Positions 1 through 64,000 of a DNA stretch of 64,000 nt are shown here, piece by piece; position 1 is the stretch's first letter, and every line of letters begins with the position of its first letter. Origin of the DNA: Amycolatopsis thermalba (GTDB taxonomy: Bacteria > Actinomycetota > Actinomycetes > Mycobacteriales > Pseudonocardiaceae). The translations under genes and the position numbers were made by a program. The notes under the pieces were generated by a model. It did not search any database, was not told the DNA's origin, and saw only the letters and a list, made by a program, of their open reading frames with translations. The stretch spans positions 1 through 64,000 of the forward strand of contig NZ_PQHW01000010.1 of the NCBI RefSeq assembly GCF_003385215.1, in the 5' to 3' direction.

Positions 1-1
1 C

Positions 2-91
2 CGCGCCCGATGGACGATGCGCTGGAAACCCGTACTCAACGCCTTCGCCATCACCTTCGGTGACCGCTGGCCGGCCGCCGAAACCTACTAA
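2..91 (+). mobile_element. IS256-family transposase, C-terminal end only
   Basis: Frame 2 from the window edge reads out 29 codons ending in MRWKPVLNAFAITFGDRWP followed by AAETY and a TAA. This is the C-terminal signature of IS256-family (mutator type) DDE transposases. The rest of the gene lies outside the window, so whether the element is intact cannot be judged. A second, clearly broken IS256-type fragment lies near 27.4-28.0 kb. Confidence 0.75.
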
Positions 92-293
92 CCGAACCGC
101 CAGAAACACCGATCACGGGATAGACCCCCGGCCAATGCCTCGTCCAGGATGGCGGAGGTTTTCCGCATTAGAGACAAGGCCGGGTAGTTAGGTGGTTGTG
201 GTGGCGCCAAGGGTCTGCTGGTGTCTGAACCGTCACGGGTGAGGGACCGGCTTCGGCGATGCGCCCCAGGTCTGGTGCAGGTTCCGTTGTCTG

Positions 294-762
294 TCATCGG
301 GCCCGGGCGGGCTCGCGGGACTGATCGTAGTGTGAGGGCCGGTTGGTGGCTTCGACGGCAGCCGGGGTGCGCTGACCGAGTTCACCGTGGATGCGGCGAT
401 GGTTGCACCAGGCGACGTATTCGGCGACGGTGATCTCGACATCCCCCGATTGATCGCCAACCGCGGCCACCAACGATCGGATGATAAATCGGTCGAGCTC
501 CGCGGCGGCGAAATACGCCGAGGCCGTCTTCAGGTTTTCGTTCGCCCGCCGCAACTCACGCACCTCGCGCTCCAGCTCAGCAATCCACGCCGCATCATCC
601 CGGCGCGCTTGACCCACGCCCGCAAGGCCTTCGGGTGCACGTCAACTGGCCCGCGACCCGACGGATAACCGCCATCCGCTGACCCTCGGCCGCGATTCCC
701 TCCAGCGCCATCCGCGTCGTCCGCTCACGCAACCCATCGCTGTACTTCTTCGGTGTCAGCAT
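294..762 (-). pseudogene. Degenerate IS3-family transposase (orfA joined to orfB tail)
   Basis: The minus strand starts at 762 with an IS3 OrfA-like N-terminus (MLTPKKYSDGLRERTTRMAL, then EGIAAEGQRMAVIRRVAGQL). It loses frame near 640 and resumes with the OrfA leucine-zipper region [20 protein letters not shown] and YFAAAELDR. It then jumps directly into the OrfB C-terminus ([20 protein letters not shown]). Most of OrfB, including the DDE core, is missing. This is a remnant produced by a frameshift plus an internal deletion and cannot transpose. The stretch 92-293 holds nothing I can identify. Confidence 0.8.
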
Positions 763-880
763 GCTCTGCATCCTCCCTGGAATCAGAGTGGTCTGTCACC
801 GCGTCCGAGATTCTCGGGGCACATCGACTCCGGGCGATGCGGCGGTCCTCAGGAGGAAAACTGATCTTCGGTGAGTCGGG

Positions 881-1453
881 TCAGGTCCGAGGGGCGTCGA
901 CGAGGCGGAGGGCGAATTCGCTGTACTGCCAGACCACCGCATCCTCGGGATGTTCACCGTCGGCGCGGTACCAGACCGCGACGCCCATCCCGAGGTCGAG
1001 GATCGCGTAGGAGGCCAGGCGCACGGAGTCCACGTGGAAGACCTCCGCGTCGACGCCGGCCTGCACGACGGCGCGGAAACAGGCCTCGTACTCGGCGCGC
1101 AGCTCCAGTACCCGGCCCCGGTGCGGTTCGGTCAGGCCGCGGATCTCCCGCGTGCCGACGAAGGCCTCCAAGCGGTGCCGGGCGTGGTAGCGGACGTGGG
1201 CCTCGGTCGCGCGCCGGAGCCGTTCGACCGGGTCGCTCACGTTCGCGACGGCCGTGCGGTGCGCCGCGAGCAGGTTCCCCATGGTCGTGACCATGATCTG
1301 TGCGAGCAGGTCCTGCTTGGACGCGACGTGCTTGTAGAGGCTGGGCGCGCGGATCCCCACCGCCGCGCCGATGTCACTCATCGTGGTGGCCTCGAACCCC
1401 TTGCGGGTGAAGAGGTCGAGCGCGGCGTCCCTGATGTGGCCTAGCCGGTCCAC
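881..1453 (-). CDS. TetR-family transcriptional regulator
   Basis: 190-residue TetR/AcrR repressor. The N-terminal helix-turn-helix spans residues about 5-50 (AALDLFTRKGFEATTMSDIG, then AVGIRAPSLYKHVASKQDLL). The rest is a helical ligand domain typical of regulators of fatty acid or acyl-CoA catabolism. The start is a GTG at 1451-1453. It is divergent from the acyl-CoA dehydrogenase operon beginning at 1568, and the 114-bp gap holds two 18-bp inverted repeats (1472 and 1538) that are the obvious operators. I infer that it represses both itself and that operon, with release by an acyl-CoA ligand. The ligand cannot be read from the sequence. Confidence 0.9.
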   Translation of the reverse strand: MDRLGHIRDAALDLFTRKGFEATTMSDIGAAVGIRAPSLYKHVASKQDLLAQIMVTTMGNLLAAHRTAVANVSDPVERLRRATEAHVRYHARHRLEAFVGTREIRGLTEPHRGRVLELRAEYEACFRAVVQAGVDAEVFHVDSVRLASYAILDLGMGVAVWYRADGEHPEDAVVWQYSEFALRLVDAPRT

Positions 1454-1471
1454 AGCTACCTCCCTCGCGAC

Positions 1472-1489
1472 GGCTAACTAATCATAGCC
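1472..1489. promoter_or_regulatory. Probable TetR operator 1 (GGCTA-N8-TAGCC)
   Basis: The 18-bp sequence GGCTAACTAATCATAGCC forms an inverted repeat with 5-bp perfect arms. It lies 19 bp upstream of the TetR start codon and closely resembles the second repeat at 1538. Two like dyads between divergent genes are standard TetR operator architecture. Confidence 0.65.
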
Positions 1490-1537
1490 AAGTGAGCCAG
1501 AACACGCGCGATCTGCAGGGAAAGCCCCTATAGTCGC

Positions 1538-1555
1538 GGCTAACGTTCATTAGCC
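1538..1555. promoter_or_regulatory. Probable TetR operator 2 (GGCTAA-N6-TTAGCC)
   Basis: GGCTAACGTTCATTAGCC has perfect 6-bp arms around a 6-bp centre. It ends 12 bp before the ATG of the acyl-CoA dehydrogenase and directly abuts its ribosome-binding site (GGAGG at 1559-1563). Binding here should block transcription or translation of the operon. It shares GGCTA(A)/TAGCC arms with the dyad at 1472. Confidence 0.7.
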
Positions 1556-1567
1556 ATTGGAGGTGTC

Positions 1568-2758
1568 ATGGCCGTCGACCTCACGCCGGAACCCGATGTC
1601 GCCGCGCTCGCCCGGCGGACCGCCGAGTTCGTCCGCGACGTGGTGATTCCCGTCGAGGAGGAGCACCGGGGCGTCGTGCACTCCGACGAGGTCCGCGAGC
1701 AGCTGCAGCGCGCCGCGAAGGACGCGGGCGTGTTCGCCCCGCACGTGGGCGCCGAGTTCGGCGGCCACGGGCTGGACATGCGCGGCCGGGCCGCGGTGTT
1801 CGAGGAGGCCGGGTACTCGCTGCTGGGCCCGCTCGCCCTGAACATCGCCGCGCCCGACGAGGGCAACATGCACATGCTCGAAGCCATCGCGACTCCCGTG
1901 CAGAAGGAGCGCTACCTTCGGCCGTTGGCGACCGGGGAGATCCGGTCGTGCTTCGCGATGACCGAGCCGGCCCCCGGCGCCGGGTCCGACCCGGGTGCGC
2001 TGACGACGCGGGCCGAACGCATCGAGGGCGGCTGGCGCATCACCGGCCGCAAGTGGTTCATCACCGGCGCCGAGGGCGCCGGGTTCACGATCTGCATGGC
2101 CCGCACCTCCGGCGAGCCCGGTGACGCGGGCGGCGCCACCATGTTCCTCGTCGACGAGGACAACCCCGGGCTGAAGATCATCCGGCACATCGACACCCTC
2201 GACGAGAGCCTCTACGGCGGGCACATCGAGCTGGTCTTCGACGACTGCCTGGTGCCCGACGAGGCGGTCCTCGGCGAGGTCGACCAGGGCTTCCGCTACG
2301 CGCAGGTCCGCCTCGGCCCCGCCCGGATGACCCACTGCATGCGCTGGCTCGGCATCGCCCGGCGCGCGCAGGACATCGCCGTCGCGCGGGCCGCGGAACG
2401 GCAGCTGTTCGGGTCCCGGCTCGGCGACCTCGGCATGGTGCAGCAGATGATCGCCGACAACGAGATCGACATCGCCGCCTCCCGCGGCCTGATCCTGCGG
2501 GCCTGCTGGGAACTGGACCAGGGCGAGCACGCCTCGCAATCCACTTCGATCGCCAAAACCTTCTGCGCCGAAGCGATCTGGCGCGTCGTCGACCGGTCCA
2601 TCCAGATCTGCGGCTCCCTCGGCATCTCCGGCGACGTCCTGCTGAGCCGGTTCCTCCGCGAAGTCCGGCCCTTCCGCATCTACGACGGCCCCTCGGAGAC
2701 CCACCGCTGGGCCATCGCGCGGCGGGTGCTGCGCCGCCACGAGAAGAGCGCTCGATGA
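1568..2758 (+). CDS. Acyl-CoA dehydrogenase, ACAD10/11-like
   Basis: 396-residue flavoprotein that oxidises an acyl-CoA to the 2-enoyl-CoA in the cytosol, passing electrons to ETF. The FAD/substrate region reads FAMTEPAPGAGSDPGALTTR (residues about 125-145), followed by WRITGRKWFITGAEGAG. The C-terminus carries RIYDGPSETH. At the position of the MCAD catalytic Glu there is Asp (about residue 373), as in ACAD10/ACAD11-type enzymes. ATG 1568 is preceded by GGAGG at good spacing. The stop overlaps the start of the next gene (ATGA). Pairing with an APH-like gene and an SDR is the bacterial counterpart of the ACAD10/11 domain combination, which suggests oxidation of unusual (for example hydroxylated) acyl-CoAs. 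The specific substrate is unknown. Confidence 0.92.
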   Translation: MAVDLTPEPDVAALARRTAEFVRDVVIPVEEEHRGVVHSDEVREQLQRAAKDAGVFAPHVGAEFGGHGLDMRGRAAVFEEAGYSLLGPLALNIAAPDEGNMHMLEAIATPVQKERYLRPLATGEIRSCFAMTEPAPGAGSDPGALTTRAERIEGGWRITGRKWFITGAEGAGFTICMARTSGEPGDAGGATMFLVDEDNPGLKIIRHIDTLDESLYGGHIELVFDDCLVPDEAVLGEVDQGFRYAQVRLGPARMTHCMRWLGIARRAQDIAVARAAERQLFGSRLGDLGMVQQMIADNEIDIAASRGLILRACWELDQGEHASQSTSIAKTFCAEAIWRVVDRSIQICGSLGISGDVLLSRFLREVRPFRIYDGPSETHRWAIARRVLRRHEKSAR

Positions 2759-3784
2759 CCTCCACAGTGGACGGACTCGACCTTCCCGCGCTCGAAGAGT
2801 TCTTCACCCGCAACGTTCCCGGCTTCGCCGGGCACCTGTCCGCCGAGATGCTCCAGGGTGGCCGGTCCAACCTCACCTACTCGCTCACCGACGGGCAGAG
2901 CCGGTGGGTGCTGCGCCGCCCACCGCTGGGCGGCCTCACCCCGTCCGCGCACGACATGGGCCGCGAGTACCGGGTGGTCGCGGCCCTGCGGGACTCCGGT
3001 GTGCCGGTGGCGCGTGCCGTGGCGCTCGCCGACGCCGACGTGCTCGGGGTGCCGTTCTCGGTCGTGGAGCACGTCGACGGTGTGGTCGTCCGCACCATCG
3101 AACAGCTACACGCCCACCCGCAGCGGGACATCCAGCGCTGCGCCTACGGGCTGATCGACGTGCTCGCGCGGCTGCACGCGGCCGACCCGGCTGCCGTGGG
3201 GCTCGCTGATTTCGGACGGCCGGAGGGATATCTGGCCCGGCAGGTCCGCCGCTGGCACGACCAGTGGCTGCGGGTCCGCACCCGCCCGCTGCGGGGACAT
3301 CGATGCCCTGCACACCAAGCTGACCGACGCCTGTCCGGAGGAGAGCGACGCGTCCATCGTGCACGGCGACTACCGCATCGACAACGTCATGCTCGACCCG
3401 GACGACCCGGCCACCGCACGCGCGGTGGTGGACTGGGAAATGGCCACCCTCGGCGACCCGCTCGCCGACCTGGGCCTGCACCTGGTGTACTCGGACCCGG
3501 CGTTCGCGCCCGTGCTCGACGGCGCCGCCGCGTCCACCAGCGACCGGTTGCCCCCGGTCGACGACCTCGCCCAGCGCTACGCCGAGGTGAGCGGGCGCGA
3601 CCTGAGCCGGCTCGACTTCTACCTCGCGCTCGGCTACTTCAAGATCGCCGTCATCGCCGAAGGCATCCACGCCCGCCATCAGCAGGGGCTGACCCGCGGG
3701 TCCGGCTTCGACTCGGTCGGCGAGGCCGTCGCCCCCCTCGCCGCGGCGGGGATGCGCGCCGCGGCCCGGATCGGACAGGCGTGA
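2755..3784 (+). pseudogene. APH-like kinase (ACAD10/11-type), frameshifted
   Basis: Aminoglycoside-phosphotransferase-fold protein of the type fused to ACAD10/11 in animals, where the kinase domain is thought to phosphorylate 4-hydroxyacyl-CoA. The N-terminal half (GGRSNLTYSL, WVLRRPP, VLARLHA) reads from ATG 2755 to about 3294. The C-terminal half, with the Brenner motif VHGDYRIDNVMLD and VVDWEMATLGDPLADLG, lies in the next frame to a TGA at 3782. The switch sits in a GGGG run at 3293-3296; removing one G restores a continuous gene of about 342 residues. It may be a true mutation or a homopolymer sequencing error. It is translationally coupled to the genes on both sides. Confidence 0.85.
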
Positions 3785-3786
3785 GC

Positions 3787-4554
<768 letters not shown>

Positions 4555-4843
4555 GCGACTGTCGTCAGCTGCGGCCGTCACCCGTCCAGCTCAGCCCCGG
4601 CGCCGGACCCCGCGACGGATGATGGTTCCAGCACTGGCTGAGGGACGACGATCGCTTGGCCGATCCATTTGCGGGATCATCGGGGCGGCCGGTGACATCT
4701 TTCGCGAACCCGCCACCCGGTTCCAACCCGGGACACGGGGACCCGATCTGGCAACCGCTGACCGTCAGCCGCGGGGCGCGCGAGGCCGGATCGGATTGCG
4801 GTGACCGGGGCGGTACTCGGGGTGTGTCACGGGGCCCTGGCAA

Positions 4844-5027
4844 ACCGGGAAGGAAGAGCGCCTCAACCGCACCCTCGCCACCGAATGGGATACCACCAGC
4901 AACTCCGACCGCGCCGCCGCCTTTGCTCCCTGGCTCGAGCACTACAACACTGTCCGCCACCACAGCGCACTCGGAGGAAACCGCTCATCAGCCGCCTGCC
5001 ACCAAGCTGGTGGCCAGGTACATCTGA
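4844..5027 (+). pseudogene. IS481-like transposase C-terminal remnant
   Basis: A 60-codon scrap reads TGKEERLNRTLATEW, then APWLEHYNTVRHHSALGG. This matches the end of the integrase core of IS481-type transposases (GK-E-NRTL-EW ... HTALGG). Just after the ALGG the frame breaks, with PLISRL-like sequence continuing in another frame. No terminal repeats are evident. The remaining parts of 4555-5135 hold nothing I can identify. Confidence 0.65.
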
Positions 5028-5135
5028 ACGCTCGTGGAGCGGAATGCGACATCACCCGGCCCGCCGGCTGGATACTCTCGGGCCGAGCGCAACACCGCCG
5101 CCTCGCTCGCGGCTCAGATGAGGGGAGACCTTCTC

Positions 5136-5468
5136 GTGAACAAGCCCGAACCGGTTGTGGTCGTGGCGACCTTCGTGCCCGCTGCCGGACACGAAGCGAA
5201 GGTGGAGGCCGCGCTGCTGAAGGCGGTCGACGCCACCCATCAGCGCGATCGCGGGTGCGAGCTGTACGCCGCGCATCGCAGTGTCCGCGGCAAGGAGGGC
5301 TTCGTCATGATCGAGAAGTGGTCCTCGTCCGACGATTTGCGGGCGCACGGCGCCGGGTCGGCCTTCGCCGCGTTGAACGCGGAAGTCGAGGCGCTGCTGG
5401 CCGAGCCGCTGGGCGTCACCATCCTGCAGCCGTTGCCCGCCGGCGACAACAAGCTCGGCGCCCTGTGA
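5136..5468 (+). CDS. Antibiotic biosynthesis monooxygenase (ABM) domain protein
   Basis: 110-residue single-domain protein of the ABM dimeric alpha/beta barrel fold. It opens with VVVVATFVPAAGHEAKVEAA and contains CELYAAHRS and FVMIEKWSSSDDLRAHGAG, the usual strand-helix pattern of YgiN-like quinol or heme-free monooxygenases. The GTG at 5136 is chosen because AGGGGAG at 5121-5127 sits at good spacing; an in-frame ATG at 5118 has no site. It is monocistronic and ends in a strong hairpin shared with the convergent MaoC operon. Small ABM proteins oxidise quinols or act as stress-related enzymes; no substrate can be assigned. Confidence 0.85.
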   Translation: MNKPEPVVVVATFVPAAGHEAKVEAALLKAVDATHQRDRGCELYAAHRSVRGKEGFVMIEKWSSSDDLRAHGAGSAFAALNAEVEALLAEPLGVTILQPLPAGDNKLGAL

Positions 5469-5516
5469 GAAGACGGCGTTCCGGGGCTCGGCCACTGGCC
5501 CCGGAACGCCGCCTTC
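5469..5516. terminator. Bidirectional terminator hairpin between convergent genes
   Basis: An inverted repeat begins immediately after the ABM stop. The 18-bp arms contain one mismatch and share the core GGCGTTCCGGGG / CCCCGGAACGCC, with a 12-nt loop. It ends 17 bp before the stop of the convergent MaoC gene at 5534, so it should terminate transcription from both sides. Confidence 0.85.
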
Positions 5517-5533
5517 GTCTGTGGCGTCGCCGC

Positions 5534-5962
5534 TCAGCCCGCCGACCGGCGCGGCACGGCGACGGTCGCACTGCCCTGGATCGCGCGGCGTCCGTTCGTC
5601 TTCGCCCACACCGTGCATTCGACCAGTGCCCCGGCGGCGTCCTCGGTGATCGCGGTGACCTCCCCGCCGACCACCACGTCGTCGCCGGCGAACACGTTCG
5701 ACCGGAACGAACACGAGACGGTTCGCAGTGCGGCCCGCGAACCAGCCCACTCGGTCAGCAGATCCAGCACGTAAGCCATGGTCGAACCACCTTGGTTGAC
5801 CTCACGGTCCCCCAGCCCTGCCTTCGCCACGGCTTCCAGGTCGAAGTGGATGGGGTTGGAGTCGCGCAGCACGAGCGCGACCTGCTTGATGTGTTCCGCG
5901 TTCACCGCGGTGATGTGGCGTTCGGGAAGCCTGGCCCCGACCTGGATGTCCTGTGCGTTCAC
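5534..5962 (-). CDS. MaoC-type (R)-hydratase, C-terminal subunit
   Basis: 142-residue hot-dog fold protein with the hydratase-2 motif DSNPIHFD (residues about 33-40), carrying the catalytic Asp and His, and a NQGGSTMAYVLDLL substrate helix. It is the catalytic half of a heterodimeric (R)-specific enoyl-CoA hydratase, partnered by the product of the upstream gene. GTG 5962 follows GAGGAG and overlaps the preceding stop by GTGA, so the two subunits are translationally coupled. Last gene of the 11.3-5.5 kb operon. Confidence 0.88.
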   Translation of the reverse strand: MNAQDIQVGARLPERHITAVNAEHIKQVALVLRDSNPIHFDLEAVAKAGLGDREVNQGGSTMAYVLDLLTEWAGSRAALRTVSCSFRSNVFAGDDVVVGGEVTAITEDAAGALVECTVWAKTNGRRAIQGSATVAVPRRSAG

Positions 5963-6405
5963 CGGCCGGCTCCTCGCTTGAACAGGTACGTGGCCGTCAC
6001 CGATCCGGCGACCGTGCCGTCCTCGGCGGCGAGGTCGGTGCGCACGTCCAGGTTGTCCAATCGGGACCCGTCCCGGGTCGTCCGCGACCCCGTGGTGGTG
6101 ATCTTCGCTTCCACCCGGTAGCGAGCCCCGACGACCAGTGGCTCCCGTTGGTCGATGACGCACTGCCCGAACAGCAGCGTGTCCTGCTCGGTTTTGCCCG
6201 CCATCTCGCAGAGCTCGTCGACACTCACGCCCAGGCAGCGCAGGGAGATCACCGAGAACCAGATCGGGTGGGCGAGCTCCGAATCGCTGTCCGGGGCGCG
6301 CACCGCGTGTTCCAGGATCGCGTTCTCGTGCGGCTCGATCACGAGTTCGCCGCCGGGCAGCGGTGTGCCCGCCAAGGATTTGACGTGTTCCAGTGTTGCC
6401 GTCAT
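5959..6405 (-). CDS. MaoC-like dehydratase, N-terminal-type subunit
   Basis: 148-residue hot-dog protein of the MaoC_dehydrat_N type (HadA/ChsH-like), lacking the catalytic D-x4-H motif. It contains ISLRCLGVSVDELCEMAG and REPLVVGARYRVEAKIT. In known pairs (HadAB, ChsH1-ChsH2) this subunit shapes the acyl-binding tunnel while the partner supplies catalysis, and the overlapping partner at 5534 fits that. ATG 6405 is chosen because the similarity begins at TLEHVKSLAGTP; upstream in-frame sequence is antisense-type noise. Confidence 0.82.
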   Translation of the reverse strand: MTATLEHVKSLAGTPLPGGELVIEPHENAILEHAVRAPDSDSELAHPIWFSVISLRCLGVSVDELCEMAGKTEQDTLLFGQCVIDQREPLVVGARYRVEAKITTTGSRTTRDGSRLDNLDVRTDLAAEDGTVAGSVTATYLFKRGAGR

Positions 6406-6413
6406 CGTGTCCC

Positions 6414-7592
6414 TCAGTAGGACCGCGGCAGCCCGAGCGTGTGCTGCGCGATGTAGTTGAGCACCATCTGCGTCGAGACCGGTGCCACCTGCTGCAGGCG
6501 CACGATGCCCCACAGGTCCGCCAGCCCGTATTCGTGCGCCATGCCGTTGCCGCCGTGCATCTGGATCGCGGTGTCCAGCGCCTTGTGCCCCGCCCGGGAC
6601 GCGAGGAACTTGGCCATGTTCGCCACCTCTCCCGCCGGCAGGCCCGCATCGAATTCGGCGGCCGCGCGCCACGTCACCTCCCGCGCCGCCGCCAGTTCGA
6701 TAGCCGCCTCGGCGAGGGGGTGCTGCACACCTTGGTAGGTACCGACCGGCACGCCCCAGACATTGCGTTCGTTGACGTAGCGGACGGCCTTGTCGAGGGC
6801 GTATCGCGCGACACCGGTGCAGATGACGGCGCTGAGCACCCGTTCTGGGTTGAGGCCGTCGAACAGCGCCACCAGTCCTTGTCCGGCCTCGCCGACCACG
6901 GCGTCGGCCGGCAGGCGAACGTCGTCGAAGAAGAGGGTGAACTGCCGTTCCGGGGCCTGGAGCGCTGTGGGGATGAGTTGCCGGCTCAGGCCCGGCGTGT
7001 TCGGGTCGTCGACGATGAACAGGGTGAGCCGTCCCCGTCCGGTGCGTTCGTCCGTGCCGGTTCGCGCGACGAGCAGGAAGTGGTCACAGTGGTCGACGCC
7101 CGAGATGTAGTACTTGGTGCCGCGTACGACCCAGGTGTCGCCGTCGCGTTTGGCCCACGTCGACACGTTGTGGGAGTTCGAGCCGGCGTCCGGTTCGGTG
7201 AGCGCGAACACGAACTTTTCGGCTCCGCTGGCGATTCCAGGCAGGTAGCGCTGTTTCTGTTCGGCGCTTCCGTGCAACGCGAGGACGCTACCGCCAATGC
7301 CTTGTGACAGGACCATGGCCAGCTCGGGGCACCCGCCGGCGGACAACTCCTCGAGCACGATCGCGAGCTCGGTCAGGCCGGCGCCGCCACCGCCGTACTC
7401 CTCGGGGATGTTGAGGCCGAGGAACCCGCCGCGGCCCAGCTCGTCCCACAGGTCCGCCATGGGTTCGCCCGACGCGGCGCACCTCTGGTAGTACTCGTGC
7501 CCGAACTTGGCGACGATGCTCGCGACCGTGGACCGGAGTGCTTTTTCCTCGTCGCTCGGCCGAAGCGGCAGCGACACCCCTGCAGGGCTCAT
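6414..7592 (-). CDS. Acyl-CoA dehydrogenase family protein (GLPRSY type)
   Basis: 392-residue acyl-CoA dehydrogenase fold. The FAD/substrate motif is FALTEPDAGSNSHNVSTWAK, followed by VVRGTKYYISGVDHCDH. The C-terminus is QMHGGNGMAHEYG, then LQQVAPVSTQMVLNYIAQ and GLPRSY. At the place of the usual YEG catalytic Glu it has APV, so any base must come from elsewhere. ATG 7592 has AAGGAGAG upstream; an in-frame GTG at 7619 overlaps the previous stop and is the alternative. It is a paralogue of the product at 9268, and the two may form a heteromeric dehydrogenase. The flavin reductase in the same operon also leaves open an acyl-CoA-dehydrogenase-fold monooxygenase. Confidence 0.88.
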   Translation of the reverse strand: MSPAGVSLPLRPSDEEKALRSTVASIVAKFGHEYYQRCAASGEPMADLWDELGRGGFLGLNIPEEYGGGGAGLTELAIVLEELSAGGCPELAMVLSQGIGGSVLALHGSAEQKQRYLPGIASGAEKFVFALTEPDAGSNSHNVSTWAKRDGDTWVVRGTKYYISGVDHCDHFLLVARTGTDERTGRGRLTLFIVDDPNTPGLSRQLIPTALQAPERQFTLFFDDVRLPADAVVGEAGQGLVALFDGLNPERVLSAVICTGVARYALDKAVRYVNERNVWGVPVGTYQGVQHPLAEAAIELAAAREVTWRAAAEFDAGLPAGEVANMAKFLASRAGHKALDTAIQMHGGNGMAHEYGLADLWGIVRLQQVAPVSTQMVLNYIAQHTLGLPRSY

Positions 7593-7615
7593 GGATTCCA
7601 GTCTCTCCTTCGCGT

Positions 7616-8737
7616 TCACGAGATCGCCGCAACGGCCAGGCCGTGTATACGGGTGGGCAGGCCCCTGTCCTGGAGTGCCGCCCGGTGTCCCACGTTGTCC
7701 GTGAGCAATTGCACCGAACGTACGCCCAGGTCCCGAAGGATGTGCGCGGCGACCGACGACAACATCCGGCCGGTGTCGAACCGGCCCACGGCAGAGCCGC
7801 GATGACCGGCAGTTCCACTGGGCCGTAAGTAGACCACCACGCCGGTACCCTCCGCGGTGATCGTCGCCAGGGCCCGGTCCAAGCGGTACCGGCACTCACA
7901 GCGCAACGACCCGAACACGTCGCCGGTCAGGCACTCCAGGTGGATGTGCACCGGCACGTCCTCGCCATCCCGGGGCCGGCCGACGACCAGCGCCAGGTGT
8001 TCCGCCCCGTCGACCAAGCCGTGATAGCCGACCGTCCGGGTCACTCCTGCCTGCAGCGGCAGGCGAGCCGTCACCTTGCGCGACACCAGGGGCTCGGTAC
8101 TCAGGCGGTGCGCGATCACGTCGCTGATCGAGACCGTCACGAGACCGTGAGCGCGGGCGAAGGCGTCCAGCTCCGCTCCGTGGGCGAGCTCGGTCGGGGT
8201 GAGCGCGCTGTCCAGGGCCGCGAACAGTGCCACCGGGCGGCGTCCGGCAGCACGCGCGAGGTCGGCTGCCGCCTCCGCGACTCCATCGCGCCGGAACACG
8301 CCGCCCTCGGCGGCGCGGACCGGGATCACGTGGCCCGGCCGGATGAAGTCGGCTTCGGACGACTCCGGGTTCGCCAGCAGCGCCACCGTTCGAGCGCGAT
8401 CATGTGCCGAGATCCCCGTCGAGATACCGCTTGCCGCGTCGACCGTGACGCATGCCGCCAGCCCGTCCGGGTCGTTGGCGGCCCCGGTCATCGCGGGCAG
8501 GTCCAGCCGATCGCATTCGGCCCCCGGCAGTGCCACGCACAGCAGACCGGACGAGTGCCGGACGAAGAACGCCGCGGAACCGGTCGTCACCGTCTCCGCA
8601 GCCATGACCAGGAAGCCGTTCGCCCGGGCAGTCCGGTCGTCGGCCAGGACGACCGGCTTGCCGGAAACCATCGCGGCCACAGCGCGTTCGACCCCGGTTC
8701 CGGTGGATGTCGCGCCGCCGGGAAGGTGAAGCGTCAT
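7616..8737 (-). CDS. Degenerate RibBA-like protein (DHBP synthase/GTP cyclohydrolase II fold)
   Basis: 373 residues with two recognisable domains. Residues about 12-215 follow dihydroxybutanone-phosphate synthase (RibB), including DRARTVALLANP and RPGHVIPVRA. The metal/catalytic loop that normally reads D-E-D-R-E-N-E-G-D is DDRTARANGF here, so the acidic residues are gone. Residues about 220-373 follow GTP cyclohydrolase II (RibA) and keep the zinc cysteines (LECLTGDVFGSLRCEC; Cys269, 280, 282). They lack the EGRGIGL segment and a stretch of about 25 residues after it. Riboflavin biosynthesis by this protein is therefore unlikely. It overlaps the flavin reductase start (ATGA) and shares the operon with acyl-CoA dehydrogenases. 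Possible roles are flavin binding, chaperoning or a new reaction (inference). Confidence 0.8.
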   Translation of the reverse strand: MTLHLPGGATSTGTGVERAVAAMVSGKPVVLADDRTARANGFLVMAAETVTTGSAAFFVRHSSGLLCVALPGAECDRLDLPAMTGAANDPDGLAACVTVDAASGISTGISAHDRARTVALLANPESSEADFIRPGHVIPVRAAEGGVFRRDGVAEAAADLARAAGRRPVALFAALDSALTPTELAHGAELDAFARAHGLVTVSISDVIAHRLSTEPLVSRKVTARLPLQAGVTRTVGYHGLVDGAEHLALVVGRPRDGEDVPVHIHLECLTGDVFGSLRCECRYRLDRALATITAEGTGVVVYLRPSGTAGHRGSAVGRFDTGRMLSSVAAHILRDLGVRSVQLLTDNVGHRAALQDRGLPTRIHGLAVAAIS

Positions 8738-9252
8738 GATGCCTCCACAACCAGGTCGTTGTCGTCCAGCCTGCGGAAACGGCTGCCGTGGAAGACGAGC
8801 GGAGCGACGTCCGGCTTCGTCTGGAGATCGTTGACTTCCAGCAGGACGACGGTGTGGTCGCCGGCAGCCACCTCCGTGTGCACCGAGCAGTCGAACCACG
8901 CGGTGGCGCCCAGCACGAACAGCGCACCCTCTTCGCTCAACTGCCACTCCAGGCCGGCGAACCGGTCACCGCTCTTGAGGGACAGGCGGCGCCCCGCCGC
9001 GGCCTGGTCCTCCCCGAGCACGCTCAACCCCAGCTTGGGCCGGTACCGCGGCTTGGGCCAGGTACTGGAGCTGTTCTGCATGCAGACCGGCAGCAACGGC
9101 GGATCGAGTGACACCGAGGTGAAGGAGCTGACGGCCATCCCGACCGGCCCTTCCTCCGCCAGGGCGCACACCGCTGTCACACCGGTGGGGAAGCAGGCGA
9201 ATGCCTGGCACAGAACGGTCCGGCGCTGCTCGATCGAATCCACGGTGATCAC
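8734..9252 (-). CDS. Flavin reductase (flavin:NAD(P)H reductase domain)
   Basis: 172-residue split-barrel reductase of the small component of two-component monooxygenases (HpaC/HsaB/ActVB type). It contains ACFPTGVTAVCALAEEG, MAVSSFTSVSLDPPLLPVCM and AAGDHTVVLLEVNDL, and closes with APLVFHGSRFRRL. It supplies FMNH2 or FADH2 to a partner oxygenase; none is encoded next to it unless an acyl-CoA dehydrogenase-like neighbour is one. GTG 9252 has GGAGGAG upstream. Its stop overlaps the RibBA-like start (ATGA). Relatives occur as a pseudogene near 51.3-51.7 kb and as a partial gene at the right edge. Confidence 0.92.
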   Translation of the reverse strand: MITVDSIEQRRTVLCQAFACFPTGVTAVCALAEEGPVGMAVSSFTSVSLDPPLLPVCMQNSSSTWPKPRYRPKLGLSVLGEDQAAAGRRLSLKSGDRFAGLEWQLSEEGALFVLGATAWFDCSVHTEVAAGDHTVVLLEVNDLQTKPDVAPLVFHGSRFRRLDDNDLVVEAS

Positions 9253-9267
9253 GACACTCCTCCGGTC

Positions 9268-10449
9268 TCAGCTACGCGGCAGGCCCAGCACGCGCTCGCC
9301 GATGTAGTTCAGAATCGACTCGTTGTTCAGCGGCGCGATTTGCAGTATGCGGACCATCGGCCACACCGTGATGACATCGGTCTCGTAGACGAAGGCCGAA
9401 CCGCCGTGCGTCTGGATCGCGGCCTCGACCGCTCCCAGCGCGGCCCGGCTTCCCAGCAGTTTCGCCATGTTGGCCTGGTCACCGGCATCCTGCCCGTTGT
9501 CGTAAGCAGCAGCGGCCGAGTACATGACCTGGCGAGCGGCTTCCATCTCGGCCTTGGCGAGGGCCAGCGGATGCTGAACGGCCTGGTGCGCACCGATCGG
9601 CGTACCGAACGGCGCGCGCACCTTCGCGTAGTCCACAGCCTTGCGCAGCGCGTACTCCCCCAGCCCCAGGGCCCAGGCGGCGACCGTCACACGTTCCTGG
9701 TTGAGGCAGGACAGCAGGTGGTCGAACCCGAGCCCCTCCTGCCCGACCAACGCCGCCGCGGGAACCAAGACGTCGTCGAAGAACACCTCGTACTGGTTCT
9801 CCGGCGCGTACCACTCGATGTCGAGCCGGCGCAGCTCGATGCCCGGGAGGGACATGTCCACGATGAACAGGCCGAACCCCTGCCTGCGGCCGACCTTCTC
9901 GCCCGGCGGGGCGGTCCGGGCGAGCAGCAGGATGTGGTCGGACTCGTTGGCGCCGGAGATGAACACCTTCTGACCGGAGATGCGGTAGGTCCCCTCCGAA
10001 GTGCGCCGGGCGACCGTCCGCGCGGCGAAGGAGTTCGTGCCGGCCTCCGGCTCGGTGACGCCGAAACAGATCTTCCGGTTGCCCGACATCGTCGCCACGA
10101 CGTGGTCCTTGACCTGCTGCTCGGATCCGTGCCGGAGAATGGCTTCTCGCGAGAACGTGGTGAGCGAGTACTGCAGCGGTGGCACACCGGCGCGCGCCAG
10201 CGCTTCCATCACGGCGGTGGTGCCGGTCAGCCCGCCTCCGGCTCCGCCGAGTTCCTCGGGTACCCCGATGGCGAGCAGATCGGCGGCCACCAGCGCGTCC
10301 CACAGCTCCCGCGCGTGGCCGCCCTCGCGGGCTCGCTGCAGGAACAACGACCGCGGGAAGGCCGCGGTCACCCCCTCGACGGCCTCGAAGACCGACGCGA
10401 CGAGCTCACGCTTGCCGGGATGCACGGTCGGCATGTCATCAATGTTCAT
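9268..10449 (-). CDS. Acyl-CoA dehydrogenase family protein (GLPRS type)
   Basis: 393-residue paralogue of the product at 6414. FAD/substrate motif: FGVTEPEAGTNSFAARTVAR, then YRISGQKVFISGANESDH. The tail runs QTHGGSAFVYETDVITVWPM, then ILQIAPLNNESILNYIG, and ends GLPRS. As in its paralogue, the usual catalytic Glu of the YEG motif is absent (APL). ATG 10449 is preceded by a GGAGA-type site. It is the second gene of the operon, 22 bp after the crotonase and 15 bp before the flavin reductase. Confidence 0.88.
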   Translation of the reverse strand: MNIDDMPTVHPGKRELVASVFEAVEGVTAAFPRSLFLQRAREGGHARELWDALVAADLLAIGVPEELGGAGGGLTGTTAVMEALARAGVPPLQYSLTTFSREAILRHGSEQQVKDHVVATMSGNRKICFGVTEPEAGTNSFAARTVARRTSEGTYRISGQKVFISGANESDHILLLARTAPPGEKVGRRQGFGLFIVDMSLPGIELRRLDIEWYAPENQYEVFFDDVLVPAAALVGQEGLGFDHLLSCLNQERVTVAAWALGLGEYALRKAVDYAKVRAPFGTPIGAHQAVQHPLALAKAEMEAARQVMYSAAAAYDNGQDAGDQANMAKLLGSRAALGAVEAAIQTHGGSAFVYETDVITVWPMVRILQIAPLNNESILNYIGERVLGLPRS

Positions 10450-10471
10450 GGTGTGTATCTCTCCTGGCGAC

Positions 10472-11296
10472 TCAGCGGTTCCGGTAACTCGGGGCGCGCT
10501 TTTCGGTGAACGCGCGCGGTCCTTCCACGGCGTCCCCGGTGCGGAGCACTCGCTCGTTGAGTGCCAGCTCCAGAGCGAAGCGCGGTTCGTTTCCCAGCGC
10601 TCGCACGGCGATCTCCTTCGCCGTCCGGACCGCTACCGGCGCGTTGCGGGCGAGGCCGTGCGCGATCTCCGTCGCCCGCTGGCGCACCACGGCGGCCGGG
10701 ACCACCTCGGTCACCAGCCCGTGCTGAGCGGCCTCCACCGCGCAGATGTGGTCACCGGTGAGCAGCAGCTTCATCGCGATCGCCCAGGGAACCTGCTGGG
10801 GCAGGCGGACGTGTGTGCCACCTCCGGGCACCAGCCCCCACCGCACCTCGGGCAGACCGAAGACCGCGTGCTCGGCCGCGACCCTGATGTCGGTTCCCAG
10901 CAGGATCTCGAAGCCACCCGCCAGGCACAATCCGTTGACCGCGGCGACGACCGGCTTGAACAGGTCGGAGAAGAAGCGTTTGGACGGGTCCGGGACCAGG
11001 ATGCCCAACTCGCCCCTGGTGAGCCTGGGAATCAGCTCACCAAGGTCACCACCGGCGCTGAATGCCCGGTCGCCGGCACCCGTCAGCACGATCGCCCGCA
11101 CCGTGTCATCCTGGCGCGCGGCTTCGGTGGCCTCAGCCAGCCGCCGGATCATGTGGATGGTCAACGCGTTGTGCGCGGATGGACGGTCCAGCGTGATCAG
11201 CGCGACCGGCCCGTCCACCGAGTAACCGACATCGCCCTCCGCAACCCCGGCCGGGGCCCCCGCCGTGGTGGTCGAACCGTTGTCGATGGCCGACAC
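10472..11296 (-). CDS. Enoyl-CoA hydratase/isomerase family protein (operon leader)
   Basis: 274-residue crotonase. Oxyanion-hole segments are SAGGDLGELI and NGLCLAGGFEILLGTDI. Both hydratase glutamates are in place (GGFEI and GLPEVRWGLVPGGG), so true 2-enoyl-CoA hydratase activity is plausible. The C-terminus carries the common RAFTEKRAPSYRNR. The GTG at 11296 is selected because GAGGAGGTGAG sits just upstream; similarity also starts there. First gene of the operon running down to 5534. A TGTCGC-type dyad at 11351 lies 55 bp upstream, next to the divergent-style gap before the AcoR-like regulator. Confidence 0.9.
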   Translation of the reverse strand: MSAIDNGSTTTAGAPAGVAEGDVGYSVDGPVALITLDRPSAHNALTIHMIRRLAEATEAARQDDTVRAIVLTGAGDRAFSAGGDLGELIPRLTRGELGILVPDPSKRFFSDLFKPVVAAVNGLCLAGGFEILLGTDIRVAAEHAVFGLPEVRWGLVPGGGTHVRLPQQVPWAIAMKLLLTGDHICAVEAAQHGLVTEVVPAAVVRQRATEIAHGLARNAPVAVRTAKEIAVRALGNEPRFALELALNERVLRTGDAVEGPRAFTEKRAPSYRNR

Positions 11297-11350
11297 CGGC
11301 CTCACCTCCTCGTTCGCTACGAACCGTAGGAGCGATGAGGCCCTCGTGGT

Positions 11351-11367
11351 TGTCGCATCGTGGCACA
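11351..11367. promoter_or_regulatory. TGTCGC-N5-GGCACA dyad (regulon site 1)
   Basis: TGTCGCATCGTGGCACA keeps the TGT-N11-ACA frame of the recurring dyad, with a weaker right half. It lies 55 bp upstream of the crotonase start and 74 bp beyond the 3-prime end of the AcoR-like regulator gene. I infer an activator site for the 11.3-5.5 kb operon. Of the seven sites it is the weakest match. Confidence 0.45.
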
Positions 11368-11405
11368 CATTTCCGCCGCAATGCCACCGGCCGAGGGGGC
11401 CGGAG

Positions 11406-13277
11406 TCAGAACGCCATGGTCGACAGGTCGATGCCGAGCGCCCGCATCTTGCGGTACAGCGTCGAGCGGGCGATGCCCAGGGCGCCGGCAGCCTTGTTCT
11501 TGTTACCACCCGCACCGCGCAGAGCGGCGATGATCGCGGTCGCCTCTGCCTGCTCCAGGCCGGCGAGTTTACGGCGCGAAGCACTGGCCACCACATCGAC
11601 CGGCAGGTCGCCCGCGCTGATGTAGCCGTTGTTGTTCCCGCGCAACACTTCGAGCACCACCGCGGCGAGCGAGGTGATGTTGCCCGGCCAGTCCAGGCGG
11701 GACAGTGCCTGCACCGCGTCGGGCATCCACCGGACCGGTCCTGGGGTACGGCCGAGCCGCTCGAAGGCGGGTTCGGTCAGCGCATCGAGCAACACCGGAA
11801 GATCTTCCAGCCGATCACGCAGAGCGGGCGCTTCCAGGACTTCGGTGAACTCGGTGAGCAACGGGGAGACCGCGCCGTGGCGCGCGGAGTGTTTCGCGGT
11901 GGCGAGAATCCGCACCGGTCCGCTGCGATGTGCCCGGATGAGGTTGGCGGCCGCCGTGGCGGTCGGCAGATCGAGTTCGTCGCACCTCCGGATCACCACG
12001 GCCGAGCCGGACGACCGCCCGAGGTGACTCTCGAGCTCACGCAGCCATGCCCGCGTGCCGTTCGCGGCCGCATCGGCCGCGTCGACGACGGTGACGGGAG
12101 CGTCACCCGCGACGGCCGTAGCGACGGCCAGCTTGCCCGCCCCCCGTTCCCCGACCACCAGCACCGGACCCGCTCCGACCCGGTGCGCACGGCGGCACAA
12201 CTCACGCCAGCGCGGCCCCTTGCCCGCCAGCCGCCCCAAACCGGGAACCGGGGACACGGCCTCCACCCGCGCCGCGCGCTCCACCACAGGCCGGATCCGG
12301 AGCACCGCGCCGACGGTGTCGGTCACGTCGCCGACCTCTCTGCATTCGACCGAGACGACCGTCCCGTCCGTCAGCACCAGCCGCTTGGCGTCCGGCCCGC
12401 GCTCCTGGATCGCGCGGGACGCGTGTTCCCAGAGCAACGCCTGGTCGACCGACGTGAGAAGCCTGGCGGCGATCGCGTTGCTGATGATCGTCTGCTCGTT
12501 CAGCGCGACCAGCGGGTGGCGCGCATCCCGGTTCTCCGTCAGGTACGCGTCCAGCAGAACTCGCTCCCGCCGGGTCGCGGCCTCCAGGAACGCTCGCTGG
12601 ATGTCGCGGACGAGCTCCATCACCCAGGACAGCAGGACCGGACTCGTGTCCTCGTAGCGGCTGGTCACGTTCAGCGAACCGGCGACACGTTGGGTCACCG
12701 GATGCACCACCGGAACACCGGCCGACGTCACCTCGTGGTACTCCTCGGCGAAATGCTCCGGCCCTCGCACCATCGTCGGCCGGCCGCTGAGGAGACAAGT
12801 ACCGCTCGTGGTTCCGAGAACGGTTTCATCGGCCGAGAACGCGGGAAGGATGTCATGACGCTCGAGCCAGCGGCCGAGCTTGGGGTCGCGCACCCACTGG
12901 CGCAGGATCGTGCCTTCGGCATCGGTGAGCGTGAGTCCGCACATGGACTGCTCCAGCACCGCGTCCCGCTGACCGACCACCGCATCGACGACCCGGGTCA
13001 GCTGGTTGTCCAGATCGATGTCGCCCACGTACACGGGCCTGATGTCGCTCGATGTCAGACCGTAACCCACGGAGCGCCGCCACGAGTCGAGCACGTGGGG
13101 CGCGATGCCGGCGGCCTGAACGTCGGACGCGGCGGCGGTGCCGGTGGCCAGGAACGTGTCGCGCACGCGGCGGATCCGCTCGAACTGGCCGTCTTTCCCG
13201 CGAATGCGCCCCGGCAGCACGACTGCCCCGGACCTGGAGTCCGCTCGCGTGTCGCCGGGCATCGTGTTCACGACCAT
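11406..13277 (-). CDS. AcoR/NtrC-like regulator with Fis HTH, no sigma54 signature
   Basis: 623 residues. The N-terminal region resembles AcoR-type sensors (VLDSWRRSVGYGL near residue 65, then a GAF-like region with DAEGTILRQW). The central segment is a degenerate AAA+ domain with GERGAGKLA, lacking the GAFTGA sigma54 loop and a proper Walker B. The C-terminus is a Fis-type HTH (NKNKAAGALGIARSTLYRKM). Actinobacteria generally lack sigma54, and relatives act as ordinary activators at sigma70-type promoters. The HTH is nearly identical to that of the product at 48576, so both should read the same dyad (TGTNGC-N5-GCNACA). ATG 13277 has GGAGGG upstream. Confidence 0.85.
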   Translation of the reverse strand: MVVNTMPGDTRADSRSGAVVLPGRIRGKDGQFERIRRVRDTFLATGTAAASDVQAAGIAPHVLDSWRRSVGYGLTSSDIRPVYVGDIDLDNQLTRVVDAVVGQRDAVLEQSMCGLTLTDAEGTILRQWVRDPKLGRWLERHDILPAFSADETVLGTTSGTCLLSGRPTMVRGPEHFAEEYHEVTSAGVPVVHPVTQRVAGSLNVTSRYEDTSPVLLSWVMELVRDIQRAFLEAATRRERVLLDAYLTENRDARHPLVALNEQTIISNAIAARLLTSVDQALLWEHASRAIQERGPDAKRLVLTDGTVVSVECREVGDVTDTVGAVLRIRPVVERAARVEAVSPVPGLGRLAGKGPRWRELCRRAHRVGAGPVLVVGERGAGKLAVATAVAGDAPVTVVDAADAAANGTRAWLRELESHLGRSSGSAVVIRRCDELDLPTATAAANLIRAHRSGPVRILATAKHSARHGAVSPLLTEFTEVLEAPALRDRLEDLPVLLDALTEPAFERLGRTPGPVRWMPDAVQALSRLDWPGNITSLAAVVLEVLRGNNNGYISAGDLPVDVVASASRRKLAGLEQAEATAIIAALRGAGGNKNKAAGALGIARSTLYRKMRALGIDLSTMAF

Positions 13278-13360
13278 GCACCCTCCGTTGGGCTCGACAC
13301 CAGCAGCAGAACGGCACGCGGAAACCGGCGGCTCATCGCGCCGCCAGCATCGCCCACTAC

Positions 13361-13373
13361 TGACAAACTGTCA
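13361..13373. promoter_or_regulatory. TGACA-N3-TGTCA palindrome upstream of regulator
   Basis: TGACAAACTGTCA is a perfect 13-bp dyad overlapping the TetR stop codon, 84 bp upstream of the AcoR-like regulator start. It could be an operator for that regulator gene, but a single short copy gives little support. Confidence 0.3.
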
Positions 13374-13958
13374 AGATGAGCGCGCGGGCTCCGTCCGAAG
13401 TGCCAGCAGGCCGCGGGTGAGCAGGTCGTGAACGTCGGATCGGTCGAGCGTGTCGCACCGGAGCCACTCATCGGTCGCCGCGCTCACCATCGCCTGGAAC
13501 GCCCGGACCAGAGCGCGATTGCGTTCGGTGCCGGGAGCGTCCAGGGCGGCGAGGAGCCGGTCCTCCCAGGCCCGCATCCCGGCGTGGAGCGCCGCCTCCA
13601 CCTCGGGGTCCCGGCGAGGCGAGCCGACACCGATCATGCTCAGGTAGGTTTCCCGGTTCTGCTCCACGGAGTCGAGCCATCGGTCGAACATCTGGGCGGC
13701 GTCACCGCCTCGTCCCACGACGGCGGGCGGATCGGGCAGGCGGGCGAACCGCCGCACCACCTCGAGGTAGAGGTCACGTTTGGTGCCGAAGTGGTGGTGC
13801 AGGTTCGTCCGGGTCGTGCCCGCGGCCGCGGCGAGCTCAGAGGTCGACACCGCGTGGTAGGCGCTCTTGGCGAACAGCCGCTGGGCAGCGGCGAGGATCT
13901 GCTCGCGGCGGTCCTCCGCGTCCAGACGAGTGCGACGCGTCTCCTCGGAACGTGTCAT
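13371..13958 (-). CDS. TetR-family transcriptional regulator
   Basis: 195-residue repressor with an HTH at residues about 18-62 (QILAAAQRLFAKSAYHAVST, then AAAAGTTRTNLHHHFGTKRD) and a C-terminal ligand domain. It is divergent from the CoA ligase operon at 14107. The gap contains a perfect 21-bp dyad at 13995, 37 bp from this start. That dyad fits either this protein or the AcoR-like regulators; because the same motif recurs far from any TetR gene, I favour the latter. It sits immediately upstream of the AcoR-like gene on the same strand. Confidence 0.88.
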   Translation of the reverse strand: MTRSEETRRTRLDAEDRREQILAAAQRLFAKSAYHAVSTSELAAAAGTTRTNLHHHFGTKRDLYLEVVRRFARLPDPPAVVGRGGDAAQMFDRWLDSVEQNRETYLSMIGVGSPRRDPEVEAALHAGMRAWEDRLLAALDAPGTERNRALVRAFQAMVSAATDEWLRCDTLDRSDVHDLLTRGLLALRTEPARSS

Positions 13959-13994
13959 GCGCCGACAGTAGCGCGAAATCTTCCTGCGCTACCG

Positions 13995-14015
13995 GTTGTC
14001 GCACCTTGCGACAAC
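13995..14015. promoter_or_regulatory. Perfect dyad GTTGTCGCA-N3-TGCGACAAC (regulon site 2)
   Basis: Nine-base arms are perfectly complementary around CCT, making this the most symmetric member of the TGTNGC-N5-GCNACA family. It sits between the divergent TetR gene (start 13958) and the CoA ligase (ATG 14107), 91 bp from the latter. The 6-N5-6 spacing equals that of NtrC-type sites bound by Fis-like HTH domains. Confidence 0.75.
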
Positions 14016-14106
14016 CAGGCGGCCCCGCGGGGTCTTACCGTGACGCCCCACAGCGACCTCGTCTCCCCGAGGTCTCGATCGCCGGCGTCGGCCGATGGAG
14101 GTCACG

Positions 14107-15621
14107 ATGAACGTTCTGACATCGTTGCGACGAGTTGCCGACCGTCGCCCCGGCCAGGTGGCAGTGAGCCACCTCGGCACCGACCTGAGTTACGGCGCAC
14201 TGTTCGACCAGGCAGCACGGTTCGCCGGGTTCCTCCTGTCCCAGGGTGTGACACCGGGCCAGCGCGTGGGGATCTACATGCACAACCAGCGCGAGTGGAT
14301 CGTCGCCCTGCTGGGCATCTGGCAGGCAGGCGCGGTCGTGGTGCCCTTCAACTACCTGTTCCATCCGGCGGCCCTGCGACACGCCGCCGAGGACTCCGAG
14401 ACGACCTGGATCGTCACCCCGGCAGCCGACGTGCCCAAGCTGCGCGATGCGCTCGACGGCCTGCCCGTTGCCGAGCGGATCATCTCGGTGGGCGTCGCCG
14501 ACCACGCCGCCTTGTCCTTCGAGACCGCGATCGCCACCGCGCCGGCCGGGACGATCGTCCCGCGGCTGGACGACGACCACGCGTTGCTGATGTACACCAG
14601 CGGTTCGACCGGCAAGCCGAAAGGCGTCTGGCAGACCCACCGCAACACCACGGCCGCGTGCGAGGCGACCATCGACGTGTGGTCGCTGACCGAGGACGAC
14701 CACGCTCTGGTGTGCACGCCGCTGTTCCACGTCGGCGGCCTGCAACTGATCTCCCTGCCGATACTCCTGGCGGGTGGAACCGTCACGCTGCGGCGCTGGC
14801 AGGTCAAGGAATGGCTCGACGATGTCGTCGGTCTGCGGCCCAGCATCGTCGCGCTCGTCCCGGCGATGATGTACGACATCATCAACCTCCTCGGCGACGA
14901 CCGCGTCCCGCTCGACTCCATCCGGGTGTGCGCCGTCGGTGGTTCCGCACTCCCCCAGACGAAGTTGAAGGCACTCACCGATGCGACCGGAATCGTCGCC
15001 GTGAACATCTACGGGCAGACCGAGCAGAGCGGACTCGCGGTCACCGAACCGCTGGACCAACCTCGTCGTGAGGGTTCCCTGGGTGTCCCGCTCCACCAGA
15101 TCGTGCAGACCCGGATCGTGTCCGGGGGTGGCACCCGCGACGCCGCCCCCGGCGAGGTGGGCGAGCTCTGGGTCCGCGGTGACGCGGTGACGCCCGGGTA
15201 CTGGCGGCTACCCGACACCAACGCCACGCGGTTCACGCCGGACGGCTGGTACCGCACCAGCGACCTCGTGCGAGCGGATGCGGACGGCTACCTCTACTTC
15301 GTCGACCGCGCCGACGACATGATCATCAGCGGTGGGGAGAACGTCTATCCGCAGATGGTCGAAACCCACCTCGCGGCCTGCCCCCACATCCGCGAGGTCG
15401 CGGTGATCGGCACCCCGCACGAGCGGTTCGGCCAGCAGGTCACCGCGATCGTCGTCCCACGCGCTCCGGGAGTGACCGCCGAGGACATCGCCACCTTCTG
15501 CGAGAGCGACCCGAACCTGCGGGGCCTGCAGCGCCCACGGCGGATCGAGGTCGTCGACTCGATCCCGCGGACGGCGACGAACAAGATCGACCGGCCGGCG
15601 CTGAAGAAGACTTACCACTGA
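14107..15621 (+). CDS. Acyl-CoA synthetase (AMP-forming)
   Basis: 504-residue ANL-superfamily ligase activating a carboxylic acid with ATP and CoA. The P-loop is MYTSGSTGKPKGVWQTH (residues about 160-176). Other core motifs are NIYGQTEQSG, YRTSDLVRADADGYLYFVDR with ADDMIISGGENVYP, and the C-terminal lysine segment IPRTATNKIDRPALKK. Start ATG 14107 follows GGAGG; the in-frame ATG at 14095 is less well placed. It overlaps the Nudix gene by one base. Substrate not readable; the alcohol dehydrogenase and SDR downstream suggest an aliphatic or aromatic acid derived from an alcohol. Confidence 0.93.
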   Translation: MNVLTSLRRVADRRPGQVAVSHLGTDLSYGALFDQAARFAGFLLSQGVTPGQRVGIYMHNQREWIVALLGIWQAGAVVVPFNYLFHPAALRHAAEDSETTWIVTPAADVPKLRDALDGLPVAERIISVGVADHAALSFETAIATAPAGTIVPRLDDDHALLMYTSGSTGKPKGVWQTHRNTTAACEATIDVWSLTEDDHALVCTPLFHVGGLQLISLPILLAGGTVTLRRWQVKEWLDDVVGLRPSIVALVPAMMYDIINLLGDDRVPLDSIRVCAVGGSALPQTKLKALTDATGIVAVNIYGQTEQSGLAVTEPLDQPRREGSLGVPLHQIVQTRIVSGGGTRDAAPGEVGELWVRGDAVTPGYWRLPDTNATRFTPDGWYRTSDLVRADADGYLYFVDRADDMIISGGENVYPQMVETHLAACPHIREVAVIGTPHERFGQQVTAIVVPRAPGVTAEDIATFCESDPNLRGLQRPRRIEVVDSIPRTATNKIDRPALKKTYH

Positions 15622-16040
15622 TGCCGGACGTCGTCGCGGCGGTCCTGCTCGCCGGCGACCGGGTCGCGTTGTTCAAACGCAGCCGTCTGGTCACCGGCGA
15701 CGCCGGCCGCTGGCATTGCGTCACCGGCTACCTCCCGGCCGGTGCCGATCCACTGGACCACGCGCGGGTCGAACTCGTCGAAGAAACGGGGCTCGGCGGC
15801 GATGACGTCGTCCTGGCCCGCCGTGGCGATCGGCTGGTCCGGCTGTGCCCGCGCGGCGCGACGTGGCAGGTGTTCCCGTTCCTGTTCCGCACCGCGCGCG
15901 ATGCGCTGGAACTGAACTGGGAGCACGACGAGTACCGGTGGGTGCGACCGGCGGACATCGACGAGCTGGACATCGTCCCCTGGCTGTGGGACGTGCTTTC
16001 CGCCGTCGGCCGGCCCGGACTCCTGCTGGACGGAGCATGA
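15621..16040 (+). CDS. Nudix-fold protein with variant Nudix box
   Basis: 139-residue Nudix hydrolase fold. The box reads GYLPAGADPLDHAR, then VELVEETGL. The metal-binding EE pair and terminal Gly are kept, but the Glu at box position 7 and the Arg at position 15 are replaced. It overlaps the CoA ligase stop (TGATG) and the alcohol dehydrogenase start (ATGA), so it is an integral operon member. A Nudix enzyme beside a CoA ligase could hydrolyse CoA or acyl-AMP derivatives, but this is inference. Confidence 0.75.
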   Translation: MPDVVAAVLLAGDRVALFKRSRLVTGDAGRWHCVTGYLPAGADPLDHARVELVEETGLGGDDVVLARRGDRLVRLCPRGATWQVFPFLFRTARDALELNWEHDEYRWVRPADIDELDIVPWLWDVLSAVGRPGLLLDGA

Positions 16041-17080
16041 AAGCGCTCCAGTACCGCCGTTTCGGCGGCCGTCCCGAACTCGTCGACGTGCCCGAACCGG
16101 TCGCCGGGAAGGGTCAGGTGCTGATCAGGGTCACGGCGGCCGGGACGTGCCACTCCGACCTGCACATCATGTCGGTTTCCGAGCACGAGTACCGCTACGG
16201 CCCGTTGCCGCTCACACTCGGACACGAGGCGGCGGGGGTGGTGGCCGCGACCGGGGACGGTGCCGGCCACTTCTCGGTCGGTGATCCGGTACTGGTGTAC
16301 GGCCCGTGGGGCTGCGGACAGTGCCGGAACTGCTCACAGGGCAAGGAAAACTACTGCTCGCACCCGGACGGGGTCCGCCCGCCCGGCATCGCTCGCCCCG
16401 GCGCCATGGCGGAGTACCTGCTCGTCGATCACGAAAGGCACTTGATCCCGCTCGGGGGTCTCGACCCGGTGCAGGCAGTGTCCCTCACCGACGCGGGGCT
16501 CACCGCCTACCACGCCGTCAAGCAGTCCTCGCCGAAGCTCGGGGCCGGCCGTTTCGCCGTCGTCATCGGCGCCGGGGGCCTCGGTCACGCCGCGATCCAG
16601 ATCCTCCGGGCGATCAGCACGGCGACGGTGATCGCCATCGACATCGCCGAGGACAAGCTCCGCTTCGCGGTGGATGTCGGCGCTCACCACGCGATCCCCG
16701 GCGATCAGCGGGCAGCGGAGACGGTTCGTGACCTCACCGGAGGAGGTGGCGCCGACGCGATCTTCGACTTCGTCGGTTCGCAGCGAACCGTCGAGCTGGC
16801 CGGAGGCGTGGTCGCCACGGAAGGGGACATCGTCATCGTGGGCGCCGGCCGGGGACGGCTGCCGGTCGGCTACCGGAGTCTCCCCTTCGATGCCACGGTC
16901 CGCGCGCCCTTCTGGGGAAGCCGCCCGGAGCTGTGGGAAGTGACGGAACTGGCACGCGTCGGCCACCTCCGGATCGAAGTCGAGACCTGCTCGCTCGACG
17001 AGGCACCCCTGGCCTACGACCGGCTGGCGTCGGGAGCGGTCCGCGGCCGGGCAGTGGTGACGCCAGGCCGCGATCGGTGA
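16037..17080 (+). CDS. Zinc-dependent alcohol dehydrogenase
   Basis: 347-residue MDR-family dehydrogenase. The catalytic zinc site uses Cys and His in GTCHSD and GHEAAG. The structural zinc lobe has four cysteines in CGQCRNCSQGKENYC (residues about 97-111). The Rossmann motif is IGAGGLGHAAIQ. Expected reaction is NAD-dependent oxidation of a primary or secondary alcohol to the carbonyl. Translationally coupled to the Nudix gene. The tail FGS-type loop is replaced by a short PGRDR end. Confidence 0.92.
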   Translation: MKALQYRRFGGRPELVDVPEPVAGKGQVLIRVTAAGTCHSDLHIMSVSEHEYRYGPLPLTLGHEAAGVVAATGDGAGHFSVGDPVLVYGPWGCGQCRNCSQGKENYCSHPDGVRPPGIARPGAMAEYLLVDHERHLIPLGGLDPVQAVSLTDAGLTAYHAVKQSSPKLGAGRFAVVIGAGGLGHAAIQILRAISTATVIAIDIAEDKLRFAVDVGAHHAIPGDQRAAETVRDLTGGGGADAIFDFVGSQRTVELAGGVVATEGDIVIVGAGRGRLPVGYRSLPFDATVRAPFWGSRPELWEVTELARVGHLRIEVETCSLDEAPLAYDRLASGAVRGRAVVTPGRDR

Positions 17081-17087
17081 ACCGGCG

Positions 17088-17104
17088 TGTAGTGAAAAGC
17101 GACA
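17088..17104. promoter_or_regulatory. TGTAGT-N5-GCGACA dyad (regulon site 3)
   Basis: TGTAGTGAAAAGCGACA on the plus strand matches, in the same orientation relative to its gene, the minus-strand reading of the site at 53711 (14 of 17 bases). It lies 87 bp upstream of the SDR ATG at 17191, which implies that the SDR has its own activated promoter although it follows the dehydrogenase closely. Confidence 0.6.
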
Positions 17105-17190
17105 TCCGCGCGAGACGGCCTCGCCCTAGCGTCAAACCGCGCACTGCGCTGTCAGAACGACCCGGCGCCCCGAACCCGACAGGAGCGGAC

Positions 17191-17928
17191 ATGGATGTGG
17201 ACCTGACCGGCAAGATCGCCCTCGTCACCGGAGGCGGCTCGGGGATCGGTGCGGCCTGTGCCCGTGAACTGGCCGCGTTGGGAGCGCGTGTCGCGGTCGC
17301 GGACCTTTCCCCGGCCGCCGCCAAGGCGGTCGCGTCCGAGCTCACCGGCGCGTTGCCCGTAGCCGCCGACGTCACCGAGGACGACGAAGTCCGCGAGATG
17401 GTCGACGCAGCGGTACGGGAGCTGGGGCCGCTCGACATCGCGGTGAACTGCGCCGGGGTGGGCATGCCCGTCAGGGCACCGACCGGACGCACCGACCGAG
17501 CGGAGTGGCGGCGAGTCCTGGCGACGAACCTGGATGGTGCTTTCCTGTGCATGCGGGCGGAGATTCCCACGATGACCCCGGGCGGTTCCGTGGTGAACGT
17601 GGCTTCGGTCATGGGCCTGGTCGCCACCCCCGGCGCGAGCCCCTACGTGGCGTCGAAGCACGGGCTCCTCGGCTTGACGAAAACGGCCGCGCTGGAGTCC
17701 GCCACCACGGGGGTCCGGGTCAACGCCGTCGCTCCCGGATTCGTCGACACCCCCCTGCTACGCAACCCGGACAACGACACCCGGGGACAGCTGGCCGCGG
17801 CCCACCCGCTCGGCCGGCTCGGCACCGCGGCCGAGGTCGCCGCCGTCGTGGCGTTCCTGGCGTCTCCGGCCGCCTCGTTCGTCACCGGCGCTGTCGTTCC
17901 CGTGGACGGCGGCTACCTCGCCCAGTAG
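17191..17928 (+). CDS. SDR-family oxidoreductase
   Basis: 245-residue classical SDR. TGGGSGIGAACA near the N-terminus binds NAD(P), and VNCAG replaces the usual NNAG. The catalytic Ser is in NVASVMGLV and Tyr/Lys in YVASK. The end FVTGAVVPVDGGY is the family C-terminus. ATG 17191 has AGGAG at proper spacing. It stands 110 bp after the alcohol dehydrogenase with the dyad at 17088 between them, so it is probably co-regulated yet separately initiated. Substrate unknown. Confidence 0.9.
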   Translation: MDVDLTGKIALVTGGGSGIGAACARELAALGARVAVADLSPAAAKAVASELTGALPVAADVTEDDEVREMVDAAVRELGPLDIAVNCAGVGMPVRAPTGRTDRAEWRRVLATNLDGAFLCMRAEIPTMTPGGSVVNVASVMGLVATPGASPYVASKHGLLGLTKTAALESATTGVRVNAVAPGFVDTPLLRNPDNDTRGQLAAAHPLGRLGTAAEVAAVVAFLASPAASFVTGAVVPVDGGYLAQ

Positions 17929-18026
17929 GCGACCGCACCACCGCACCGGGGAGTATCCACTGCTCGTCATGTGTGATGCGACCGAAGGTGTTGCGTCGTC
18001 CTGATCGATCCGGGTCCAGGGCTGGT

Positions 18027-18265
18027 GCCGAGTGGACGGCCCACGTCGAGGTCGAGCGCGCGCAAGCCGGCCCGTTCGGCGAGCCCATCACCCACGGCCG
18101 CCTCCCCCTGTCCCGCGTGGGACCGCTGTTCGCCGCGCTGCTCACCGTCCGCGAGACCACCGTGGTCGTCAACTACGGCCTGGACCGGGTCCGGTTCCCG
18201 GCCCCGGTGCCGGCCGGGAACCGGGCTGTGTGGCGCATCCGGTGTACCGCTACTTCGCTGGACCA
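18027..18265 (+). pseudogene. MaoC dehydratase remnant
   Basis: About 80 codons match the C-terminal half of a stand-alone MaoC hydratase: HVEVERAQAGPFGEPITHGR, then ETTVVVNYGLDRVRFPAPVP. The catalytic half (D-x-NPIH) is missing and no start precedes it. Together with the SDR scrap after it, it marks decay of a former operon extension between the SDR at 17191 and the esterase at 18539. Confidence 0.7.
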
Positions 18266-18277
18266 TAAAGGACAGAC

Positions 18278-18395
18278 ATGCAGACAACCGGATCGGTCGC
18301 GCTGGTGATCGGTGGAGCGTCCGACTCGGGCTGACGACCACGGAACGGCTCGCGGCGGCGGGCGCTGACGTGGTCACCGTGGACCTCCCGATGTC
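18278..18395 (+). pseudogene. SDR N-terminal remnant
   Basis: An ATG with a good GGACAG-type site opens MQTTGSVALVIGGASDSG and hits a stop at once. The frame +1 continues LTTTERLAAAGADVVTVDLP, which is the next part of a 3-hydroxyacyl-CoA-dehydrogenase-like SDR (TGGASGLGLAT-ERLAAAG type). The rest of the gene is gone. The remainder of 17929-18538 shows no other gene. Confidence 0.65.
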
Positions 18396-18494
18396 GCGGC
18401 CTCGCGAGTGCAGAGGAACCCGCCGTCCACATTGGTGCGCAGCAGTCGGGCACCGCACCTGGCATGACGCCACGGAAACGGCGCCCGCCCCGGA

Positions 18495-18511
18495 TGTCGC
18501 AATGCGCGACA
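18495..18511. promoter_or_regulatory. TGTCGC-N5-GCGACA dyad (regulon site 4, orphan)
   Basis: TGTCGCAATGCGCGACA has perfect 6-bp arms with the family spacing. It lies just beyond the 3-prime end of the minus-strand esterase, among pseudogene remnants, so it has no obvious intact target. It may be the surviving promoter part of a deleted gene. Confidence 0.55.
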
Positions 18512-18538
18512 ACGTGGCGGACGCCGGAAACGAACCGA

Positions 18539-19432
18539 TCAAGCCGGGTTGGCGAACCGCTTGCGCAGAAACTCGCCGATCCGTTCGGTGGACGCCTGCG
18601 CCTCGGGCAGGAAGTTGAAGACCGGCCAGATGTGCACCAGGCCTTCGCCGATCTCCAGCTCCGCTTCCCCGCCAGCCGCGCGGACCTTGTCCACCAACCG
18701 CACCGAATCGTCGTGCAGACCCTCGTCGGTGCCGACGAGCACCCGGAGCGGGGGGAGCCCGCTCAGGTCGGCGTACAGCGGTGAGGCGAGCGGGTCTTTG
18801 GGGTCCACCCCGCCCCGGTACGCGCCGCCCATGGCTTCGACCAGTGTCTTGGCCGGCAACGGGTCGAGGTGGGCCCGGTCGGTGAGCGAGGCTCCCTCGC
18901 CCGCCAGGTCCACCAGCGGCGAGCACACGACGGCCCCGTTCGGCAGCGGGGCGCCATCGTCGCGCAGCTTGACCAGGGCCGAGACCACGAGTCCGCCACC
19001 GGCCGAGTCGCCCACGAGAGCCACCCGCCGCACGCCCTCCTGCTCGCGCGCCCACCGGTAAGCGGCGACGACGTCATCCACCGGCGCCGGGAACGGGTTC
19101 TCCGGCGCCAGGCGGTAGTCGACGACCAGCACGCGGGCGTCGGCCGACGCGGAGATCCGGTACCCGAACTCCCGGTAGCCCTTGGCGTTGCCCATGCACC
19201 AGCCACCGCCGTGCACCAGGACGACCACCTGGTCGCGGGCCGTGCCCGGCGCGCTCACCCAGATGGCGGCCGCGCCGCCGGCGTCGACCTCCTCGACCTC
19301 GGCATCCCCTGGCAGTTCGAAGTTGGCCAGGACCTCGTCGTAGAGCCTGCGGTAGTCGTCCATTGTGGCCTCTGGCTCCGAGACCAGGTGCGCCAGCAAC
19401 GTGCGGGCGCGACCCACCTCGGAACTCGCCAT
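18539..19432 (-). CDS. Alpha/beta hydrolase, hormone-sensitive-lipase family
   Basis: 297-residue esterase/lipase. The oxyanion motif HGGGW is at residues 74-78, the nucleophile Ser143 in GDSAGGG, the acid in [11 protein letters not shown] (236-242), and the His in LVHIWP (His267): a complete triad for ester hydrolysis, cytosolic with no signal peptide. ATG 19432 is preceded by AGGAGAG. Immediately upstream, in frame, lies the tail of a broken LLM gene without its own stop; the ribosome-binding site argues that the hydrolase begins here and is not a fusion. Confidence 0.9.
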
Positions 19433-19462
19433 GAAATCTCTCCTGTTCGATCGTCGTTGATC

Positions 19463-19857
19463 GGTCACATCTTTTTCGAGCGCCGGCTTGACCTCGCGGG
19501 TGACCAGCTCGCAACCCTCCGCGGCGGTCTCGCCGCACAGCCCGCCGTACTGGAACACCGAAATGACCTCGTACTCACCGGCGACGGCCTTGCGCTCCTC
19601 GTGCTTGGCGATCTGCTCGTCGGGAGTGCCCCAGATCCGCGCGTTGACGTCGGCGCCGCAGACGGTAGCCCTTGGTGTGCTCGAAGTGCCGTCCACCGAC
19701 CTCGTAGTGCTCCAGGCAGGCCAGGTAGTAGCTCACGCAGGCCTGGTAGGCGACGCGCAGGGCCTCACCACCGTGGGTGTCGTGGTAGGTCTTGCGGTAC
19801 TCCTCGATCATCGGCATGTGCATGGTCTCCAGCGGCCCCTGAATGAACGCCGTCATG
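19463..19857 (-). pseudogene. Truncated LLM oxidoreductase (copy of the 52.4-kb gene)
   Basis: Only the C-terminal third survives. It reads MTAFIQGPLETMHMPMIEEY, then [19 protein letters not shown] gap of about 22 codons and a frame change follow, then [20 protein letters not shown] and [12 protein letters not shown]. The same blocks occur in the intact LLM protein at 52368 ([51 protein letters not shown]). The stop codon has been lost, so the frame runs into the hydrolase. The first two-thirds, including the substrate pocket, are absent, so it is inactive. Confidence 0.85.
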
Positions 19858-20046
19858 GGCCGTCACGTGTCCTCCTCGTCACGTTTCCGACGACGCTCGC
19901 CGGTTTCTCCGGAGAAATAGGACCGTGGTCCGCCACGGCGGCGGGTGCGGTCGCGGTGGGAGCTCCACCGGCGACCCGGCCGTGCGATCGTGATGAAACG
20001 GCAGCGGTGCACAGGAACAGAGTCGCAGTGCGACGGGGTGCGCAGT

Positions 20047-20063
20047 TGTCGCAAACCGCTACA
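20047..20063. promoter_or_regulatory. TGTCGC-N5-GCTACA dyad (regulon site 5)
   Basis: TGTCGCAAACCGCTACA followed by GTCCC, the same composite seen upstream of the intact LLM gene (53711) and at 62260. It lies 190 bp upstream of the truncated LLM copy, so the promoter region has outlived the gene and may now drive the esterase at 19432. Confidence 0.65.
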
Positions 20064-20640
20064 GTCCCAGCGGGATGAGGCTATTTTCAGAGCGCAGCGA
20101 AACCGGCCTGAAACGAACGTTTCGAGCCGGTGTCGTGGACCTGCGGCGAGCTCAGGCCTTGTCGAATTAGGCGACGTCGAGGATCTGGCCGGTGCGCTGC
20201 TCACCGTCCGCAGGCTGTCGGTGCGCCACCTCACCGCCAGCACTCGCACAATCGGCGACGCCGTCGAAACCGCCCTCGTCCTCACCCATTTCGGGCACGG
20301 CCGAACTGCGCGAGAAAGTCACTGAGACCACCTCACTGTCCGCGATCCATGAGGCAGCTCACGACGGCCAGGCGCGTGTGGGGCGGGCTGACATCCTCGC
20401 AGGGGGCCCCGGACCCGACGCAGTCGCGCCGCCCGACAGTGACACCCTTCTCCGCCGTCAGGAACCCGCCGTGCGGTAGCAGGCGCCCGGCGATCCGGTA
20501 GTCGCGGGCAGGAGTGGCTGGGCCGCAGCTCGTCTGAGGCGACTGTCATCAGTGACTACCGCTGAGAGTCGCCCTCGCCTCCCACGGGGCAACGGTTCAG
20601 TCGGGTCAGGCGTACCGTGAGCCGGATCGCTTTCAGTACT
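20064..20640. other. Region without a recognisable gene
   Basis: About 580 bp. A plus-strand open stretch around 20150-20326 (LVELGDVEDLAGALLTV, then RTIGDAVETALVLTHFG) looks protein-like but has no start, no ribosome-binding site and no family I recognise. It may be another remnant. Nothing else is evident. Confidence 0.4.
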
Positions 20641-20649
20641 ATGTCCAAC

Positions 20650-20665
20650 AGTAGGGCTTCCTACT
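20650..20665. promoter_or_regulatory. AGTAGG-N4-CCTACT dyad upstream of hydroxyacyl-CoA dehydrogenase
   Basis: AGTAGGGCTTCCTACT is a 16-bp inverted repeat with perfect 6-bp arms, 13 bp before the ATG at 20679. A related AATAGTAGG...ACTATT dyad precedes the thiolase at 27177. This suggests a TetR-type repressor of core beta-oxidation genes shared by both. Confidence 0.6.
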
Positions 20666-20678
20666 AGTCTGGGGCGTC

Positions 20679-21545
20679 ATGGACATCTCGAAGGTCGGTG
20701 TGGTCGGCGGCGGGCTGATGGGCTCGGGCATCGCCGAGGTGTGCGCCCGGGCGGGCCTGGACGTGGTGGTCGCCGAGGTCGGTGAAACGGCTCTCGACGC
20801 GGCACGCGCGCGAATCGGCAAGTCGCTGGAGCGCGCCGTGAAGGCCGGGAAGCTGTCCGCCGAGGACTCGTCGGCGGCGGCCGCGCGGCTGTCCTACACC
20901 GTGGACTTCGACGCCTTCGCCGACCGGGACCTGGTCGTGGAGGCCGTCGCCGAGGACGAGCGGATCAAGACCGGCGTGTTCGAGCGGCTGGACAAGATCG
21001 TCGAGCGGCCGGACGCGATCCTGGCGTCGAACACCTCCTCCATCCCGATCATGAAGCTCGCGATGGCGACCGGGCGTGCCGGGCAGGTCGTGGGCATCCA
21101 CTTCTTCAACCCGGTGCCGGTGCTGCCGCTCGTCGAGCTGATCCCGTCGCTGCTGACGACGGACGAGACGCGCGAGCGGGCGGCGGGCTTCGCCACGAAG
21201 ACGCTGGGCAAGACCGTGGTGCACGCGCAGGACCGCGCCGGGTTCGTGGTCAACGCGCTGCTGATCCCCTACCTGCTCTCGGCTGTCCGCATGCTGGAAT
21301 CCGGGTTCGCCCGGGCCGAGGACATCGACGGCGGCATGGTGCACGGGTGCGCCCACCCGATGGGGCCGCTGCGGCTGGCCGACCTGATCGGCCTGGACAC
21401 CACCAAGGCCGTGGCGGAGTCGATGTACGCGGAGTTCAAAGAACCGCTCTACGCTCCCCCGCCGCTGCTGCTGCGCATGGTCGACGCCGGACTGCTGGGC
21501 CGCAAATCGGGCCGCGGCTTCTACGACTACCGGAAGGACGCCTGA
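20679..21545 (+). CDS. fadB2: 3-hydroxyacyl-CoA (3-hydroxybutyryl-CoA) dehydrogenase
   Basis: 288-residue two-domain NAD-dependent dehydrogenase converting (S)-3-hydroxyacyl-CoA to 3-ketoacyl-CoA. The NAD motif is VGGGLMGSGIAEVCARAGLD (residues about 7-26). The catalytic His-Glu pair lies in GIHFFNPVPVLPLVELI. NALLIPYL and the C-terminal domain (DLIGLDTT, GRGFYDY) complete the family pattern and length. ATG 20679 stands behind a weak GGGG site with the AGTAGG dyad just upstream. The stop overlaps the next start (TGATG). Confidence 0.93.
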   Translation: MDISKVGVVGGGLMGSGIAEVCARAGLDVVVAEVGETALDAARARIGKSLERAVKAGKLSAEDSSAAAARLSYTVDFDAFADRDLVVEAVAEDERIKTGVFERLDKIVERPDAILASNTSSIPIMKLAMATGRAGQVVGIHFFNPVPVLPLVELIPSLLTTDETRERAAGFATKTLGKTVVHAQDRAGFVVNALLIPYLLSAVRMLESGFARAEDIDGGMVHGCAHPMGPLRLADLIGLDTTKAVAESMYAEFKEPLYAPPPLLLRMVDAGLLGRKSGRGFYDYRKDA

Positions 21546-22687
21546 TGTACCACCTGCCCGACGAGCACGAAGAACTCCGCGCCGCCGTACGCGCCATGGC
21601 CGAGCGTGAGATCGCGCCGCATGCCGCAGATGTCGATGAGGATGAACGCTTTCCCCACGAGGCGTTGAAGGCCCTCAACAGCGCGGGCTTCAACGCGGTG
21701 CACATCCCCGACTCCTACGAGGGGCAGGGCGCGGACGCGATCGCGGCGTGCATCGTGATCGAGGAGGTCGCGCGCGTCGACGCGTCGGCGTCGCTGATCC
21801 CGGCGGTCAACAAGCTCGGCACGCAGCCGATCATCCTGTCCGCGTCGGACGAGCTGAAGAAGCTGGTGCTGCCGGAGATCGCGGCCGGCGCGACGGCCTC
21901 GTACGGGTTGTCCGAGCGGGAGGCCGGTTCGGACACCGCGTCGATGCGCACGCGGGCCCGGCTCGACGGCGCCCAGTGGGTGCTCAACGGCACGAAGGCG
22001 TGGATCACCAACGCGGGCGAGTCCACGTGGTACACGGTGATGGCGGTCACCGACCCGGACGCGCCGAAGAAGTCGAACGGGATTTCGGCGTTCGTGGTGC
22101 ACAAGGACGACCCGGGCTTCTCGGTCGGCCCCAAGGAGCGCAAGCTCGGCATCAAGGGCTCGCCGACGCGCGAGATCTACTTCGAGAACTGCACCATCCC
22201 CGCGGACCGCATCATCGGCGAGCCCGGCACCGGCTTGAAGACGGCGCTGCGCACGCTGGACCACACGCGCCCGACGATCGGGGCGCAGGCGCTGGGCATC
22301 GCGCAGGGCGCACTCGATGCTTCGGTGGCGTATGTCAAGGAGCGCAAGCAGTTCGGCCGCGCGATCGCGGAGTTCCAGGGCGTGCAGTTCATGCTGGCGG
22401 ACATGGGCACGAAGATCGAGGCAGCCCGGCACCTCGTCTACGCCTCCGCCGCAGCCTCCGAACGCGGCGACGCACGCGCCGGTTTCATGGCCTCCGCGGC
22501 GAAGACCTACGCCTCCGACGTGGCGATGTCGGTGACCACCGACGCGGTCCAGCTCTTCGGCGGCGCGGGTTACACGCGCGACTTCCCGGTGGAACGCATG
22601 ATGCGCGACGCGAAGATCACCCAGATCTACGAGGGCACCAACCAGATCCAGCGGATGGTCATGGCCCGCGCGCTGCTGAAGGGCTGA
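21545..22687 (+). CDS. Acyl-CoA dehydrogenase (short/branched-chain type)
   Basis: 380-residue canonical acyl-CoA dehydrogenase. The FAD/substrate motif is YGLSEREAGSDTASMRTRAR, then WVLNGTKAWITNAGEST. Arg and Gln contacts lie in ERKQFGRAIAEFQGVQFMLADM. The catalytic Glu363 is in QIYEGTNQIQR. Neighbouring 3-hydroxyisobutyryl-CoA hydrolase and crotonase genes suggest isobutyryl-CoA (valine) or short-chain acyl-CoA as substrate (inference). It starts inside the fadB2 stop. Downstream is a 116-bp gap with no recognisable feature. Confidence 0.93.
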   Translation: MYHLPDEHEELRAAVRAMAEREIAPHAADVDEDERFPHEALKALNSAGFNAVHIPDSYEGQGADAIAACIVIEEVARVDASASLIPAVNKLGTQPIILSASDELKKLVLPEIAAGATASYGLSEREAGSDTASMRTRARLDGAQWVLNGTKAWITNAGESTWYTVMAVTDPDAPKKSNGISAFVVHKDDPGFSVGPKERKLGIKGSPTREIYFENCTIPADRIIGEPGTGLKTALRTLDHTRPTIGAQALGIAQGALDASVAYVKERKQFGRAIAEFQGVQFMLADMGTKIEAARHLVYASAAASERGDARAGFMASAAKTYASDVAMSVTTDAVQLFGGAGYTRDFPVERMMRDAKITQIYEGTNQIQRMVMARALLKG

Positions 22688-22803
22688 GGGATCACCATGG
22701 TGTGCGCATGCCTGCGCCGGCCGCCGGGCCACGACCAGAGCGTCCGCGGTGTCGACGCGGCACCGGGGCTGACGGTACCAGCCGGTCTGCCCGGAGTGGC
22801 CCG

Positions 22804-23850
22804 GTGACTCCGGAAGTTCTCACCGTCGTGCGGGACGGCATCGGCTGGATCACGCTGAACCGGCCGCGCGCGATCAACGCACTCACCCACGCCATGCTGC
22901 GCGCGATCGACGACGCCCTCACCCACTGGGAGTCCGACGAGCGGGTGCGGGCGGTCGTGATCGACGGCGCCGGCGAGCGCGGGCTCTGCGCCGGCGGCGA
23001 CATCCGCTCGATCTACGACGACGCCCGCGCCGGGGGCACCTCCTCGCTCGCCTTCTGGGCCGACGAGTACCGGCTCAACGCCCACATCGCCCGCTACCCC
23101 AAGCCCTACGTGGCCCTGATGGACGGATTGGTGCTCGGCGGCGGCGTCGGCGTCTCGGCGCACGGTTCCCTGCGGGTGGTCACCGAACGCTCGCGGGTGG
23201 GCATGCCCGAGACCGGGATCGGGTTCTGCCCCGACATCGGCGGCACCCACCTCCTCTCCCGCACCCCCGGCGAGCTCGGCACGCACGCCGCGCTCACCGG
23301 CGCCCACCTGTCCGGTGCCGACGCCATCCACTGCGGACTCGCCGACTTCTTCGTGCCCAGCGAGCGGCTGGAGGACCTCCGCACCGCGCTCGCCACCCAG
23401 GACCCCCGCGACGCGGTGACCGCGCTCGCACAGACACCGCCCGAGAGCGCTCTCGCCGCGGACACGGCCTGGATCGACGCCTGCTATGCCGCCGATACGG
23501 TCGAGGAAATCCTCGACCGCCTGCACGAGACCGGGAACAGCGCCACCGCCAAGGAAGTTCTCGCCAAGTCCCCCACCGCGCTCAAGGTCACGCTCCGCGC
23601 ACTGCGCACAGCGCGCACCCTGCCCAGCCTGGAAGCGGCACTCATGCAGGAGTACCGCATCGTGTGCGCGAGCCTGACCGCACCGGATCTGACCGAGGGA
23701 ATCCGGGCTCAGGTCATCGACAAGGATCGCAACCCGCGCTGGTCCCCCGCCACGCTCGACGAGGTCACCCCAGCCCTGGTCGACCGGTTCTTCACCGCAC
23801 CCGCACACGGCGACCTGGCCATTTCCGCACCGAACGAAGGAACCCGATGA
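22804..23850 (+). CDS. 3-hydroxyisobutyryl-CoA hydrolase (crotonase superfamily)
   Basis: 348 residues, the longer crotonase type. The oxyanion segment is [15 protein letters not shown]. The diagnostic hydrolase block is [16 protein letters not shown], followed by [11 protein letters not shown], and a C-terminal extension ends near residue 340 ([13 protein letters not shown]), all as in HIBCH-like enzymes. Expected reaction: release of CoA from 3-hydroxyisobutyryl-CoA in valine breakdown. GTG 22804 is the first start consistent with the family N-terminus. Its stop overlaps the following crotonase (ATGA). Confidence 0.9.
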
Positions 23851-24620
23851 CCGACACGATCCGGTTGGAGCGCAACGACGACGGCATCGCCCTCATCACC
23901 CTCGATCGCCCCCACGCGCTCAACGCGCTCAACGCCACCATGATGACCGAACTCACCACGGTCGCCACCGAACTGGACCGCGATCCTGCCATCGGGGCCA
24001 TCGTCCTCACCGGCTCCGACCGCGCGTTCGCCGCCGGCGCCGACATCAAGGAGATGCAGCCGCACAGCTTCAGCGACGTCTACGCCGCCGACTGGTTCGC
24101 CGGCTGGGACGCACTGACCAGGGTCCGCACCCCCCTGATCGCGGCCGTCGCCGGTTACGCCCTCGGCGGCGGCTGCGAACTCGCCATGATCTGCGACATC
24201 CTGCTCGCCGCCGACACCGCCAAGTTCGGCCAGCCTGAGATCACCCTCGGCATCATCCCCGGCATGGGCGGTTCCCAGCGCCTCACCCGCGCCGTCGGCA
24301 AGGCCAAGGCGATGGAACTGTGCCTCACCGGCCGCACCATGAACGCCGAAGAAGCCGAACGCGCCGGGCTCGTCTCCCGCATCGTGCCCGCGGACACACT
24401 CCTGGACGAGGCGTTGTCCGTCGCTCGCAAGATCGCCGGTATGTCCACGCCCGCCGCCATGATGGCCAAAGAAGCGGTCAACCGCGCCTTCGAAACGAGC
24501 CTCTCCGAAGGAATCCTGTTCGAACGCCGAATCTTCCACTCCACATTCGCCACGCAGGACCAGAAGGAAGGCATGGCCGCGTTCATCGACAAGCGGTCAC
24601 CTTCCTTCCAAGACCGCTGA
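23847..24620 (+). CDS. Enoyl-CoA hydratase (crotonase)
   Basis: 257-residue classical crotonase hydrating 2-enoyl-CoA. Both catalytic glutamates are present in the textbook context: [15 protein letters not shown] and [16 protein letters not shown]. The oxyanion motif is [11 protein letters not shown]-terminal [18 protein letters not shown] is standard. Last gene of the 20.7-24.6 kb operon; together with the dehydrogenase and the hydrolase it makes a plausible valine (isobutyryl-CoA) branch. A strong terminator follows four bases after the stop. Confidence 0.95.
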
Positions 24621-24623
24621 ACC

Positions 24624-24652
24624 GGGGCGGCGGGCACCAGGCCCGCCGCCCC
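24624..24652. terminator. Perfect 12-bp hairpin terminator
   Basis: GGGGCGGCGGGC pairs with GCCCGCCGCCCC around the loop ACCAG, directly after the crotonase stop. The GC-rich stem without a U tract is typical of actinomycete terminators. Confidence 0.9.
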
Positions 24653-24929
24653 AGCGGCTCCGGTCCGGTATCCGGTGAAGGCAATCGCGATGCCGACGTG
24701 CAACTGGATCATTCCGGCGGCGGCGTGTTCGAGCACCGCGAAGCACCCGAACTTCCGGCTGCAGCGACGGACCCGGCGCCGCGCCCAACTCGAAGACCGC
24801 CAACCGACGGGTAGGGGCCATCGTCTGCGCCCGCGGAAGTCAGGAGCAACGGGACCGGATCGTGCCTGCCATGGAGCGGGCGAGCAGCTGTCGGTCTCAG
24901 GATGAAGAGTCGTTCCGGCTGTCGCGTCC

Positions 24930-25143
24930 AGGTTGCGCCCGCGACGTGGCTCCTTCTCGAACAGCACCTGCTGCGGGAGCGACGCGTCCCGGCCGTTGTA
25001 CCAACGCGGCCACGACACCACCGACAACCGCGCGTCGGCGAGCTTGGCCTCCCACTCCGGTGCGCCGCGAAGCCTTCGGCCGCGTCCGTCGACGGCAACC
25101 CCGGCCGCCGGGCGTTCGCCGCCAGCCACTCCCGCACGTCGTC
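24930..25143 (-). pseudogene. Acyl-CoA dehydrogenase N-terminal remnant
   Basis: The minus strand reads DDVREWLAANARRPGLPSTD, then AAEGFAAH, and after a frame change EWEAKLADARLSVVSWPRWY with NGRDASLPQQVLFEKE. This matches the first about 75 residues of large actinobacterial FadE proteins (REW...WEAKLADARL-VVSWP-YGGRDASL-Q-VLFEEE). The continuation toward 24660 is unreadable. The rest of 24653-25237 shows no gene. Confidence 0.6.
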
Positions 25144-25237
25144 CCGGCCCCCCGCATCGACCGCGCGCCCGGCCCGCCCGGCGGGCCAGCCGAGGCCTCC
25201 GCCTTGTGCGCGTGCGCGATGGGGGCACGACCGCTGA

Positions 25238-25989
25238 TCAGCGTGCGGTGAACCGCTCGATCAGCAGTTGGGCTTCGCCGGTGGAAACGGCCCGGGCAAT
25301 GGTGTCGGCCTCGTCGGCCGCACTGCCTTCGCGTGAGCCGTCGAACGCGGAGCGGATCAGTCGTTTGGCTTGCCCGAGCGCGGCGGCCGGCCCGGCGGCG
25401 ATCGTCTTCGCCAGCTCTTCCACGCGGTGGACCAGTGTGTCGTTCTCGACGACCTCGGTGACGAGTCCCCACCCCTGCGCCTCGTCGGCGGTCAGGGTGC
25501 GCCCGGTCAGCGCCAGTTCCAGCGCGCGCTGCGTGCCAACCGTCCGGGGAAGCAGGTAGGACACGCCGCAGTCCGGGGTGAGGCCGATGCCGGAGTAGGC
25601 CATCCGGAACTTCGTCGACCGCGCCGCCACGACCACGTCGGCGTTGAGCACGAACGCCAGCCCCGCCCCGGCGACCGCGCCCTGGACCCCGGCGACGACC
25701 GGCTTGGGCAGCTCGGACAGCCGCCGCAGCGCGGCTTCCAGCGCGGTGGCCAGTTCGTGCAGGTACTTCGGCGGTTCGTCCGCGCCCAGGAACGACCGCA
25801 CGTCCCCACCTGCGCAGAACCGGGCGCCCGCTCCGGTCAGCAGCACCACGCGCACGTCGTCGGCCTCGGCTTTGGTGACCGCCTCGGCCAGCGCCCGCGT
25901 CGTGGACAGATCGACCGCGTTCGACACGTCGGGTCGGTCGAGCGTGATTCGCCCGACTCCCCCAGCAGTCTCCCAGCGCACATCCGCCA

Positions 25990-25990
<1 letters not shown>
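25238..25990 (-). CDS. PaaG-like enoyl-CoA isomerase (crotonase family)
   Basis: 250-residue crotonase-superfamily protein. The oxyanion motif is RFCAGGDVRSFL. The two hydratase glutamates are replaced (GAGLAFVLNAD and MAYSGIGLTPDCG), while an Asp in LTPDCG is retained. That is the active-site pattern of PaaG and of delta3-delta2 enoyl-CoA isomerases, so double-bond shifting rather than hydration is expected. ATG 25990 is chosen because it follows the thiolase stop in a TGATG overlap. Co-transcribed with the thiolase. Confidence 0.85.
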
Positions 25991-27177
<1,187 letters not shown>

Positions 27178-27206
27178 CTCACCACCCCGTCTGCGATGTC
27201 TCGCAG

Positions 27207-27228
27207 AATAGTAGGCCGTCCGACTATT
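27207..27228. promoter_or_regulatory. AATAGT-N10-ACTATT dyad upstream of thiolase
   Basis: A 22-bp inverted repeat with 6-bp perfect arms and inner AGGCC/CCG similarity, containing TAGTAGG-C like the dyad at 20650. It sits 30 bp upstream of the thiolase start and probably binds the same repressor. Confidence 0.55.
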
Positions 27229-27419
27229 TGGCGGCGTGATAGCTTTGTCACAGACCGCGCGTCGCCCCGGTGGGAGTGTCAGCCATCTTGTGAGTCGGCA
27301 GCGTGATCGCCCTTGTCAGCGCTGTACGTCGAGTCGGTCGCCGTTATGCATTGCGCTCCTGTTTGTCGCGCGTTTCCACACCACTACTACTTTTCCAGTG
27401 ATATTGGTATGCGAAAAAC

Positions 27420-27990
27420 CAGCTAATTCCGCTTCCGCGACCTTCACGTTGGATGCGGTATAGATGAGCTTGAGTTGTTTTGTGGTCGCCGACCAGTACT
27501 TCTTTGACACATACCGCAGACTCGCCCGCGCCGGGTGCACGACACACAATTGCACCTCCGCCCGCGGCCGCAACGCGGTGATCCCGTCAGGTAGCCAGTC
27601 ACGGGCGACGATGAGGATGCCCTCGACGGCACGGCTTCCCGGGCCCGGCAGCTGGTTCACCCAGCCCTTGCCGCCCTCGCCGCCGGCGCCGGCCCACATG
27701 CCCAGCACGTCCCGCTCGCCGAGGGTGATGCCCACAGCGACGCAGACCGGCCGGTTCGCCACTGCACCATCGCAAATCTTGACCTCCCCAGCGTCGAATA
27801 GCACAACGGGATACACGCGGTCCAACGGCCGCACCTGCCGCGAAGTCAGATCTTCAACCACCCCGGTCCCTGATTTTCGAGATCAACGCACGGGACCTTT
27901 GCGTCATAGGTGCCGGACAGGTGCGCCTGGATCCCCCCGTCGTGAGTCCCTGCGCACAGATGGAATGACCGCATCGCGGAAACCCTCGAC
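27420..27990 (-). pseudogene. IS256-family transposase internal fragment
   Basis: The minus strand reads GGIQAHLSGTYDAKVP, shifts frame, then continues VVEDLTSRQVRPLDRVYPVV, DGAVANRPVCVAVGITLGER, DVLGMWAGAGGEGGKGWVNQ and CVVHPARASLRYVSKKYW. These are the DDE-domain blocks of IS256 transposases (RPLD-VYPVVF-D; VANRP-YVA; GE-D-LG-WAG; CVVHL-R-S-RY-S-KD). Both ends and the reading frame are lost; after KLIYTASNVKVAEAEL the sequence is unrelated. It sits exactly where bioD would be expected beside bioF. Flanks 27229-27419 and 27991-28095 hold nothing recognisable. Confidence 0.75.
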
Positions 27991-28095
27991 CCGGCGGGCG
28001 TATTCGGGAAACCGGACACACTAAACGAGACGGCGGCGGCTCCTGTCGCGAAGGACGTCGTGGGAGCCGAACGGGTCACTCGGCTGGGCGGACGG

Positions 28096-29235
28096 TCACG
28101 CGCGTGCCAGGTGGTCCTCGACGACGCGGGCCAGGACGTCGACGGCGTAGGTCCAGCGGGTGTCGTCGAGTCCGGCGTGGGTGGTGATCCGCAGCCGGGA
28201 AACGCCGTCGGGCACGGAGGGTGGGCGGAAGCAGCCGACCCGGACTCCCGCCGTGAGGGCGTCGGCCTGGGTGGCGAGGGCCCTGTGCGGGGAGGGCATC
28301 GGTACCGACAACACCGCGCCCGCCGAGCTGGGCACGCCCAGCCGGCGGGCGAGCGCGGCGCTCCGTTCGTGGATGCGTGCCGGGAGGTGGGGCTCGCCGC
28401 GCAGGGCGCGCAGCGCCGCCAACGCTCCCGCTGCCGGAGCGGGCGCCAGTCCGGTGTCGAAGATGAACGGGCGCGCCCTGTTGATGAGGTGGTCGACCAG
28501 CGTGGCGGAGCCGAGGACCGCGCCGCCCATGGCGCCGAGTGATTTGGACAGGGTCGCGGTCATGACCACATGCGGGTGACCGCCCAGGCCGAGGTGGTGC
28601 ACCAAGCCCCGCCCGCCGTGGCCGATCACGCCGAGCCCGTGCGCCTCGTCGACGACGAGCAACGCGTCGTGGTCGGCACAGGCCTCGGCGAGTCCCTCCA
28701 GTGGGGCGGCGTCGCCCAGGACCGAGAAGATCGACTCGGTCAGCACGAGCGCCCGCCGGCTGCCGGCCGCGGCCAGTGCCTCGCGGACGGCGGCGACGTC
28801 GTTGTGGCCGACGACCTGGACAACCGCCCTGGACAACCGGGCGGCGTCGATCAGCGAGGCGTGAACGTGGGCGTCCGACACGATCAGCGAGTCCCGGTCC
28901 GCCAGCGCGGTCACCACGGACAGGTTGGCGTGGTAGCCGGTCGAGAACACCAGCGCGGCCTCACGACCGGTGAACCCGGCCAGTTCGTGCTCCAGTTCGG
29001 CGTGCAGCGTCGTCGTGCCGGTCACCAAACGGGAGGCACCGGCGCCGGCGCCCCACCGGAGAGCGGCGTCGGCGGCCGCCCGCCGGACGCCGGAATGACC
29101 GCTCAAGCCCAGGTAGTCGTTGTTCGCCAAGTCGATGAGGTCGTCGCGGGCCGCCCGCGGCCGTAACGCGCGCTGTAGCCCGGCTTCCGCACGCGCCGTT
29201 CGCTGCGCGGCGAACCAGTCCGCCCAGGTGCTCAT
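28096..29235 (-). CDS. bioF: 8-amino-7-oxononanoate synthase
   Basis: 379-residue PLP enzyme of biotin synthesis, condensing pimeloyl thioester with alanine. Key residues: Asp196 in VVDEAHG and the PLP lysine Lys231 in [21 protein letters not shown] near residue 39 is the family N-terminal motif. ATG 29235 overlaps the bioA stop (ATGA), fixing the start. It is the last biotin gene of the operon; no bioD follows, and an IS256 remnant lies 105 bp downstream. Confidence 0.93.
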
Positions 29236-30491
29236 GCGGCCTCCGCCGCGGCCGCGATGCCGGCACAGATACGGGCGATGTCGTCGTCGGTGCACACGTA
29301 GGGCGGCATGGTGTAGATCAGGTCGCGGAACGGGCGGATCCACACGCCTTCGGCCAGCGCCGCTTCGGTCGCCTTGACCACGTCCGCTTCGTGGTCGAGC
29401 TGGACCACCCCGACCGCACCGAGCACCCGCACATCGGTGGCCTCGATGTCGTACTACGCCTGCAGTCCCGCGTTGACCCGGCGGACGTCGCGTGTCCAGT
29501 CCCCTGTGGACAGCAGGTCCAGACTGGCCGTGGCGACCGCACAGGCCAAGGGGTTGCCCATGAACGTCGGACCGTGCATGAGGACACCGGACTCGCTGGC
29601 GGACGGTCCACGAGCGATCTCACCGGTGCACAACGTCGCGGCCAGCGAGACATAGCCGCCGGTGAGGGCTTTATCGACGCACAACACATCCGGGGTCACA
29701 CCGGTGGCGTCGGCGGCGAAGAGGGTGCCGGTGCGGCCGAAGCCGGTGGCGATCTCGTCGAAGATCAGCACCAGTCCGTGTGCGTCGGCGACTTCGCGGA
29801 ACACCGGCAGGCAGCTGGCCGGGTACGGGTGCATGCCCCCGGCGCCCTGCAGCAGGGGCTCCACGATCAGCCCGGCGAGACGGCCGGCGTGCTCGGCCGC
29901 GAGCGCCCGTAAGCCGGCGGACCAGGCGTCGACGTCCTCGTCGAGGCGGGGTGGGCGCTCGCCGAACACCTGCTCGGGCAGGAGGCCGGACCACATCGTG
30001 TGCATGCCGCCGTCGGGATCGCACACGCTCATGCAGTCGAAGGTGTCGCCGTGGTAGCCGCCGCGCACGGTGAGGAACCGGGTCCGCTCCGGGCGGCCGG
30101 TGCCGCGCTGGTACTGCAGCGCCATCTTCATCGCCACCTCGACGCTCACCGATCCGGAGTCGGCGAGGAACACGTGCTTCAGACCGGCGGGCGTGAGGTC
30201 GACCAGCCGGGACGCCAGCTCGACGGCGGGCTCGTGGGTGAGGCCGCCGAACATGACGTGCGCCATCGTCTCCAGCTGGCGGCGCACCGCCTCGTCGAGC
30301 ACCGGGTGCCGGTAGCCGTGGATCGCCGACCACCACGACGCCATCCCGTCGACCACGTCGCCGACGCCCTCGAGGGTGATCCGGCTGCCGGACGCGCCGG
30401 TGACCAGCCGGGTCGGTGCCGGGTTGGTCATCGAGGTGTACGGGTGCCACAGGTGCTCGCGGTCGAAGGCGAGCAGGTCCTCGGGTGACAT
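29232..30491 (-). pseudogene. bioA: bioA (DAPA aminotransferase) with an internal in-frame TAG
   Basis: Adenosylmethionine-8-amino-7-oxononanoate aminotransferase of biotin synthesis. The gene aligns over a full length of about 419 residues: LWHPYTSM near the N-terminus, [30 protein letters not shown], and PLP Lys274 in VDKALTGGY. An amber codon at 29454-29456 follows ...NAGLQA. The same frame then resumes [20 protein letters not shown] and goes to the normal end [21 protein letters not shown] 345-residue product would lack the C-terminal domain. Either a recent nonsense mutation, readthrough or a sequencing error. It overlaps bioB upstream (TGATG) and bioF downstream (ATGA). Confidence 0.85.
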
Positions 30492-31552
30492 CAGGCGTTG
30501 GGGACGAGGCCGGTGCCGGCGCCGCGGCGGCGAATCGGCGGGTCCACCGGTTCGGTCCGGGCCCGGTCCTCTTCGGAGCCCAGCACGACGAACCCGTTGT
30601 CCCGGATCATCTCCAAGTCGGCCTGAGCCGCCTGTCCCTCGGAGGTGAGGTAGTCGCCGAGGAAGAGCGAATTGGCGACGTGCAGGGCGAGCGGCTGCAG
30701 CGACCGGAGGTGCATCTCGCGGCCGCCGGCGATCCGGACCTCCTTGTTCGGGCACACGAACCGCGCCATCGCCAGGATCTTCAGACAGCGCAACGGGGTC
30801 AGCTCCCAGGTGTGCTCCAGCGGGGTGCCGTCGAAGGGCATCAGAAAGTTGACCGGGATCGAGTCCGCGTCCAGTTTCTTGAGCGCGAACAAAGCCTCGA
30901 CCAGCTGCTCTTCCGATTCGCCGAGACCGGCGATGAGACCCGAGCACGGCGAGAGCCCGCCATTCTTCGCCTTCTCGACGGTGTCCACCCGGTCGGCGTA
31001 GGTGTGGGTTTGGACGATGGTGTGGTGGTTGCTCTCGGCGGTGTTGATGTTGTGGTTGTAGGCGTCCACCCCGGCGGCCTTCAAGCGCTCGGCCTGCCCG
31101 TCGGAGAGCAGACCGAGACAGGCGCACACCTCGACGCCGGGATGCTCTTCCTTGAGTGCGCCGACCATCGAGGTGACCCGGTCGATGTCCCGGTTGGACG
31201 GTCCACGGCCGGAGGAGACCAGGCACACCCGCCCGGCGCCGCCGGTGATCCCGGCGCCGGCCTGCTTCAGCGCCTCCTCGGTGGACAGCCAGGAGTACTT
31301 GAGGATGGGCGCCGCGGAGCCGAGGGCCTGCGAGCAGTAGTTGCAGTTCTCCGGGCAGAGACCGGATTTCAGATTGACCAGGTAGTTCACCTTCACCGTG
31401 TTGCCGAAGTGCGCGCGGCGCAGCCTGCCCGCCGCGGCGGCGACGGACAGCACCTCGGAGTCCTCGGCGCGCAGAACGGCGAGAGCGTCTCGGGGCGTAG
31501 CGGCGACCCCGGCGAGGACCGCGTCGGCGAGCTGCTCGAACGTGGAGCTCAT
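30491..31552 (-). CDS. bioB: Biotin synthase
   Basis: 353-residue radical-SAM enzyme inserting sulfur into dethiobiotin. The SAM cluster cysteines are Cys66, Cys70 and Cys73 in [10 protein letters not shown]. Ligands of the second [2Fe-2S] cluster lie in [18 protein letters not shown] and the Arg in [11 protein letters not shown]. Other family blocks are [19 protein letters not shown] and [18 protein letters not shown] 31552 has AGGAG upstream. First gene of the bioB-bioA-bioF operon, divergent from the BioQ-like regulator with a TGAAC-N3-GTTCG dyad between them. Confidence 0.97.
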
Positions 31553-31590
31553 CCCTACTCCTGACTCAGTGTAATGACAAGACTACAACC

Positions 31591-31603
31591 TGAACGGTGT
31601 TCG
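31591..31603. promoter_or_regulatory. BioQ-type operator
   Basis: TGAACGGTGTTCG fits the TGAAC-N3-GTTAC type dyad reported for BioQ in corynebacteria and mycobacteria. It lies 39 bp upstream of bioB and 59 bp upstream of the divergent regulator start, so one site can control both. Confidence 0.75.
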
Positions 31604-31661
31604 GTTGAGTGGCGCTGACGCTACAGTGGGCCCATCAGGCGGGTCAACGGGAGGAGTCGGC

Positions 31662-32216
31662 GTGCGCTACCACCGGCGCGATGTCGTGGAGCGCGCGATC
31701 GCGGTCCTCGACGAGTACGGGCTGGAATCGCTCACCATGCGCCGGCTGGCCGCCGAACTCGGCCTGCAACCGAGCGCGCTCTACCACCACGTGCCCAACA
31801 AGCAGACCTTGCTGGCCGCGATCGCCGACGAGATCCTGGCGCGCGGCAAGCGCGAACGCCGGGCCGCGGAATGGGACCGGCGAGTGGTCGAGGTGTGCCG
31901 TGAACTGCGCGACGCGATGCTGGCCTACCGCGACGGCTGCGACGTCGTCGCCACGGCCTACACTTTCGGCCTCGGCGCCACCGAACCGGCCACCGAACTG
32001 CGCGCGGCCCTGCGGGACGGCGACCTGCCCGACAACCTCGTCGACGTCGGCACCCGCGCCCTGCTGCACCTCGTCTTCGGCCACACAGCGGAGGAACAGG
32101 CAGCGCTCCAGGCCGCCAGCGCAGGCGCCATCGACCGGGAGCCCGGCGGGTCCGGGGATTTTGAGGCAGGCATCGAACTGCTACTCGACGGCATCCGGTC
32201 CACAGTGCACCGATGA
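31662..32216 (+). CDS. bioQ: TetR-family biotin operon repressor (BioQ-like)
   Basis: 184-residue TetR protein with HTH at residues about 8-52 (AIAVLDEYGLESLTMRRLAA, then ELGLQPSALYHHVPNKQTLL). Location divergent from bioB and the BioQ-type dyad between the two support the assignment. GTG 31662 is preferred because GGGAGGAG lies just upstream; an in-frame ATG at 31605 would start next to the operator and has no site. BioQ proteins repress biotin genes in actinobacteria that lack BirA-type regulation. Confidence 0.85.
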   Translation: MRYHRRDVVERAIAVLDEYGLESLTMRRLAAELGLQPSALYHHVPNKQTLLAAIADEILARGKRERRAAEWDRRVVEVCRELRDAMLAYRDGCDVVATAYTFGLGATEPATELRAALRDGDLPDNLVDVGTRALLHLVFGHTAEEQAALQAASAGAIDREPGGSGDFEAGIELLLDGIRSTVHR

Positions 32217-32430
32217 CACCGGCCTGACCCATCCACGCGCCGGCCGAAGATCGGATCGCGTTCCCAAGGCCGGCTCGAAGGCGTCCGCGGCCGCCGCGAC
32301 CAAAGTCACCGCCGTGCTCACTATCGGCTCCGGCAACCCGACTCGTCGTGGCCCCTCGACCGTCGACCGTCTTTCCCACCATGCTTCGGCCCGGGCCTCC
32401 CCGGTGAGGCACTCCTCGCGGAACCGCTGC

Positions 32431-32710
32431 TCACACCGCACCCGGGTGCGGCAGGCCGCCCAGTAACCGTGCGAGCAGCCGGCCGGCTGAGTCCTCGACA
32501 TACGCCAAAGGGGACTTCCTACCCAGGGTGGCTCGTGACATTCCCAGTTCTCCACCAGGTTCCGCAGCCCAGATCTTCAGGTGCGGATGGCATCCGTTCA
32601 ACCGCTCACCGAGGGAACACCCCCACGGGTGGCTGAGCACGGCCGCGCCGAGTTCCTCGGCCGCCGCACAAAACTCCGCGAGCGAAGGGGTCGTCGAGTT
32701 CGACGCCCGG
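32431..32710 (-). pseudogene. ACMSD-like amidohydrolase remnant
   Basis: The minus strand reads VELDDP and, one frame over, SLAEFCAAAEELGAAVLSHP with WG, then ERLNGCHPHLKIWAAEPGG. This resembles the aminocarboxymuconate-semialdehyde-decarboxylase-type amidohydrolases (DDP-F-PFWAAAEELG-AVFVHPWG; FP-LKIC-AHGGG), with a frameshift and a deletion between the blocks. No intact start or metal-site N-terminus is present. 32217-32430 holds nothing recognisable. Confidence 0.5.
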
Positions 32711-32964
32711 CGCGGCCGCGCGGGGTAGTCGCACCTGCGGCCATCCCCCCGGCTTCCGCAGGCGCGACTACGTCGGGCCGCCGACACCGTCGTCACTTCG
32801 GTCCCCAAGGCGTGGTCGCGGGCCACACCGCGAAACTGGGCCTTCGGCACCGGCCTGGTGACAACGCCCTCATCGAACGGCTGGACCTCGCATCCGGAGA
32901 CATCCCGGCAACACACGATCCGGACACCAGTTCGCGCCGGCAAGCCTTCTCCGGCCGGACGCGC

Positions 32965-33065
32965 GGACAGACCGTCGTGGTGACGGGAGGCGAGTCCGCC
33001 ACCGGAAAGAGCACCTCGATCGAGCTGGCCCACTCGAGCAGGCGTCTGATGATCATCGACCTCGA
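32965..33065 (+). pseudogene. SDR N-terminal remnant
   Basis: FSGRTRGQTVVVTGGESATG, then KSTSIELAHSSRRLMIIDLD, looks like the Rossmann start of an SDR (GQTVVVTGGGSGIGRATAIELA). It is damaged and without a following catalytic part. The surrounding 32711-33145 shows no other gene. Confidence 0.4.
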
Positions 33066-33145
33066 CGGGGATTTCCGAGAACGAACTGTCGCACGTGGTG
33101 GTGAACTTCCACCCGCACGGCACGGTCGGCAGCAGGCGATTGCTG

Positions 33146-33970
33146 CTACTTCGCGATGAAGCCGGCGTCCACGGGCAGCGCCACTCCCGTGACGTAGCGG
33201 GCATCGTCCGAAACCAGCCATGCGACGGCGTTGCTGATGTCCCGCGGCTCGATGACCGGCACCGGGAGAAGGTTCGCCACGATCTCCGCGGCACCCGGTG
33301 TCGCCTCCAGGTACTCGGCGATCACCTCGTTCTCGACCATGGGAGTGGCCACGCCGGTCGGATGCACTGTGTTGACCCTGATGTGGTGGGGCGCCAGCCA
33401 GTTGGCCCAGGTCCGCATGAGCCCGACGACACCGTGCTTCGACGCCGTATAGCCGTCCTGGGCTCCGGTGCCGTTGCCGCCGCGCCCGGACAGACCTTGG
33501 GTGGAGCTGGTCAGCACGATGGCTCCGCCCCGCCCCTGCTCGATCATGGTCGGGATCGCCGCCTTGCCCGTGTGGTACGCGCCCGCGAGGTTGACGGCAA
33601 CGGTGTCGAGGAACTGGGCGGCCGGGTCGTCGTCGCGGGCGGACATGGGTGCGATGCCCGCGTTGGCGAGCACGATGTCGATCCGCCCGAACTCGGCCAC
33701 ACCTTCGGCGACGACCGCCGCGATCGCGGCGGGATCGCGCACGTCCGCCTGCCTGGCGACGATGCGCCGGCCGAGCTTCTCGACCTCACGGATGGTCTCC
33801 TCGAGATCCTCGGGGGAGGCCAACGCGTACGGGACGGTCGCCATCTGGGCGCAGAGGTCGAACCCGATGATGTCGGCCCCCTCCTCGGCGAGCCGGACCG
33901 CGTGCGACCGACCTTGACCTCGCGCGACACCGCTGATCAAAGCAACCTTGCCGGCTAGTTTTCCTGGCAT
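33146..33970 (-). CDS. Mycofactocin-type SDR oxidoreductase
   Basis: 274-residue SDR. The glycine motif is ISGVARGQGRSHAVRLAEEG with ADIIGFDLCAQ. An elongated insert (YALASPEDLEETIREVEKLG) follows beta-strand 2, and DVRDPAAIAAVVAEG plus the catalytic TSSTQGL ... YTASKHG complete it. The RGQGRSHA glycine motif and the insert are features of the mycofactocin-coupled SDR subfamily, whose NAD stays bound and is re-oxidised through mycofactocin. Start ATG 33970 is preferred over 33979 because GAGAGG is then properly spaced. Last gene of the long 46.6-33.1 kb operon; probable role is oxidation of an alcohol intermediate. Confidence 0.85.
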   Translation of the reverse strand: MPGKLAGKVALISGVARGQGRSHAVRLAEEGADIIGFDLCAQMATVPYALASPEDLEETIREVEKLGRRIVARQADVRDPAAIAAVVAEGVAEFGRIDIVLANAGIAPMSARDDDPAAQFLDTVAVNLAGAYHTGKAAIPTMIEQGRGGAIVLTSSTQGLSGRGGNGTGAQDGYTASKHGVVGLMRTWANWLAPHHIRVNTVHPTGVATPMVENEVIAEYLEATPGAAEIVANLLPVPVIEPRDISNAVAWLVSDDARYVTGVALPVDAGFIAK

Positions 33971-33984
33971 CGTCACCATTCCTC

Positions 33985-34875
33985 TCAGTCCTGGGCCCGA
34001 TCGACGACGACCTCGGCGAGGAAGTCCATCACGGCCGAGGTGAACAAATCGTTGTCGTCGCCGGTCACCATGTGCCCGGCCGCTGGAACATCGAGGTACC
34101 TGGAGCCGGGGATCAGGCCGACCAGCTCGTGAGCTCCCTCCGTACTGACGACCTCAGACCGAGATCCGCGTACCAGCAGGGTCGGTACCGCGGTCCGGCG
34201 CGCTGCGGCCACGGCACGGGGCGCGTCGACCAACGGCGGTGGCTCGTGGGGCACGGCGAGAAAGGCCGGGTCCCAGTGCCAGTACCAACGGCCGTCCTCG
34301 CGCAGCCGCACGTTCTTGCGCAGGCCGTCCTTCGACGGTGTTCGCGGGCGGCTCGGGTTGTAGGCGCGGACGGCCTCGGCGACCTCGTCCAGCGAAGCGA
34401 AGCCGTTCGCGTGTTCGCTCATGAACGACAAGATCTTGGCGACGCCCGCCGGTTCCACGTGCGGTACGACATCGACCAACACGAGTGCCCGCGCGGTGCC
34501 GTTGTGCTCGCCTTCCGCCACCAACGAGATCAGCCCGCCCATCGATGCGCCGAGCAGCAGCGGCGGCTCCCCGATCTGCTCGACGACGGCGAGCAGATCG
34601 GCGACCATGGCACTCATGCCGTAGTCGCCATCCGATGCCCAGTCGCTGTCTCCGTGGCCACGCGCGTCGAGGGCCACCGCGTCCCACCCGGCCGCTGCGA
34701 GTGATGCGGCTGTGCCGAACCACGAGTGGCGCGTCTGCCCAGCACCGTGCAGCAGCAACGCCACGCCCCGACGTTCGCCGGCGGCCGTCCACCGGGTTCC
34801 GATCAGACGTCCCGCCCGCCCGTCGAAGTCGACGCGCTCCCCCGCCGCCACTGCGACGCGGTACTCCGATGTCAT
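33985..34875 (-). CDS. Alpha/beta hydrolase
   Basis: 296-residue alpha/beta hydrolase fold. LLHGAGQTRHSW marks the oxyanion hole, GASMGG the Ser nucleophile (about residue 110) and AAGHMVTGDD the catalytic His. The acid residue is not certain. No signal peptide, so cytosolic. ATG 34875 (or the adjacent ATG 34878) follows GGAGGAG. It could hydrolyse an ester, lactone or thioester intermediate of the pathway encoded by the operon. Neighbours are the LLM protein upstream and the SDR 14 bp downstream. Confidence 0.88.
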   Translation of the reverse strand: MTSEYRVAVAAGERVDFDGRAGRLIGTRWTAAGERRGVALLLHGAGQTRHSWFGTAASLAAAGWDAVALDARGHGDSDWASDGDYGMSAMVADLLAVVEQIGEPPLLLGASMGGLISLVAEGEHNGTARALVLVDVVPHVEPAGVAKILSFMSEHANGFASLDEVAEAVRAYNPSRPRTPSKDGLRKNVRLREDGRWYWHWDPAFLAVPHEPPPLVDAPRAVAAARRTAVPTLLVRGSRSEVVSTEGAHELVGLIPGSRYLDVPAAGHMVTGDDNDLFTSAVMDFLAEVVVDRAQD

Positions 34876-34948
34876 CATTCGCTCCTCCCCGTGCGGGGTT
34901 CCTCCTCCACCCGAGCCCGTACCACAGCACATCGGGGCATGACGGAAT

Positions 34949-36016
34949 TCACGTGGCCGCCGGGCACTCCGACGACGGCCGGCGCAGGCCACCGGGTGCA
35001 CGGCCGGCCCGCACCCGGCCGACGATCCGCACGAGCTCGGCCGCCGCTTCGGGGCCCGGGTCGGCGGCGACGAACAAGGCCACCCGGTCCGCCGTGTCCC
35101 CCCAACGTTCGCGCACCGCCGCCGCCACCTGGTCCGGCGCGGCGACCACCGCGAAGGCATCCAGCATCTCGTCGTCCACCAGGCCTGCCATCGCCTTCCA
35201 CTCGCCCGCACGGGAAAGCCGCGTGAGCTCCTCCGCGCGAGCGCCCCAGCCATGGACCTCGAGGATCGTGCGGTAGGCGGGGGTCGAGGCGTAGAACGCG
35301 ATCCGGCGCCGCGTCGCATCCTCGACGCGAGCAGTGGCGGTGGCGTCCTCTCCCGTCACGACGAAGGGAGTCGCGGTGATCGTGAAACCCTCGCCGGTCC
35401 GACCGAGCGCAGGAAGGGTGTACTGCTCAAGGCTTCGGGGACTCGTCAGCGGCGCGCAGAGGAATCCGTCGGCGACCTCGCCCGCCACGGCGGTCATGCG
35501 CTGACCGACTCCACCCAGCACGACACTGGGACGCCCGAACCCGTGGGGTCCGGGATTGAAGAACGGCGTCATCAGGGTGTGCCGGTAAAACCTGCCTTGG
35601 AAGTCGAGCGGCTCGCCCTCGTTCCAGCACGCCCAGATGGCCCGCAGGGCGAGCACGTATTCGCGCATGCGCTCGGCCGGCTCGCTCCACGGCATGGAGA
35701 ACCGGCGCTCGATGTGCGGTTTGACCTGGGAGCCGAGCCCCAGGGTCAGCCTTCCGCCGCTGATCCGCTGCAGGTCGTGGGCGCTCATGGCCAGCGTCAT
35801 CGGGCTGCGGGCGAACGCGATGGCGACGCCCGTCGCGAGCGCCGTGGTCCGCGTGACCCGGGCGTACTCGGCGAGGGCGAGGAAGGGGTCGCGAACGGTC
35901 TCGGTGACCCACACCCCGTCGCAGCCCGCTGCCTCGAGCTCGCTGACGGTCTCCGGGGACGTGATGGCGTCGACCAGGACGTCGATCGCGGGAGTGTGTG
36001 CGCTGTGAGCGGTCAC
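34949..36016 (-). CDS. LLM-class F420-dependent oxidoreductase
   Basis: 355-residue TIM-barrel protein of the luciferase-like superfamily. Features: AAGCDGVWVTETVRDPFLAL, IAFARSPMTLAMSAHDLQRI, SGGRLTLGLGSQVKPHIERR and VVLGGVGQRMTAVAGEVADG. The pattern and length correspond to actinobacterial F420-dependent members of the family, which perform hydride transfer on ketones, enones or CoA intermediates. GTG 36016 overlaps the preceding CoA ligase stop (GTGA). Whether it uses F420 or FMN cannot be proven from sequence alone. Confidence 0.88.
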   Translation of the reverse strand: MTAHSAHTPAIDVLVDAITSPETVSELEAAGCDGVWVTETVRDPFLALAEYARVTRTTALATGVAIAFARSPMTLAMSAHDLQRISGGRLTLGLGSQVKPHIERRFSMPWSEPAERMREYVLALRAIWACWNEGEPLDFQGRFYRHTLMTPFFNPGPHGFGRPSVVLGGVGQRMTAVAGEVADGFLCAPLTSPRSLEQYTLPALGRTGEGFTITATPFVVTGEDATATARVEDATRRRIAFYASTPAYRTILEVHGWGARAEELTRLSRAGEWKAMAGLVDDEMLDAFAVVAAPDQVAAAVRERWGDTADRVALFVAADPGPEAAAELVRIVGRVRAGRAPGGLRRPSSECPAAT

Positions 36017-37710
36017 CGGCGCAGGTCCGGAAACTGGTCATCGCGATATTCGGCCACCGGGGTTCCGCCCTTGGCGGCCTGCTCCTCCCTGCCCCGCAGG
36101 TCGACCCGGCGGATCTTGCCGGAGATGGTCTTCGGCAGCTCGGAAAACTCCAGCCGGCGGACGCGCTGGTAGGGCGCCAGGTTCTCGCGGGCGTGCTTGA
36201 GGATCTCGAAGGCGGTCTGTTCGCTGGGTTCGTACCCCGCCGCCAGCGCGATGTAGGCCTTCGGCACGGCCAGCCGCAACTCGTCCGGTGCCGGGACCAC
36301 CGCGGCTTCGGCCACGGCGGGGTGCTCGATCAGCACCGACTCGAGTTCGAACGGCGAAATCTTGTAGTCGGAGGCCTTGAACACGTCATCGGTGCGCCCG
36401 ATGTAGAAGATGTAGCCGTCCTCGTCCCGAGAGGCCACGTCGCCGGTGTGGTAGTACCCGCCGGCCATCGCCTCCGCGTTGCGCTCGGGATCGCCCTGGT
36501 AGCCGGTCATCAGCGACATCGGTCGCCGGGACAGGTCGACGCAGATCTCGCCCTCGTCGGCCGGCTTCCCCGTCAGTGGGTCCACCAGCACGATCGGCAC
36601 GCCCGGAAGCGGCAGCCCCATCGAGCCGGGTTTCACCGGCATGCCGGGCACGTTGCCGATGGCCAAGGGCAGCTCGGTCTGGCCGAACCCGTCCCGGATG
36701 GTCAGCCCCCACGCCTTCTGGACCTGTTCCATGACCTCCGGATTCAGCGGCTCCCCTGCGGACAGGAGCTGGCGCAGCTGTCCCGGGCCACCGGAGAGGT
36801 CCGCCTTGATCAGCATCCGCCACACCGTGGGCGGTGCGCAGAACGTGTTCACCCCGACCCGGCGGATCTGCGCGAGCAGGGCGGCCGGGTCGAACTTCGA
36901 GTAGTTGTAGATGAAGATCGTCGCCTCGGCGATCCAAGGTGCGAAGAAGCAGGACCAGGCGTGCTTCGCCCAGCCCGGCGAGGAGATGTTGAGGTGCACG
37001 TCCCCCGGCTCGGCGGCGGCCCAGAACGAGGTGGCGAGGTGCCCCACGGGGTAGGACACCTGGGTGTGCTCGACGAGCTTCGGCCGGGAGGTGGTGCCCG
37101 AGGTGAAGTAGAGCAGCTGCGGGTCGGACGGAGCCGTCCCCGGGTGCTGGGCGGGCGGGACGTCCAGGGCGTAGGCGTCCCGGTAGGCGACCCAGCCGTG
37201 CGGGCCGTCCCCGACGACGAACCGGCCGTAGCTCCCGGGCACGTCCTCGAACTTGCCCGTGTCGGCGGCGTTCACGAGCACGTGCCGCGCGCCACCCCGC
37301 TCGATGCGGTCGACCAGCTCCGCCGGGCCGAGCGCGGTCGTGGTCGGCAGGATGACGGCGCCGAGTTTCATCACCGCGAGCATCGACTCCCACAGCTCGA
37401 CCTGGTTGTGCAGCATCAGCAGGACGCGGTCGCCCCGCCGGACACCGTGCGCGGCGAGGTGTGCCGCCGCCTGGTCCGATCGCCGGGCCATGTCGTCGAA
37501 GCTGTACCTGGCCTCGGAGCCGTCCTCCTCGACGATCCACAGCGCCGTCCGCTCCACCCCGCGGGCCACGGCGTCGAACCAGTCGATCGCCCAGTTGAAG
37601 CGGTCACCGAAGTCCGGCCACGAGAACTGCGCCACCGCCTTCGTGTAGTCGGTGGACAAGTCCTGGAGGAGGTCCCGCGCGGCGCGGTAGGTCTCGGTCG
37701 TGGAGGTCAT
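36013..37710 (-). CDS. Medium-chain-type acyl-CoA synthetase (ACSM-like)
   Basis: 565-residue ANL ligase. Core motifs: YFTSGTTSRPKLVEHTQ (P-loop), SSPGWAKHAWSCFFAP, DGFGQTELPLAIGN, YYHTGDVASRDEDGYIFYIG with DDVFKASDYKISPFELE, and the lysine in ELPKTISGKIRRVDLRG. The SDYKISPFE and GWAKHAWS blocks are typical of medium-chain/ACSM-like enzymes rather than long-chain FadD. It activates a free acid to its CoA ester for the operon. A 124-bp gap to the upstream NPD gene may contain an internal promoter, though I see no clear site. Confidence 0.92.
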   Translation of the reverse strand: MTSTTETYRAARDLLQDLSTDYTKAVAQFSWPDFGDRFNWAIDWFDAVARGVERTALWIVEEDGSEARYSFDDMARRSDQAAAHLAAHGVRRGDRVLLMLHNQVELWESMLAVMKLGAVILPTTTALGPAELVDRIERGGARHVLVNAADTGKFEDVPGSYGRFVVGDGPHGWVAYRDAYALDVPPAQHPGTAPSDPQLLYFTSGTTSRPKLVEHTQVSYPVGHLATSFWAAAEPGDVHLNISSPGWAKHAWSCFFAPWIAEATIFIYNYSKFDPAALLAQIRRVGVNTFCAPPTVWRMLIKADLSGGPGQLRQLLSAGEPLNPEVMEQVQKAWGLTIRDGFGQTELPLAIGNVPGMPVKPGSMGLPLPGVPIVLVDPLTGKPADEGEICVDLSRRPMSLMTGYQGDPERNAEAMAGGYYHTGDVASRDEDGYIFYIGRTDDVFKASDYKISPFELESVLIEHPAVAEAAVVPAPDELRLAVPKAYIALAAGYEPSEQTAFEILKHARENLAPYQRVRRLEFSELPKTISGKIRRVDLRGREEQAAKGGTPVAEYRDDQFPDLRR

Positions 37711-37834
37711 CGTCGGTTACCTCGGGTTCGAAGGGATGGGGGAGTTGCCGGGCGGCGCCGGCCGGCCGGTGCCCGGCACAGGTTCCGTGGGCCCCGCAGC
37801 CGCCCGGTGCCGTTTCGGGACCGGGCCCGGCCGA

Positions 37835-38875
37835 TCAGGGGGATGTGGGGGACGGGGTGCGCACGCGGGACCGGACCCCGTCCAGGACGGCGATGGTCTC
37901 CTCGACCAGCGCGGGGATGAACTCGGCGACGTGGATCAGATCGGTGATCGCCCCGCTGACGTTGCCCGCGGGAAGTACCCCTGCCTCCATTTCACCGTCG
38001 CGCTGACCGCGGATGAGCCGGTCGTCCTTCCACGCGGTCAGCGTGTCGATGTCCACCCGGTCCTCGATCTCCGCGAGCTCGCGCAGCGCCCGGGTGGGCA
38101 GCGCCCGCGAGGGACCGTAGATCGCCGAGAACACGACGTCGTCACCTTCCGCGGTGTCGATGATCTTCTGCGCGTAGTTCGGGTGCCAGTCGGTGTTGTC
38201 ATGGCTGGCCACGAACCGGGTCCCCATCGCCACGGCGTCCGCCCCCAGGGCGAGTGCCGCCGCCATTCCGGCCCCGTTGTGAATGCCACCGGCAAGCACC
38301 ACGGGCACGTCGACCGCGGCGCAGACGCTCGGCCCCAGCACCATCGTGTGCACCGGCCTGGCGTGCGTGTGACCACCCGCCTCGTAACCGGAAGCGACGA
38401 TCACGTCCACCCCGTCCTGCGCCGCGCGCACGGCCTGACGCGTGCCCCCCACCTTGTGTGCGTGAATCAGCCCGCTGTCGGCGATCACGTCCCGCACGAC
38501 TCCGGGCGCCCCCGCGGACGTGGTGATCATCCGCAACCTGCGGGCGATCTCAGGATCCTGCACGGCGTCGACGACGACACCGACGTAGGACGCGCTGAAT
38601 GGGAGCACCTTGCCCGTCGCGTCCCGCCCGACCGGCACGTTCACGGCGAACGGCCGGTCGGTCAGGCTGCAGGCCTCCTCGATGTAGGCCCGCAACACGG
38701 CCGGGCCGTCGGGGTCCGTCAAACCGGGGATGCTGACCGTCCCGAGCCCGCCCGCGTTCGACACCGCGGCGGCGAGCTTGACCGTCTTGTAGGGACCGAG
38801 GCCCTCCTGCACGACGGGGTACCGGATCCCGAGCAGGTCGGCGAAACGGCTGGTGATCGATCCTGGCCCGGTCAC
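37835..38875 (-). CDS. Nitronate monooxygenase family (NPD) flavoprotein
   Basis: 346-residue FMN TIM barrel. FMN-binding segments: SNAGGLGTVSIPGL, ASGYEAGGHTHARP and VVLAGGIHNGAGMAAALALG with DAVAMGTRFVASHD. Members include nitronate monooxygenases and CoA-linked enoyl reductases. Set between two CoA ligases, an enoyl-CoA-type role is as likely as nitronate oxidation (inference). GTG 38875 overlaps the upstream ligase stop (GTGA). Confidence 0.88.
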   Translation of the reverse strand: MTGPGSITSRFADLLGIRYPVVQEGLGPYKTVKLAAAVSNAGGLGTVSIPGLTDPDGPAVLRAYIEEACSLTDRPFAVNVPVGRDATGKVLPFSASYVGVVVDAVQDPEIARRLRMITTSAGAPGVVRDVIADSGLIHAHKVGGTRQAVRAAQDGVDVIVASGYEAGGHTHARPVHTMVLGPSVCAAVDVPVVLAGGIHNGAGMAAALALGADAVAMGTRFVASHDNTDWHPNYAQKIIDTAEGDDVVFSAIYGPSRALPTRALRELAEIEDRVDIDTLTAWKDDRLIRGQRDGEMEAGVLPAGNVSGAITDLIHVAEFIPALVEETIAVLDGVRSRVRTPSPTSP

Positions 38876-40470
38876 GGGGCTCCCACCTTCATCGCGCCGA
38901 ACGTCGTCACGCCGTCGGCATCGCGCACTGTCATGCCTTCCAGCTGGGCCTTCATCACCGTGGCCATCTTGCTGCGCTTGGCGGGAGTGCGGGGTACGGC
39001 GTCCACGAGCACGTAGAGCCGCGGCCGCTTCCACCGCTCGAGGGTGGCGATGCAGTGCGCGTCGAGTAGATCGCGCATCTCCTCCTCGCTCATCGGCCGG
39101 GCGAGCTCGACGAAGGCGGCCGGCACCTCACCGAAGCGGTCGTGGGGAACGCCGACACATGCCGCGTCGGTCACGTCCGGGTGCGCCTGCAGGGTCGCGT
39201 CCACCTCCAGCAGCGACAGCTTCTCGCCGCCGGGTTTGATGATGTCGTCCGTCCGGCCGCGGATGAACCACCAGCCGTCCGGATCGCGGTAGGCCCGGTC
39301 GCGGGTGTGCAGGAAACCCCCCTCGTCGAACGCCTGCCGGGTACGGTCCGGGTCGTTGAAGTACCCGGGCGTCACGACGTCGCCCTTGATGCAGACCTCG
39401 CCCTCGACGTCGTTGCCCTCGATGATCTCGCCGGTGAACGGGTCCTTCAGCACCGCGGTACAGAAGCCCTTGCTGGGGCGGCCGGACGAACCGATCGGCA
39501 CGGCAGCCTCGTCGCCGTAGTACAGCGAAGGCCCCAGGACACAGACGGGCATGGCCTCGGTGAGGCCGTACATGTTGCCGACCTGGGCTCCCTTGGACAG
39601 CAGTGCGTTGCGCAGGTCCACCGGTACCGGCTCACCCGCCACGTAGGTGCGCAGACCCTGGAGATCGAGCTCCCCGAACCGCGGGTGCCGCATGAGGTCC
39701 CGCATCATCGTGGGGATGATCCAGTACATCCAGTTGGGCTTGCGGGTGAGGAAGATGTCGATCACCCGGTCGACGTCCCAGCCGTCACTCCACAGGATCG
39801 TCCCGCCCGCCATGACCATCCGGATCGAGTCGTGGATCCCGCCGGAGTGGTACATGCCGACCAGCGAGAGGTTCCTGGCACGCGAGTCGACCCCGCCCAG
39901 GAAGACCGCGCCCCACGCCGAGTTCTGCAGCGTGCCGTGGGTGAACGTGACCCCCTTCGACGCGCCCGAGGTGCCTGAGGTGAAGTTGATGGCCGCGACG
40001 TCCTCGGCATTGCGCGGGACGATGCGCAGCTCGTCGGCGGCCTCGGCGAGCAGCTGGTCGAGCCGCGCCAGGCCGTGGTCGCCCGTGGTGACCAACACGG
40101 TCTCGACGCCCGCCTCGGCCTGCAGCCGCTTGCCGAGATCCACGTGCTCCGGAGCGACAATGGCGAGCTTCGCCCCACAGTGCCGGGCGTCCGCGACCGG
40201 CTTGCCGGGATGCAACTTGTAGTTCAGACCGCTGAACGACGCCCCGACGGACAGCGTGCCGTAGAGGCACGCGACGTGCAGGTGGTTGTCGGACATGGCG
40301 GTGACCACCACATCGTCCTCACCCACCCCGTGCCTGGCGAGGACGTTGCCGACGCGGTTGGCCAGAGCACGGAGCTCGCGGTAGCTCACCGTCGTGCCGT
40401 CCGCGTCGACCACCGCGGGTTTGTCCGGGTACTCCCAAAAGCTGCGTTCGAGCCACCAGCTCAGGTTCAT
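38872..40470 (-). CDS. AMP-dependent acyl-CoA synthetase
   Basis: 532-residue ANL ligase. Motifs: NFTSGTSGASKGVTFTHGTL (P-loop), GNMYGLTEAMPVCV, FLHTRDRAYRDPDGWWFIRG with DDIIKPGGEKLSLLEVD, and RTPAKRSKMATVMKAQLEG near the C-terminus carrying the catalytic lysine. ATG 40470 has GGAGGT at proper spacing. Second of two ligases in the operon; in terpene (Atu) or branched-acid catabolism such a ligase makes the CoA ester that the carboxylase later uses. Confidence 0.92.
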   Translation of the reverse strand: MNLSWWLERSFWEYPDKPAVVDADGTTVSYRELRALANRVGNVLARHGVGEDDVVVTAMSDNHLHVACLYGTLSVGASFSGLNYKLHPGKPVADARHCGAKLAIVAPEHVDLGKRLQAEAGVETVLVTTGDHGLARLDQLLAEAADELRIVPRNAEDVAAINFTSGTSGASKGVTFTHGTLQNSAWGAVFLGGVDSRARNLSLVGMYHSGGIHDSIRMVMAGGTILWSDGWDVDRVIDIFLTRKPNWMYWIIPTMMRDLMRHPRFGELDLQGLRTYVAGEPVPVDLRNALLSKGAQVGNMYGLTEAMPVCVLGPSLYYGDEAAVPIGSSGRPSKGFCTAVLKDPFTGEIIEGNDVEGEVCIKGDVVTPGYFNDPDRTRQAFDEGGFLHTRDRAYRDPDGWWFIRGRTDDIIKPGGEKLSLLEVDATLQAHPDVTDAACVGVPHDRFGEVPAAFVELARPMSEEEMRDLLDAHCIATLERWKRPRLYVLVDAVPRTPAKRSKMATVMKAQLEGMTVRDADGVTTFGAMKVGAP

Positions 40471-40508
40471 CGCGTTCGACCTCCAGTGCACCGTTGCACG
40501 CTACGGCC

Positions 40509-41273
40509 CTACTTTCCCTGCCAGACGGGCTTGCGCTTCTCCTTGAAGGCGCGCGGGCCCTCCTGTCCGTCCTCGGACAGGTAGACGCGCTCGTAGATCC
40601 GGTCGCCGGTGTCCAGGGCCGCGGTCCAGCCCATCTCGGCGGACGCGTAAAGCATGGCCTTCGCGGCCTGAACCGACAGCGGGGCATTGCCCGCGATGGC
40701 GGAGGCGAGCTTCTGGGTCTCGGCCACCAGGTCCTCGGCCGGGACGACCTTGTTGACCAGTCCCAGCTCGTAGGCGCGCTGGGCCGAGATCGGGTCACCG
40801 GTCATCAGCATCTCCATGGCGACGCGCGGGGGCATCAGCCACGACAGCGGCGCCGCCCAGGGCGAGCCGCGACCGACCTTCGCCTCGGTGATCGCGAAGC
40901 GGGCGTGGTCGGCTGCCACGACGAGGTCGACCTGCTGGGCGAGCAGGAAACCGCCGGCGTACGCCAGGCCGTTGATCGCGGCGATGACCGGCTTGTCCAC
41001 CTTCAGCGTGCGGCCGAGGTAGACCATGTGGTCGCGGGGCGGGATCTTGAGCGAGGTGTCGCTCATCTCCTTCAGATCACCACCAGCGCAGAACGCCTTG
41101 TCCCCGGCACCGGTCAGCACGGCCACGGCCGCGTTGGCGTCGCCGTTGAACCGGACGAAGGCGTCGCGGACACCGTCGCGGGCCGCCTTGTTCAGCGCGT
41201 TGCGCGCCTCGGGCCGGTTGAGGGTGATCCACGCGACCGAGTCCCGGACCTCGTAGAGAACTTCGTCAGCCAT
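40509..41273 (-). CDS. Enoyl-CoA hydratase/isomerase family (AtuE/LiuC-like position)
   Basis: 254-residue crotonase. Oxyanion motif FCAGGDLKEMSD. The first hydratase Glu is replaced (AGGFLLAQQVD), while the second is kept in FAITEAKVGRGSPWA. Directly after the carboxylase genes, it occupies the position of the glutaconyl-type hydratases (isohexenylglutaconyl-CoA hydratase AtuE or methylglutaconyl-CoA hydratase LiuC). One-Glu active sites occur in that group. ATG 41273 follows AGGAGG. The stop lies 38 bp before the CoA ligase start. Confidence 0.87.
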   Translation of the reverse strand: MADEVLYEVRDSVAWITLNRPEARNALNKAARDGVRDAFVRFNGDANAAVAVLTGAGDKAFCAGGDLKEMSDTSLKIPPRDHMVYLGRTLKVDKPVIAAINGLAYAGGFLLAQQVDLVVAADHARFAITEAKVGRGSPWAAPLSWLMPPRVAMEMLMTGDPISAQRAYELGLVNKVVPAEDLVAETQKLASAIAGNAPLSVQAAKAMLYASAEMGWTAALDTGDRIYERVYLSEDGQEGPRAFKEKRKPVWQGK

Positions 41274-41283
41274 GTCTTTCCTC

Positions 41284-42882
41284 CTAGATCCGGAGAACGC
41301 CACCGGGCGTCCGGATGATCGGTGCGTTCAGTGCGGCCGAGAAGGCCATACCGAGCGTGTTGCGGGTGTCGGTGATGTCGATGAGCCCGTCGTCGCGGAT
41401 CTCCGAGGTCAGGTAGAAGGGGCTCGCGGTGCGCTCGAAGTACTCCCCCACCTCGGACTGGATCTTTTCCAGCTCACCCGGGCCGGGCTCGCGGCCCTGG
41501 CGCTTCAAACTGGCCACCCTGACCTGGGTGAGCGTCTTGACCGCCTGCTCCGCACCCATCGTGGCGGAGCGGGAGTTCGGCCAGGAGAACAGGAACCGCG
41601 GGCTCCACGCCCGGCCCGCCATCGCGTAGTTCCCCGCACCCTGGGAGGCGTGCACGAGCAGCGAGATCTTCGGAACCGTGACGTTGGCCTGGACCATGAG
41701 CATCTTGGCGCCGTCCTTGGTGATGCCCCGGCGCTCGTACTCCTTGCCGACCATGAAGCCGGTGACGTTGTGCAGGAACAGCAACGGCACGCCGTCCCGG
41801 TCGCAGAGCTGCATGAACTGCGACGCCTTGTTCGCGGCCTCGCTGAACAGCACGCCGTTGTTGCCGAGGATCCCGACCTTGATGCCCCAGATGTAGGCCC
41901 AGCCGGTGACCAGGGTGTCTCCGAAGTCGGGCTTGAACTCGTGGAACATGCTGCCGTCGACGACGCGGGCGATGACCTCGCGCATGTCGAACTGCTTCTT
42001 GATGTCGTCCGGGATGATGCCGTACAGCTCATCCGGGTCGTAGTAGGGCTCCTCGGGGGTCCGCAGGTCCGCGAACGCCTTCTGCGCGGGCGCCCAGGTC
42101 CCGACGACGTCGCGAGCCAGCGCGATGCCCTCCTCCTCGGTGTCCACGGCGTAGTCCGCGGTACCGGAAACCGAGGTGTGCATGTCCGCCCCACCCAGCT
42201 CGTCCGCCGTGACGTCCTCGCCGGTCGCCGACTTGACCAGTGGCGGTCCGGCCAGGAACACGTGACCGGTGCCGCGCACCATGATCGACTGGTCGCACAG
42301 CGTCGGCATGTACGCCCCGCCCGCCGTGCAGTGCCCGAGGACGACCGCGACCTGCGGGATCCCGGCGCCGGAGAGCAGGCACTGGTTGTGGAAGGTGTGG
42401 CCGCCGAGCGCGTAGATCTCGTCCTGCAGCGGCAGGAACGCGCCGCCGGAGTCGATCAGGTGCACCACCGGCAGGCGGTTCTCCCGAGCGATGTCCAAAG
42501 CGCGCACGGTTTTCTTCACCGACAGCGGGTACCAGGAACCGCCCTTGAGCGAGCTGTCGCCGGCGATCACCATGACCTCGCGGCCGTTGACCACGCCAAT
42601 ACCGGTGACCACGAGGCCCTGCGGTGCGTCTCCGTCGTAGGCCTGCGAGGCGGCCAGCGGGGACAGCTCGAGGAAGGGAGTGCCGGGGTCCAGCAGCAAC
42701 CGCAACCGGGCCCGGACAGTCAGCTTGCCCTGCTCCGCCAACCGGTCCAGCGCCCGCTGCGGACGCTGCTCGCGGGCGACGTAGAGCGCGTCCTGCAGCT
42801 GCTTGCGCAGCCCGAGGTTGTGCTCGCGGTTCGTCCGGTAGGCATCCGAGCTCGTGTCGATCTGCGAGACGATGCGCCTCAT
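41284..42882 (-). CDS. Acyl-CoA carboxylase beta subunit (carboxyltransferase)
   Basis: 532-residue biotin-dependent carboxyltransferase of the methylcrotonyl/geranyl-CoA carboxylase type. N-terminal half: HLIDSGGAFLPLQDEIYALG and VLGHCTAGGAYMPTLCDQSI. C-terminal half: GNNGVLFSEAANKASQFMQL, FLHNVTGFMVGKEYERRGIT and AMAGRAWSPRFLFSWPNS. It transfers CO2 from carboxybiotin to the acyl-CoA substrate, probably a 3-methyl-branched 2-enoyl-CoA. ATG 42882 overlaps the BCCP stop (ATGA). Ten bases separate its stop from the crotonase start. Confidence 0.93.
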   Translation of the reverse strand: MRRIVSQIDTSSDAYRTNREHNLGLRKQLQDALYVAREQRPQRALDRLAEQGKLTVRARLRLLLDPGTPFLELSPLAASQAYDGDAPQGLVVTGIGVVNGREVMVIAGDSSLKGGSWYPLSVKKTVRALDIARENRLPVVHLIDSGGAFLPLQDEIYALGGHTFHNQCLLSGAGIPQVAVVLGHCTAGGAYMPTLCDQSIMVRGTGHVFLAGPPLVKSATGEDVTADELGGADMHTSVSGTADYAVDTEEEGIALARDVVGTWAPAQKAFADLRTPEEPYYDPDELYGIIPDDIKKQFDMREVIARVVDGSMFHEFKPDFGDTLVTGWAYIWGIKVGILGNNGVLFSEAANKASQFMQLCDRDGVPLLFLHNVTGFMVGKEYERRGITKDGAKMLMVQANVTVPKISLLVHASQGAGNYAMAGRAWSPRFLFSWPNSRSATMGAEQAVKTLTQVRVASLKRQGREPGPGELEKIQSEVGEYFERTASPFYLTSEIRDDGLIDITDTRNTLGMAFSAALNAPIIRTPGGVLRI

Positions 42883-43373
42883 TGGTCCACCTCCTCGCTC
42901 ACCAGGACCACCAACGGCGCGCCCTGGCCAAAGCTCTCCCCGACCGCGACCGGGGTCCGCTCGACGACACCGTCCCGCGGGGCCCTGATTTCGGTCTGCA
43001 TCTTCATGCTCTCGATCACCGCCAGGACATCGCCGTGGGCGACCTCGGCGCCGGCGGCAACGGCGAGTGCCACCAGTACGCCGGGCATCGGGGCCAGCGC
43101 GGCGTCGGCGCCGGCACCTCCGCGCAGCTTGGCTTCGACGGGGTTGATCACGTCGAGGGCCCAGGACCGGCCGTGCGCGTGCACGAACACGGTGTCGCGG
43201 TCGGCGACGACCCAGACCTTCTCCCGGCGGCCGTCGATGCTGATCTCCGTCGCCCCACCGTCCGGGCGGGTGCGAACCGGGAACGCCGAGCCGTCGATCC
43301 AGACCGTCGCGGTGTCCCCGCTCCGGGCGAGCCGCACGTCCCGCGGCTCGGTCAGGCTGATCTGCAGTGTCAT
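42879..43373 (-). CDS. Biotin carboxyl carrier protein (separate subunit)
   Basis: 164 residues. The first about 90 form a small bridging domain, and the last about 70 are a biotinyl domain with the modified Lys in VIESMKMQTEI and a preceding APMPGVLVAL. In most MCC and geranyl-CoA carboxylases this domain is the C-terminus of the alpha subunit; here it is a separate gene between the biotin carboxylase and carboxyltransferase genes, coupled to both by ATGA overlaps. The enzyme is thus a three-polypeptide carboxylase. Confidence 0.92.
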   Translation of the reverse strand: MTLQISLTEPRDVRLARSGDTATVWIDGSAFPVRTRPDGGATEISIDGRREKVWVVADRDTVFVHAHGRSWALDVINPVEAKLRGGAGADAALAPMPGVLVALAVAAGAEVAHGDVLAVIESMKMQTEIRAPRDGVVERTPVAVGESFGQGAPLVVLVSEEVDQ

Positions 43374-44848
43374 GGTCGCCACTCCCCCATCCGCGCGTGA
43401 GCCGCGGGAACGTCGAACCGCGTGTCGAAACGCGGACTGGCCAGCGCGGCCGCGGCAATGAGCAACCGCTCGGTCTCGGCGTCCGCGCGCGGAGGTTCGG
43501 TCAAGGCCGGATGCTCGTCAAGGAACCCGGTGTGGGTGTCCCCGGCGGCGAAATCCGGATGCTCGACGACGTCGGCGAGGAACGCCGTGTTCGTCGTCGT
43601 CCCGAGCAGGACGGTCTCCCGCAGCGCGCCGGAGATCTGTGCGATCGCCTCGGTGCGGGTGGCGCCGTATCCGATGATCTTCGCGATCATCGGGTCGAAC
43701 GCCGTGGTGATCTCGTCGCCCTGCAGCACACCGTGGTCCACCCGGACACCAGGTCCGGCCGGGAACCGGACCAGCCGGAGCGGGCCGGTCGCCGGGACGT
43801 AGCCGTTGTAGGCGTCCTCGGCGTACACCCGGGCCTCGATGGCGCTGCCGGTCAGCTCGACCTGCTCCTGGGTGAGCGACAGCTTCTCGCCCGCCGCGAC
43901 CCGGATCTGCTCGGCCACGATGTCCACGCCCGTGACGAGCTCGGTCACCGGGTGCTCCACCTGCAGCCGGGTGTTCATCTCCAGGAAGTATCCGTTGCCC
44001 TCCTGGTCCATGACCATCTCGACGGTGCCCGCCGAGGTGTACCCGACCTTGCGGGCCAGAGCGACCGCTGCCTGTCCGAGCTCCTCGCGCAGCTCGGAAG
44101 TGACGAACGGCGACGGAGCCTCCTCGATCACCTTCTGGTACCTGCGCTGGATCGAGCACTCGCGCTCACCGAGGTGGATGACGTTGCCGTGGCTGTCCGC
44201 GAGCACCTGGATCTCGATGTGCCGCGGCCGGTCGACGTAGCGTTCCAGGAAGACCCGGCCGTCGCCGAAGCTCGCGAGCGCCTCCGCACTGGACCGCTCG
44301 AACGCTTCGCGGCACTGCTCAGCGCTGCGGGCGATGCGCATCCCCTTGCCGCCGCCGCCCGCGGACGCCTTCAGCAGCACGGGGTACCCGATGCGCTCGG
44401 CCTCGGCGAGGGCCTCGGCGGTGTCCGAGAGCGCGTCCTCCGAGCCCGGCAGCGTGGGCACGCCCGCGATGACCGCGAGGCGCTTGGACTCGATCTTGTC
44501 GCCCATCGCCCGGATCGCATCCGGGGGCGGGCCGATGAAGGTGACGCCCGCCGCGGCGACGGCCTCGGCGAACGCGGCCCGCTCGGAGAGGAACCCGAAC
44601 CCCGGGTGGACCGCTTCGGCGCCGGTGGCGCGGCAGGCCTCGACGATCTGCTCGGTGTCCAGGTACGCCGCGACCGGTGTCGGTCCGGTCAGCTCGACCG
44701 CCTCGTCGGCGTCGCGGACGTGCCGTGCACGTGCGTCCACAGCGTGGTGGACCGCGACGGACTTGATGCCGAGCTCACGCAGAGTCCGCATGATCCGTAC
44801 GGCGATCTCGCCGCGGTTGGCGACCAGCACCTTGGCCGGCAGGCTCAT
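43370..44848 (-). CDS. Biotin carboxylase subunit of acyl-CoA carboxylase
   Basis: 492-residue ATP-grasp biotin carboxylase. N-terminal VLVANRGEIAVRIMRTLREL, glycine-rich loop LLKASAGGGGKGMRIA, HIEIQVLADSHGNVIHLGER with ECSIQRRYQKVIEEAPS, and the active-site signature EMNTRLQVEHPVTE. It ends without a biotinyl domain, which is supplied by the following gene. It carboxylates biotin with ATP and bicarbonate. ATG 44848 overlaps the AtuA-like stop (ATGA). Confidence 0.94.
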   Translation of the reverse strand: MSLPAKVLVANRGEIAVRIMRTLRELGIKSVAVHHAVDARARHVRDADEAVELTGPTPVAAYLDTEQIVEACRATGAEAVHPGFGFLSERAAFAEAVAAAGVTFIGPPPDAIRAMGDKIESKRLAVIAGVPTLPGSEDALSDTAEALAEAERIGYPVLLKASAGGGGKGMRIARSAEQCREAFERSSAEALASFGDGRVFLERYVDRPRHIEIQVLADSHGNVIHLGERECSIQRRYQKVIEEAPSPFVTSELREELGQAAVALARKVGYTSAGTVEMVMDQEGNGYFLEMNTRLQVEHPVTELVTGVDIVAEQIRVAAGEKLSLTQEQVELTGSAIEARVYAEDAYNGYVPATGPLRLVRFPAGPGVRVDHGVLQGDEITTAFDPMIAKIIGYGATRTEAIAQISGALRETVLLGTTTNTAFLADVVEHPDFAAGDTHTGFLDEHPALTEPPRADAETERLLIAAAALASPRFDTRFDVPAAHARMGEWRP

Positions 44849-46617
44849 GACGACGCCTCCTCGGAGACCGTGACCGGCAACGACAACAGCATCGCGCCGA
44901 ATGACTTGCCCTGTGGGTCGTAGCGCAGTGTCGACGTGCCACCGGTACCGCCGAGGACCTCGTCGAGCACGATGTTGATCCCGTGGACCCCGGGGACGGC
45001 CCACCGCCGCACCTCACTCGGCGCGACCTGCGCGAAGTGGGCGGCAATCCGCTCGGCGGTGACCTGTGTACGCAACACCTCGGCGTACTCGGGCTTGCGC
45101 GCGAGCAGGCCGATGTTGGCCAGGTTGCCCTTGTCCCCGCTGCGGGCCACCGCGATCTCCACGAGGGGCACGACCCGGCCGCCTGCCGGTGCCGTCGACT
45201 CCGGCAGACGCTCGGTGGAGGTCACGGCGTCCGCGGTGCCCGGCGAGATGTCAACCGGGACGGTCCGCTCAGCGTCGTCGGAGTCGCCGATCACCAGACG
45301 AACGGGCGTCTCCGCCTTCGGCACCAACAGGTGGTACACGGCGATCGACGGCGCCACGCGTGGGCGCCCGGCGAACACACCGGTCATTCCCTGCGCGATG
45401 AGGGCGAACGCGGCGAATTCCGTGCTGAAGATCTCGAGTGCGGCCTTGTCAGTGTGCTTCACGCCGATCTTCACGACCGTCTCGGTCCCCGGCCCGGGCT
45501 CGGGCGAGCCGGTGACGTCGCCGGCCCCGACCACCTCGATCGAGGACTCGGCGAGTGGTTCGAACCCGGCCCCGGCGATGAGGCGCTCCGTGCGCGCGAT
45601 GAGGGCCTCGGCCATTCGCCGCGCCTTCCCGGCCGCACCGACGCCGGCGAACATCGCGGTGGTCAGCGCACGGTAGCCCTCGACAGCGGTCGCGGTGACC
45701 TTGTAGGTGGTGGTCGGCGCGCTGCCCTTGGCCCCCCGCACGAGAACGCGGTTCTCGCCGTCCTGGGTCAGGATGACCTCGCGCCAGTCGCAAACGACAT
45801 CGGGCATCAGATAAGCACCGGGGTCGCCGATCTCGTAGAGCATCTGCTCGCCGACGGTCAGCGGTGTGACCAGGCCACCGGTCCCGCGCGGCTTGGTGAT
45901 CACCGCAGTGCCGTCCGGCCGCACCTCGGCGACGGGGTAGCCCATGTTTTCCCAGCCCGGCACCTCGGCCCAGTCGGTCGTATTGCCCCCGGTGACCTGT
46001 GGTCCGCACTCGACCAGGTGCCCGACGAGCGAACCCGCGGCCAGCAGGTCGTATTCGTCGTCCTTCCAGCCGAACTCGTGCATCAGCGGGCCGAGAACGA
46101 CCGCCGCGTCGACGCACCGCCCGGTGACCACGACGTCCGCGCCTGCCGCCAGGGCGGCCGCGACCGGGCGAGCCCCCAGGTAGGCGTTCATCGAGCCCGG
46201 CTTCGCAGGCAGCGGCCGGCCGGTGAACATGTCCGTGGCGTCGGCGAGCTCGTGGGCCCGCGGCAGCACGTCATCGCCCTCGACGGCGGCGACGGTGAGC
46301 TGTACGCCCGCCCGCTCGGCCGCAGCCCGGACCGCGCGGGCGGCGGCGACCGGGTTGAGGGCGCCCGCGTTGCAGACGATCTTGATGCCTCGCTCGGCGA
46401 TCTGCGGCAGCACGGGCTCGATGGTGGTGACGAAGTCCGCGACGTACCCGGCCGCGGGATCCTTGGCCCGGGCGCGCGCCAGCAGCGCCATGGTGATTTC
46501 GGAGAGGTAGTCCGCCACCAGGTAGTCGATCTCGGCGCCGTCCAGCAGGTTCGGGATCGCGGTCTTGGTGTCGCCCCAGAACGCTGCGAAGCAGCCGATC
46601 CGGACGGTGTCCTTCAT
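44845..46617 (-). CDS. AtuA-like protein (DUF1446, acyclic terpene utilisation family)
   Basis: 590 residues in two parts. The large N-terminal domain has RIGCFAAFWGDTKTAIPNLL, VADYLSEITMALLARARAKD, CNAGALNPVAAARAV and VVVTGRCVDAAVVLGPLMHE. The C-terminal about 110-residue domain (AVARSGDKGNLANIGLLARK ... VPGVHGINIVLDEVLGGTGG) is usually found in AtuA-type proteins. In Pseudomonas, AtuA is encoded with geranyl-CoA carboxylase in citronellol degradation; its reaction is unknown. Here it opens an operon with carboxylase, crotonase and CoA ligases, a comparable setting. ATG 46617 follows AGGAGA. Confidence 0.88.
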   Translation of the reverse strand: MKDTVRIGCFAAFWGDTKTAIPNLLDGAEIDYLVADYLSEITMALLARARAKDPAAGYVADFVTTIEPVLPQIAERGIKIVCNAGALNPVAAARAVRAAAERAGVQLTVAAVEGDDVLPRAHELADATDMFTGRPLPAKPGSMNAYLGARPVAAALAAGADVVVTGRCVDAAVVLGPLMHEFGWKDDEYDLLAAGSLVGHLVECGPQVTGGNTTDWAEVPGWENMGYPVAEVRPDGTAVITKPRGTGGLVTPLTVGEQMLYEIGDPGAYLMPDVVCDWREVILTQDGENRVLVRGAKGSAPTTTYKVTATAVEGYRALTTAMFAGVGAAGKARRMAEALIARTERLIAGAGFEPLAESSIEVVGAGDVTGSPEPGPGTETVVKIGVKHTDKAALEIFSTEFAAFALIAQGMTGVFAGRPRVAPSIAVYHLLVPKAETPVRLVIGDSDDAERTVPVDISPGTADAVTSTERLPESTAPAGGRVVPLVEIAVARSGDKGNLANIGLLARKPEYAEVLRTQVTAERIAAHFAQVAPSEVRRWAVPGVHGINIVLDEVLGGTGGTSTLRYDPQGKSFGAMLLSLPVTVSEEASS

Positions 46618-46691
46618 GGTCGATCTCCTGTCAAGGCCGCGGGAGCCGCGCCTTCTCGGGTCCACGGCCGGGGTGGAACCCGGCCGTCTTC

Positions 46692-46716
46692 ACTTAAGTT
46701 AACAATCAATCACTAA
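46692..46716. promoter_or_regulatory. AT-rich patch, probable promoter/operator of the AtuA operon
   Basis: The only AT-rich stretch in the 130-bp gap upstream of the AtuA-like gene. It holds the palindromes ACTTAAGT and GTTAAC and an imperfect AGTGATTG...TAACTT similarity to the dyad at 47604. It is a likely promoter with TetR control, but no clear -35/-10 pair can be assigned. Confidence 0.35.
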
Positions 46717-46747
46717 GCCCACAAGGGGTCGGCGCGCGGCGTTCGGA

Positions 46748-47530
46748 TCAGCCGACCAGGAACCCGCCGTCGACGGGCAGCGTCACCCCCGTGACGTAGG
46801 ACGACGCATCGCCGGCCAGGTACAGAACGGCCCCGATCAGGTCCTCGGCGCGGCCGAGCCGCCGGGCCGGTATCCGGTGTGCGACAAGATGGTCCAACGC
46901 CTGATCGTGGCCATCCGTCATGTCGGTGGCGAAGAAGCCAGGAGCCACGGCGTTCACCCGGATCCCCCGGCGCCCTGTCCACTGACCAGCGAGATCCCTG
47001 GTGAGACCGAGAAGCCCGGCCTTGCTGGCGGCGTACGCCGCCTGCGGGATCCCCGCCGTGGTGAACGCAAGAACACTGGCGATGTTGATGATGGAGGCGC
47101 CCTCGCGCATCACCCCGGCCGCGGCGGCCGAGAGCCGGTACGCCCCGGTCAGGTTGATGTCCAGGGTGCGACCGAACTCCTCGAGCGGCTGCCGCAGTGC
47201 GGGACCGACCTCACCGGTGGCGGCGTTGTTGACCAGCACGTCGAGCCTGCCGAACTCGTCGACGGCCGAGTCGACCACCCGCGCGCAGTCCTCGGCGCGG
47301 CCGATGTCAGCAGGCACCACGAGCGCTCGCCTGCCGGCCGCCTTGACCAGCTCGGCGGTCTCCGCCAGCCGCTCGGCCCGCCGCGCCGCGAGCACGACGT
47401 CCGCGCCCGCCTCGGCCAGCCCGCGAGCGATGGTCACGCCAAGGCCGGCCGACGCTCCGCTGACAACGGCCACCCGGCCGTCGAGCCCGAAGCCCCGCTG
47501 AAGTCCCGTCGCCGGAAGCGTATCGGTCAT
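46748..47530 (-). CDS. SDR-family oxidoreductase
   Basis: 260-residue classical SDR. VSGASAGLGVTIARGLAEAG binds the cofactor; NNAATG replaces NNAG; the catalytic residues are in NIASVLAFT and YAASKAG; the C-terminus is VTGVTLPVDGGF. Closely similar in layout to the SDR at 3787. ATG 47530 has GAGGTG four bases upstream; the in-frame ATG at 47545 is less likely. It precedes the AtuA operon on the same strand and is divergent from a TetR gene, with a 20-bp dyad between. Confidence 0.9.
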   Translation of the reverse strand: MTDTLPATGLQRGFGLDGRVAVVSGASAGLGVTIARGLAEAGADVVLAARRAERLAETAELVKAAGRRALVVPADIGRAEDCARVVDSAVDEFGRLDVLVNNAATGEVGPALRQPLEEFGRTLDINLTGAYRLSAAAAGVMREGASIINIASVLAFTTAGIPQAAYAASKAGLLGLTRDLAGQWTGRRGIRVNAVAPGFFATDMTDGHDQALDHLVAHRIPARRLGRAEDLIGAVLYLAGDASSYVTGVTLPVDGGFLVG

Positions 47531-47603
47531 GGACACCTCGTTCATGAGGCGCCGACCAGCCGCGAATTTTCCCACCTGACCGCGACTGCGTCGGCCACCA
47601 TAC

Positions 47604-47623
47604 AAGTGAATGGACATTGACTT
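47604..47623. promoter_or_regulatory. Imperfect dyad AAGTGAATG-N2-CATTGACTT
   Basis: A 20-bp inverted repeat with 8 of 9 arm bases matching, 74 bp upstream of the SDR start and 205 bp from the divergent TetR start. It is a good candidate operator for the TetR protein at 47828. The rest of the gap (47531-47827) shows no gene. Confidence 0.55.
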
Positions 47624-47827
47624 ATTAGCTCGTACAATAGCCTTCTGTCCGGAGGGTGTAAAGCGTCCCTACCAAGCACACGCGCCGGTCTCCCTCAGCG
47701 CAACGGCATCGGGCGAGCTCACAGCGCATGCGGACACGCCGGCGTCGGATCAGTGGCCATGGAAGCAGTCATTCACAACCGGTACGATCGCGGTATCCCG
47801 GCATCGGGCGCGGAGGACGGAGGAGAC

Positions 47828-48472
47828 ATGGCGGGAACAGAGCGACGGATCCGCGATCCTGAGCGCAAGGAACGCATCCTCGCCGCGGCGGCAGAGCTCA
47901 TCGCCCGCCATGGTTACCTGGGGGTGAACCTGACCGACATCGGCTCTGCGGCCGGGATCGTCGGTTCCGGCGTGTACCGGCACTTCGACAACAAGGGCGC
48001 GATCCTGGTGGCCCTGTTCGACCGGGTGGTGGATCGCCTGATCGTCGACGCCGAGGACGCTCTGCGGACGTCGGAGACACCCGAGACGACGCTGGCGGCG
48101 CTCGTCCGCGGCCAAATTCGCTTCACGATCGGTGAACGCGCTCTCTGCCAGGTCTACCTTCAAGAAGCGCGGAATCTGCCCGAGCAGGACAGCAGGCGGC
48201 TGCGGTGGAAGCAGCGGCACTACATCGACCTGTGGCAGGAGGTCCTCGTGTCGGTGCGAGACGACCTCACGCCGCCCGAGGCGCAGGTGCTCGTGCACGC
48301 CGCTATCTCGGCGGTGCACTCGTCCCTCCGGTACCGCAACCACCTGAGCGAGCCCGAGATGGCCCGGTTCCTCGAACGGGTCGCGTGCTCGATGCTGGGC
48401 ATCGAGCCGTTACCGGGGCAGGACGACGCGGTTGCGCCCGCCCGGCAGCGCGTCGACCCGCTTGTCGGGTGA
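47828..48472 (+). CDS. TetR-family transcriptional regulator
   Basis: 214-residue repressor with HTH at residues about 14-60 (ERILAAAAELIARHGYLGVN, then LTDIGSAAGIVGSGVYRHFD). The C-terminal domain has a fatty-acid-regulator character (QVYLQEARNLPEQDSRRLRW). ATG 47828 follows GGAGGAG; an in-frame GTG at 47753 has no site. Divergent from the SDR/AtuA gene group, which it probably controls. Its 3-prime end faces the second AcoR-like regulator. Confidence 0.9.
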   Translation: MAGTERRIRDPERKERILAAAAELIARHGYLGVNLTDIGSAAGIVGSGVYRHFDNKGAILVALFDRVVDRLIVDAEDALRTSETPETTLAALVRGQIRFTIGERALCQVYLQEARNLPEQDSRRLRWKQRHYIDLWQEVLVSVRDDLTPPEAQVLVHAAISAVHSSLRYRNHLSEPEMARFLERVACSMLGIEPLPGQDDAVAPARQRVDPLVG

Positions 48473-48575
48473 GTGAGGCCGCAGCGCCCCGGCCGGACCG
48501 GAGTTTCCGCGGGCACGGGCTCCGGATCGACCGGTTGACGGCCGAAGCGCCGCCGGGCGTGGTGCGGCGAGGAAA

Positions 48576-50405
48576 TCAGTACGCCGTCGTCGACAGGTCG
48601 AGGCCCAGCGCACGCACCTTGCGGTAGAGCGTGGACCTCGCGATCCCCAGCGACTCAGCAGCGCGATGCTTGTTCCCCTTCGCCGCGCGCAGCGCCTGCA
48701 TGATCGCGTGTGCCTCGGCCTGCTCGAGCCTGGCCAGTGGCCTGCGCGAGGCCAGCGCGACGACGTCCGCCGGCAGCTCGGCGGCACCGACATACCCGCT
48801 CCGGCAACGCGAGTGCAACTGCCGGACGAGCGCCTCCAGCGACGCGACGTTGCCCGACCACTCGAGGCGGCTCAACACCTGGATGGCGTCGGGCATCCAC
48901 CGCAGCACCGGTCCCTGCCCGGCCACCCGCTCCGCAAGCGTGGTGATCAGCAAGGGGAGGTCATCCATCCGGTCCCGCAAGGCGGGGACGTGCAGGACGT
49001 GACTGAAGGTGCCGAGCAGGGAGTTGGACGGGGCCGCCGTGACCGGGCCGGCCTCCGACGTCGCGAGGACGCGTCCGCCGCCGGCCCGGCGACCGAGGGC
49101 ACGATCCGTGGCCTGCGCGACCCTGGGTTCGAGCAAGTTGATGTGGGCGAGGACGAGTGTCTCGTCGGGCCCGCCGACCTCGCTCTCCACGTCCTGCAGC
49201 CACTGGTCGATCCCCCGGGACCAGACGTCCGCGGCATCGACGATCCGGACGGGGCTGGGCGCGGCGAGCGCAGCCGCCACCGCGCGCCGGCCACTCCCCG
49301 CCTCCCCGACGATCAGGATCCGTTCCCGGGTGGGGAGCCGGGTTGCCTGCTCACAGAGCGCCATCCAGTGGGGACTGCGACCGACCAGGCCGGGAAGCCG
49401 CGCGGCAGGTGCCGATGCCGGCCCCCGGCTCTTGGACGCGGGCCGGGCCGGCGCCTCCTTGATCTGGAGAACCGCACCGACGGTGTCCGGTCCGTTGGAC
49501 ACGGGCCGCGTCTCGATCGTCACCGATCGCCCATTCGCGAGAGTGAGGGCCGCGGGCCCGGACCGGTGCTCGCTCATGGCGCGGGAGGCGTGCTCCCACA
49601 GCAGAGCCTGGTCGACCGCGCCCAGAAGTCGCGCCGCGGCCGCGTTGGTGATGATCGTGTTGTGGTCCAGGGTGACCAAGGGGTGCCGCGCATCCCGGTT
49701 GTGTGTGAGGTACGCGTCGAGCAGCAGCCGCTCCCGTCGCGACGCGGACTCACGCAGCGCGTCCTGAATTTCGGCGACCATCTCCATCACCCACGCCAGC
49801 ATCACCGGACTCGTGTCGGAGAGCCTGCAGGTCAGGTCCAGACTGCCGATCGTGCGGCGAGTCACCGGATGCACGATCGGCGCACCCGCGCAGCTGAGGG
49901 AATGGAACATCTGCGGGAAGTGCTCCGGCCCTCGCACGAGGACGGGAGCTCCCTTCAACAAGGAGATCACGCTGGTCGTGCCGACGTGGCCTTCGGCGAA
50001 CGAGAAGCGCGGTACGACATCGAGCGAATCGAGGCGCGAGGCGAACGAGGCGTCGGGTGCCCAGCGCCGCAGCAGCCGGCCTTCGTGATCGGTGACCGAG
50101 AGTGCGCAGGACGACTGGTCGAGCACCGCGCGGCGTTTCTCCACCAGAGGCGTGACGACCCTGGTGAGGTACGAGTCGGTTTCGATGTCCTCGTAATAGG
50201 CGGGCCGGAGACGCTCGGGGTCGAGGCCCTGCAGCCTTGATCGCCGCCACGACTCGTAGACGATCGGCCGCACCGGTCCCAGCTTGACAGGCATCCGGTC
50301 GGGATTCTCCGCGAGCACCTCACGCGCCTGGTGGAGGCTGCGGACCCAGTCATCCACGAGCCGCCTCCGGACCACGACGGGCGCCGGCGAGCTGACCGCC
50401 ACCAT
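48576..50405 (-). CDS. AcoR/NtrC-like regulator with Fis HTH (second copy)
   Basis: 609 residues, homologous throughout to the product at 11406. It has SWRRSRLQGLDPERLRPAYY near the N-terminus, a GAF-like region (SVTDHEGRLLRRWAPD), HASRAMSEHRSG, and a degenerate AAA+ part with GEAGSGRRA where the Walker A lysine is lost. The Fis-type HTH NKHRAAESLGIARSTLYRKV shares ARSTLYRK with its paralogue. No GAFTGA loop. ATG 50405 is chosen because family similarity begins soon after; an in-frame GTG at 50489 is possible. The start codon lies at the edge of a 33-bp perfect palindrome (50404-50436), which may limit translation. Confidence 0.85.
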   Translation of the reverse strand: MVAVSSPAPVVVRRRLVDDWVRSLHQAREVLAENPDRMPVKLGPVRPIVYESWRRSRLQGLDPERLRPAYYEDIETDSYLTRVVTPLVEKRRAVLDQSSCALSVTDHEGRLLRRWAPDASFASRLDSLDVVPRFSFAEGHVGTTSVISLLKGAPVLVRGPEHFPQMFHSLSCAGAPIVHPVTRRTIGSLDLTCRLSDTSPVMLAWVMEMVAEIQDALRESASRRERLLLDAYLTHNRDARHPLVTLDHNTIITNAAAARLLGAVDQALLWEHASRAMSEHRSGPAALTLANGRSVTIETRPVSNGPDTVGAVLQIKEAPARPASKSRGPASAPAARLPGLVGRSPHWMALCEQATRLPTRERILIVGEAGSGRRAVAAALAAPSPVRIVDAADVWSRGIDQWLQDVESEVGGPDETLVLAHINLLEPRVAQATDRALGRRAGGGRVLATSEAGPVTAAPSNSLLGTFSHVLHVPALRDRMDDLPLLITTLAERVAGQGPVLRWMPDAIQVLSRLEWSGNVASLEALVRQLHSRCRSGYVGAAELPADVVALASRRPLARLEQAEAHAIMQALRAAKGNKHRAAESLGIARSTLYRKVRALGLDLSTTAY

Positions 50406-50436
50406 GGACCTGGGCGACGTCGTCGCCCAGGTCCAT
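50404..50436. repeat. 33-bp perfect palindrome at the regulator start
   Basis: Arms of 16 bases (ATGGACCTGGGCGACG and its exact complement CGTCGCCCAGGTCCAT) surround a single T. On the regulator mRNA the 3-prime arm ends inside the AUG, so a very stable hairpin would sequester the start region. Alternatively it is an operator or a recombination scar. No ribosome-binding site is visible upstream of the AUG. Confidence 0.85.
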
Positions 50437-51268
50437 TCCCGGGGGATACGCTGCGGAGTCCCGCGATGGGCCGGTGGGTCGCCATCCACGATGAGGCGAA
50501 TCGAGACCGCACATCGGGGCGTCGCAGGTCAGGGCACGAAGTGCCCTGGCGCGGAGAGGAGGCACACCTCGCATGCTGACCAGGTACCCGCTCGGCGCGG
50601 CGGCGACGAAAGCGTGGCCCTGGGCGGCGAAGCTCAGCACCCCCCACGACACGGCCGGCTCCGGCGCGAAGCCGGTGCGGAGTCCGCCGAGAACGAATTC
50701 GTCTCTCAGGTAGTCGACCACGGTGCTCCCTTGATCCGTGGGGCAGGACAACGATGTCCCGCGTGGAGGAGACCGGCCGCCGTGTGACCAAACGGCAGCC
50801 GAAGGCGTGAACCGGACGAAACTGCTACTAGAGATGGCTCATTCACTAATAGTAGGGCGCGGCCAGGAACCTGTAAAGGGCTCACCTGATCACGGGAGAG
50901 TGGCATCATCGCACGCCATGAGCACTCGGCGCCTCACGGGAAGGGCGCCTCACGATCGAGGGTGGACCGCAGCTAGTTATCCACCATGCACTCGTCACGA
51001 GGTACTCGGCGAGGGCCACCAAGACCGGCAATCAGCAAGACGATCCGCCCCACAGCGACCGCTCATTGACACGCGAAGCGCCACAGCCGCGGTCGGCACG
51101 GCCCGATTGGTCGTTGACCATCAGGCGCGGCGGGAACCTCAGCTGCGACCACCGAGCTGGAGAATCCCGCCGACGAGGCTCCGATCGTCGAGGACCACGA
51201 GGTGAAGGAACATCGCCAACCCGCAGTCGAGTGCGGCGTGCACACATGGTGCAACCACTGCATGATCG
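50437..51268. other. Region without a recognisable gene
   Basis: About 830 bp upstream of the second AcoR-like regulator. It contains a minus-strand open stretch near 50575-50710 (STVVDYLRDEFVLGGLRTG, VLSFAAQGHAFVAAAPSGYL) with no family I recognise. An AT-richer patch carries CTACTA-N19-TAGTAG (50825-50855), perhaps an operator sharing TAGTAGGGC with 20650. The patch may hold the regulator promoter. Confidence 0.4.
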
Positions 51269-51735
51269 TCAGCTGACGCCGTAACCTCCGCGATGGAACA
51301 GCAGCGGCGAACGACCGGAATCGACTCCCAGGGCGGTGACCTGGCCGACGACAACGGTGTATTCGCCACCGTCATACTCGTTCCGGAGCATGCAGCCGAT
51401 CCAAGCGTTGATATCACCGAGGACAAGAGCTGCGTTCGGCGCGGGCGACCAATCACCCCGGCGAACTTGCCGGTGCCGCTCCTCGCGAACGCATCGCCGA
51501 GCCCTTGCTGGCCCCGCACAGAATGTCACGCAGAACTAACCGGCCTTCCGGATCCTCGGCCAGGTCGAGAACGTCCGTGCCGGAGAGAACGAGACGAGTG
51601 GCGGTTCGAGCGACAGGGACGCGAACGACTGACAAGTGAAGCCCGCACGACCAGCGTCCCCGATCGCAGTGATCACCACTCCCCCGACGCGGAACGCCCC
51701 AGCAACTCCCGCATCCTGTCGGCGTCACCGGGCGC
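51269..51735 (-). pseudogene. Flavin reductase pseudogene
   Basis: A flavin reductase (HsaB-like) can be traced across frames. DADRMRELLGRSASGEW is cut by a stop. The next frame reads VVITAIGDAGRAGFTCQSFA, SLSLEPPLVSFSPARTFSTW and an in-frame TAG. Then come AFARSGTGKFAGV in another frame and DINAWIGCMLRNEYDGGEYT with PLLFHRGGYG at the end. At least two frameshifts plus a nonsense codon disable it. It lies between the second regulator and the LLM gene, consistent with a lost reductase partner. Confidence 0.8.
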
Positions 51736-51859
51736 GGGGTCCCCGCAGTTCCGCTTCCACATGCGCCTGAACGGCATCGCCACCGGGTGCCAGCCAACTC
51801 TTGCCGGCCGCATATTCGACCATGGCTTGCCACCGGGAGGTCCAGTCGGCGCTGCGGGG

Positions 51860-52216
51860 CGCGAGGAGATCTTCGGGCCCGTGCTCTCCGTGCCGCGCTA
51901 CGACTCCGTCGACGAAGCGATCAAGATCGCCAACGACACCGAGTACGGGTTGTCCGCCGGTGTGCGGAGCCGGGACGTCCCGCGCAAGCTGGACGTGGCC
52001 AGGCAGCTTCAGGCCGGCTCGGTGTGGATCAACGACTGGCACAACATCTCCCAGCACATGCCGTTCGGCGGCTTCAAGCAGAGCGGGATGGGGCGGGAGC
52101 TCGGGCCAGACGCTCTCGACGAGTTCACCGAGGCCAAGGCGATCACCATCGACCTCACGGGCCGCGTCGACCGCCGCGCCTACGGCCTGGTTCTCGGGAC
52201 TCCATCCGAAGCCTGA
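51860..52216 (+). pseudogene. Aldehyde dehydrogenase C-terminal fragment
   Basis: The last about 118 codons of an NAD-dependent aldehyde dehydrogenase: REEIFGPVLSVPRYDSVDEA, NDTEYGLSAGVRSRDVPRKL, GSVWINDWHNISQHMPFGGF and KQSGMGRELG. The catalytic Cys/Glu half is missing. Upstream sequence (51736-51859) is unrelated, so this is a 5-prime-deleted gene. A strong hairpin follows the stop. Confidence 0.85.
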
Positions 52217-52259
52217 GCGGGGGCCTGGAGAACCAACTCGGCAGGGACACTGCCTGGAA

Positions 52260-52295
52260 GCGAGAGGGCATCCGCTGAAGCGGACGCCCTCTCGC
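52260..52295. terminator. 17-bp stem terminator hairpin
   Basis: GCGAGAGGGCATCCGCT pairs with AGCGGACGCCCTCTCGC (one mismatch) around a GA loop. It lies between the aldehyde dehydrogenase fragment and the convergent LLM gene, 73 bp from the LLM stop. Confidence 0.85.
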
Positions 52296-52367
52296 GACTG
52301 CGGCTGGCCCCGGCGAGACTATGCGGTCACAGCAAAAGAGGTGGTTGAACTCCTCGGATGGGTGCGA

Positions 52368-53435
52368 TCACATCTTCTGAAGGACAGGCATGACCTCGCG
52401 GGTGAACAGCTCGTAGCTGTCGGTGGCCTTCTGCCCCATCAGGCCGCCGTACTGGAAGACCATGATCGGCTCGTAGTCGCCCACGATCGCCTTGCGCTCC
52501 TCGTGCTTCGCGATCTGTTCCTCCGGGGTACCCCAGATCTGGGCATTGACGTAGGTGTCGACGACCGCGTCCAGACCGTACTCGTCGATCGCCTCCTTGG
52601 CGGCGGCGTACGAGGCGTACCCCTTGGTCGACTCGAAGTGACGCCCGCCGAACTCGTAGTGCTCCACGCAGCACATGTAGTAGTTGGCGATCGCCTCGAA
52701 CGCGACCGTGCGCGCCTCCTCCGAGTCGCGGTGGCAGTAGGTGAGGTCGATCAGCAACGGCGCCGGGGCCTCGCCACCGTGGTGCTCGCGGTAGGAATCG
52801 CGGTACTGCTGGATCATCGGCATGTGCATGGTGTCCATCGGTCCCTGGATGAAGGCCATCATGGTCACGCCCAGCCGTCCCGCGGTGACAGCGGAGTCGG
52901 GGCTCATCGCCACGCAGGTCGTGCGGCCCTTGAAGGTCGCGAGCGGAGCCGGGTGGATCGGCACCTTGGCCTGCGGGTAGTACTTGCCGTCGTTTTCGAC
53001 GAACCCGTCCTCGAGACCGCGGATGATCATTTCCGCCGCCTCGTCGAAGCGCTCGCGCGACTCGCCCATCTCGATGCCGAAGCCCTCGAACTCGCGACGT
53101 GCCAGGCCGCGGCCCATCCCGAACAGGGCACGACCGTCGGACAGGTTGTCCAGCAGCGCGATCTTCTCGACGACCCGCATCGGGTTGTTCCACGGCAGGA
53201 TCACCGCGGTGGTGTGCACCTTGGCGTTCTTGGTCCGGCCGGCCAGGTAGGACAGGAACTGGGTGTTGTCCGGACACATCGAGTAGCCCGGGTCGAAGTG
53301 GTGCTCGACGCAGCCGATGCTTTCGTAACCGTCCTCGTCAGCCCGCAGTGACAGCGCGATATGATCGCGGTAGACGTCGTGGTCCTTGTGGGCGTTGTTG
53401 TAGTTCTGGAGGAGATTGGTCATGTGAATTTTCAC
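52368..53435 (-). CDS. LLM-class flavin-dependent oxidoreductase/monooxygenase
   Basis: 355-residue luciferase-like TIM barrel. N-terminal MTNLLQNYNNAHKDHDVYRD; CVEHHFDPGYSMCPDNTQFL; RVVEKIALLDNLSDGRALFG with MGRGLARREFEGFGIEMGES, a typical FMN-dependent LLM block; C-terminal [20 protein letters not shown]. Such proteins usually take FMNH2 from a reductase and insert oxygen; no intact reductase is adjacent, only the pseudogene at 51269. GTG 53435 is fixed by GGAGG at ideal spacing; longer upstream frames are spurious. A truncated copy lies at 19463. A regulon dyad stands 276 bp upstream. Confidence 0.92.
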   Translation of the reverse strand: MKIHMTNLLQNYNNAHKDHDVYRDHIALSLRADEDGYESIGCVEHHFDPGYSMCPDNTQFLSYLAGRTKNAKVHTTAVILPWNNPMRVVEKIALLDNLSDGRALFGMGRGLARREFEGFGIEMGESRERFDEAAEMIIRGLEDGFVENDGKYYPQAKVPIHPAPLATFKGRTTCVAMSPDSAVTAGRLGVTMMAFIQGPMDTMHMPMIQQYRDSYREHHGGEAPAPLLIDLTYCHRDSEEARTVAFEAIANYYMCCVEHYEFGGRHFESTKGYASYAAAKEAIDEYGLDAVVDTYVNAQIWGTPEEQIAKHEERKAIVGDYEPIMVFQYGGLMGQKATDSYELFTREVMPVLQKM

Positions 53436-53662
53436 GTGGCCTCCTTCGAGACAGTTGATCAACCGCGGCATGGACCGCGGTGTTCTGGAATCGGCGAACG
53501 GGCGGGATGTCGAATCAGGTCCCGGAGCCGGCGGCGCTCGTGGTGGACCGAGCGGTGCCGGAATCCCTGGTCCCTCCCGAATCGGTCCCGGCAGGGGACG
53601 CCCGACCGGTTCCCGCTGTTTCGGAATCGTTTGCCGGGAGCCGGCCGACGCGGTGGCCGAGC

Positions 53663-53733
53663 CTTGTTTCACCGCTTCCTCGAAGGTAGCGATTCTGATC
53701 ACTGCGCCGGTGTCGCATTCCGCTACAGTCCCC
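53663..53733. repeat. Leader segment duplicated at 62213-62281
   Basis: About 70 bp, from CTTGTTTCACCGCTTC through GAAGGTAGCGAT to the dyad and GTCCC, recur at 62213-62281 with roughly ten mismatches and one single-base indel. The indel argues for conserved non-coding (promoter) rather than coding function. The rest of 53436-53931 holds no gene I recognise. Confidence 0.75.
53711..53727. promoter_or_regulatory. TGTCGC-N5-GCTACA dyad (regulon site 6)
   Basis: TGTCGCATTCCGCTACA followed by GTCCC, almost identical to the sites at 62260 and 20047. It is in the same orientation, 276 bp upstream of the LLM start and 205 bp past the SDR stop. Probable activator site for the LLM gene. Confidence 0.7.
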
Positions 53734-53931
53734 GCCGCCACCGGCGGATCCGTGCCGTCGTCCGAACGCCGGCGGGGCACCGCCACGACGGGGAAGGGCA
53801 CGGCACGAGTTCGACGGTGCACTAACCACAAGTCATCGGCGCAGTAGCCGCCGACGACCATGATTTCCGTCCACGTGACGTGCCTCGTCCGAGACCGGGC
53901 AGCGCGCGGCGTCGACGACACCTCATGCGGC

Positions 53932-54681
53932 TCAGCCCATGTGGAAGCCGCCGTTGACGTCGACGACGGTCCCGGTCATGTAGGCGGCGTGTGGCGACGC
54001 GAGGAACGCGATAACGGTCGCGATGTCCTGCGCCGTCGCCAGCCTCCCGAGCGGGCAGTAGTCGCCCGAGTAACCGCGGCCCGCGATCATGTTCGTCTCC
54101 ACCGCTCCGGGTGCGACGGCGTTGGCCGCCACACCGTTGGCGGCTTCCATTCGGGCAAGCCACTTGACCATTGCGTGGATCGCGCCCTTGCTGGCTACGT
54201 ACTGCGGACCGGAGGCGATCCCTCCGACCTCCCCTGCGGCGGAGCCGAGGCAGACGACACGCCCGCCCGCCCGGCGCAGGGCGGGCAAAGCCGCGCGGAT
54301 TGTCCAGAGCGCGCCCTTGAGGTTGACCCCGAGCACTCTGTCCATATCGGCGTCGTCGATGTCTGCCACCGGAGTCGGCTCGCCGTATACACCGGCCGAG
54401 GTGACGACCACGTCCACTCTGGACAGAGCTCCGATCGAGGTCTCGACGGCGGCCCGGTCGGTGACGTCGAGCCGTTCGGCGTGTGCCTTGCGGCCCATCG
54501 CCTGCACCGCCTCGGCGGTGGCGCTGGGCTCGTCCAGGTCGAACAGCGCAAGGTCCGCGCCACCTCTGGCCAGCTCGAGGGCGACGGCGGCGCCGATCCC
54601 CCGGGCCGCGCCGGTGACCACCGCGATCTGGCCGGCGAGTGCCTCGGGGTGCAGCACGCCGGTCGGAGCCGGGGCGGTCAT
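53932..54681 (-). CDS. SDR-family oxidoreductase
   Basis: 249-residue classical SDR. VTGAARGIGAAVALELARGG binds the cofactor; VVTSAG replaces NNAG; the active site lies in VCLGSAAGEV and YVASKGA; the C-terminus is MTGTVVDVNGGFHMG. Overlaps the HyuB stop (ATGA), so it belongs to the Hyu operon and probably oxidises or reduces a hydroxy/keto intermediate linked to the carboxylation step. A decayed copy of its 3-prime end lies at 61854. Confidence 0.9.
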   Translation of the reverse strand: MTAPAPTGVLHPEALAGQIAVVTGAARGIGAAVALELARGGADLALFDLDEPSATAEAVQAMGRKAHAERLDVTDRAAVETSIGALSRVDVVVTSAGVYGEPTPVADIDDADMDRVLGVNLKGALWTIRAALPALRRAGGRVVCLGSAAGEVGGIASGPQYVASKGAIHAMVKWLARMEAANGVAANAVAPGAVETNMIAGRGYSGDYCPLGRLATAQDIATVIAFLASPHAAYMTGTVVDVNGGFHMG

Positions 54682-56618
54682 CGAGCCGCTCGCAGCTCGC
54701 CGCGCCGGCTCTCGGTGGCCGCCTCGTCGACCCGGAGCCCTTCGGGATCGGCATGCGGGTCTCCCAGCACCACGACGCCGAACTTCTCCGCGGCGTAACC
54801 GACGCTGAAGTACTCGTCCCGAACGTCGACCAGCACCCGCTGTGGGTCACGCTCAAGCGGGTCGCCCCACCCGCCACCGCCGTTGGTCTGGTACCGGAAC
54901 ATGGCGCCCGGGTCTGTGCGCCAGACCGGGTTGCTGGCGAAGTAGAAGTACTCACCGCCGGCGTCGAGCGTCTTCGTCTGCGGATCGAGGACGCCCGCGA
55001 CCGGTGTGGTGGACGAGTACACGGAGTCGTCGGTGCCGACCAGGTCGCCGCGCTTCGCGACGTCGGTCGCCCCGGGCGGGAAGAGCCAGGCCGCGCTGCG
55101 GCCGCCGTCACCGCCGCCATGCACGCCGATACCGGCGGCGCGCTTGGTCGACAACGGACTCGTCCAGTGCTCGGCGTCGGCGAGGTAGAGCGTGTCCTTG
55201 CGGACAGCGGCGCCGCCGCGATGCGTGCCGACACCGGCGGAGTCGATGACGTACTCCTTGCGCAGCACCACTGCGGGAATGTCCGACTCGATCGCCTCGG
55301 TCGCCGGGTCGAGACTGTTGGCCTGGTAGAAGACCTGGTAGCTGTCCGCATCGCCGTGCCGGGTGGCACCCCAGGGCCCGTGCTCGGCGCCGCACTGCGC
55401 GGTACCGACCCAGGGGGTGCCGTTGGGCAGCACCCCGTTCGCGTTGTGGATGCCCAGCGAGCCGTAGTCGCCACCCACTGCCCGCTCGCCCAGTGCGGGC
55501 TCGAGGGCGCGGAAGATCGCACAGATCACCGGCTGGGTGGCCTCCCAGTACATGAAGACCGCTCCGTCGGGCGGGGTGGCGCTGAGTAGAGTACCCGCGG
55601 GCAACACCATGTCGACCGAGCGGAACGCACCCGAGGTGTATGGGCTGGCCGGATCGATCAGGAACTTCAGCGCCATCACCACGGCCGACTTGGTGTCCAG
55701 CACCGAGGCGTTGATGCACGTGCGGGCCTGGGGCGACGATCCGCTGAAGTCGATCTCCAGCCGGTCGTCGACCTTGGTCAGGCTGACCCTGACCCGGTAC
55801 TCCACCGAGTCGTCCACACCGTCCGCGTCGACGAACTCCTCAGCCGAGTAAACGCCGTCGGGCAGCTCGCGGATCGCCGCGGCCATGGACTCCGCCGAGG
55901 CGTCCACGGCGTACCGGATGGCGCCCAGGTAGGCGTCGAGGCCGTAGCGCTCGATGCTCTCCTGGATCAGCCGCTCCCCCAACCGCAGGCTCTGGTGGAT
56001 GGTCCGCATGTCGGGGACGATGATGGGCCCGAACCGCGAGTTGTCGAGGATCAGGTTGAAGGTCGACTTCACCGGGCGGTCGTCGCGGTAGAGCAGCAAA
56101 GGCGGCAGCGACAGCCCGGTCTCGTACACGTTGTGCTTGGTCGAGCTGAACCCGGCGGGCACGATGCCGCCCATGTCGAGCTGGTGTGCGCGGATCGTCA
56201 CGAACGACACGATCCGGCCCTCGACGAACACCGGACGGATGAAGCACATGTCGTTGACGTGGTTGCCCACCCGGTACGGGTCGTTCGCGATCAGCACGTC
56301 CCCGGGGGCCAGCTCGTCCGGCCCGTACTCCTCCACGGTGTTCCGCACGGCCTCGGACATGGTGCCGAAGAACGCGGCGAGGCTGTTGCCCACCGCCGGC
56401 ATCGGGTAGTTCTGCTCCGGAGGGCCGGAGATGGTGGCGTTGAAGTCGTACCAGTCACGCAGGATGAGCGAGAAGGTGTTGGTCAGGATGCCCGCGCTCA
56501 TGTGCTCGACGATGTAGCGCATACGGTTGCCGAGCAGCGTCGTGGTGAAACGGTCGGAGTCGTAGCGCGCGCGGAACTCGGCGTCGTCGAGATCCCGCAG
56601 CGAGGCCTTGCTGGTCAT
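54678..56618 (-). CDS. Hydantoinase B/oxoprolinase family subunit (HyuB-like)
   Basis: 646-residue protein of the HyuB family (also the corresponding subunit of acetone and acetophenone carboxylases). Blocks: NRMRYIVEHMSAGILTNTFS near the N-terminus, GDVLIANDPYRVGNHVNDM, VTIRAHQLDMGGIVPAG, DLRL-type IHQSLRLGERLIQ, and a Gly-rich C-terminal NGGGGWGDPLERDP. It pairs with the HyuA-like subunit, whose stop it overlaps (ATGA). Reaction type: ATP-dependent carboxylation of a ketone or hydrolysis of a cyclic amide; context with SDR and LLM genes favours a ketone carboxylase (inference). Confidence 0.9.
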   Translation of the reverse strand: MTSKASLRDLDDAEFRARYDSDRFTTTLLGNRMRYIVEHMSAGILTNTFSLILRDWYDFNATISGPPEQNYPMPAVGNSLAAFFGTMSEAVRNTVEEYGPDELAPGDVLIANDPYRVGNHVNDMCFIRPVFVEGRIVSFVTIRAHQLDMGGIVPAGFSSTKHNVYETGLSLPPLLLYRDDRPVKSTFNLILDNSRFGPIIVPDMRTIHQSLRLGERLIQESIERYGLDAYLGAIRYAVDASAESMAAAIRELPDGVYSAEEFVDADGVDDSVEYRVRVSLTKVDDRLEIDFSGSSPQARTCINASVLDTKSAVVMALKFLIDPASPYTSGAFRSVDMVLPAGTLLSATPPDGAVFMYWEATQPVICAIFRALEPALGERAVGGDYGSLGIHNANGVLPNGTPWVGTAQCGAEHGPWGATRHGDADSYQVFYQANSLDPATEAIESDIPAVVLRKEYVIDSAGVGTHRGGAAVRKDTLYLADAEHWTSPLSTKRAAGIGVHGGGDGGRSAAWLFPPGATDVAKRGDLVGTDDSVYSSTTPVAGVLDPQTKTLDAGGEYFYFASNPVWRTDPGAMFRYQTNGGGGWGDPLERDPQRVLVDVRDEYFSVGYAAEKFGVVVLGDPHADPEGLRVDEAATESRRGELRAAR

Positions 56619-58657
56619 GATGCTCCGTCCTGGCGGATTCGCAGCTCGCCGAGGCGACCGACCGTCGCGGTCTGCCCCGGAACGAGGAACGTGGTGGAGA
56701 GTTGCTCGCGGATGAGGGCCGGGCCGGGGATGCGGTCTCCGGCCAGCAGCGCGTCACGGTTGTAGGCCCGCGCCTCGACCGGCTCGTCGAGCAGGTGCTC
56801 GATGACGACGGTCGCGGCGACCGGCGGCTGACCCCCGTCGCGCGATGGCAGCTGCGGGTACTCGACCTTCGCGGAATCGACGACGGCCCGCACGCGGAAC
56901 GTGACTCCCTGGACGGGGACGAACTGGAAGCGGTTGCCCGACCGCTCCTCGTACACGCGGTGGAAGTCCTCGATCATGGTCGCGATGCCGTCGGCGTCGA
57001 TGGTGCCGGACGGCACCGGGACGAACGGCGTCTCCCACGTCTGTCCGTAGAGCCGGCCGTCGAAGCTGCGGGTGAAGCGGGCGCCTACTCGGTGCTCCTC
57101 CGGCAACCGTGAGCGCAGCTGCTCCTCCATCGTGCGGTAGACCGCGTCGACCTGGTCGGCGGCTTCCGGGGTGAGCATCGAGTAGGCGCTGCGGCTTTCG
57201 ACGAACTCGAGGTCCGAGCTCACCAGCCCCAGCGCGGAGAACAGGCCCGGGTGGGGCGGCACGATGCATTCCGCGGCGTGCACCTGGGCCAGGGCCGCGG
57301 GGAGCAGCATGGGCCCGGCCGCCCCGAAGGCGACGAGGCTGTAGTCACGGGGGTCGATGCCGTGCCGGACGGCGACGTTGGTCAGCCCCTCGGCGATGTT
57401 GGCGACGCCGAGGTGGAAGGCCTGTCCGACGCGCTGGCCCACGTCCAACGGGGAGTCCAGCTCCTCGAACGCGCGGCGGGCGAGCTCGGGGTCCAGCTTG
57501 ATTCGCCCACCCGCGAAGCCCACGGGGTCGAGCACTCCCATGAGCAGACAAGTGTCGGTGGTCGTCGGCGCAGTGCCGCCCAACCCGTAGCAGGCGGGTC
57601 CCGGGTTCGATCCGGCGCTACCCGGCCCTACCCGCATCTCCCCGGTGGACGCGACGGTCACCAGACTCCCGCCGCCTGCACCGATACTGGAGATCTCGTT
57701 GGACAGGGCGTTGACGACGAGGTCGTACTCCAGCTCGAACGTCGTCTCCACGTACGGTTGACCGTCGGTGACCAGGCTGATGTCGCAGGAGGTGCCGCCG
57801 ACGTCGGCGCAGAGCAGGTTCCCGGTACCCAGCAGGTCGCCGAGCCGCGCGCTGGCGACGGTGCCGGCGGCAGGCCCGGCGAACACGATCCGGAACGGGT
57901 TGGCCATCGCGGCCTCGGCGGGCACCAGCGCCGCGGAGCAGTCCGCGTAGTTCAGGTCGCCGGTGAACGACAGGTCGGCGAGGCCGGCGGCGAGGCGCTG
58001 GGTGTAGTCCCCGTAGATCCTCCGCATGAGGACGTCGATGACGGTGGTCGAGGCCCGGGCGTACTCCTTGGCCAGCGGGGAGACCTCGCTCGAGATCGAG
58101 ACCGGGATGTCGCCCAGCTCTTCCCGGACGATCTCCCGCAGCCGCTGCTCGTGAGCACCGTCGACATAGGCGTTGATCAGGCAGATCGCTACGCCTTCGA
58201 CGTCGCACCGGCGGAGGATCGCAAGCTCCTCGCGGGCGTGCTGCTCGTCGAGCGGGATGAGCACGTTGCCGTCGGCCGTCCTCCGTTCGCGGATCCCCCG
58301 GCGCAGGTAGCGCGGGACCAGCGGGCGGGAGGCGTCGCCGAAGGAGCGACGCCACGACGGGTCGGTGAGCCCCTCGACCGGGCGCCAGCCACGACCCGCG
58401 TCGAGGATGTCGCGGTGTCCGAGGGTGGTCAAGAAGGCGACCTTGGGTACCCGGCGCGTGATCACCGCGTTGAGTCCGTGGGTGCTGGCGTGGTTGAACA
58501 CCGTCGCGTCCGCCACGCCCGCCTCGGCGGCGGCGCGGAGCACGCCCTCCTCGGTCCGCCCGTATTCGGTGGCGACCTTGACCGTCACGATCCGCCCGTC
58601 CCTGACGGCGACCAGGTCGGTGAACGTGCCGCCGACGTCAACTCCGATCATGCTCAT
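56615..58657 (-). CDS. Hydantoinase A/oxoprolinase family subunit (HyuA-like)
   Basis: 680-residue ATPase subunit. The actin-like phosphate motif GVDVGGTFTDLVAVRDG opens the protein. VFNHASTHGLNAVITRRVPK is followed by GLLTTLGHRD-type AFLTTLGHRDILDAGR, LCADVGGTSCDISLVTDGQP, and SIGAGGGSLVTVASTGEMRV with GPGSAGSNPGPACYGLGG. These define HyuA and the matching acetone/acetophenone carboxylase subunits, which activate substrate or carbonate with ATP. ATG 58657 overlaps the preceding small gene stop (ATGA). Confidence 0.92.
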   Translation of the reverse strand: MSMIGVDVGGTFTDLVAVRDGRIVTVKVATEYGRTEEGVLRAAAEAGVADATVFNHASTHGLNAVITRRVPKVAFLTTLGHRDILDAGRGWRPVEGLTDPSWRRSFGDASRPLVPRYLRRGIRERRTADGNVLIPLDEQHAREELAILRRCDVEGVAICLINAYVDGAHEQRLREIVREELGDIPVSISSEVSPLAKEYARASTTVIDVLMRRIYGDYTQRLAAGLADLSFTGDLNYADCSAALVPAEAAMANPFRIVFAGPAAGTVASARLGDLLGTGNLLCADVGGTSCDISLVTDGQPYVETTFELEYDLVVNALSNEISSIGAGGGSLVTVASTGEMRVGPGSAGSNPGPACYGLGGTAPTTTDTCLLMGVLDPVGFAGGRIKLDPELARRAFEELDSPLDVGQRVGQAFHLGVANIAEGLTNVAVRHGIDPRDYSLVAFGAAGPMLLPAALAQVHAAECIVPPHPGLFSALGLVSSDLEFVESRSAYSMLTPEAADQVDAVYRTMEEQLRSRLPEEHRVGARFTRSFDGRLYGQTWETPFVPVPSGTIDADGIATMIEDFHRVYEERSGNRFQFVPVQGVTFRVRAVVDSAKVEYPQLPSRDGGQPPVAATVVIEHLLDEPVEARAYNRDALLAGDRIPGPALIREQLSTTFLVPGQTATVGRLGELRIRQDGAS

Positions 58658-58908
58658 CCCAGCTCCAGCCCTGCGGAGGCGAGCTGCACCGGACCGAGGA
58701 GGCCGGCCGGGACGCGCGAGACCGAGCGGAGTGTGGATTGGTGCTTGACCACGGAGAACCAGCCACCCTCGGAAAGCACGAGGTAGCGCCGGAATTCCTC
58801 CGGCGTCGCTCCGGGGTAGTCCTTGTCGAAGTCGACCCCGAGGTCGGCCAGCTCGCTGGCTGTGACCGGCTCCCGTTCGACACGGGGGCCGGTGGTGTCT
58901 GACGACAT
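58654..58908 (-). CDS. 84-residue protein, putative small subunit of the Hyu-type carboxylase
   Basis: A short acidic protein: ELADLGVDFDKDYPGATPEE, FRRYLVLSEGGWFSVVKHQS and TLRSVSRVPAGLLGPVQLAS. It has no cysteines, so it is not the zinc-binding gamma subunit of acetone carboxylase. ATG 58908 follows AAGGAG. It leads the operon and is coupled to HyuA by overlap, the arrangement of small accessory subunits in acetophenone-carboxylase-like sets. I do not recognise its family; subunit status is inference. Confidence 0.7.
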   Translation of the reverse strand: MSSDTTGPRVEREPVTASELADLGVDFDKDYPGATPEEFRRYLVLSEGGWFSVVKHQSTLRSVSRVPAGLLGPVQLASAGLELG

Positions 58909-58951
58909 GGTGCTCCTTTGCACGTCGAACGTGAGCTAGGGCGGTGGAAAA

Positions 58952-58979
58952 GTTTAATGGACCGATCGCCCTACTAAAC
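58952..58979. promoter_or_regulatory. GTTTA-N18-TAAAC inverted repeat in the divergent promoter
   Basis: AT-rich arms flank a central CGATCG, between the Hyu operon (start 58908) and the TetR gene (59082). The right part reads GCCCTACTAAAC, containing the TAGTAGGGC element also seen at 20650 and 50850 when read on the other strand. Likely operator for the TetR protein. Confidence 0.45.
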
Positions 58980-59081
58980 CCGAGTTCAAACTAGACTGCT
59001 GTCGCCCCCCTACGCAAGCCCGCTCTCCAGAGACGTCGGGACACACCGCGTCGACCGGTGAGGAGCAGAGGAGACAAAGGA

Positions 59082-59786
59082 ATGCCACGACCCACCGGGC
59101 ACGGCCCCGGGTACGAAGCGCGCCGCCGCGAGATCATCCGTATCGCAGCAGAACTGTTCTCCCGCAACGGTTACGCGGCCACCGGCGTCGCCGAACTCTG
59201 CCAGGCGACCGACCTGGCGAAGGGAGCTCTGTACCACTACATCGGGTCCAAGCAGGCGTTGCTAGCCGAGATCCACGGCGCCGTCATGACGCCACTACTC
59301 GCCGCCGCAGAGCGGATCAGCAAGTTGCCGATCGCGCCCGAACTGCGGTTACGGCTGCTTTCTCAGATGCTCCTCGAGGTCATCGAGCACCGGCTCGACT
59401 ACATCCGGGTGGTCGAACACGAGATCGACCGGCTGGCCGGAGAGAACCGCAAGCGCATGCTCCACGAGCGGCGCCGTTTCGAGGACATGGTCACCGAGCT
59501 GCACGCGGAGGCGATCCGGGACGGCACGTTCCGGGAGCTTGATCCGCGGCTGTGCATGCTGCAGTTCTTCAACATGCACAACTACACCTTCCAGTGGTTG
59601 CGCCCGGGTCGCTGGAGCTCGGCGCAGCTGGCCGAGCAGTACTGCACCACCCTGTTCCGTGGGCATGCCGTCGACAGCAACCGGTTCGCGTCCCTCGAGG
59701 AGCAGCTGGGAACCTTCCGCGCCTCCTACACGGGCGAGTCCCTGAGCGGTCTGGGCGACTTCGAGGAAGTAGCCACGGCGAGCTGA
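59082..59786 (+). CDS. TetR-family transcriptional regulator (KstR2/FadR-like)
   Basis: 234-residue regulator. HTH at residues about 17-62 (IIRIAAELFSRNGYAATGVA, then ELCQATDLAKGALYHYIGSK). C-terminal ligand domain with EHRLDYIRVVEHEIDRLAGE and FFNMHNYTFQWLRPG, a pattern common to acyl-CoA-responsive TetR proteins. ATG 59082 follows AGGAG within GAGGAGACAAAGGA. Divergent from the Hyu operon, its probable target. Confidence 0.9.
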   Translation: MPRPTGHGPGYEARRREIIRIAAELFSRNGYAATGVAELCQATDLAKGALYHYIGSKQALLAEIHGAVMTPLLAAAERISKLPIAPELRLRLLSQMLLEVIEHRLDYIRVVEHEIDRLAGENRKRMLHERRRFEDMVTELHAEAIRDGTFRELDPRLCMLQFFNMHNYTFQWLRPGRWSSAQLAEQYCTTLFRGHAVDSNRFASLEEQLGTFRASYTGESLSGLGDFEEVATAS

Positions 59787-60044
59787 CGGCGGATGACGGA
59801 CTGAAGCTCGACGGACGTACTTCGCAACCGCACCGATACCGTCTCGCATCAGGGAGGTGGACGTTCGAGGCGTTCGGGCGCCGGTGCGCGCCGAACGACG
59901 TCCGGCGACGCTCTGCCACCGTCGCTGCCCGCCCGCGAACCTCGGGATCGACACACCGACGTGACGGGAGGGGTGGGGTCTGCCAGGAGGACCGATCCAG
60001 CTTCTGTTGCTCGGCCGAGCGCGAGGCACCGGCATTCGCCGGCG

Positions 60045-60077
60045 GGGTGCTTCGCCGCACAATGTGGCGAAGCACCC
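60045..60077. terminator. Terminator hairpin between convergent genes
   Basis: GGGTGCTTCGCC pairs perfectly with GGCGAAGCACCC around a 9-nt loop. It lies between the TetR gene and the convergent SDR at 60146. The rest of 59787-60145 shows no gene. Confidence 0.85.
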
Positions 60078-60145
60078 GGCCGGCAGCTGCTCCTTCGGCG
60101 GCTGCACGTGCCCGGTTCAGGCGAGCGGGCACCTGCAGCGGGGTG

Positions 60146-60925
60146 TCACTGGGCGGTGTAGCCACCGTCCACGACGATCTCGGCACCGGTCACGTACCTG
60201 GCGTCGTCAGAGGCCAGGTACAGCGCGGCCTGCGCGATGTCGTTCGGCTCGCCGACCTGGCCCATCGGAATGCCGTCGAGGAGGACCTGGAACGCGTCCG
60301 GGTTCTTCGCCTCGACCGGCGTGACGATGTCCGTCCCGATGATGCCGGGGCAGACCGCGTTGCAACGGATGCCGTCGCGCGCGGTCTCCAGGGCGACGAC
60401 CTTCGTCAGGCTCCGGATACCGCCCTTGCTCGAGCCGTACGGCGAGCTGTACCGCATCCCGACCACACCGCTGATGGACGCGATGTTGACGATCGCCCCG
60501 CCGTGACCGCTGCGCTTCATCTCCCGGACGGCGTGCTTGCAGCCCAGCCACGCGCCGGTGAGGTTCGTGTCGACGACCGCGCGGTAGGTCTCGAAGCTCA
60601 TCTCGTCGATCGGGTCACGGCGCGTGATCCCGGCGTTGTTGACCAGGATGTCCACCGAGCCGAACGCCGCCCGGGCGGCCTCGAAGGTCGCGACCCACGC
60701 CTCCTCGGACGTGACGTCCTGCTGGGCGGTTTCGACGCGCGCACCGGAGGGGAACTCCCCGGCACGCTCCTTCACCTCAGGGGACACGTCGGTCAGGAAG
60801 ATCGCCGCGCCCTCCCGGGCGAACAGCCGGGCCGTCGCGAAGCCCAGGCCCGCGACGGAAGCACCGCCCGTCACGATTGCCACCTTGCCGGCGAGGCGAC
60901 CCGCCGGGTGCATCGTCTCAGCCAC
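60146..60925 (-). CDS. SDR-family oxidoreductase
   Basis: 259-residue SDR. The nucleotide motif VTGGASVAGLGFATARLFAR has a one-residue variant glycine loop. NNAGIT, the catalytic NIASISGVVG and YGSSKGG follow, and the C-terminus is VTGAEIVVDGGY. GTG 60925 is chosen because GGGAGG precedes it by six bases; it overlaps the end of the hydrolase gene by 8 bp. Co-transcribed with the metallo-beta-lactamase-fold gene. Confidence 0.88.
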   Translation of the reverse strand: MAETMHPAGRLAGKVAIVTGGASVAGLGFATARLFAREGAAIFLTDVSPEVKERAGEFPSGARVETAQQDVTSEEAWVATFEAARAAFGSVDILVNNAGITRRDPIDEMSFETYRAVVDTNLTGAWLGCKHAVREMKRSGHGGAIVNIASISGVVGMRYSSPYGSSKGGIRSLTKVVALETARDGIRCNAVCPGIIGTDIVTPVEAKNPDAFQVLLDGIPMGQVGEPNDIAQAALYLASDDARYVTGAEIVVDGGYTAQ

Positions 60926-61814
60926 GAATGTCCTCCCAAACTCGCTTGCCACCGTCCTGCACGACCCGGCCCCAGCGCAGGCCCGGGAAGTGTCCGCCGG
61001 CGACCAGGAGCTTCTCGTCGCAGATGCGCTTGCTGTAGTGCTCGACCGCCGCGTAGGCGCGGTCGTAGTCGGTGTGGCTGACGAAATTCCACTGACCGCG
61101 CTCGTTGTCGTCGATTAACTCGGGCTGGGCGTGCACCAGGTCCCCGACCATGAGGCCCTTCTCACCGCTCGACCGCAGCTCCAGCACGACCTGCCCCGGC
61201 GTGTGTCCGCTCCCGTCGAGCGCGACCACACCGGGGAGCAGCTCGACCTCCTGCTCGCCGGTGAAGAACTCGATCTGGTTCACGATCGGCCGCAGGCGGA
61301 CCGCCGGGGCGTCGTTGTCCGGGTAGCAGTAGTTCGCCGAGAGCTCCAGGCGCTCCTTGCTCTTCTCGACTTCCGTCTCGGAGAAAGAGAAGTCGGGCCC
61401 CAGGAACCAGTCCCAGTCGCGCCGGTCGATGTGGTAGGTCGCGTTCGGGAAGTACGGCTTGCCGTCCACGCTCGCCCACCCGATGTGGTCGAAATGCAGG
61501 TGCGTGAAGATTACGTCGGTGACGTCGGCGCGCCGGAGGCCGGTCGACGCCAGTGCCGAGCGGAACCCGCCGCCCGCGAACGGCCACTTCGGCTGCGGGC
61601 CGGACCCGCCGTCGACCACGATCACCCGGTCACCGGCGCGGACGAGGTACCCGCCCAGTGTGTTGAGGTGCAGGCACTCGTGGAAGACCGGCTCGAGGAG
61701 GTCGGTGTACGGCTCCCAGTCGGCTTCCTTCAGGTTGGGGTAGAAGGTCGCCGCGCCGGGCACGACCGCCTCCCCGTCGATCAATGGGGTGATCTCGATG
61801 TCCCCGATGCGCAT
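60918..61814 (-). CDS. Metallo-beta-lactamase-fold hydrolase
   Basis: 298-residue protein with the zinc motif THLHFDHIG (HxHxDH at residues 105-110), VVDGGSGPQP, a later His in LDGSGHTPGQ, and Asp in MVGDLVHAQPE. Layout resembles N-acyl homoserine lactonase-like and other lactone or thioester hydrolases; residues 43-60 (VFHECLHLNTLGGYLVR) form the substrate lid. ATG 61814 follows AAGGAG; the in-frame upstream ATG at 61835 lacks a site. Function in this pathway is probably lactone or thioester opening (inference). Confidence 0.88.
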   Translation of the reverse strand: MRIGDIEITPLIDGEAVVPGAATFYPNLKEADWEPYTDLLEPVFHECLHLNTLGGYLVRAGDRVIVVDGGSGPQPKWPFAGGGFRSALASTGLRRADVTDVIFTHLHFDHIGWASVDGKPYFPNATYHIDRRDWDWFLGPDFSFSETEVEKSKERLELSANYCYPDNDAPAVRLRPIVNQIEFFTGEQEVELLPGVVALDGSGHTPGQVVLELRSSGEKGLMVGDLVHAQPELIDDNERGQWNFVSHTDYDRAYAAVEHYSKRICDEKLLVAGGHFPGLRWGRVVQDGGKRVWEDIRG

Positions 61815-61853
61815 GCTGCGCTCCTTTGCGTGCATTGTAGGTGTTCATGCGGC

Positions 61854-62050
61854 TCAGCCCATCCGGAAGCCGCGGTTGACGGCTACGACGGTCCCGGCCG
61901 TGCAGGCGGCGGGTGGCGACGCGAGGGTGTCTTGCGTCGCCGCCGGGCCTCGCGAGCGAGCAGTGGTCGCCCGGCTCGCCGTGGCCTGCGATCACCGCTC
62001 CGAGTGCGCCGGCGTTGGTAGCACACCGTTGACGCTCCGCTCCCTGGTGC
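61854..62050 (-). pseudogene. Decayed 3-prime end of an SDR (copy of the 53.9-kb SDR)
   Basis: The last codons read LASPPAACTAGTVVAVNRGF with RMG and a stop, against LASPHAAYMTGTVVDVNGGF in the intact gene at 53932. The nucleotide sequence 61849-61925 is nearly the same as 53925-54002. Further upstream, LGAVIAGHGEPGDHCSLARP shows scrambled remnants of the intact GAVETNMIAGRGYSGDYCPL. No start or catalytic residues remain. Confidence 0.75.
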
Positions 62051-62212
62051 TCGAAAGCGTTGGTGGAACACACGGCGTGGCCGTTCAACGATCGCCGGTT
62101 CCGGCCGCTCTCGCCGGCAGGTGACGACCTACTACCGAGAGCGAAATCGTTCACTGGGTTCTCCACGGCGCGACAATGCGGACGAGATCGACGGCTGCTC
62201 GACCGGTTCGAG

Positions 62213-62281
62213 CTTGTTCACCGCTTCGTCGAAGGTAGCGATCCTCGTCACGGCACCGTTGTTGCATTCCGCTACAGTCCC
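62213..62281. repeat. Leader segment duplicated from 53663-53733
   Basis: About 70 bp matching the LLM leader, with GAAGGTAGCGATCCTCGTCA and the dyad TGTTGC-N5-GCTACA followed by GTCCC. It is not followed by an intact LLM gene; the nearest downstream minus-strand genes are the SDR fragment and the hydrolase at 61814. Confidence 0.75.
62260..62276. promoter_or_regulatory. TGTTGC-N5-GCTACA dyad (regulon site 7)
   Basis: TGTTGCATTCCGCTACA differs from the 53711 site by one base. It may still activate the metallo-beta-lactamase-fold gene and SDR about 450 bp downstream on the minus strand. Confidence 0.6.
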
Positions 62282-62283
62282 GC

Positions 62284-62709
62284 CGCCCCGGCTGATGCCG
62301 TGCTCCTGGCAGACCTGCCCGACCAGCGCCTCCGTGGGCAACGCGTGGGTGGCCAATGGGCTCGTGCGCGCCGTCCGTCAACTTCCGGCGGGACGCCGAA
62401 GCGGTGGATCGCAGCCGGAGCCTCGCCCCACGTCCTGCCGGTCGCCGGTGACCAGGCTGCACTCACGTGCACCTGGCGAGGGCCGTCTCCGCCATCGTTG
62501 CACCGGAACAATGGGCGGAGAGCCAGTGCGTGCCGGCGAACCGGGCGTGCACCCGAGTCGGCGTCCTTTCGGACGTCGCACCCGTCCTGCAGACCGGCGC
62601 TGCAGCCCTGAAACCCGCGCATCGCCGTCGCCCGGCGACGTTGGTCACCGGCTCCCGCGACCGGGCATTCACCGCAGACCGGGGGCGGTGTTACGGCTCG
62701 GTCGTCCGT
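62284..62709. other. Region without a recognisable gene
   Basis: About 425 bp between the duplicated leader and the RibB-like/riboflavin kinase gene. I find no start with a ribosome-binding site and no recognisable domain. It is probably decayed sequence. Confidence 0.5.
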
Positions 62710-63771
62710 TCAGCGCTGAACGGACGAAGGGACAAGGTGCGCGACGAGGGCATTCGTCCGGGCGATGTCGTCCGCGATCGCGTCGATCAGTTCGGTCTCG
62801 CCGTTGAATTTCGTCATCCCGCGCAGGCGCCGCACGGAGGTCACCGTGACGCGCATCCCGTAGATGTCGTCGTCGAAGTCGAGCAGGTGGGCCTCCAAGG
62901 TCCGTTCGTCCCGGTCGAACGTGGGGTTGGTACCCACCGAGATCGCCGCGGCACGTAGTCGCCCGTCGTCCAACCGGACGATTCCCGCGTAGACACCGTC
63001 GCCGGGCAGAGCGGCGCCGGCGGGCTGGTCCACGTTGGCCGTGGGATAACCGAGACGACGGCCCAGCTGCCGGCCCCGGACCACGACGCCTGCCGTCTCC
63101 CAGGCATGCTCGTTGTTCGCAACCATTCCCACCTCCATGTGTTCGGCGCGTCCCGTTGGTGACGAGGCCTGGTACCGGTGAGCCACCAGTTCGGACAGCG
63201 CAAGGACGGGCAGGGAGTGCTCGGCGGCGAATCGGGAGGCCTCGGCCTGATCGGCCATGTGCAAAGGGTTTTCGCGCGATACGAGCTCACCCAGCGCTGC
63301 TGCCGGTGGGAGGCCGGCGAGGACCGCGAGATCGACGGCGGCTTCGGCGGGTGTCGGGTTGTTCACGACTCCGCCGGGCGAAACGCTGACCGGGACGACG
63401 TGGCCGGGTCGTGAGAAGTCGGCTGCGGAGAAGTCGGGAGAGGCGAGGGCCGCGATGGTGCGGGCGCGGTCGGCACCGGAAATTCCGGTGCCGGCGCCGA
63501 GGAGGTCCACGGTGACGCGGTACGGGGAATCACCGAATCGGTGCATCCGCGGGAGGTTGAGCCGTTCGCAATTCTCGTCGGTCAGGGCGGCACGGATGAA
63601 GCCGGAGGTGTGGCGGACGGTGAACCCGACGAGGTTCGCCGTCGCCCGGCAGGCGGCGAAGACGAGGGTTGCGTCGGCGTCGTAGAGGTCGTCCTTGACG
63701 ACGACAGGATTGCCTGCAGCGATCGCGTCGATGGCGTCTCGCACGGTGGCCTCACCCAGGAGTGTGCGCAT
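62710..63771 (-). CDS. RibB-like (degenerate) / riboflavin kinase fusion protein
   Basis: 353 residues. Residues about 8-200 follow dihydroxybutanone-phosphate synthase (DRARTIAALASP, FSRPGHVVPVSVSPGGVV, EAAVDLAVLAGLP). The catalytic acidic loop is DDLYDADATLVFAA instead of D-E-D-R-E-N-E-G-D-L, so RibB activity is doubtful. Residues about 228-345 are a riboflavin kinase domain with VRGRQLGRRLGYPTANV, GVYAGIVRL, ISVGTNPTF and the conserved Glu of LEAHLLDF (about 293). The usual RibF FAD-synthetase half is absent. ATG 63771 follows AAGGGA. A flavin reductase is encoded upstream on the same strand. I infer FMN production or flavin handling for a monooxygenase. Confidence 0.85.
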   Translation of the reverse strand: MRTLLGEATVRDAIDAIAAGNPVVVKDDLYDADATLVFAACRATANLVGFTVRHTSGFIRAALTDENCERLNLPRMHRFGDSPYRVTVDLLGAGTGISGADRARTIAALASPDFSAADFSRPGHVVPVSVSPGGVVNNPTPAEAAVDLAVLAGLPPAAALGELVSRENPLHMADQAEASRFAAEHSLPVLALSELVAHRYQASSPTGRAEHMEVGMVANNEHAWETAGVVVRGRQLGRRLGYPTANVDQPAGAALPGDGVYAGIVRLDDGRLRAAAISVGTNPTFDRDERTLEAHLLDFDDDIYGMRVTVTSVRRLRGMTKFNGETELIDAIADDIARTNALVAHLVPSSVQR

Positions 63772-63887
63772 GATCGATCCCTTCAGATGGCGCCCGGCTC
63801 CCTGAAATCCCGTTCGTCGGGCTCCGCCGTGCGCCGAACTGGTCCCCGGTCGTCCCCGGCATCGGGGCTGGCAGGATGCCCGGCGTG

Positions 63888-64000
63888 TCAGGCAGCTGTC
63901 AGGCGGTGGAACTGACTGCCGTGGAAGACCAGCGGCGCCGTCCGCGGATCTGCGCGCATGCCATGGATCAGGAGCAGAACGATGTCGTGGTCTCCCGCGG
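63888..64000 (-). CDS. Flavin reductase, C-terminal end (partial at window edge)
   Basis: The last 36 codons on the minus strand read AGDHDIVLLLIHGMRADPRT, then APLVFHGSQFHRL and a stop. They align with the end of the reductase at 8734 (AAGDHTVVLLEVNDL ... APLVFHGSRFRRL). The gene continues beyond the window. It lies 116 bp upstream of the RibB-like/riboflavin kinase gene, reproducing the pair at 8734-7616. Confidence 0.85.
   Translation of the reverse strand, partial: AGDHDIVLLLIHGMRADPRTAPLVFHGSQFHRLTAA

Follow-up and report, generated by a model that had tools for sequence, protein, structure and literature searches.

At the end of the stretch of Amycolatopsis thermalba DNA that we analysed (64,000 nucleotides, hereafter the window), a single gene encodes a RibB domain that has lost its catalytic residues (RibB') joined to a riboflavin kinase (RFK), next to a flavin reductase (FR) gene. 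This fusion is a one-off variant, and the general finding is that RibB domains that have lost their catalytic residues are encoded beside flavin reductases, an arrangement that is common in the genus. We consider it probable, with real room for doubt, that FR and RibB'-RFK formed the flavin-supplying part of an operon for an NtaA/DszA-type two-component FMN-dependent monooxygenase, in which RibB' would be a non-catalytic partner, and that the module has been orphaned. The features concerned are the following (positions in the window, unless the contig is named).

7616..8737, minus strand: second degenerate RibB gene, RibB'-GCHII' (RibA1/MelJ-like), its ATG overlapping the reductase stop codon
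8734..9252, minus strand: second flavin reductase gene of the window, partner of the RibB'-GCHII' gene
61836..62709, minus strand: no intact gene recognised by eye; remnants, for example of a short-chain dehydrogenase C-terminus
62710..63771, minus strand: RibB'-RFK fusion gene, 353 amino acids plus stop, ATG start, last minus-strand gene of the window
63157..63771, minus strand: RibB-like (DHBP synthase) part, residues 1-205, without the catalytic set (Pfam, alignment)
63124..63136, minus strand: internal GGAGGTG-GGA-ATG, a Shine-Dalgarno sequence with a start codon (Met216) where the RFK part begins (pattern search)
62749..63108, minus strand: riboflavin kinase domain, residues 222-341, PTAN (243-246) and Glu293 kept (Pfam, motif)
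63891..64000, minus strand: 3' end of the flavin reductase gene (whole gene at contig 63891-64436; PF01613, E 3.8e-35)
Contig 64530-64937, outside the window, upstream of FR: truncated NtaA/DszA-type monooxygenase, 136 residues (TIGR03860)
Contig about 64936-65886, outside the window: IS5-like element that truncates the monooxygenase frame (transposase match, inverted repeats)

The RibB'-RFK protein and its relatives

Using Pfam, we assigned residues 12-197 of the fusion protein to DHBP_synthase (E 1.2e-48) and residues 222-341 to Flavokinase (E 5.6e-35), with no further family at E <= 1, FAD synthetase (FMN adenylyltransferase) included. The RFK part keeps the PTAN motif and the Glu of RibF, and RibB' occupies the place of the FAD-synthetase domain. 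The sequence-only reading had described a RibB-RFK protein of this length without the FAD-synthetase half, a kinase domain with PTAN and the catalytic Glu, and a flavin reductase gene preceding it, and was right on each of these points. The RibB part also matches DHBPS 3mk5 (E 1.8e-39). Both the FR frame and the 353-codon frame are intact and have a coding-like GC3 of 0.80-0.84, which together with the E-values shows that neither gene is a chance reading frame. An AlphaFold model of the fusion, based on a shallow alignment of 17 rows, is fair for the RFK blocks (mostly pLDDT 61-90) and poor for the RibB half (27-50), so the modelling proposed at the outset for inspecting the RibB pocket adds nothing on that pocket.

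We aligned the RibB part with the RibA2 domain of M. tuberculosis and others. YDADAT (residues 30-35) stands in place of the RENEGD loop, Arg60 in place of the Cys that follows SGF[LI], and NPTPAE (138-143) in place of RxGHTE, with Pro for His. TGIS (95-98) and RPGH (121-124) are retained. The RENEGD loop, the Cys and RxGHTE are what we take to be the catalytic and metal-binding positions of DHBP synthase, and two of the seven catalytic residues that we scored are present. The part is thus a DHBP synthase domain by sequence that lacks the RENEGD/Cys/RxGHTE set, and canonical DHBP synthase activity appears unlikely. The proposal that it had lost its acidic loop holds for the catalytic set and goes slightly too far for the loop itself, in which two Asp remain.

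The genome encodes an intact RibBA (contig C79) and a RibF with the FAD-synthetase motif GVFDGVH (contig C215), which rules out the fusion as a substitute for missing housekeeping rib genes; it is therefore not a routine RibB or RibF variant of a strain that lacks the canonical genes. A second intact RibBA is encoded on contig C156, near an NtaA-like luciferase-like monooxygenase (LLM) and an FR.

Among the matches listed, the nearest relative of the window RFK is a stand-alone RFK of Amycolatopsis saalfeldensis (68-69% identity). Its gene directly follows an LLM gene, and FR, RibBA and LLM genes lie in the same cluster; by eye, this RibBA has intact RibB motifs and a GCHII motif that is not intact. 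With the window RFK as query, seven of 390 family genomes gave a match at E <= 1e-33, a cut-off that may miss more diverged RFK fusions; among these, the close matches come from the genome itself and A. saalfeldensis only, and the other five share 53-56% identity. In a phylogenetic tree, the RFKs of the window and of A. saalfeldensis form one clade (support 99/100) and the genome's own RibF is placed elsewhere, which rules out the latter as the source of the window RFK. The tree carries a warning about long-branch joins near L272 and L273, and among its sequences labelled RFK-only, L061 and L077 (open reading frames of 344 and 381 residues) are probably RibF.

The search for this architecture that the sequence-only reading had called for found RibB and RFK in one open reading frame in six of 276 loci examined, all six being copies of the window's own gene. 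The survey included 13 genomes in which RFK matched at least twice, in addition to the genome itself and A. saalfeldensis, 12 extra RFK loci examined in full, and 30 loci inspected from one search that spanned 298 genomes. A contig scan gave at least 80 loci, and in the 80 listed, L058 alone contains a RibB. Among the matches listed from the open-licence PMC literature, neither a RibB-RFK protein nor a dead RibB as reductase partner was found.

Other arrangements link the kinase and the reductase independently of the window. In each of two genomes (G378 and G621), a single cluster (L272 and L273) encodes RibBA, an NtaA-type LLM and FR together with a stand-alone RFK, and in genome G083 Pfam detected MFS transporter, RFK and FR domains in one open reading frame beside two LLM genes; genome G150 has an open reading frame of the same kind. 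The clusters at L272 and L273 look like an extended form of the C156 cluster. The MFS-RFK-FR protein was seen as a single open reading frame beside LLM genes at L275 (5599-8205, minus strand) and at L276, and is possibly a flavin uptake and activation protein. Around the stand-alone RFKs at L265-L267, L270 and L271, in family genomes, the query panel detected no FR, LLM or RibB within 12-13.5 kb.

The internal GGAGGTG-GGA-ATG is the sole match of its pattern in the window, where 0.15 are expected, and at least one match occurred in 14 of 100 shuffles. Because the RFK's own Shine-Dalgarno sequence and ATG survive inside the reading frame, we infer that two neighbouring genes, RibB' and RFK, were joined in frame recently, probably in this strain, and free RFK may also be made from the internal ATG. 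The same internal start would also fit accidental read-through in decaying mobile debris, brought about by stop-codon loss or an assembly error, with nothing here under selection any longer, and the single occurrence of the fusion, the gene remnants at 61836-62709 and the truncation of the monooxygenase at an insertion sequence fit that explanation as well. We nevertheless regard it as unlikely, given that FR and the 353-codon frame are intact with the GC3 quoted above and that the active-site motifs of the RFK are unchanged.

The truncated monooxygenase and its probable former operon

Only the last 110 bases of FR lie inside the window; the contig continues to 105,166 bases, and on it the order is truncated monooxygenase, FR and RibB'-RFK, successive genes being 90 and 116 bases apart and FR lying on the same strand as the fusion gene. 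We interpret this arrangement as a single operon that has since been broken. The FR is closest to 4ywn, an NADH-FMN oxidoreductase (161 bits). The monooxygenase fragment covers positions 292-422 of the 422 of TIGR03860, the NtaA/DmoA FMN-dependent monooxygenase model (E 3.8e-32), and scores 112 bits against a full-length cut-off of 280; the oxygenase is not intact. An NtaA-family oxygenase beside a short-chain flavin reductase, the mark of a two-component system, is thus present here in truncated form. Its relatives in PDB are DszA (77 bits), hexachlorobenzene dehalogenase (70 bits), EDTA monooxygenase (64 bits) and riboflavin lyase (62 bits); since two thirds of the protein is gone, its substrate cannot be named.

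The element at which the frame ends is bounded by 22-nucleotide inverted repeats of 91% identity (contig 64936-64957 and 65865-65886). Its transposase matches Pfam DDE_Tnp_4 above the cut-off and the NCBIfam IS5 family model below it (106 against 140 bits). The N-terminal part of the monooxygenase was not seen across the element, where a helicase gene ends. Next to the element lies a gene pair encoding an OLD-like ATPase and a UvrD-like helicase (contig 65896-69773, minus strand, beyond the window), for which the NCBIfam matches are weak and which presumably resembles a Gabija-type defence pair. On the other side of the unit, between RibB'-RFK and a gene of the metallo-beta-lactamase fold, a remnant resembling a short-chain dehydrogenase C-terminus was recognised by eye at 61836-62166.

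A search for close relatives of the fragment gave a match at E <= 1e-18 in 49 of the 390 family genomes, its own included, the best other sharing 45% identity and the best-scoring other 41%. Of 30 short loci with such matches, one is the fragment's own, and in the 29 others the query panel found neither FR nor RibB within about 1.5 kb.

The sequence-only reading had proposed a dedicated reduced-flavin supply unit and, as an alternative, flavin catabolism. The first is partly supported and remains the best reading, and it gains a likely client in the truncated NtaA/DszA-type monooxygenase upstream. The RFK would turn riboflavin into FMN, the FR would reduce FMN to FMNH2, and FMNH2 would have served the luciferase-like monooxygenase next door. 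That monooxygenase is truncated at the IS5-like element, which probably leaves the module an orphan in this strain. The catabolic alternative is less supported. It holds that the truncated monooxygenase is a riboflavin lyase of the RcaE kind with FR and RFK as its partners, and a kinase, a reductase and a ribokinase are reportedly the partners of RcaE. The C-terminus of RcaE shares 38% identity with the window fragment over 120 residues, and RcaE, as presented in passages of PMC12746152, is an FMN-dependent riboflavin monooxygenase encoded in a set of five genes. The rca cluster and the window unit thus share a monooxygenase family, but the fragment scores higher with DszA than with riboflavin lyase, the window unit has a RibB' and the RibB' line occurs beside different monooxygenases, and neither a transporter nor a ribokinase was recognised by eye among the listed open reading frames of contig 58-78 kb. 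A search of 394 class genomes with the RcaE C-terminus, run without a positive control, gave no match. We consider riboflavin catabolism quite improbable for this locus.

Degenerate RibB domains in the genus

We searched 19 genomes of the genus for RibB domains. The 69 rows obtained with PF00926 correspond to 19 housekeeping copies and 48 other loci, two of which gave two rows each. Copies that retain four or fewer of the seven scored catalytic residues were called dead, and FR and LLM genes were detected with a query panel of five FR and five LLM sequences (E <= 1e-7). All 19 housekeeping copies are intact, and none has an FR or an LLM in its locus. Among the 20 dead accessory copies, 16 have an FR on the same strand within 1.5 kb (17 have any FR in the locus) and six an LLM. 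For the 22 intact accessory copies the corresponding numbers are eight, 12 and 18, and for the six partial copies four, five and five. In these 16 dead copies, 0-152 bases separate the FR match from the RibB match. The window copy is the only one in the census with an RFK.

Counted among the dead copies are L202, which matches only partially, stands beside an intact GCHII and is probably a truncated active gene, and the broken genes L214 and L215; if these three are set aside, a same-strand FR lies within 1.5 kb of 15 of the remaining 17. How copies sort into the three classes depends on the alignment, and four copies (L142, L198, L203 and L204) were called partial though their loop is lost. 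Fisher's exact test for FR in 16/20 dead against 0/19 housekeeping copies gave p 1.5e-7, a value that overstates independence because many dead copies are orthologs of each other; by eye they fall into about seven FR-linked lineages. Flavin reductase genes with a degenerate RibB or RibBA gene beside them are therefore common in the genus, these degenerate genes resemble MelJ/RibA1 of the mycobacterial mel2 locus, and the altered RibB is ruled out as a peculiarity of the fusion protein.

In 12 degenerate pairs (nine dead and three partial), dN/dS of the RibB domain is 0.09-0.36, values without a significance test that compare with 0.16 for one pair of copies with intact RibB residues and 0 for a housekeeping pair. 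With such low ratios, the degenerate genes look as if they were kept as something other than DHBP synthases. Two of the dead pairs have neighbours of the acyl-CoA-dehydrogenase fold (PF08028), a fold that HsaA-type oxygenases also have.

The dead copies retain TGIS and RPGH, with three exceptions: RPGH is not kept in the broken L214, neither motif is kept in the broken L215, and in L202 TGIS has become TGVS. This retention in the unbroken degenerate copies while the metal site changes, and the two Asp in the YDADAT loop, could mean that the RibB part catalyses a new reaction or retains some activity, coupled to the kinase and acting perhaps on a different sugar phosphate. We find this very doubtful, as in the window protein Pro has taken the place of the His of RxGHTE and Arg that of the Cys, and both positions vary among the dead copies.

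We also noted that the second FR and RibB'-GCHII' pair of the window lies between acyl-CoA dehydrogenase-like genes, and that the window carries an FR-like stretch with one internal TAG (51278-51688, minus strand) close to an LLM gene (52488-53387), which is possibly a broken pair. Genome G138 encodes eight RibB domains (L042 and L140-L145), and FR or LLM genes lie in the loci of several of these. Loci L044-L050 have the make-up of the mycobacterial mel2 locus with a degenerate RibB, and from their gene order, read by eye, and the locus range given in PMC5584760 we take them to be the counterparts of Rv1936-1941.

Known systems and a possible role for RibB'

The window unit can be seen as a variation on a mel2/RibA1- and lux-like theme, in which RFK has the position usually held by a degenerate GTP-cyclohydrolase half. 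Unlike RibB', LuxH is regarded as an active enzyme, and no RFK fusion is known to us from the lux genes. RibF shares with the fusion a homologous RFK domain in which PTAN and Glu are kept, and differs in its FAD-synthetase domain.

In the lux system, as compared in passages of PMC1793995, a luciferase-fold monooxygenase occurs with its own flavin reductase, LuxG, and the DHBP-synthase gene product LuxH. The same passages describe mel2 (melF-melK; Rv1936-1941, a locus range also given in passages of PMC5584760) as encoding a LuxA-like MelF and a LuxH-like MelJ, with flavin-reductase, DHBPs and GTPcycII domains named in a figure legend. Thus mel2 combines the LLM monooxygenase MelF with a flavin-reductase-like domain and with MelJ, a protein of DHBPs-GTPcycII make-up, as the window unit brings together an LLM, an adjacent same-strand FR and a RibBA-derived gene; from the gene order, we read MelI as the mel2 reductase. 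The two differ in that MelJ has a GCHII-like half where the window protein has RFK, in that the window LLM is of the NtaA/DszA type and truncated, and in that no MelG-like or epoxide-hydrolase-like gene was recognised beside the window unit, where a short-chain dehydrogenase gene lies about 1.8 kb downstream, past the remnants. In the ipp cluster of Rhodococcus sp. D-6, a stand-alone RibB-like gene, the RibBA-like orf2560 (214 amino acids), is listed between the genes of a flavin monooxygenase's oxygenase, IppA1, and reductase, IppA2, and the passages of PMC12442392 on this cluster mention no RFK. A DHBPS/GCHII gene is also reported with an NADH-FMN oxidoreductase in a Rhodococcus pathway, in passages of PMC6498646.

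RibB' probably descends from accessory RibBA enzymes that would once have made riboflavin precursor for such operons. Because RibB' has lost the catalytic set and yet stays beside flavin reductases in its relatives, a role as a binding or scaffold partner seems most likely, a view that, like the activities and the expression of the unit, we draw from sequence. Against a flavin-supply module with a non-catalytic RibB' stand the single occurrence of the fusion, the broken monooxygenase, the LLM genes in only six of the 20 dead loci, the two dead pairs with an acyl-CoA-dehydrogenase-fold neighbour instead, the 14 of 22 intact accessory copies without a same-strand FR within 1.5 kb, and the stand-alone RFKs around which the query panel detected no FR, LLM or RibB.

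A broader and more tentative idea, which we rate as possible though rather doubtful, is that the dead RibB is a widespread actinobacterial flavin adaptor pseudoenzyme that would bind flavin or the reductase and channel FMN and FMNH2 from kinase to reductase to monooxygenase. If so, RibB'-RFK would be a Rosetta-stone protein that ties the kinase into the flavin channel, and MelJ/RibA1 would be a member of the same group. It has long been asked how FMNH2 reaches a monooxygenase from a reductase before oxygen can destroy it, and here a pseudoenzyme from riboflavin biosynthesis, encoded beside flavin reductases and once fused to a riboflavin kinase, would be a concrete flavin adaptor candidate. 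It would also give a testable role to the RibA1/MelJ-like genes that are still annotated as riboflavin-biosynthesis enzymes.
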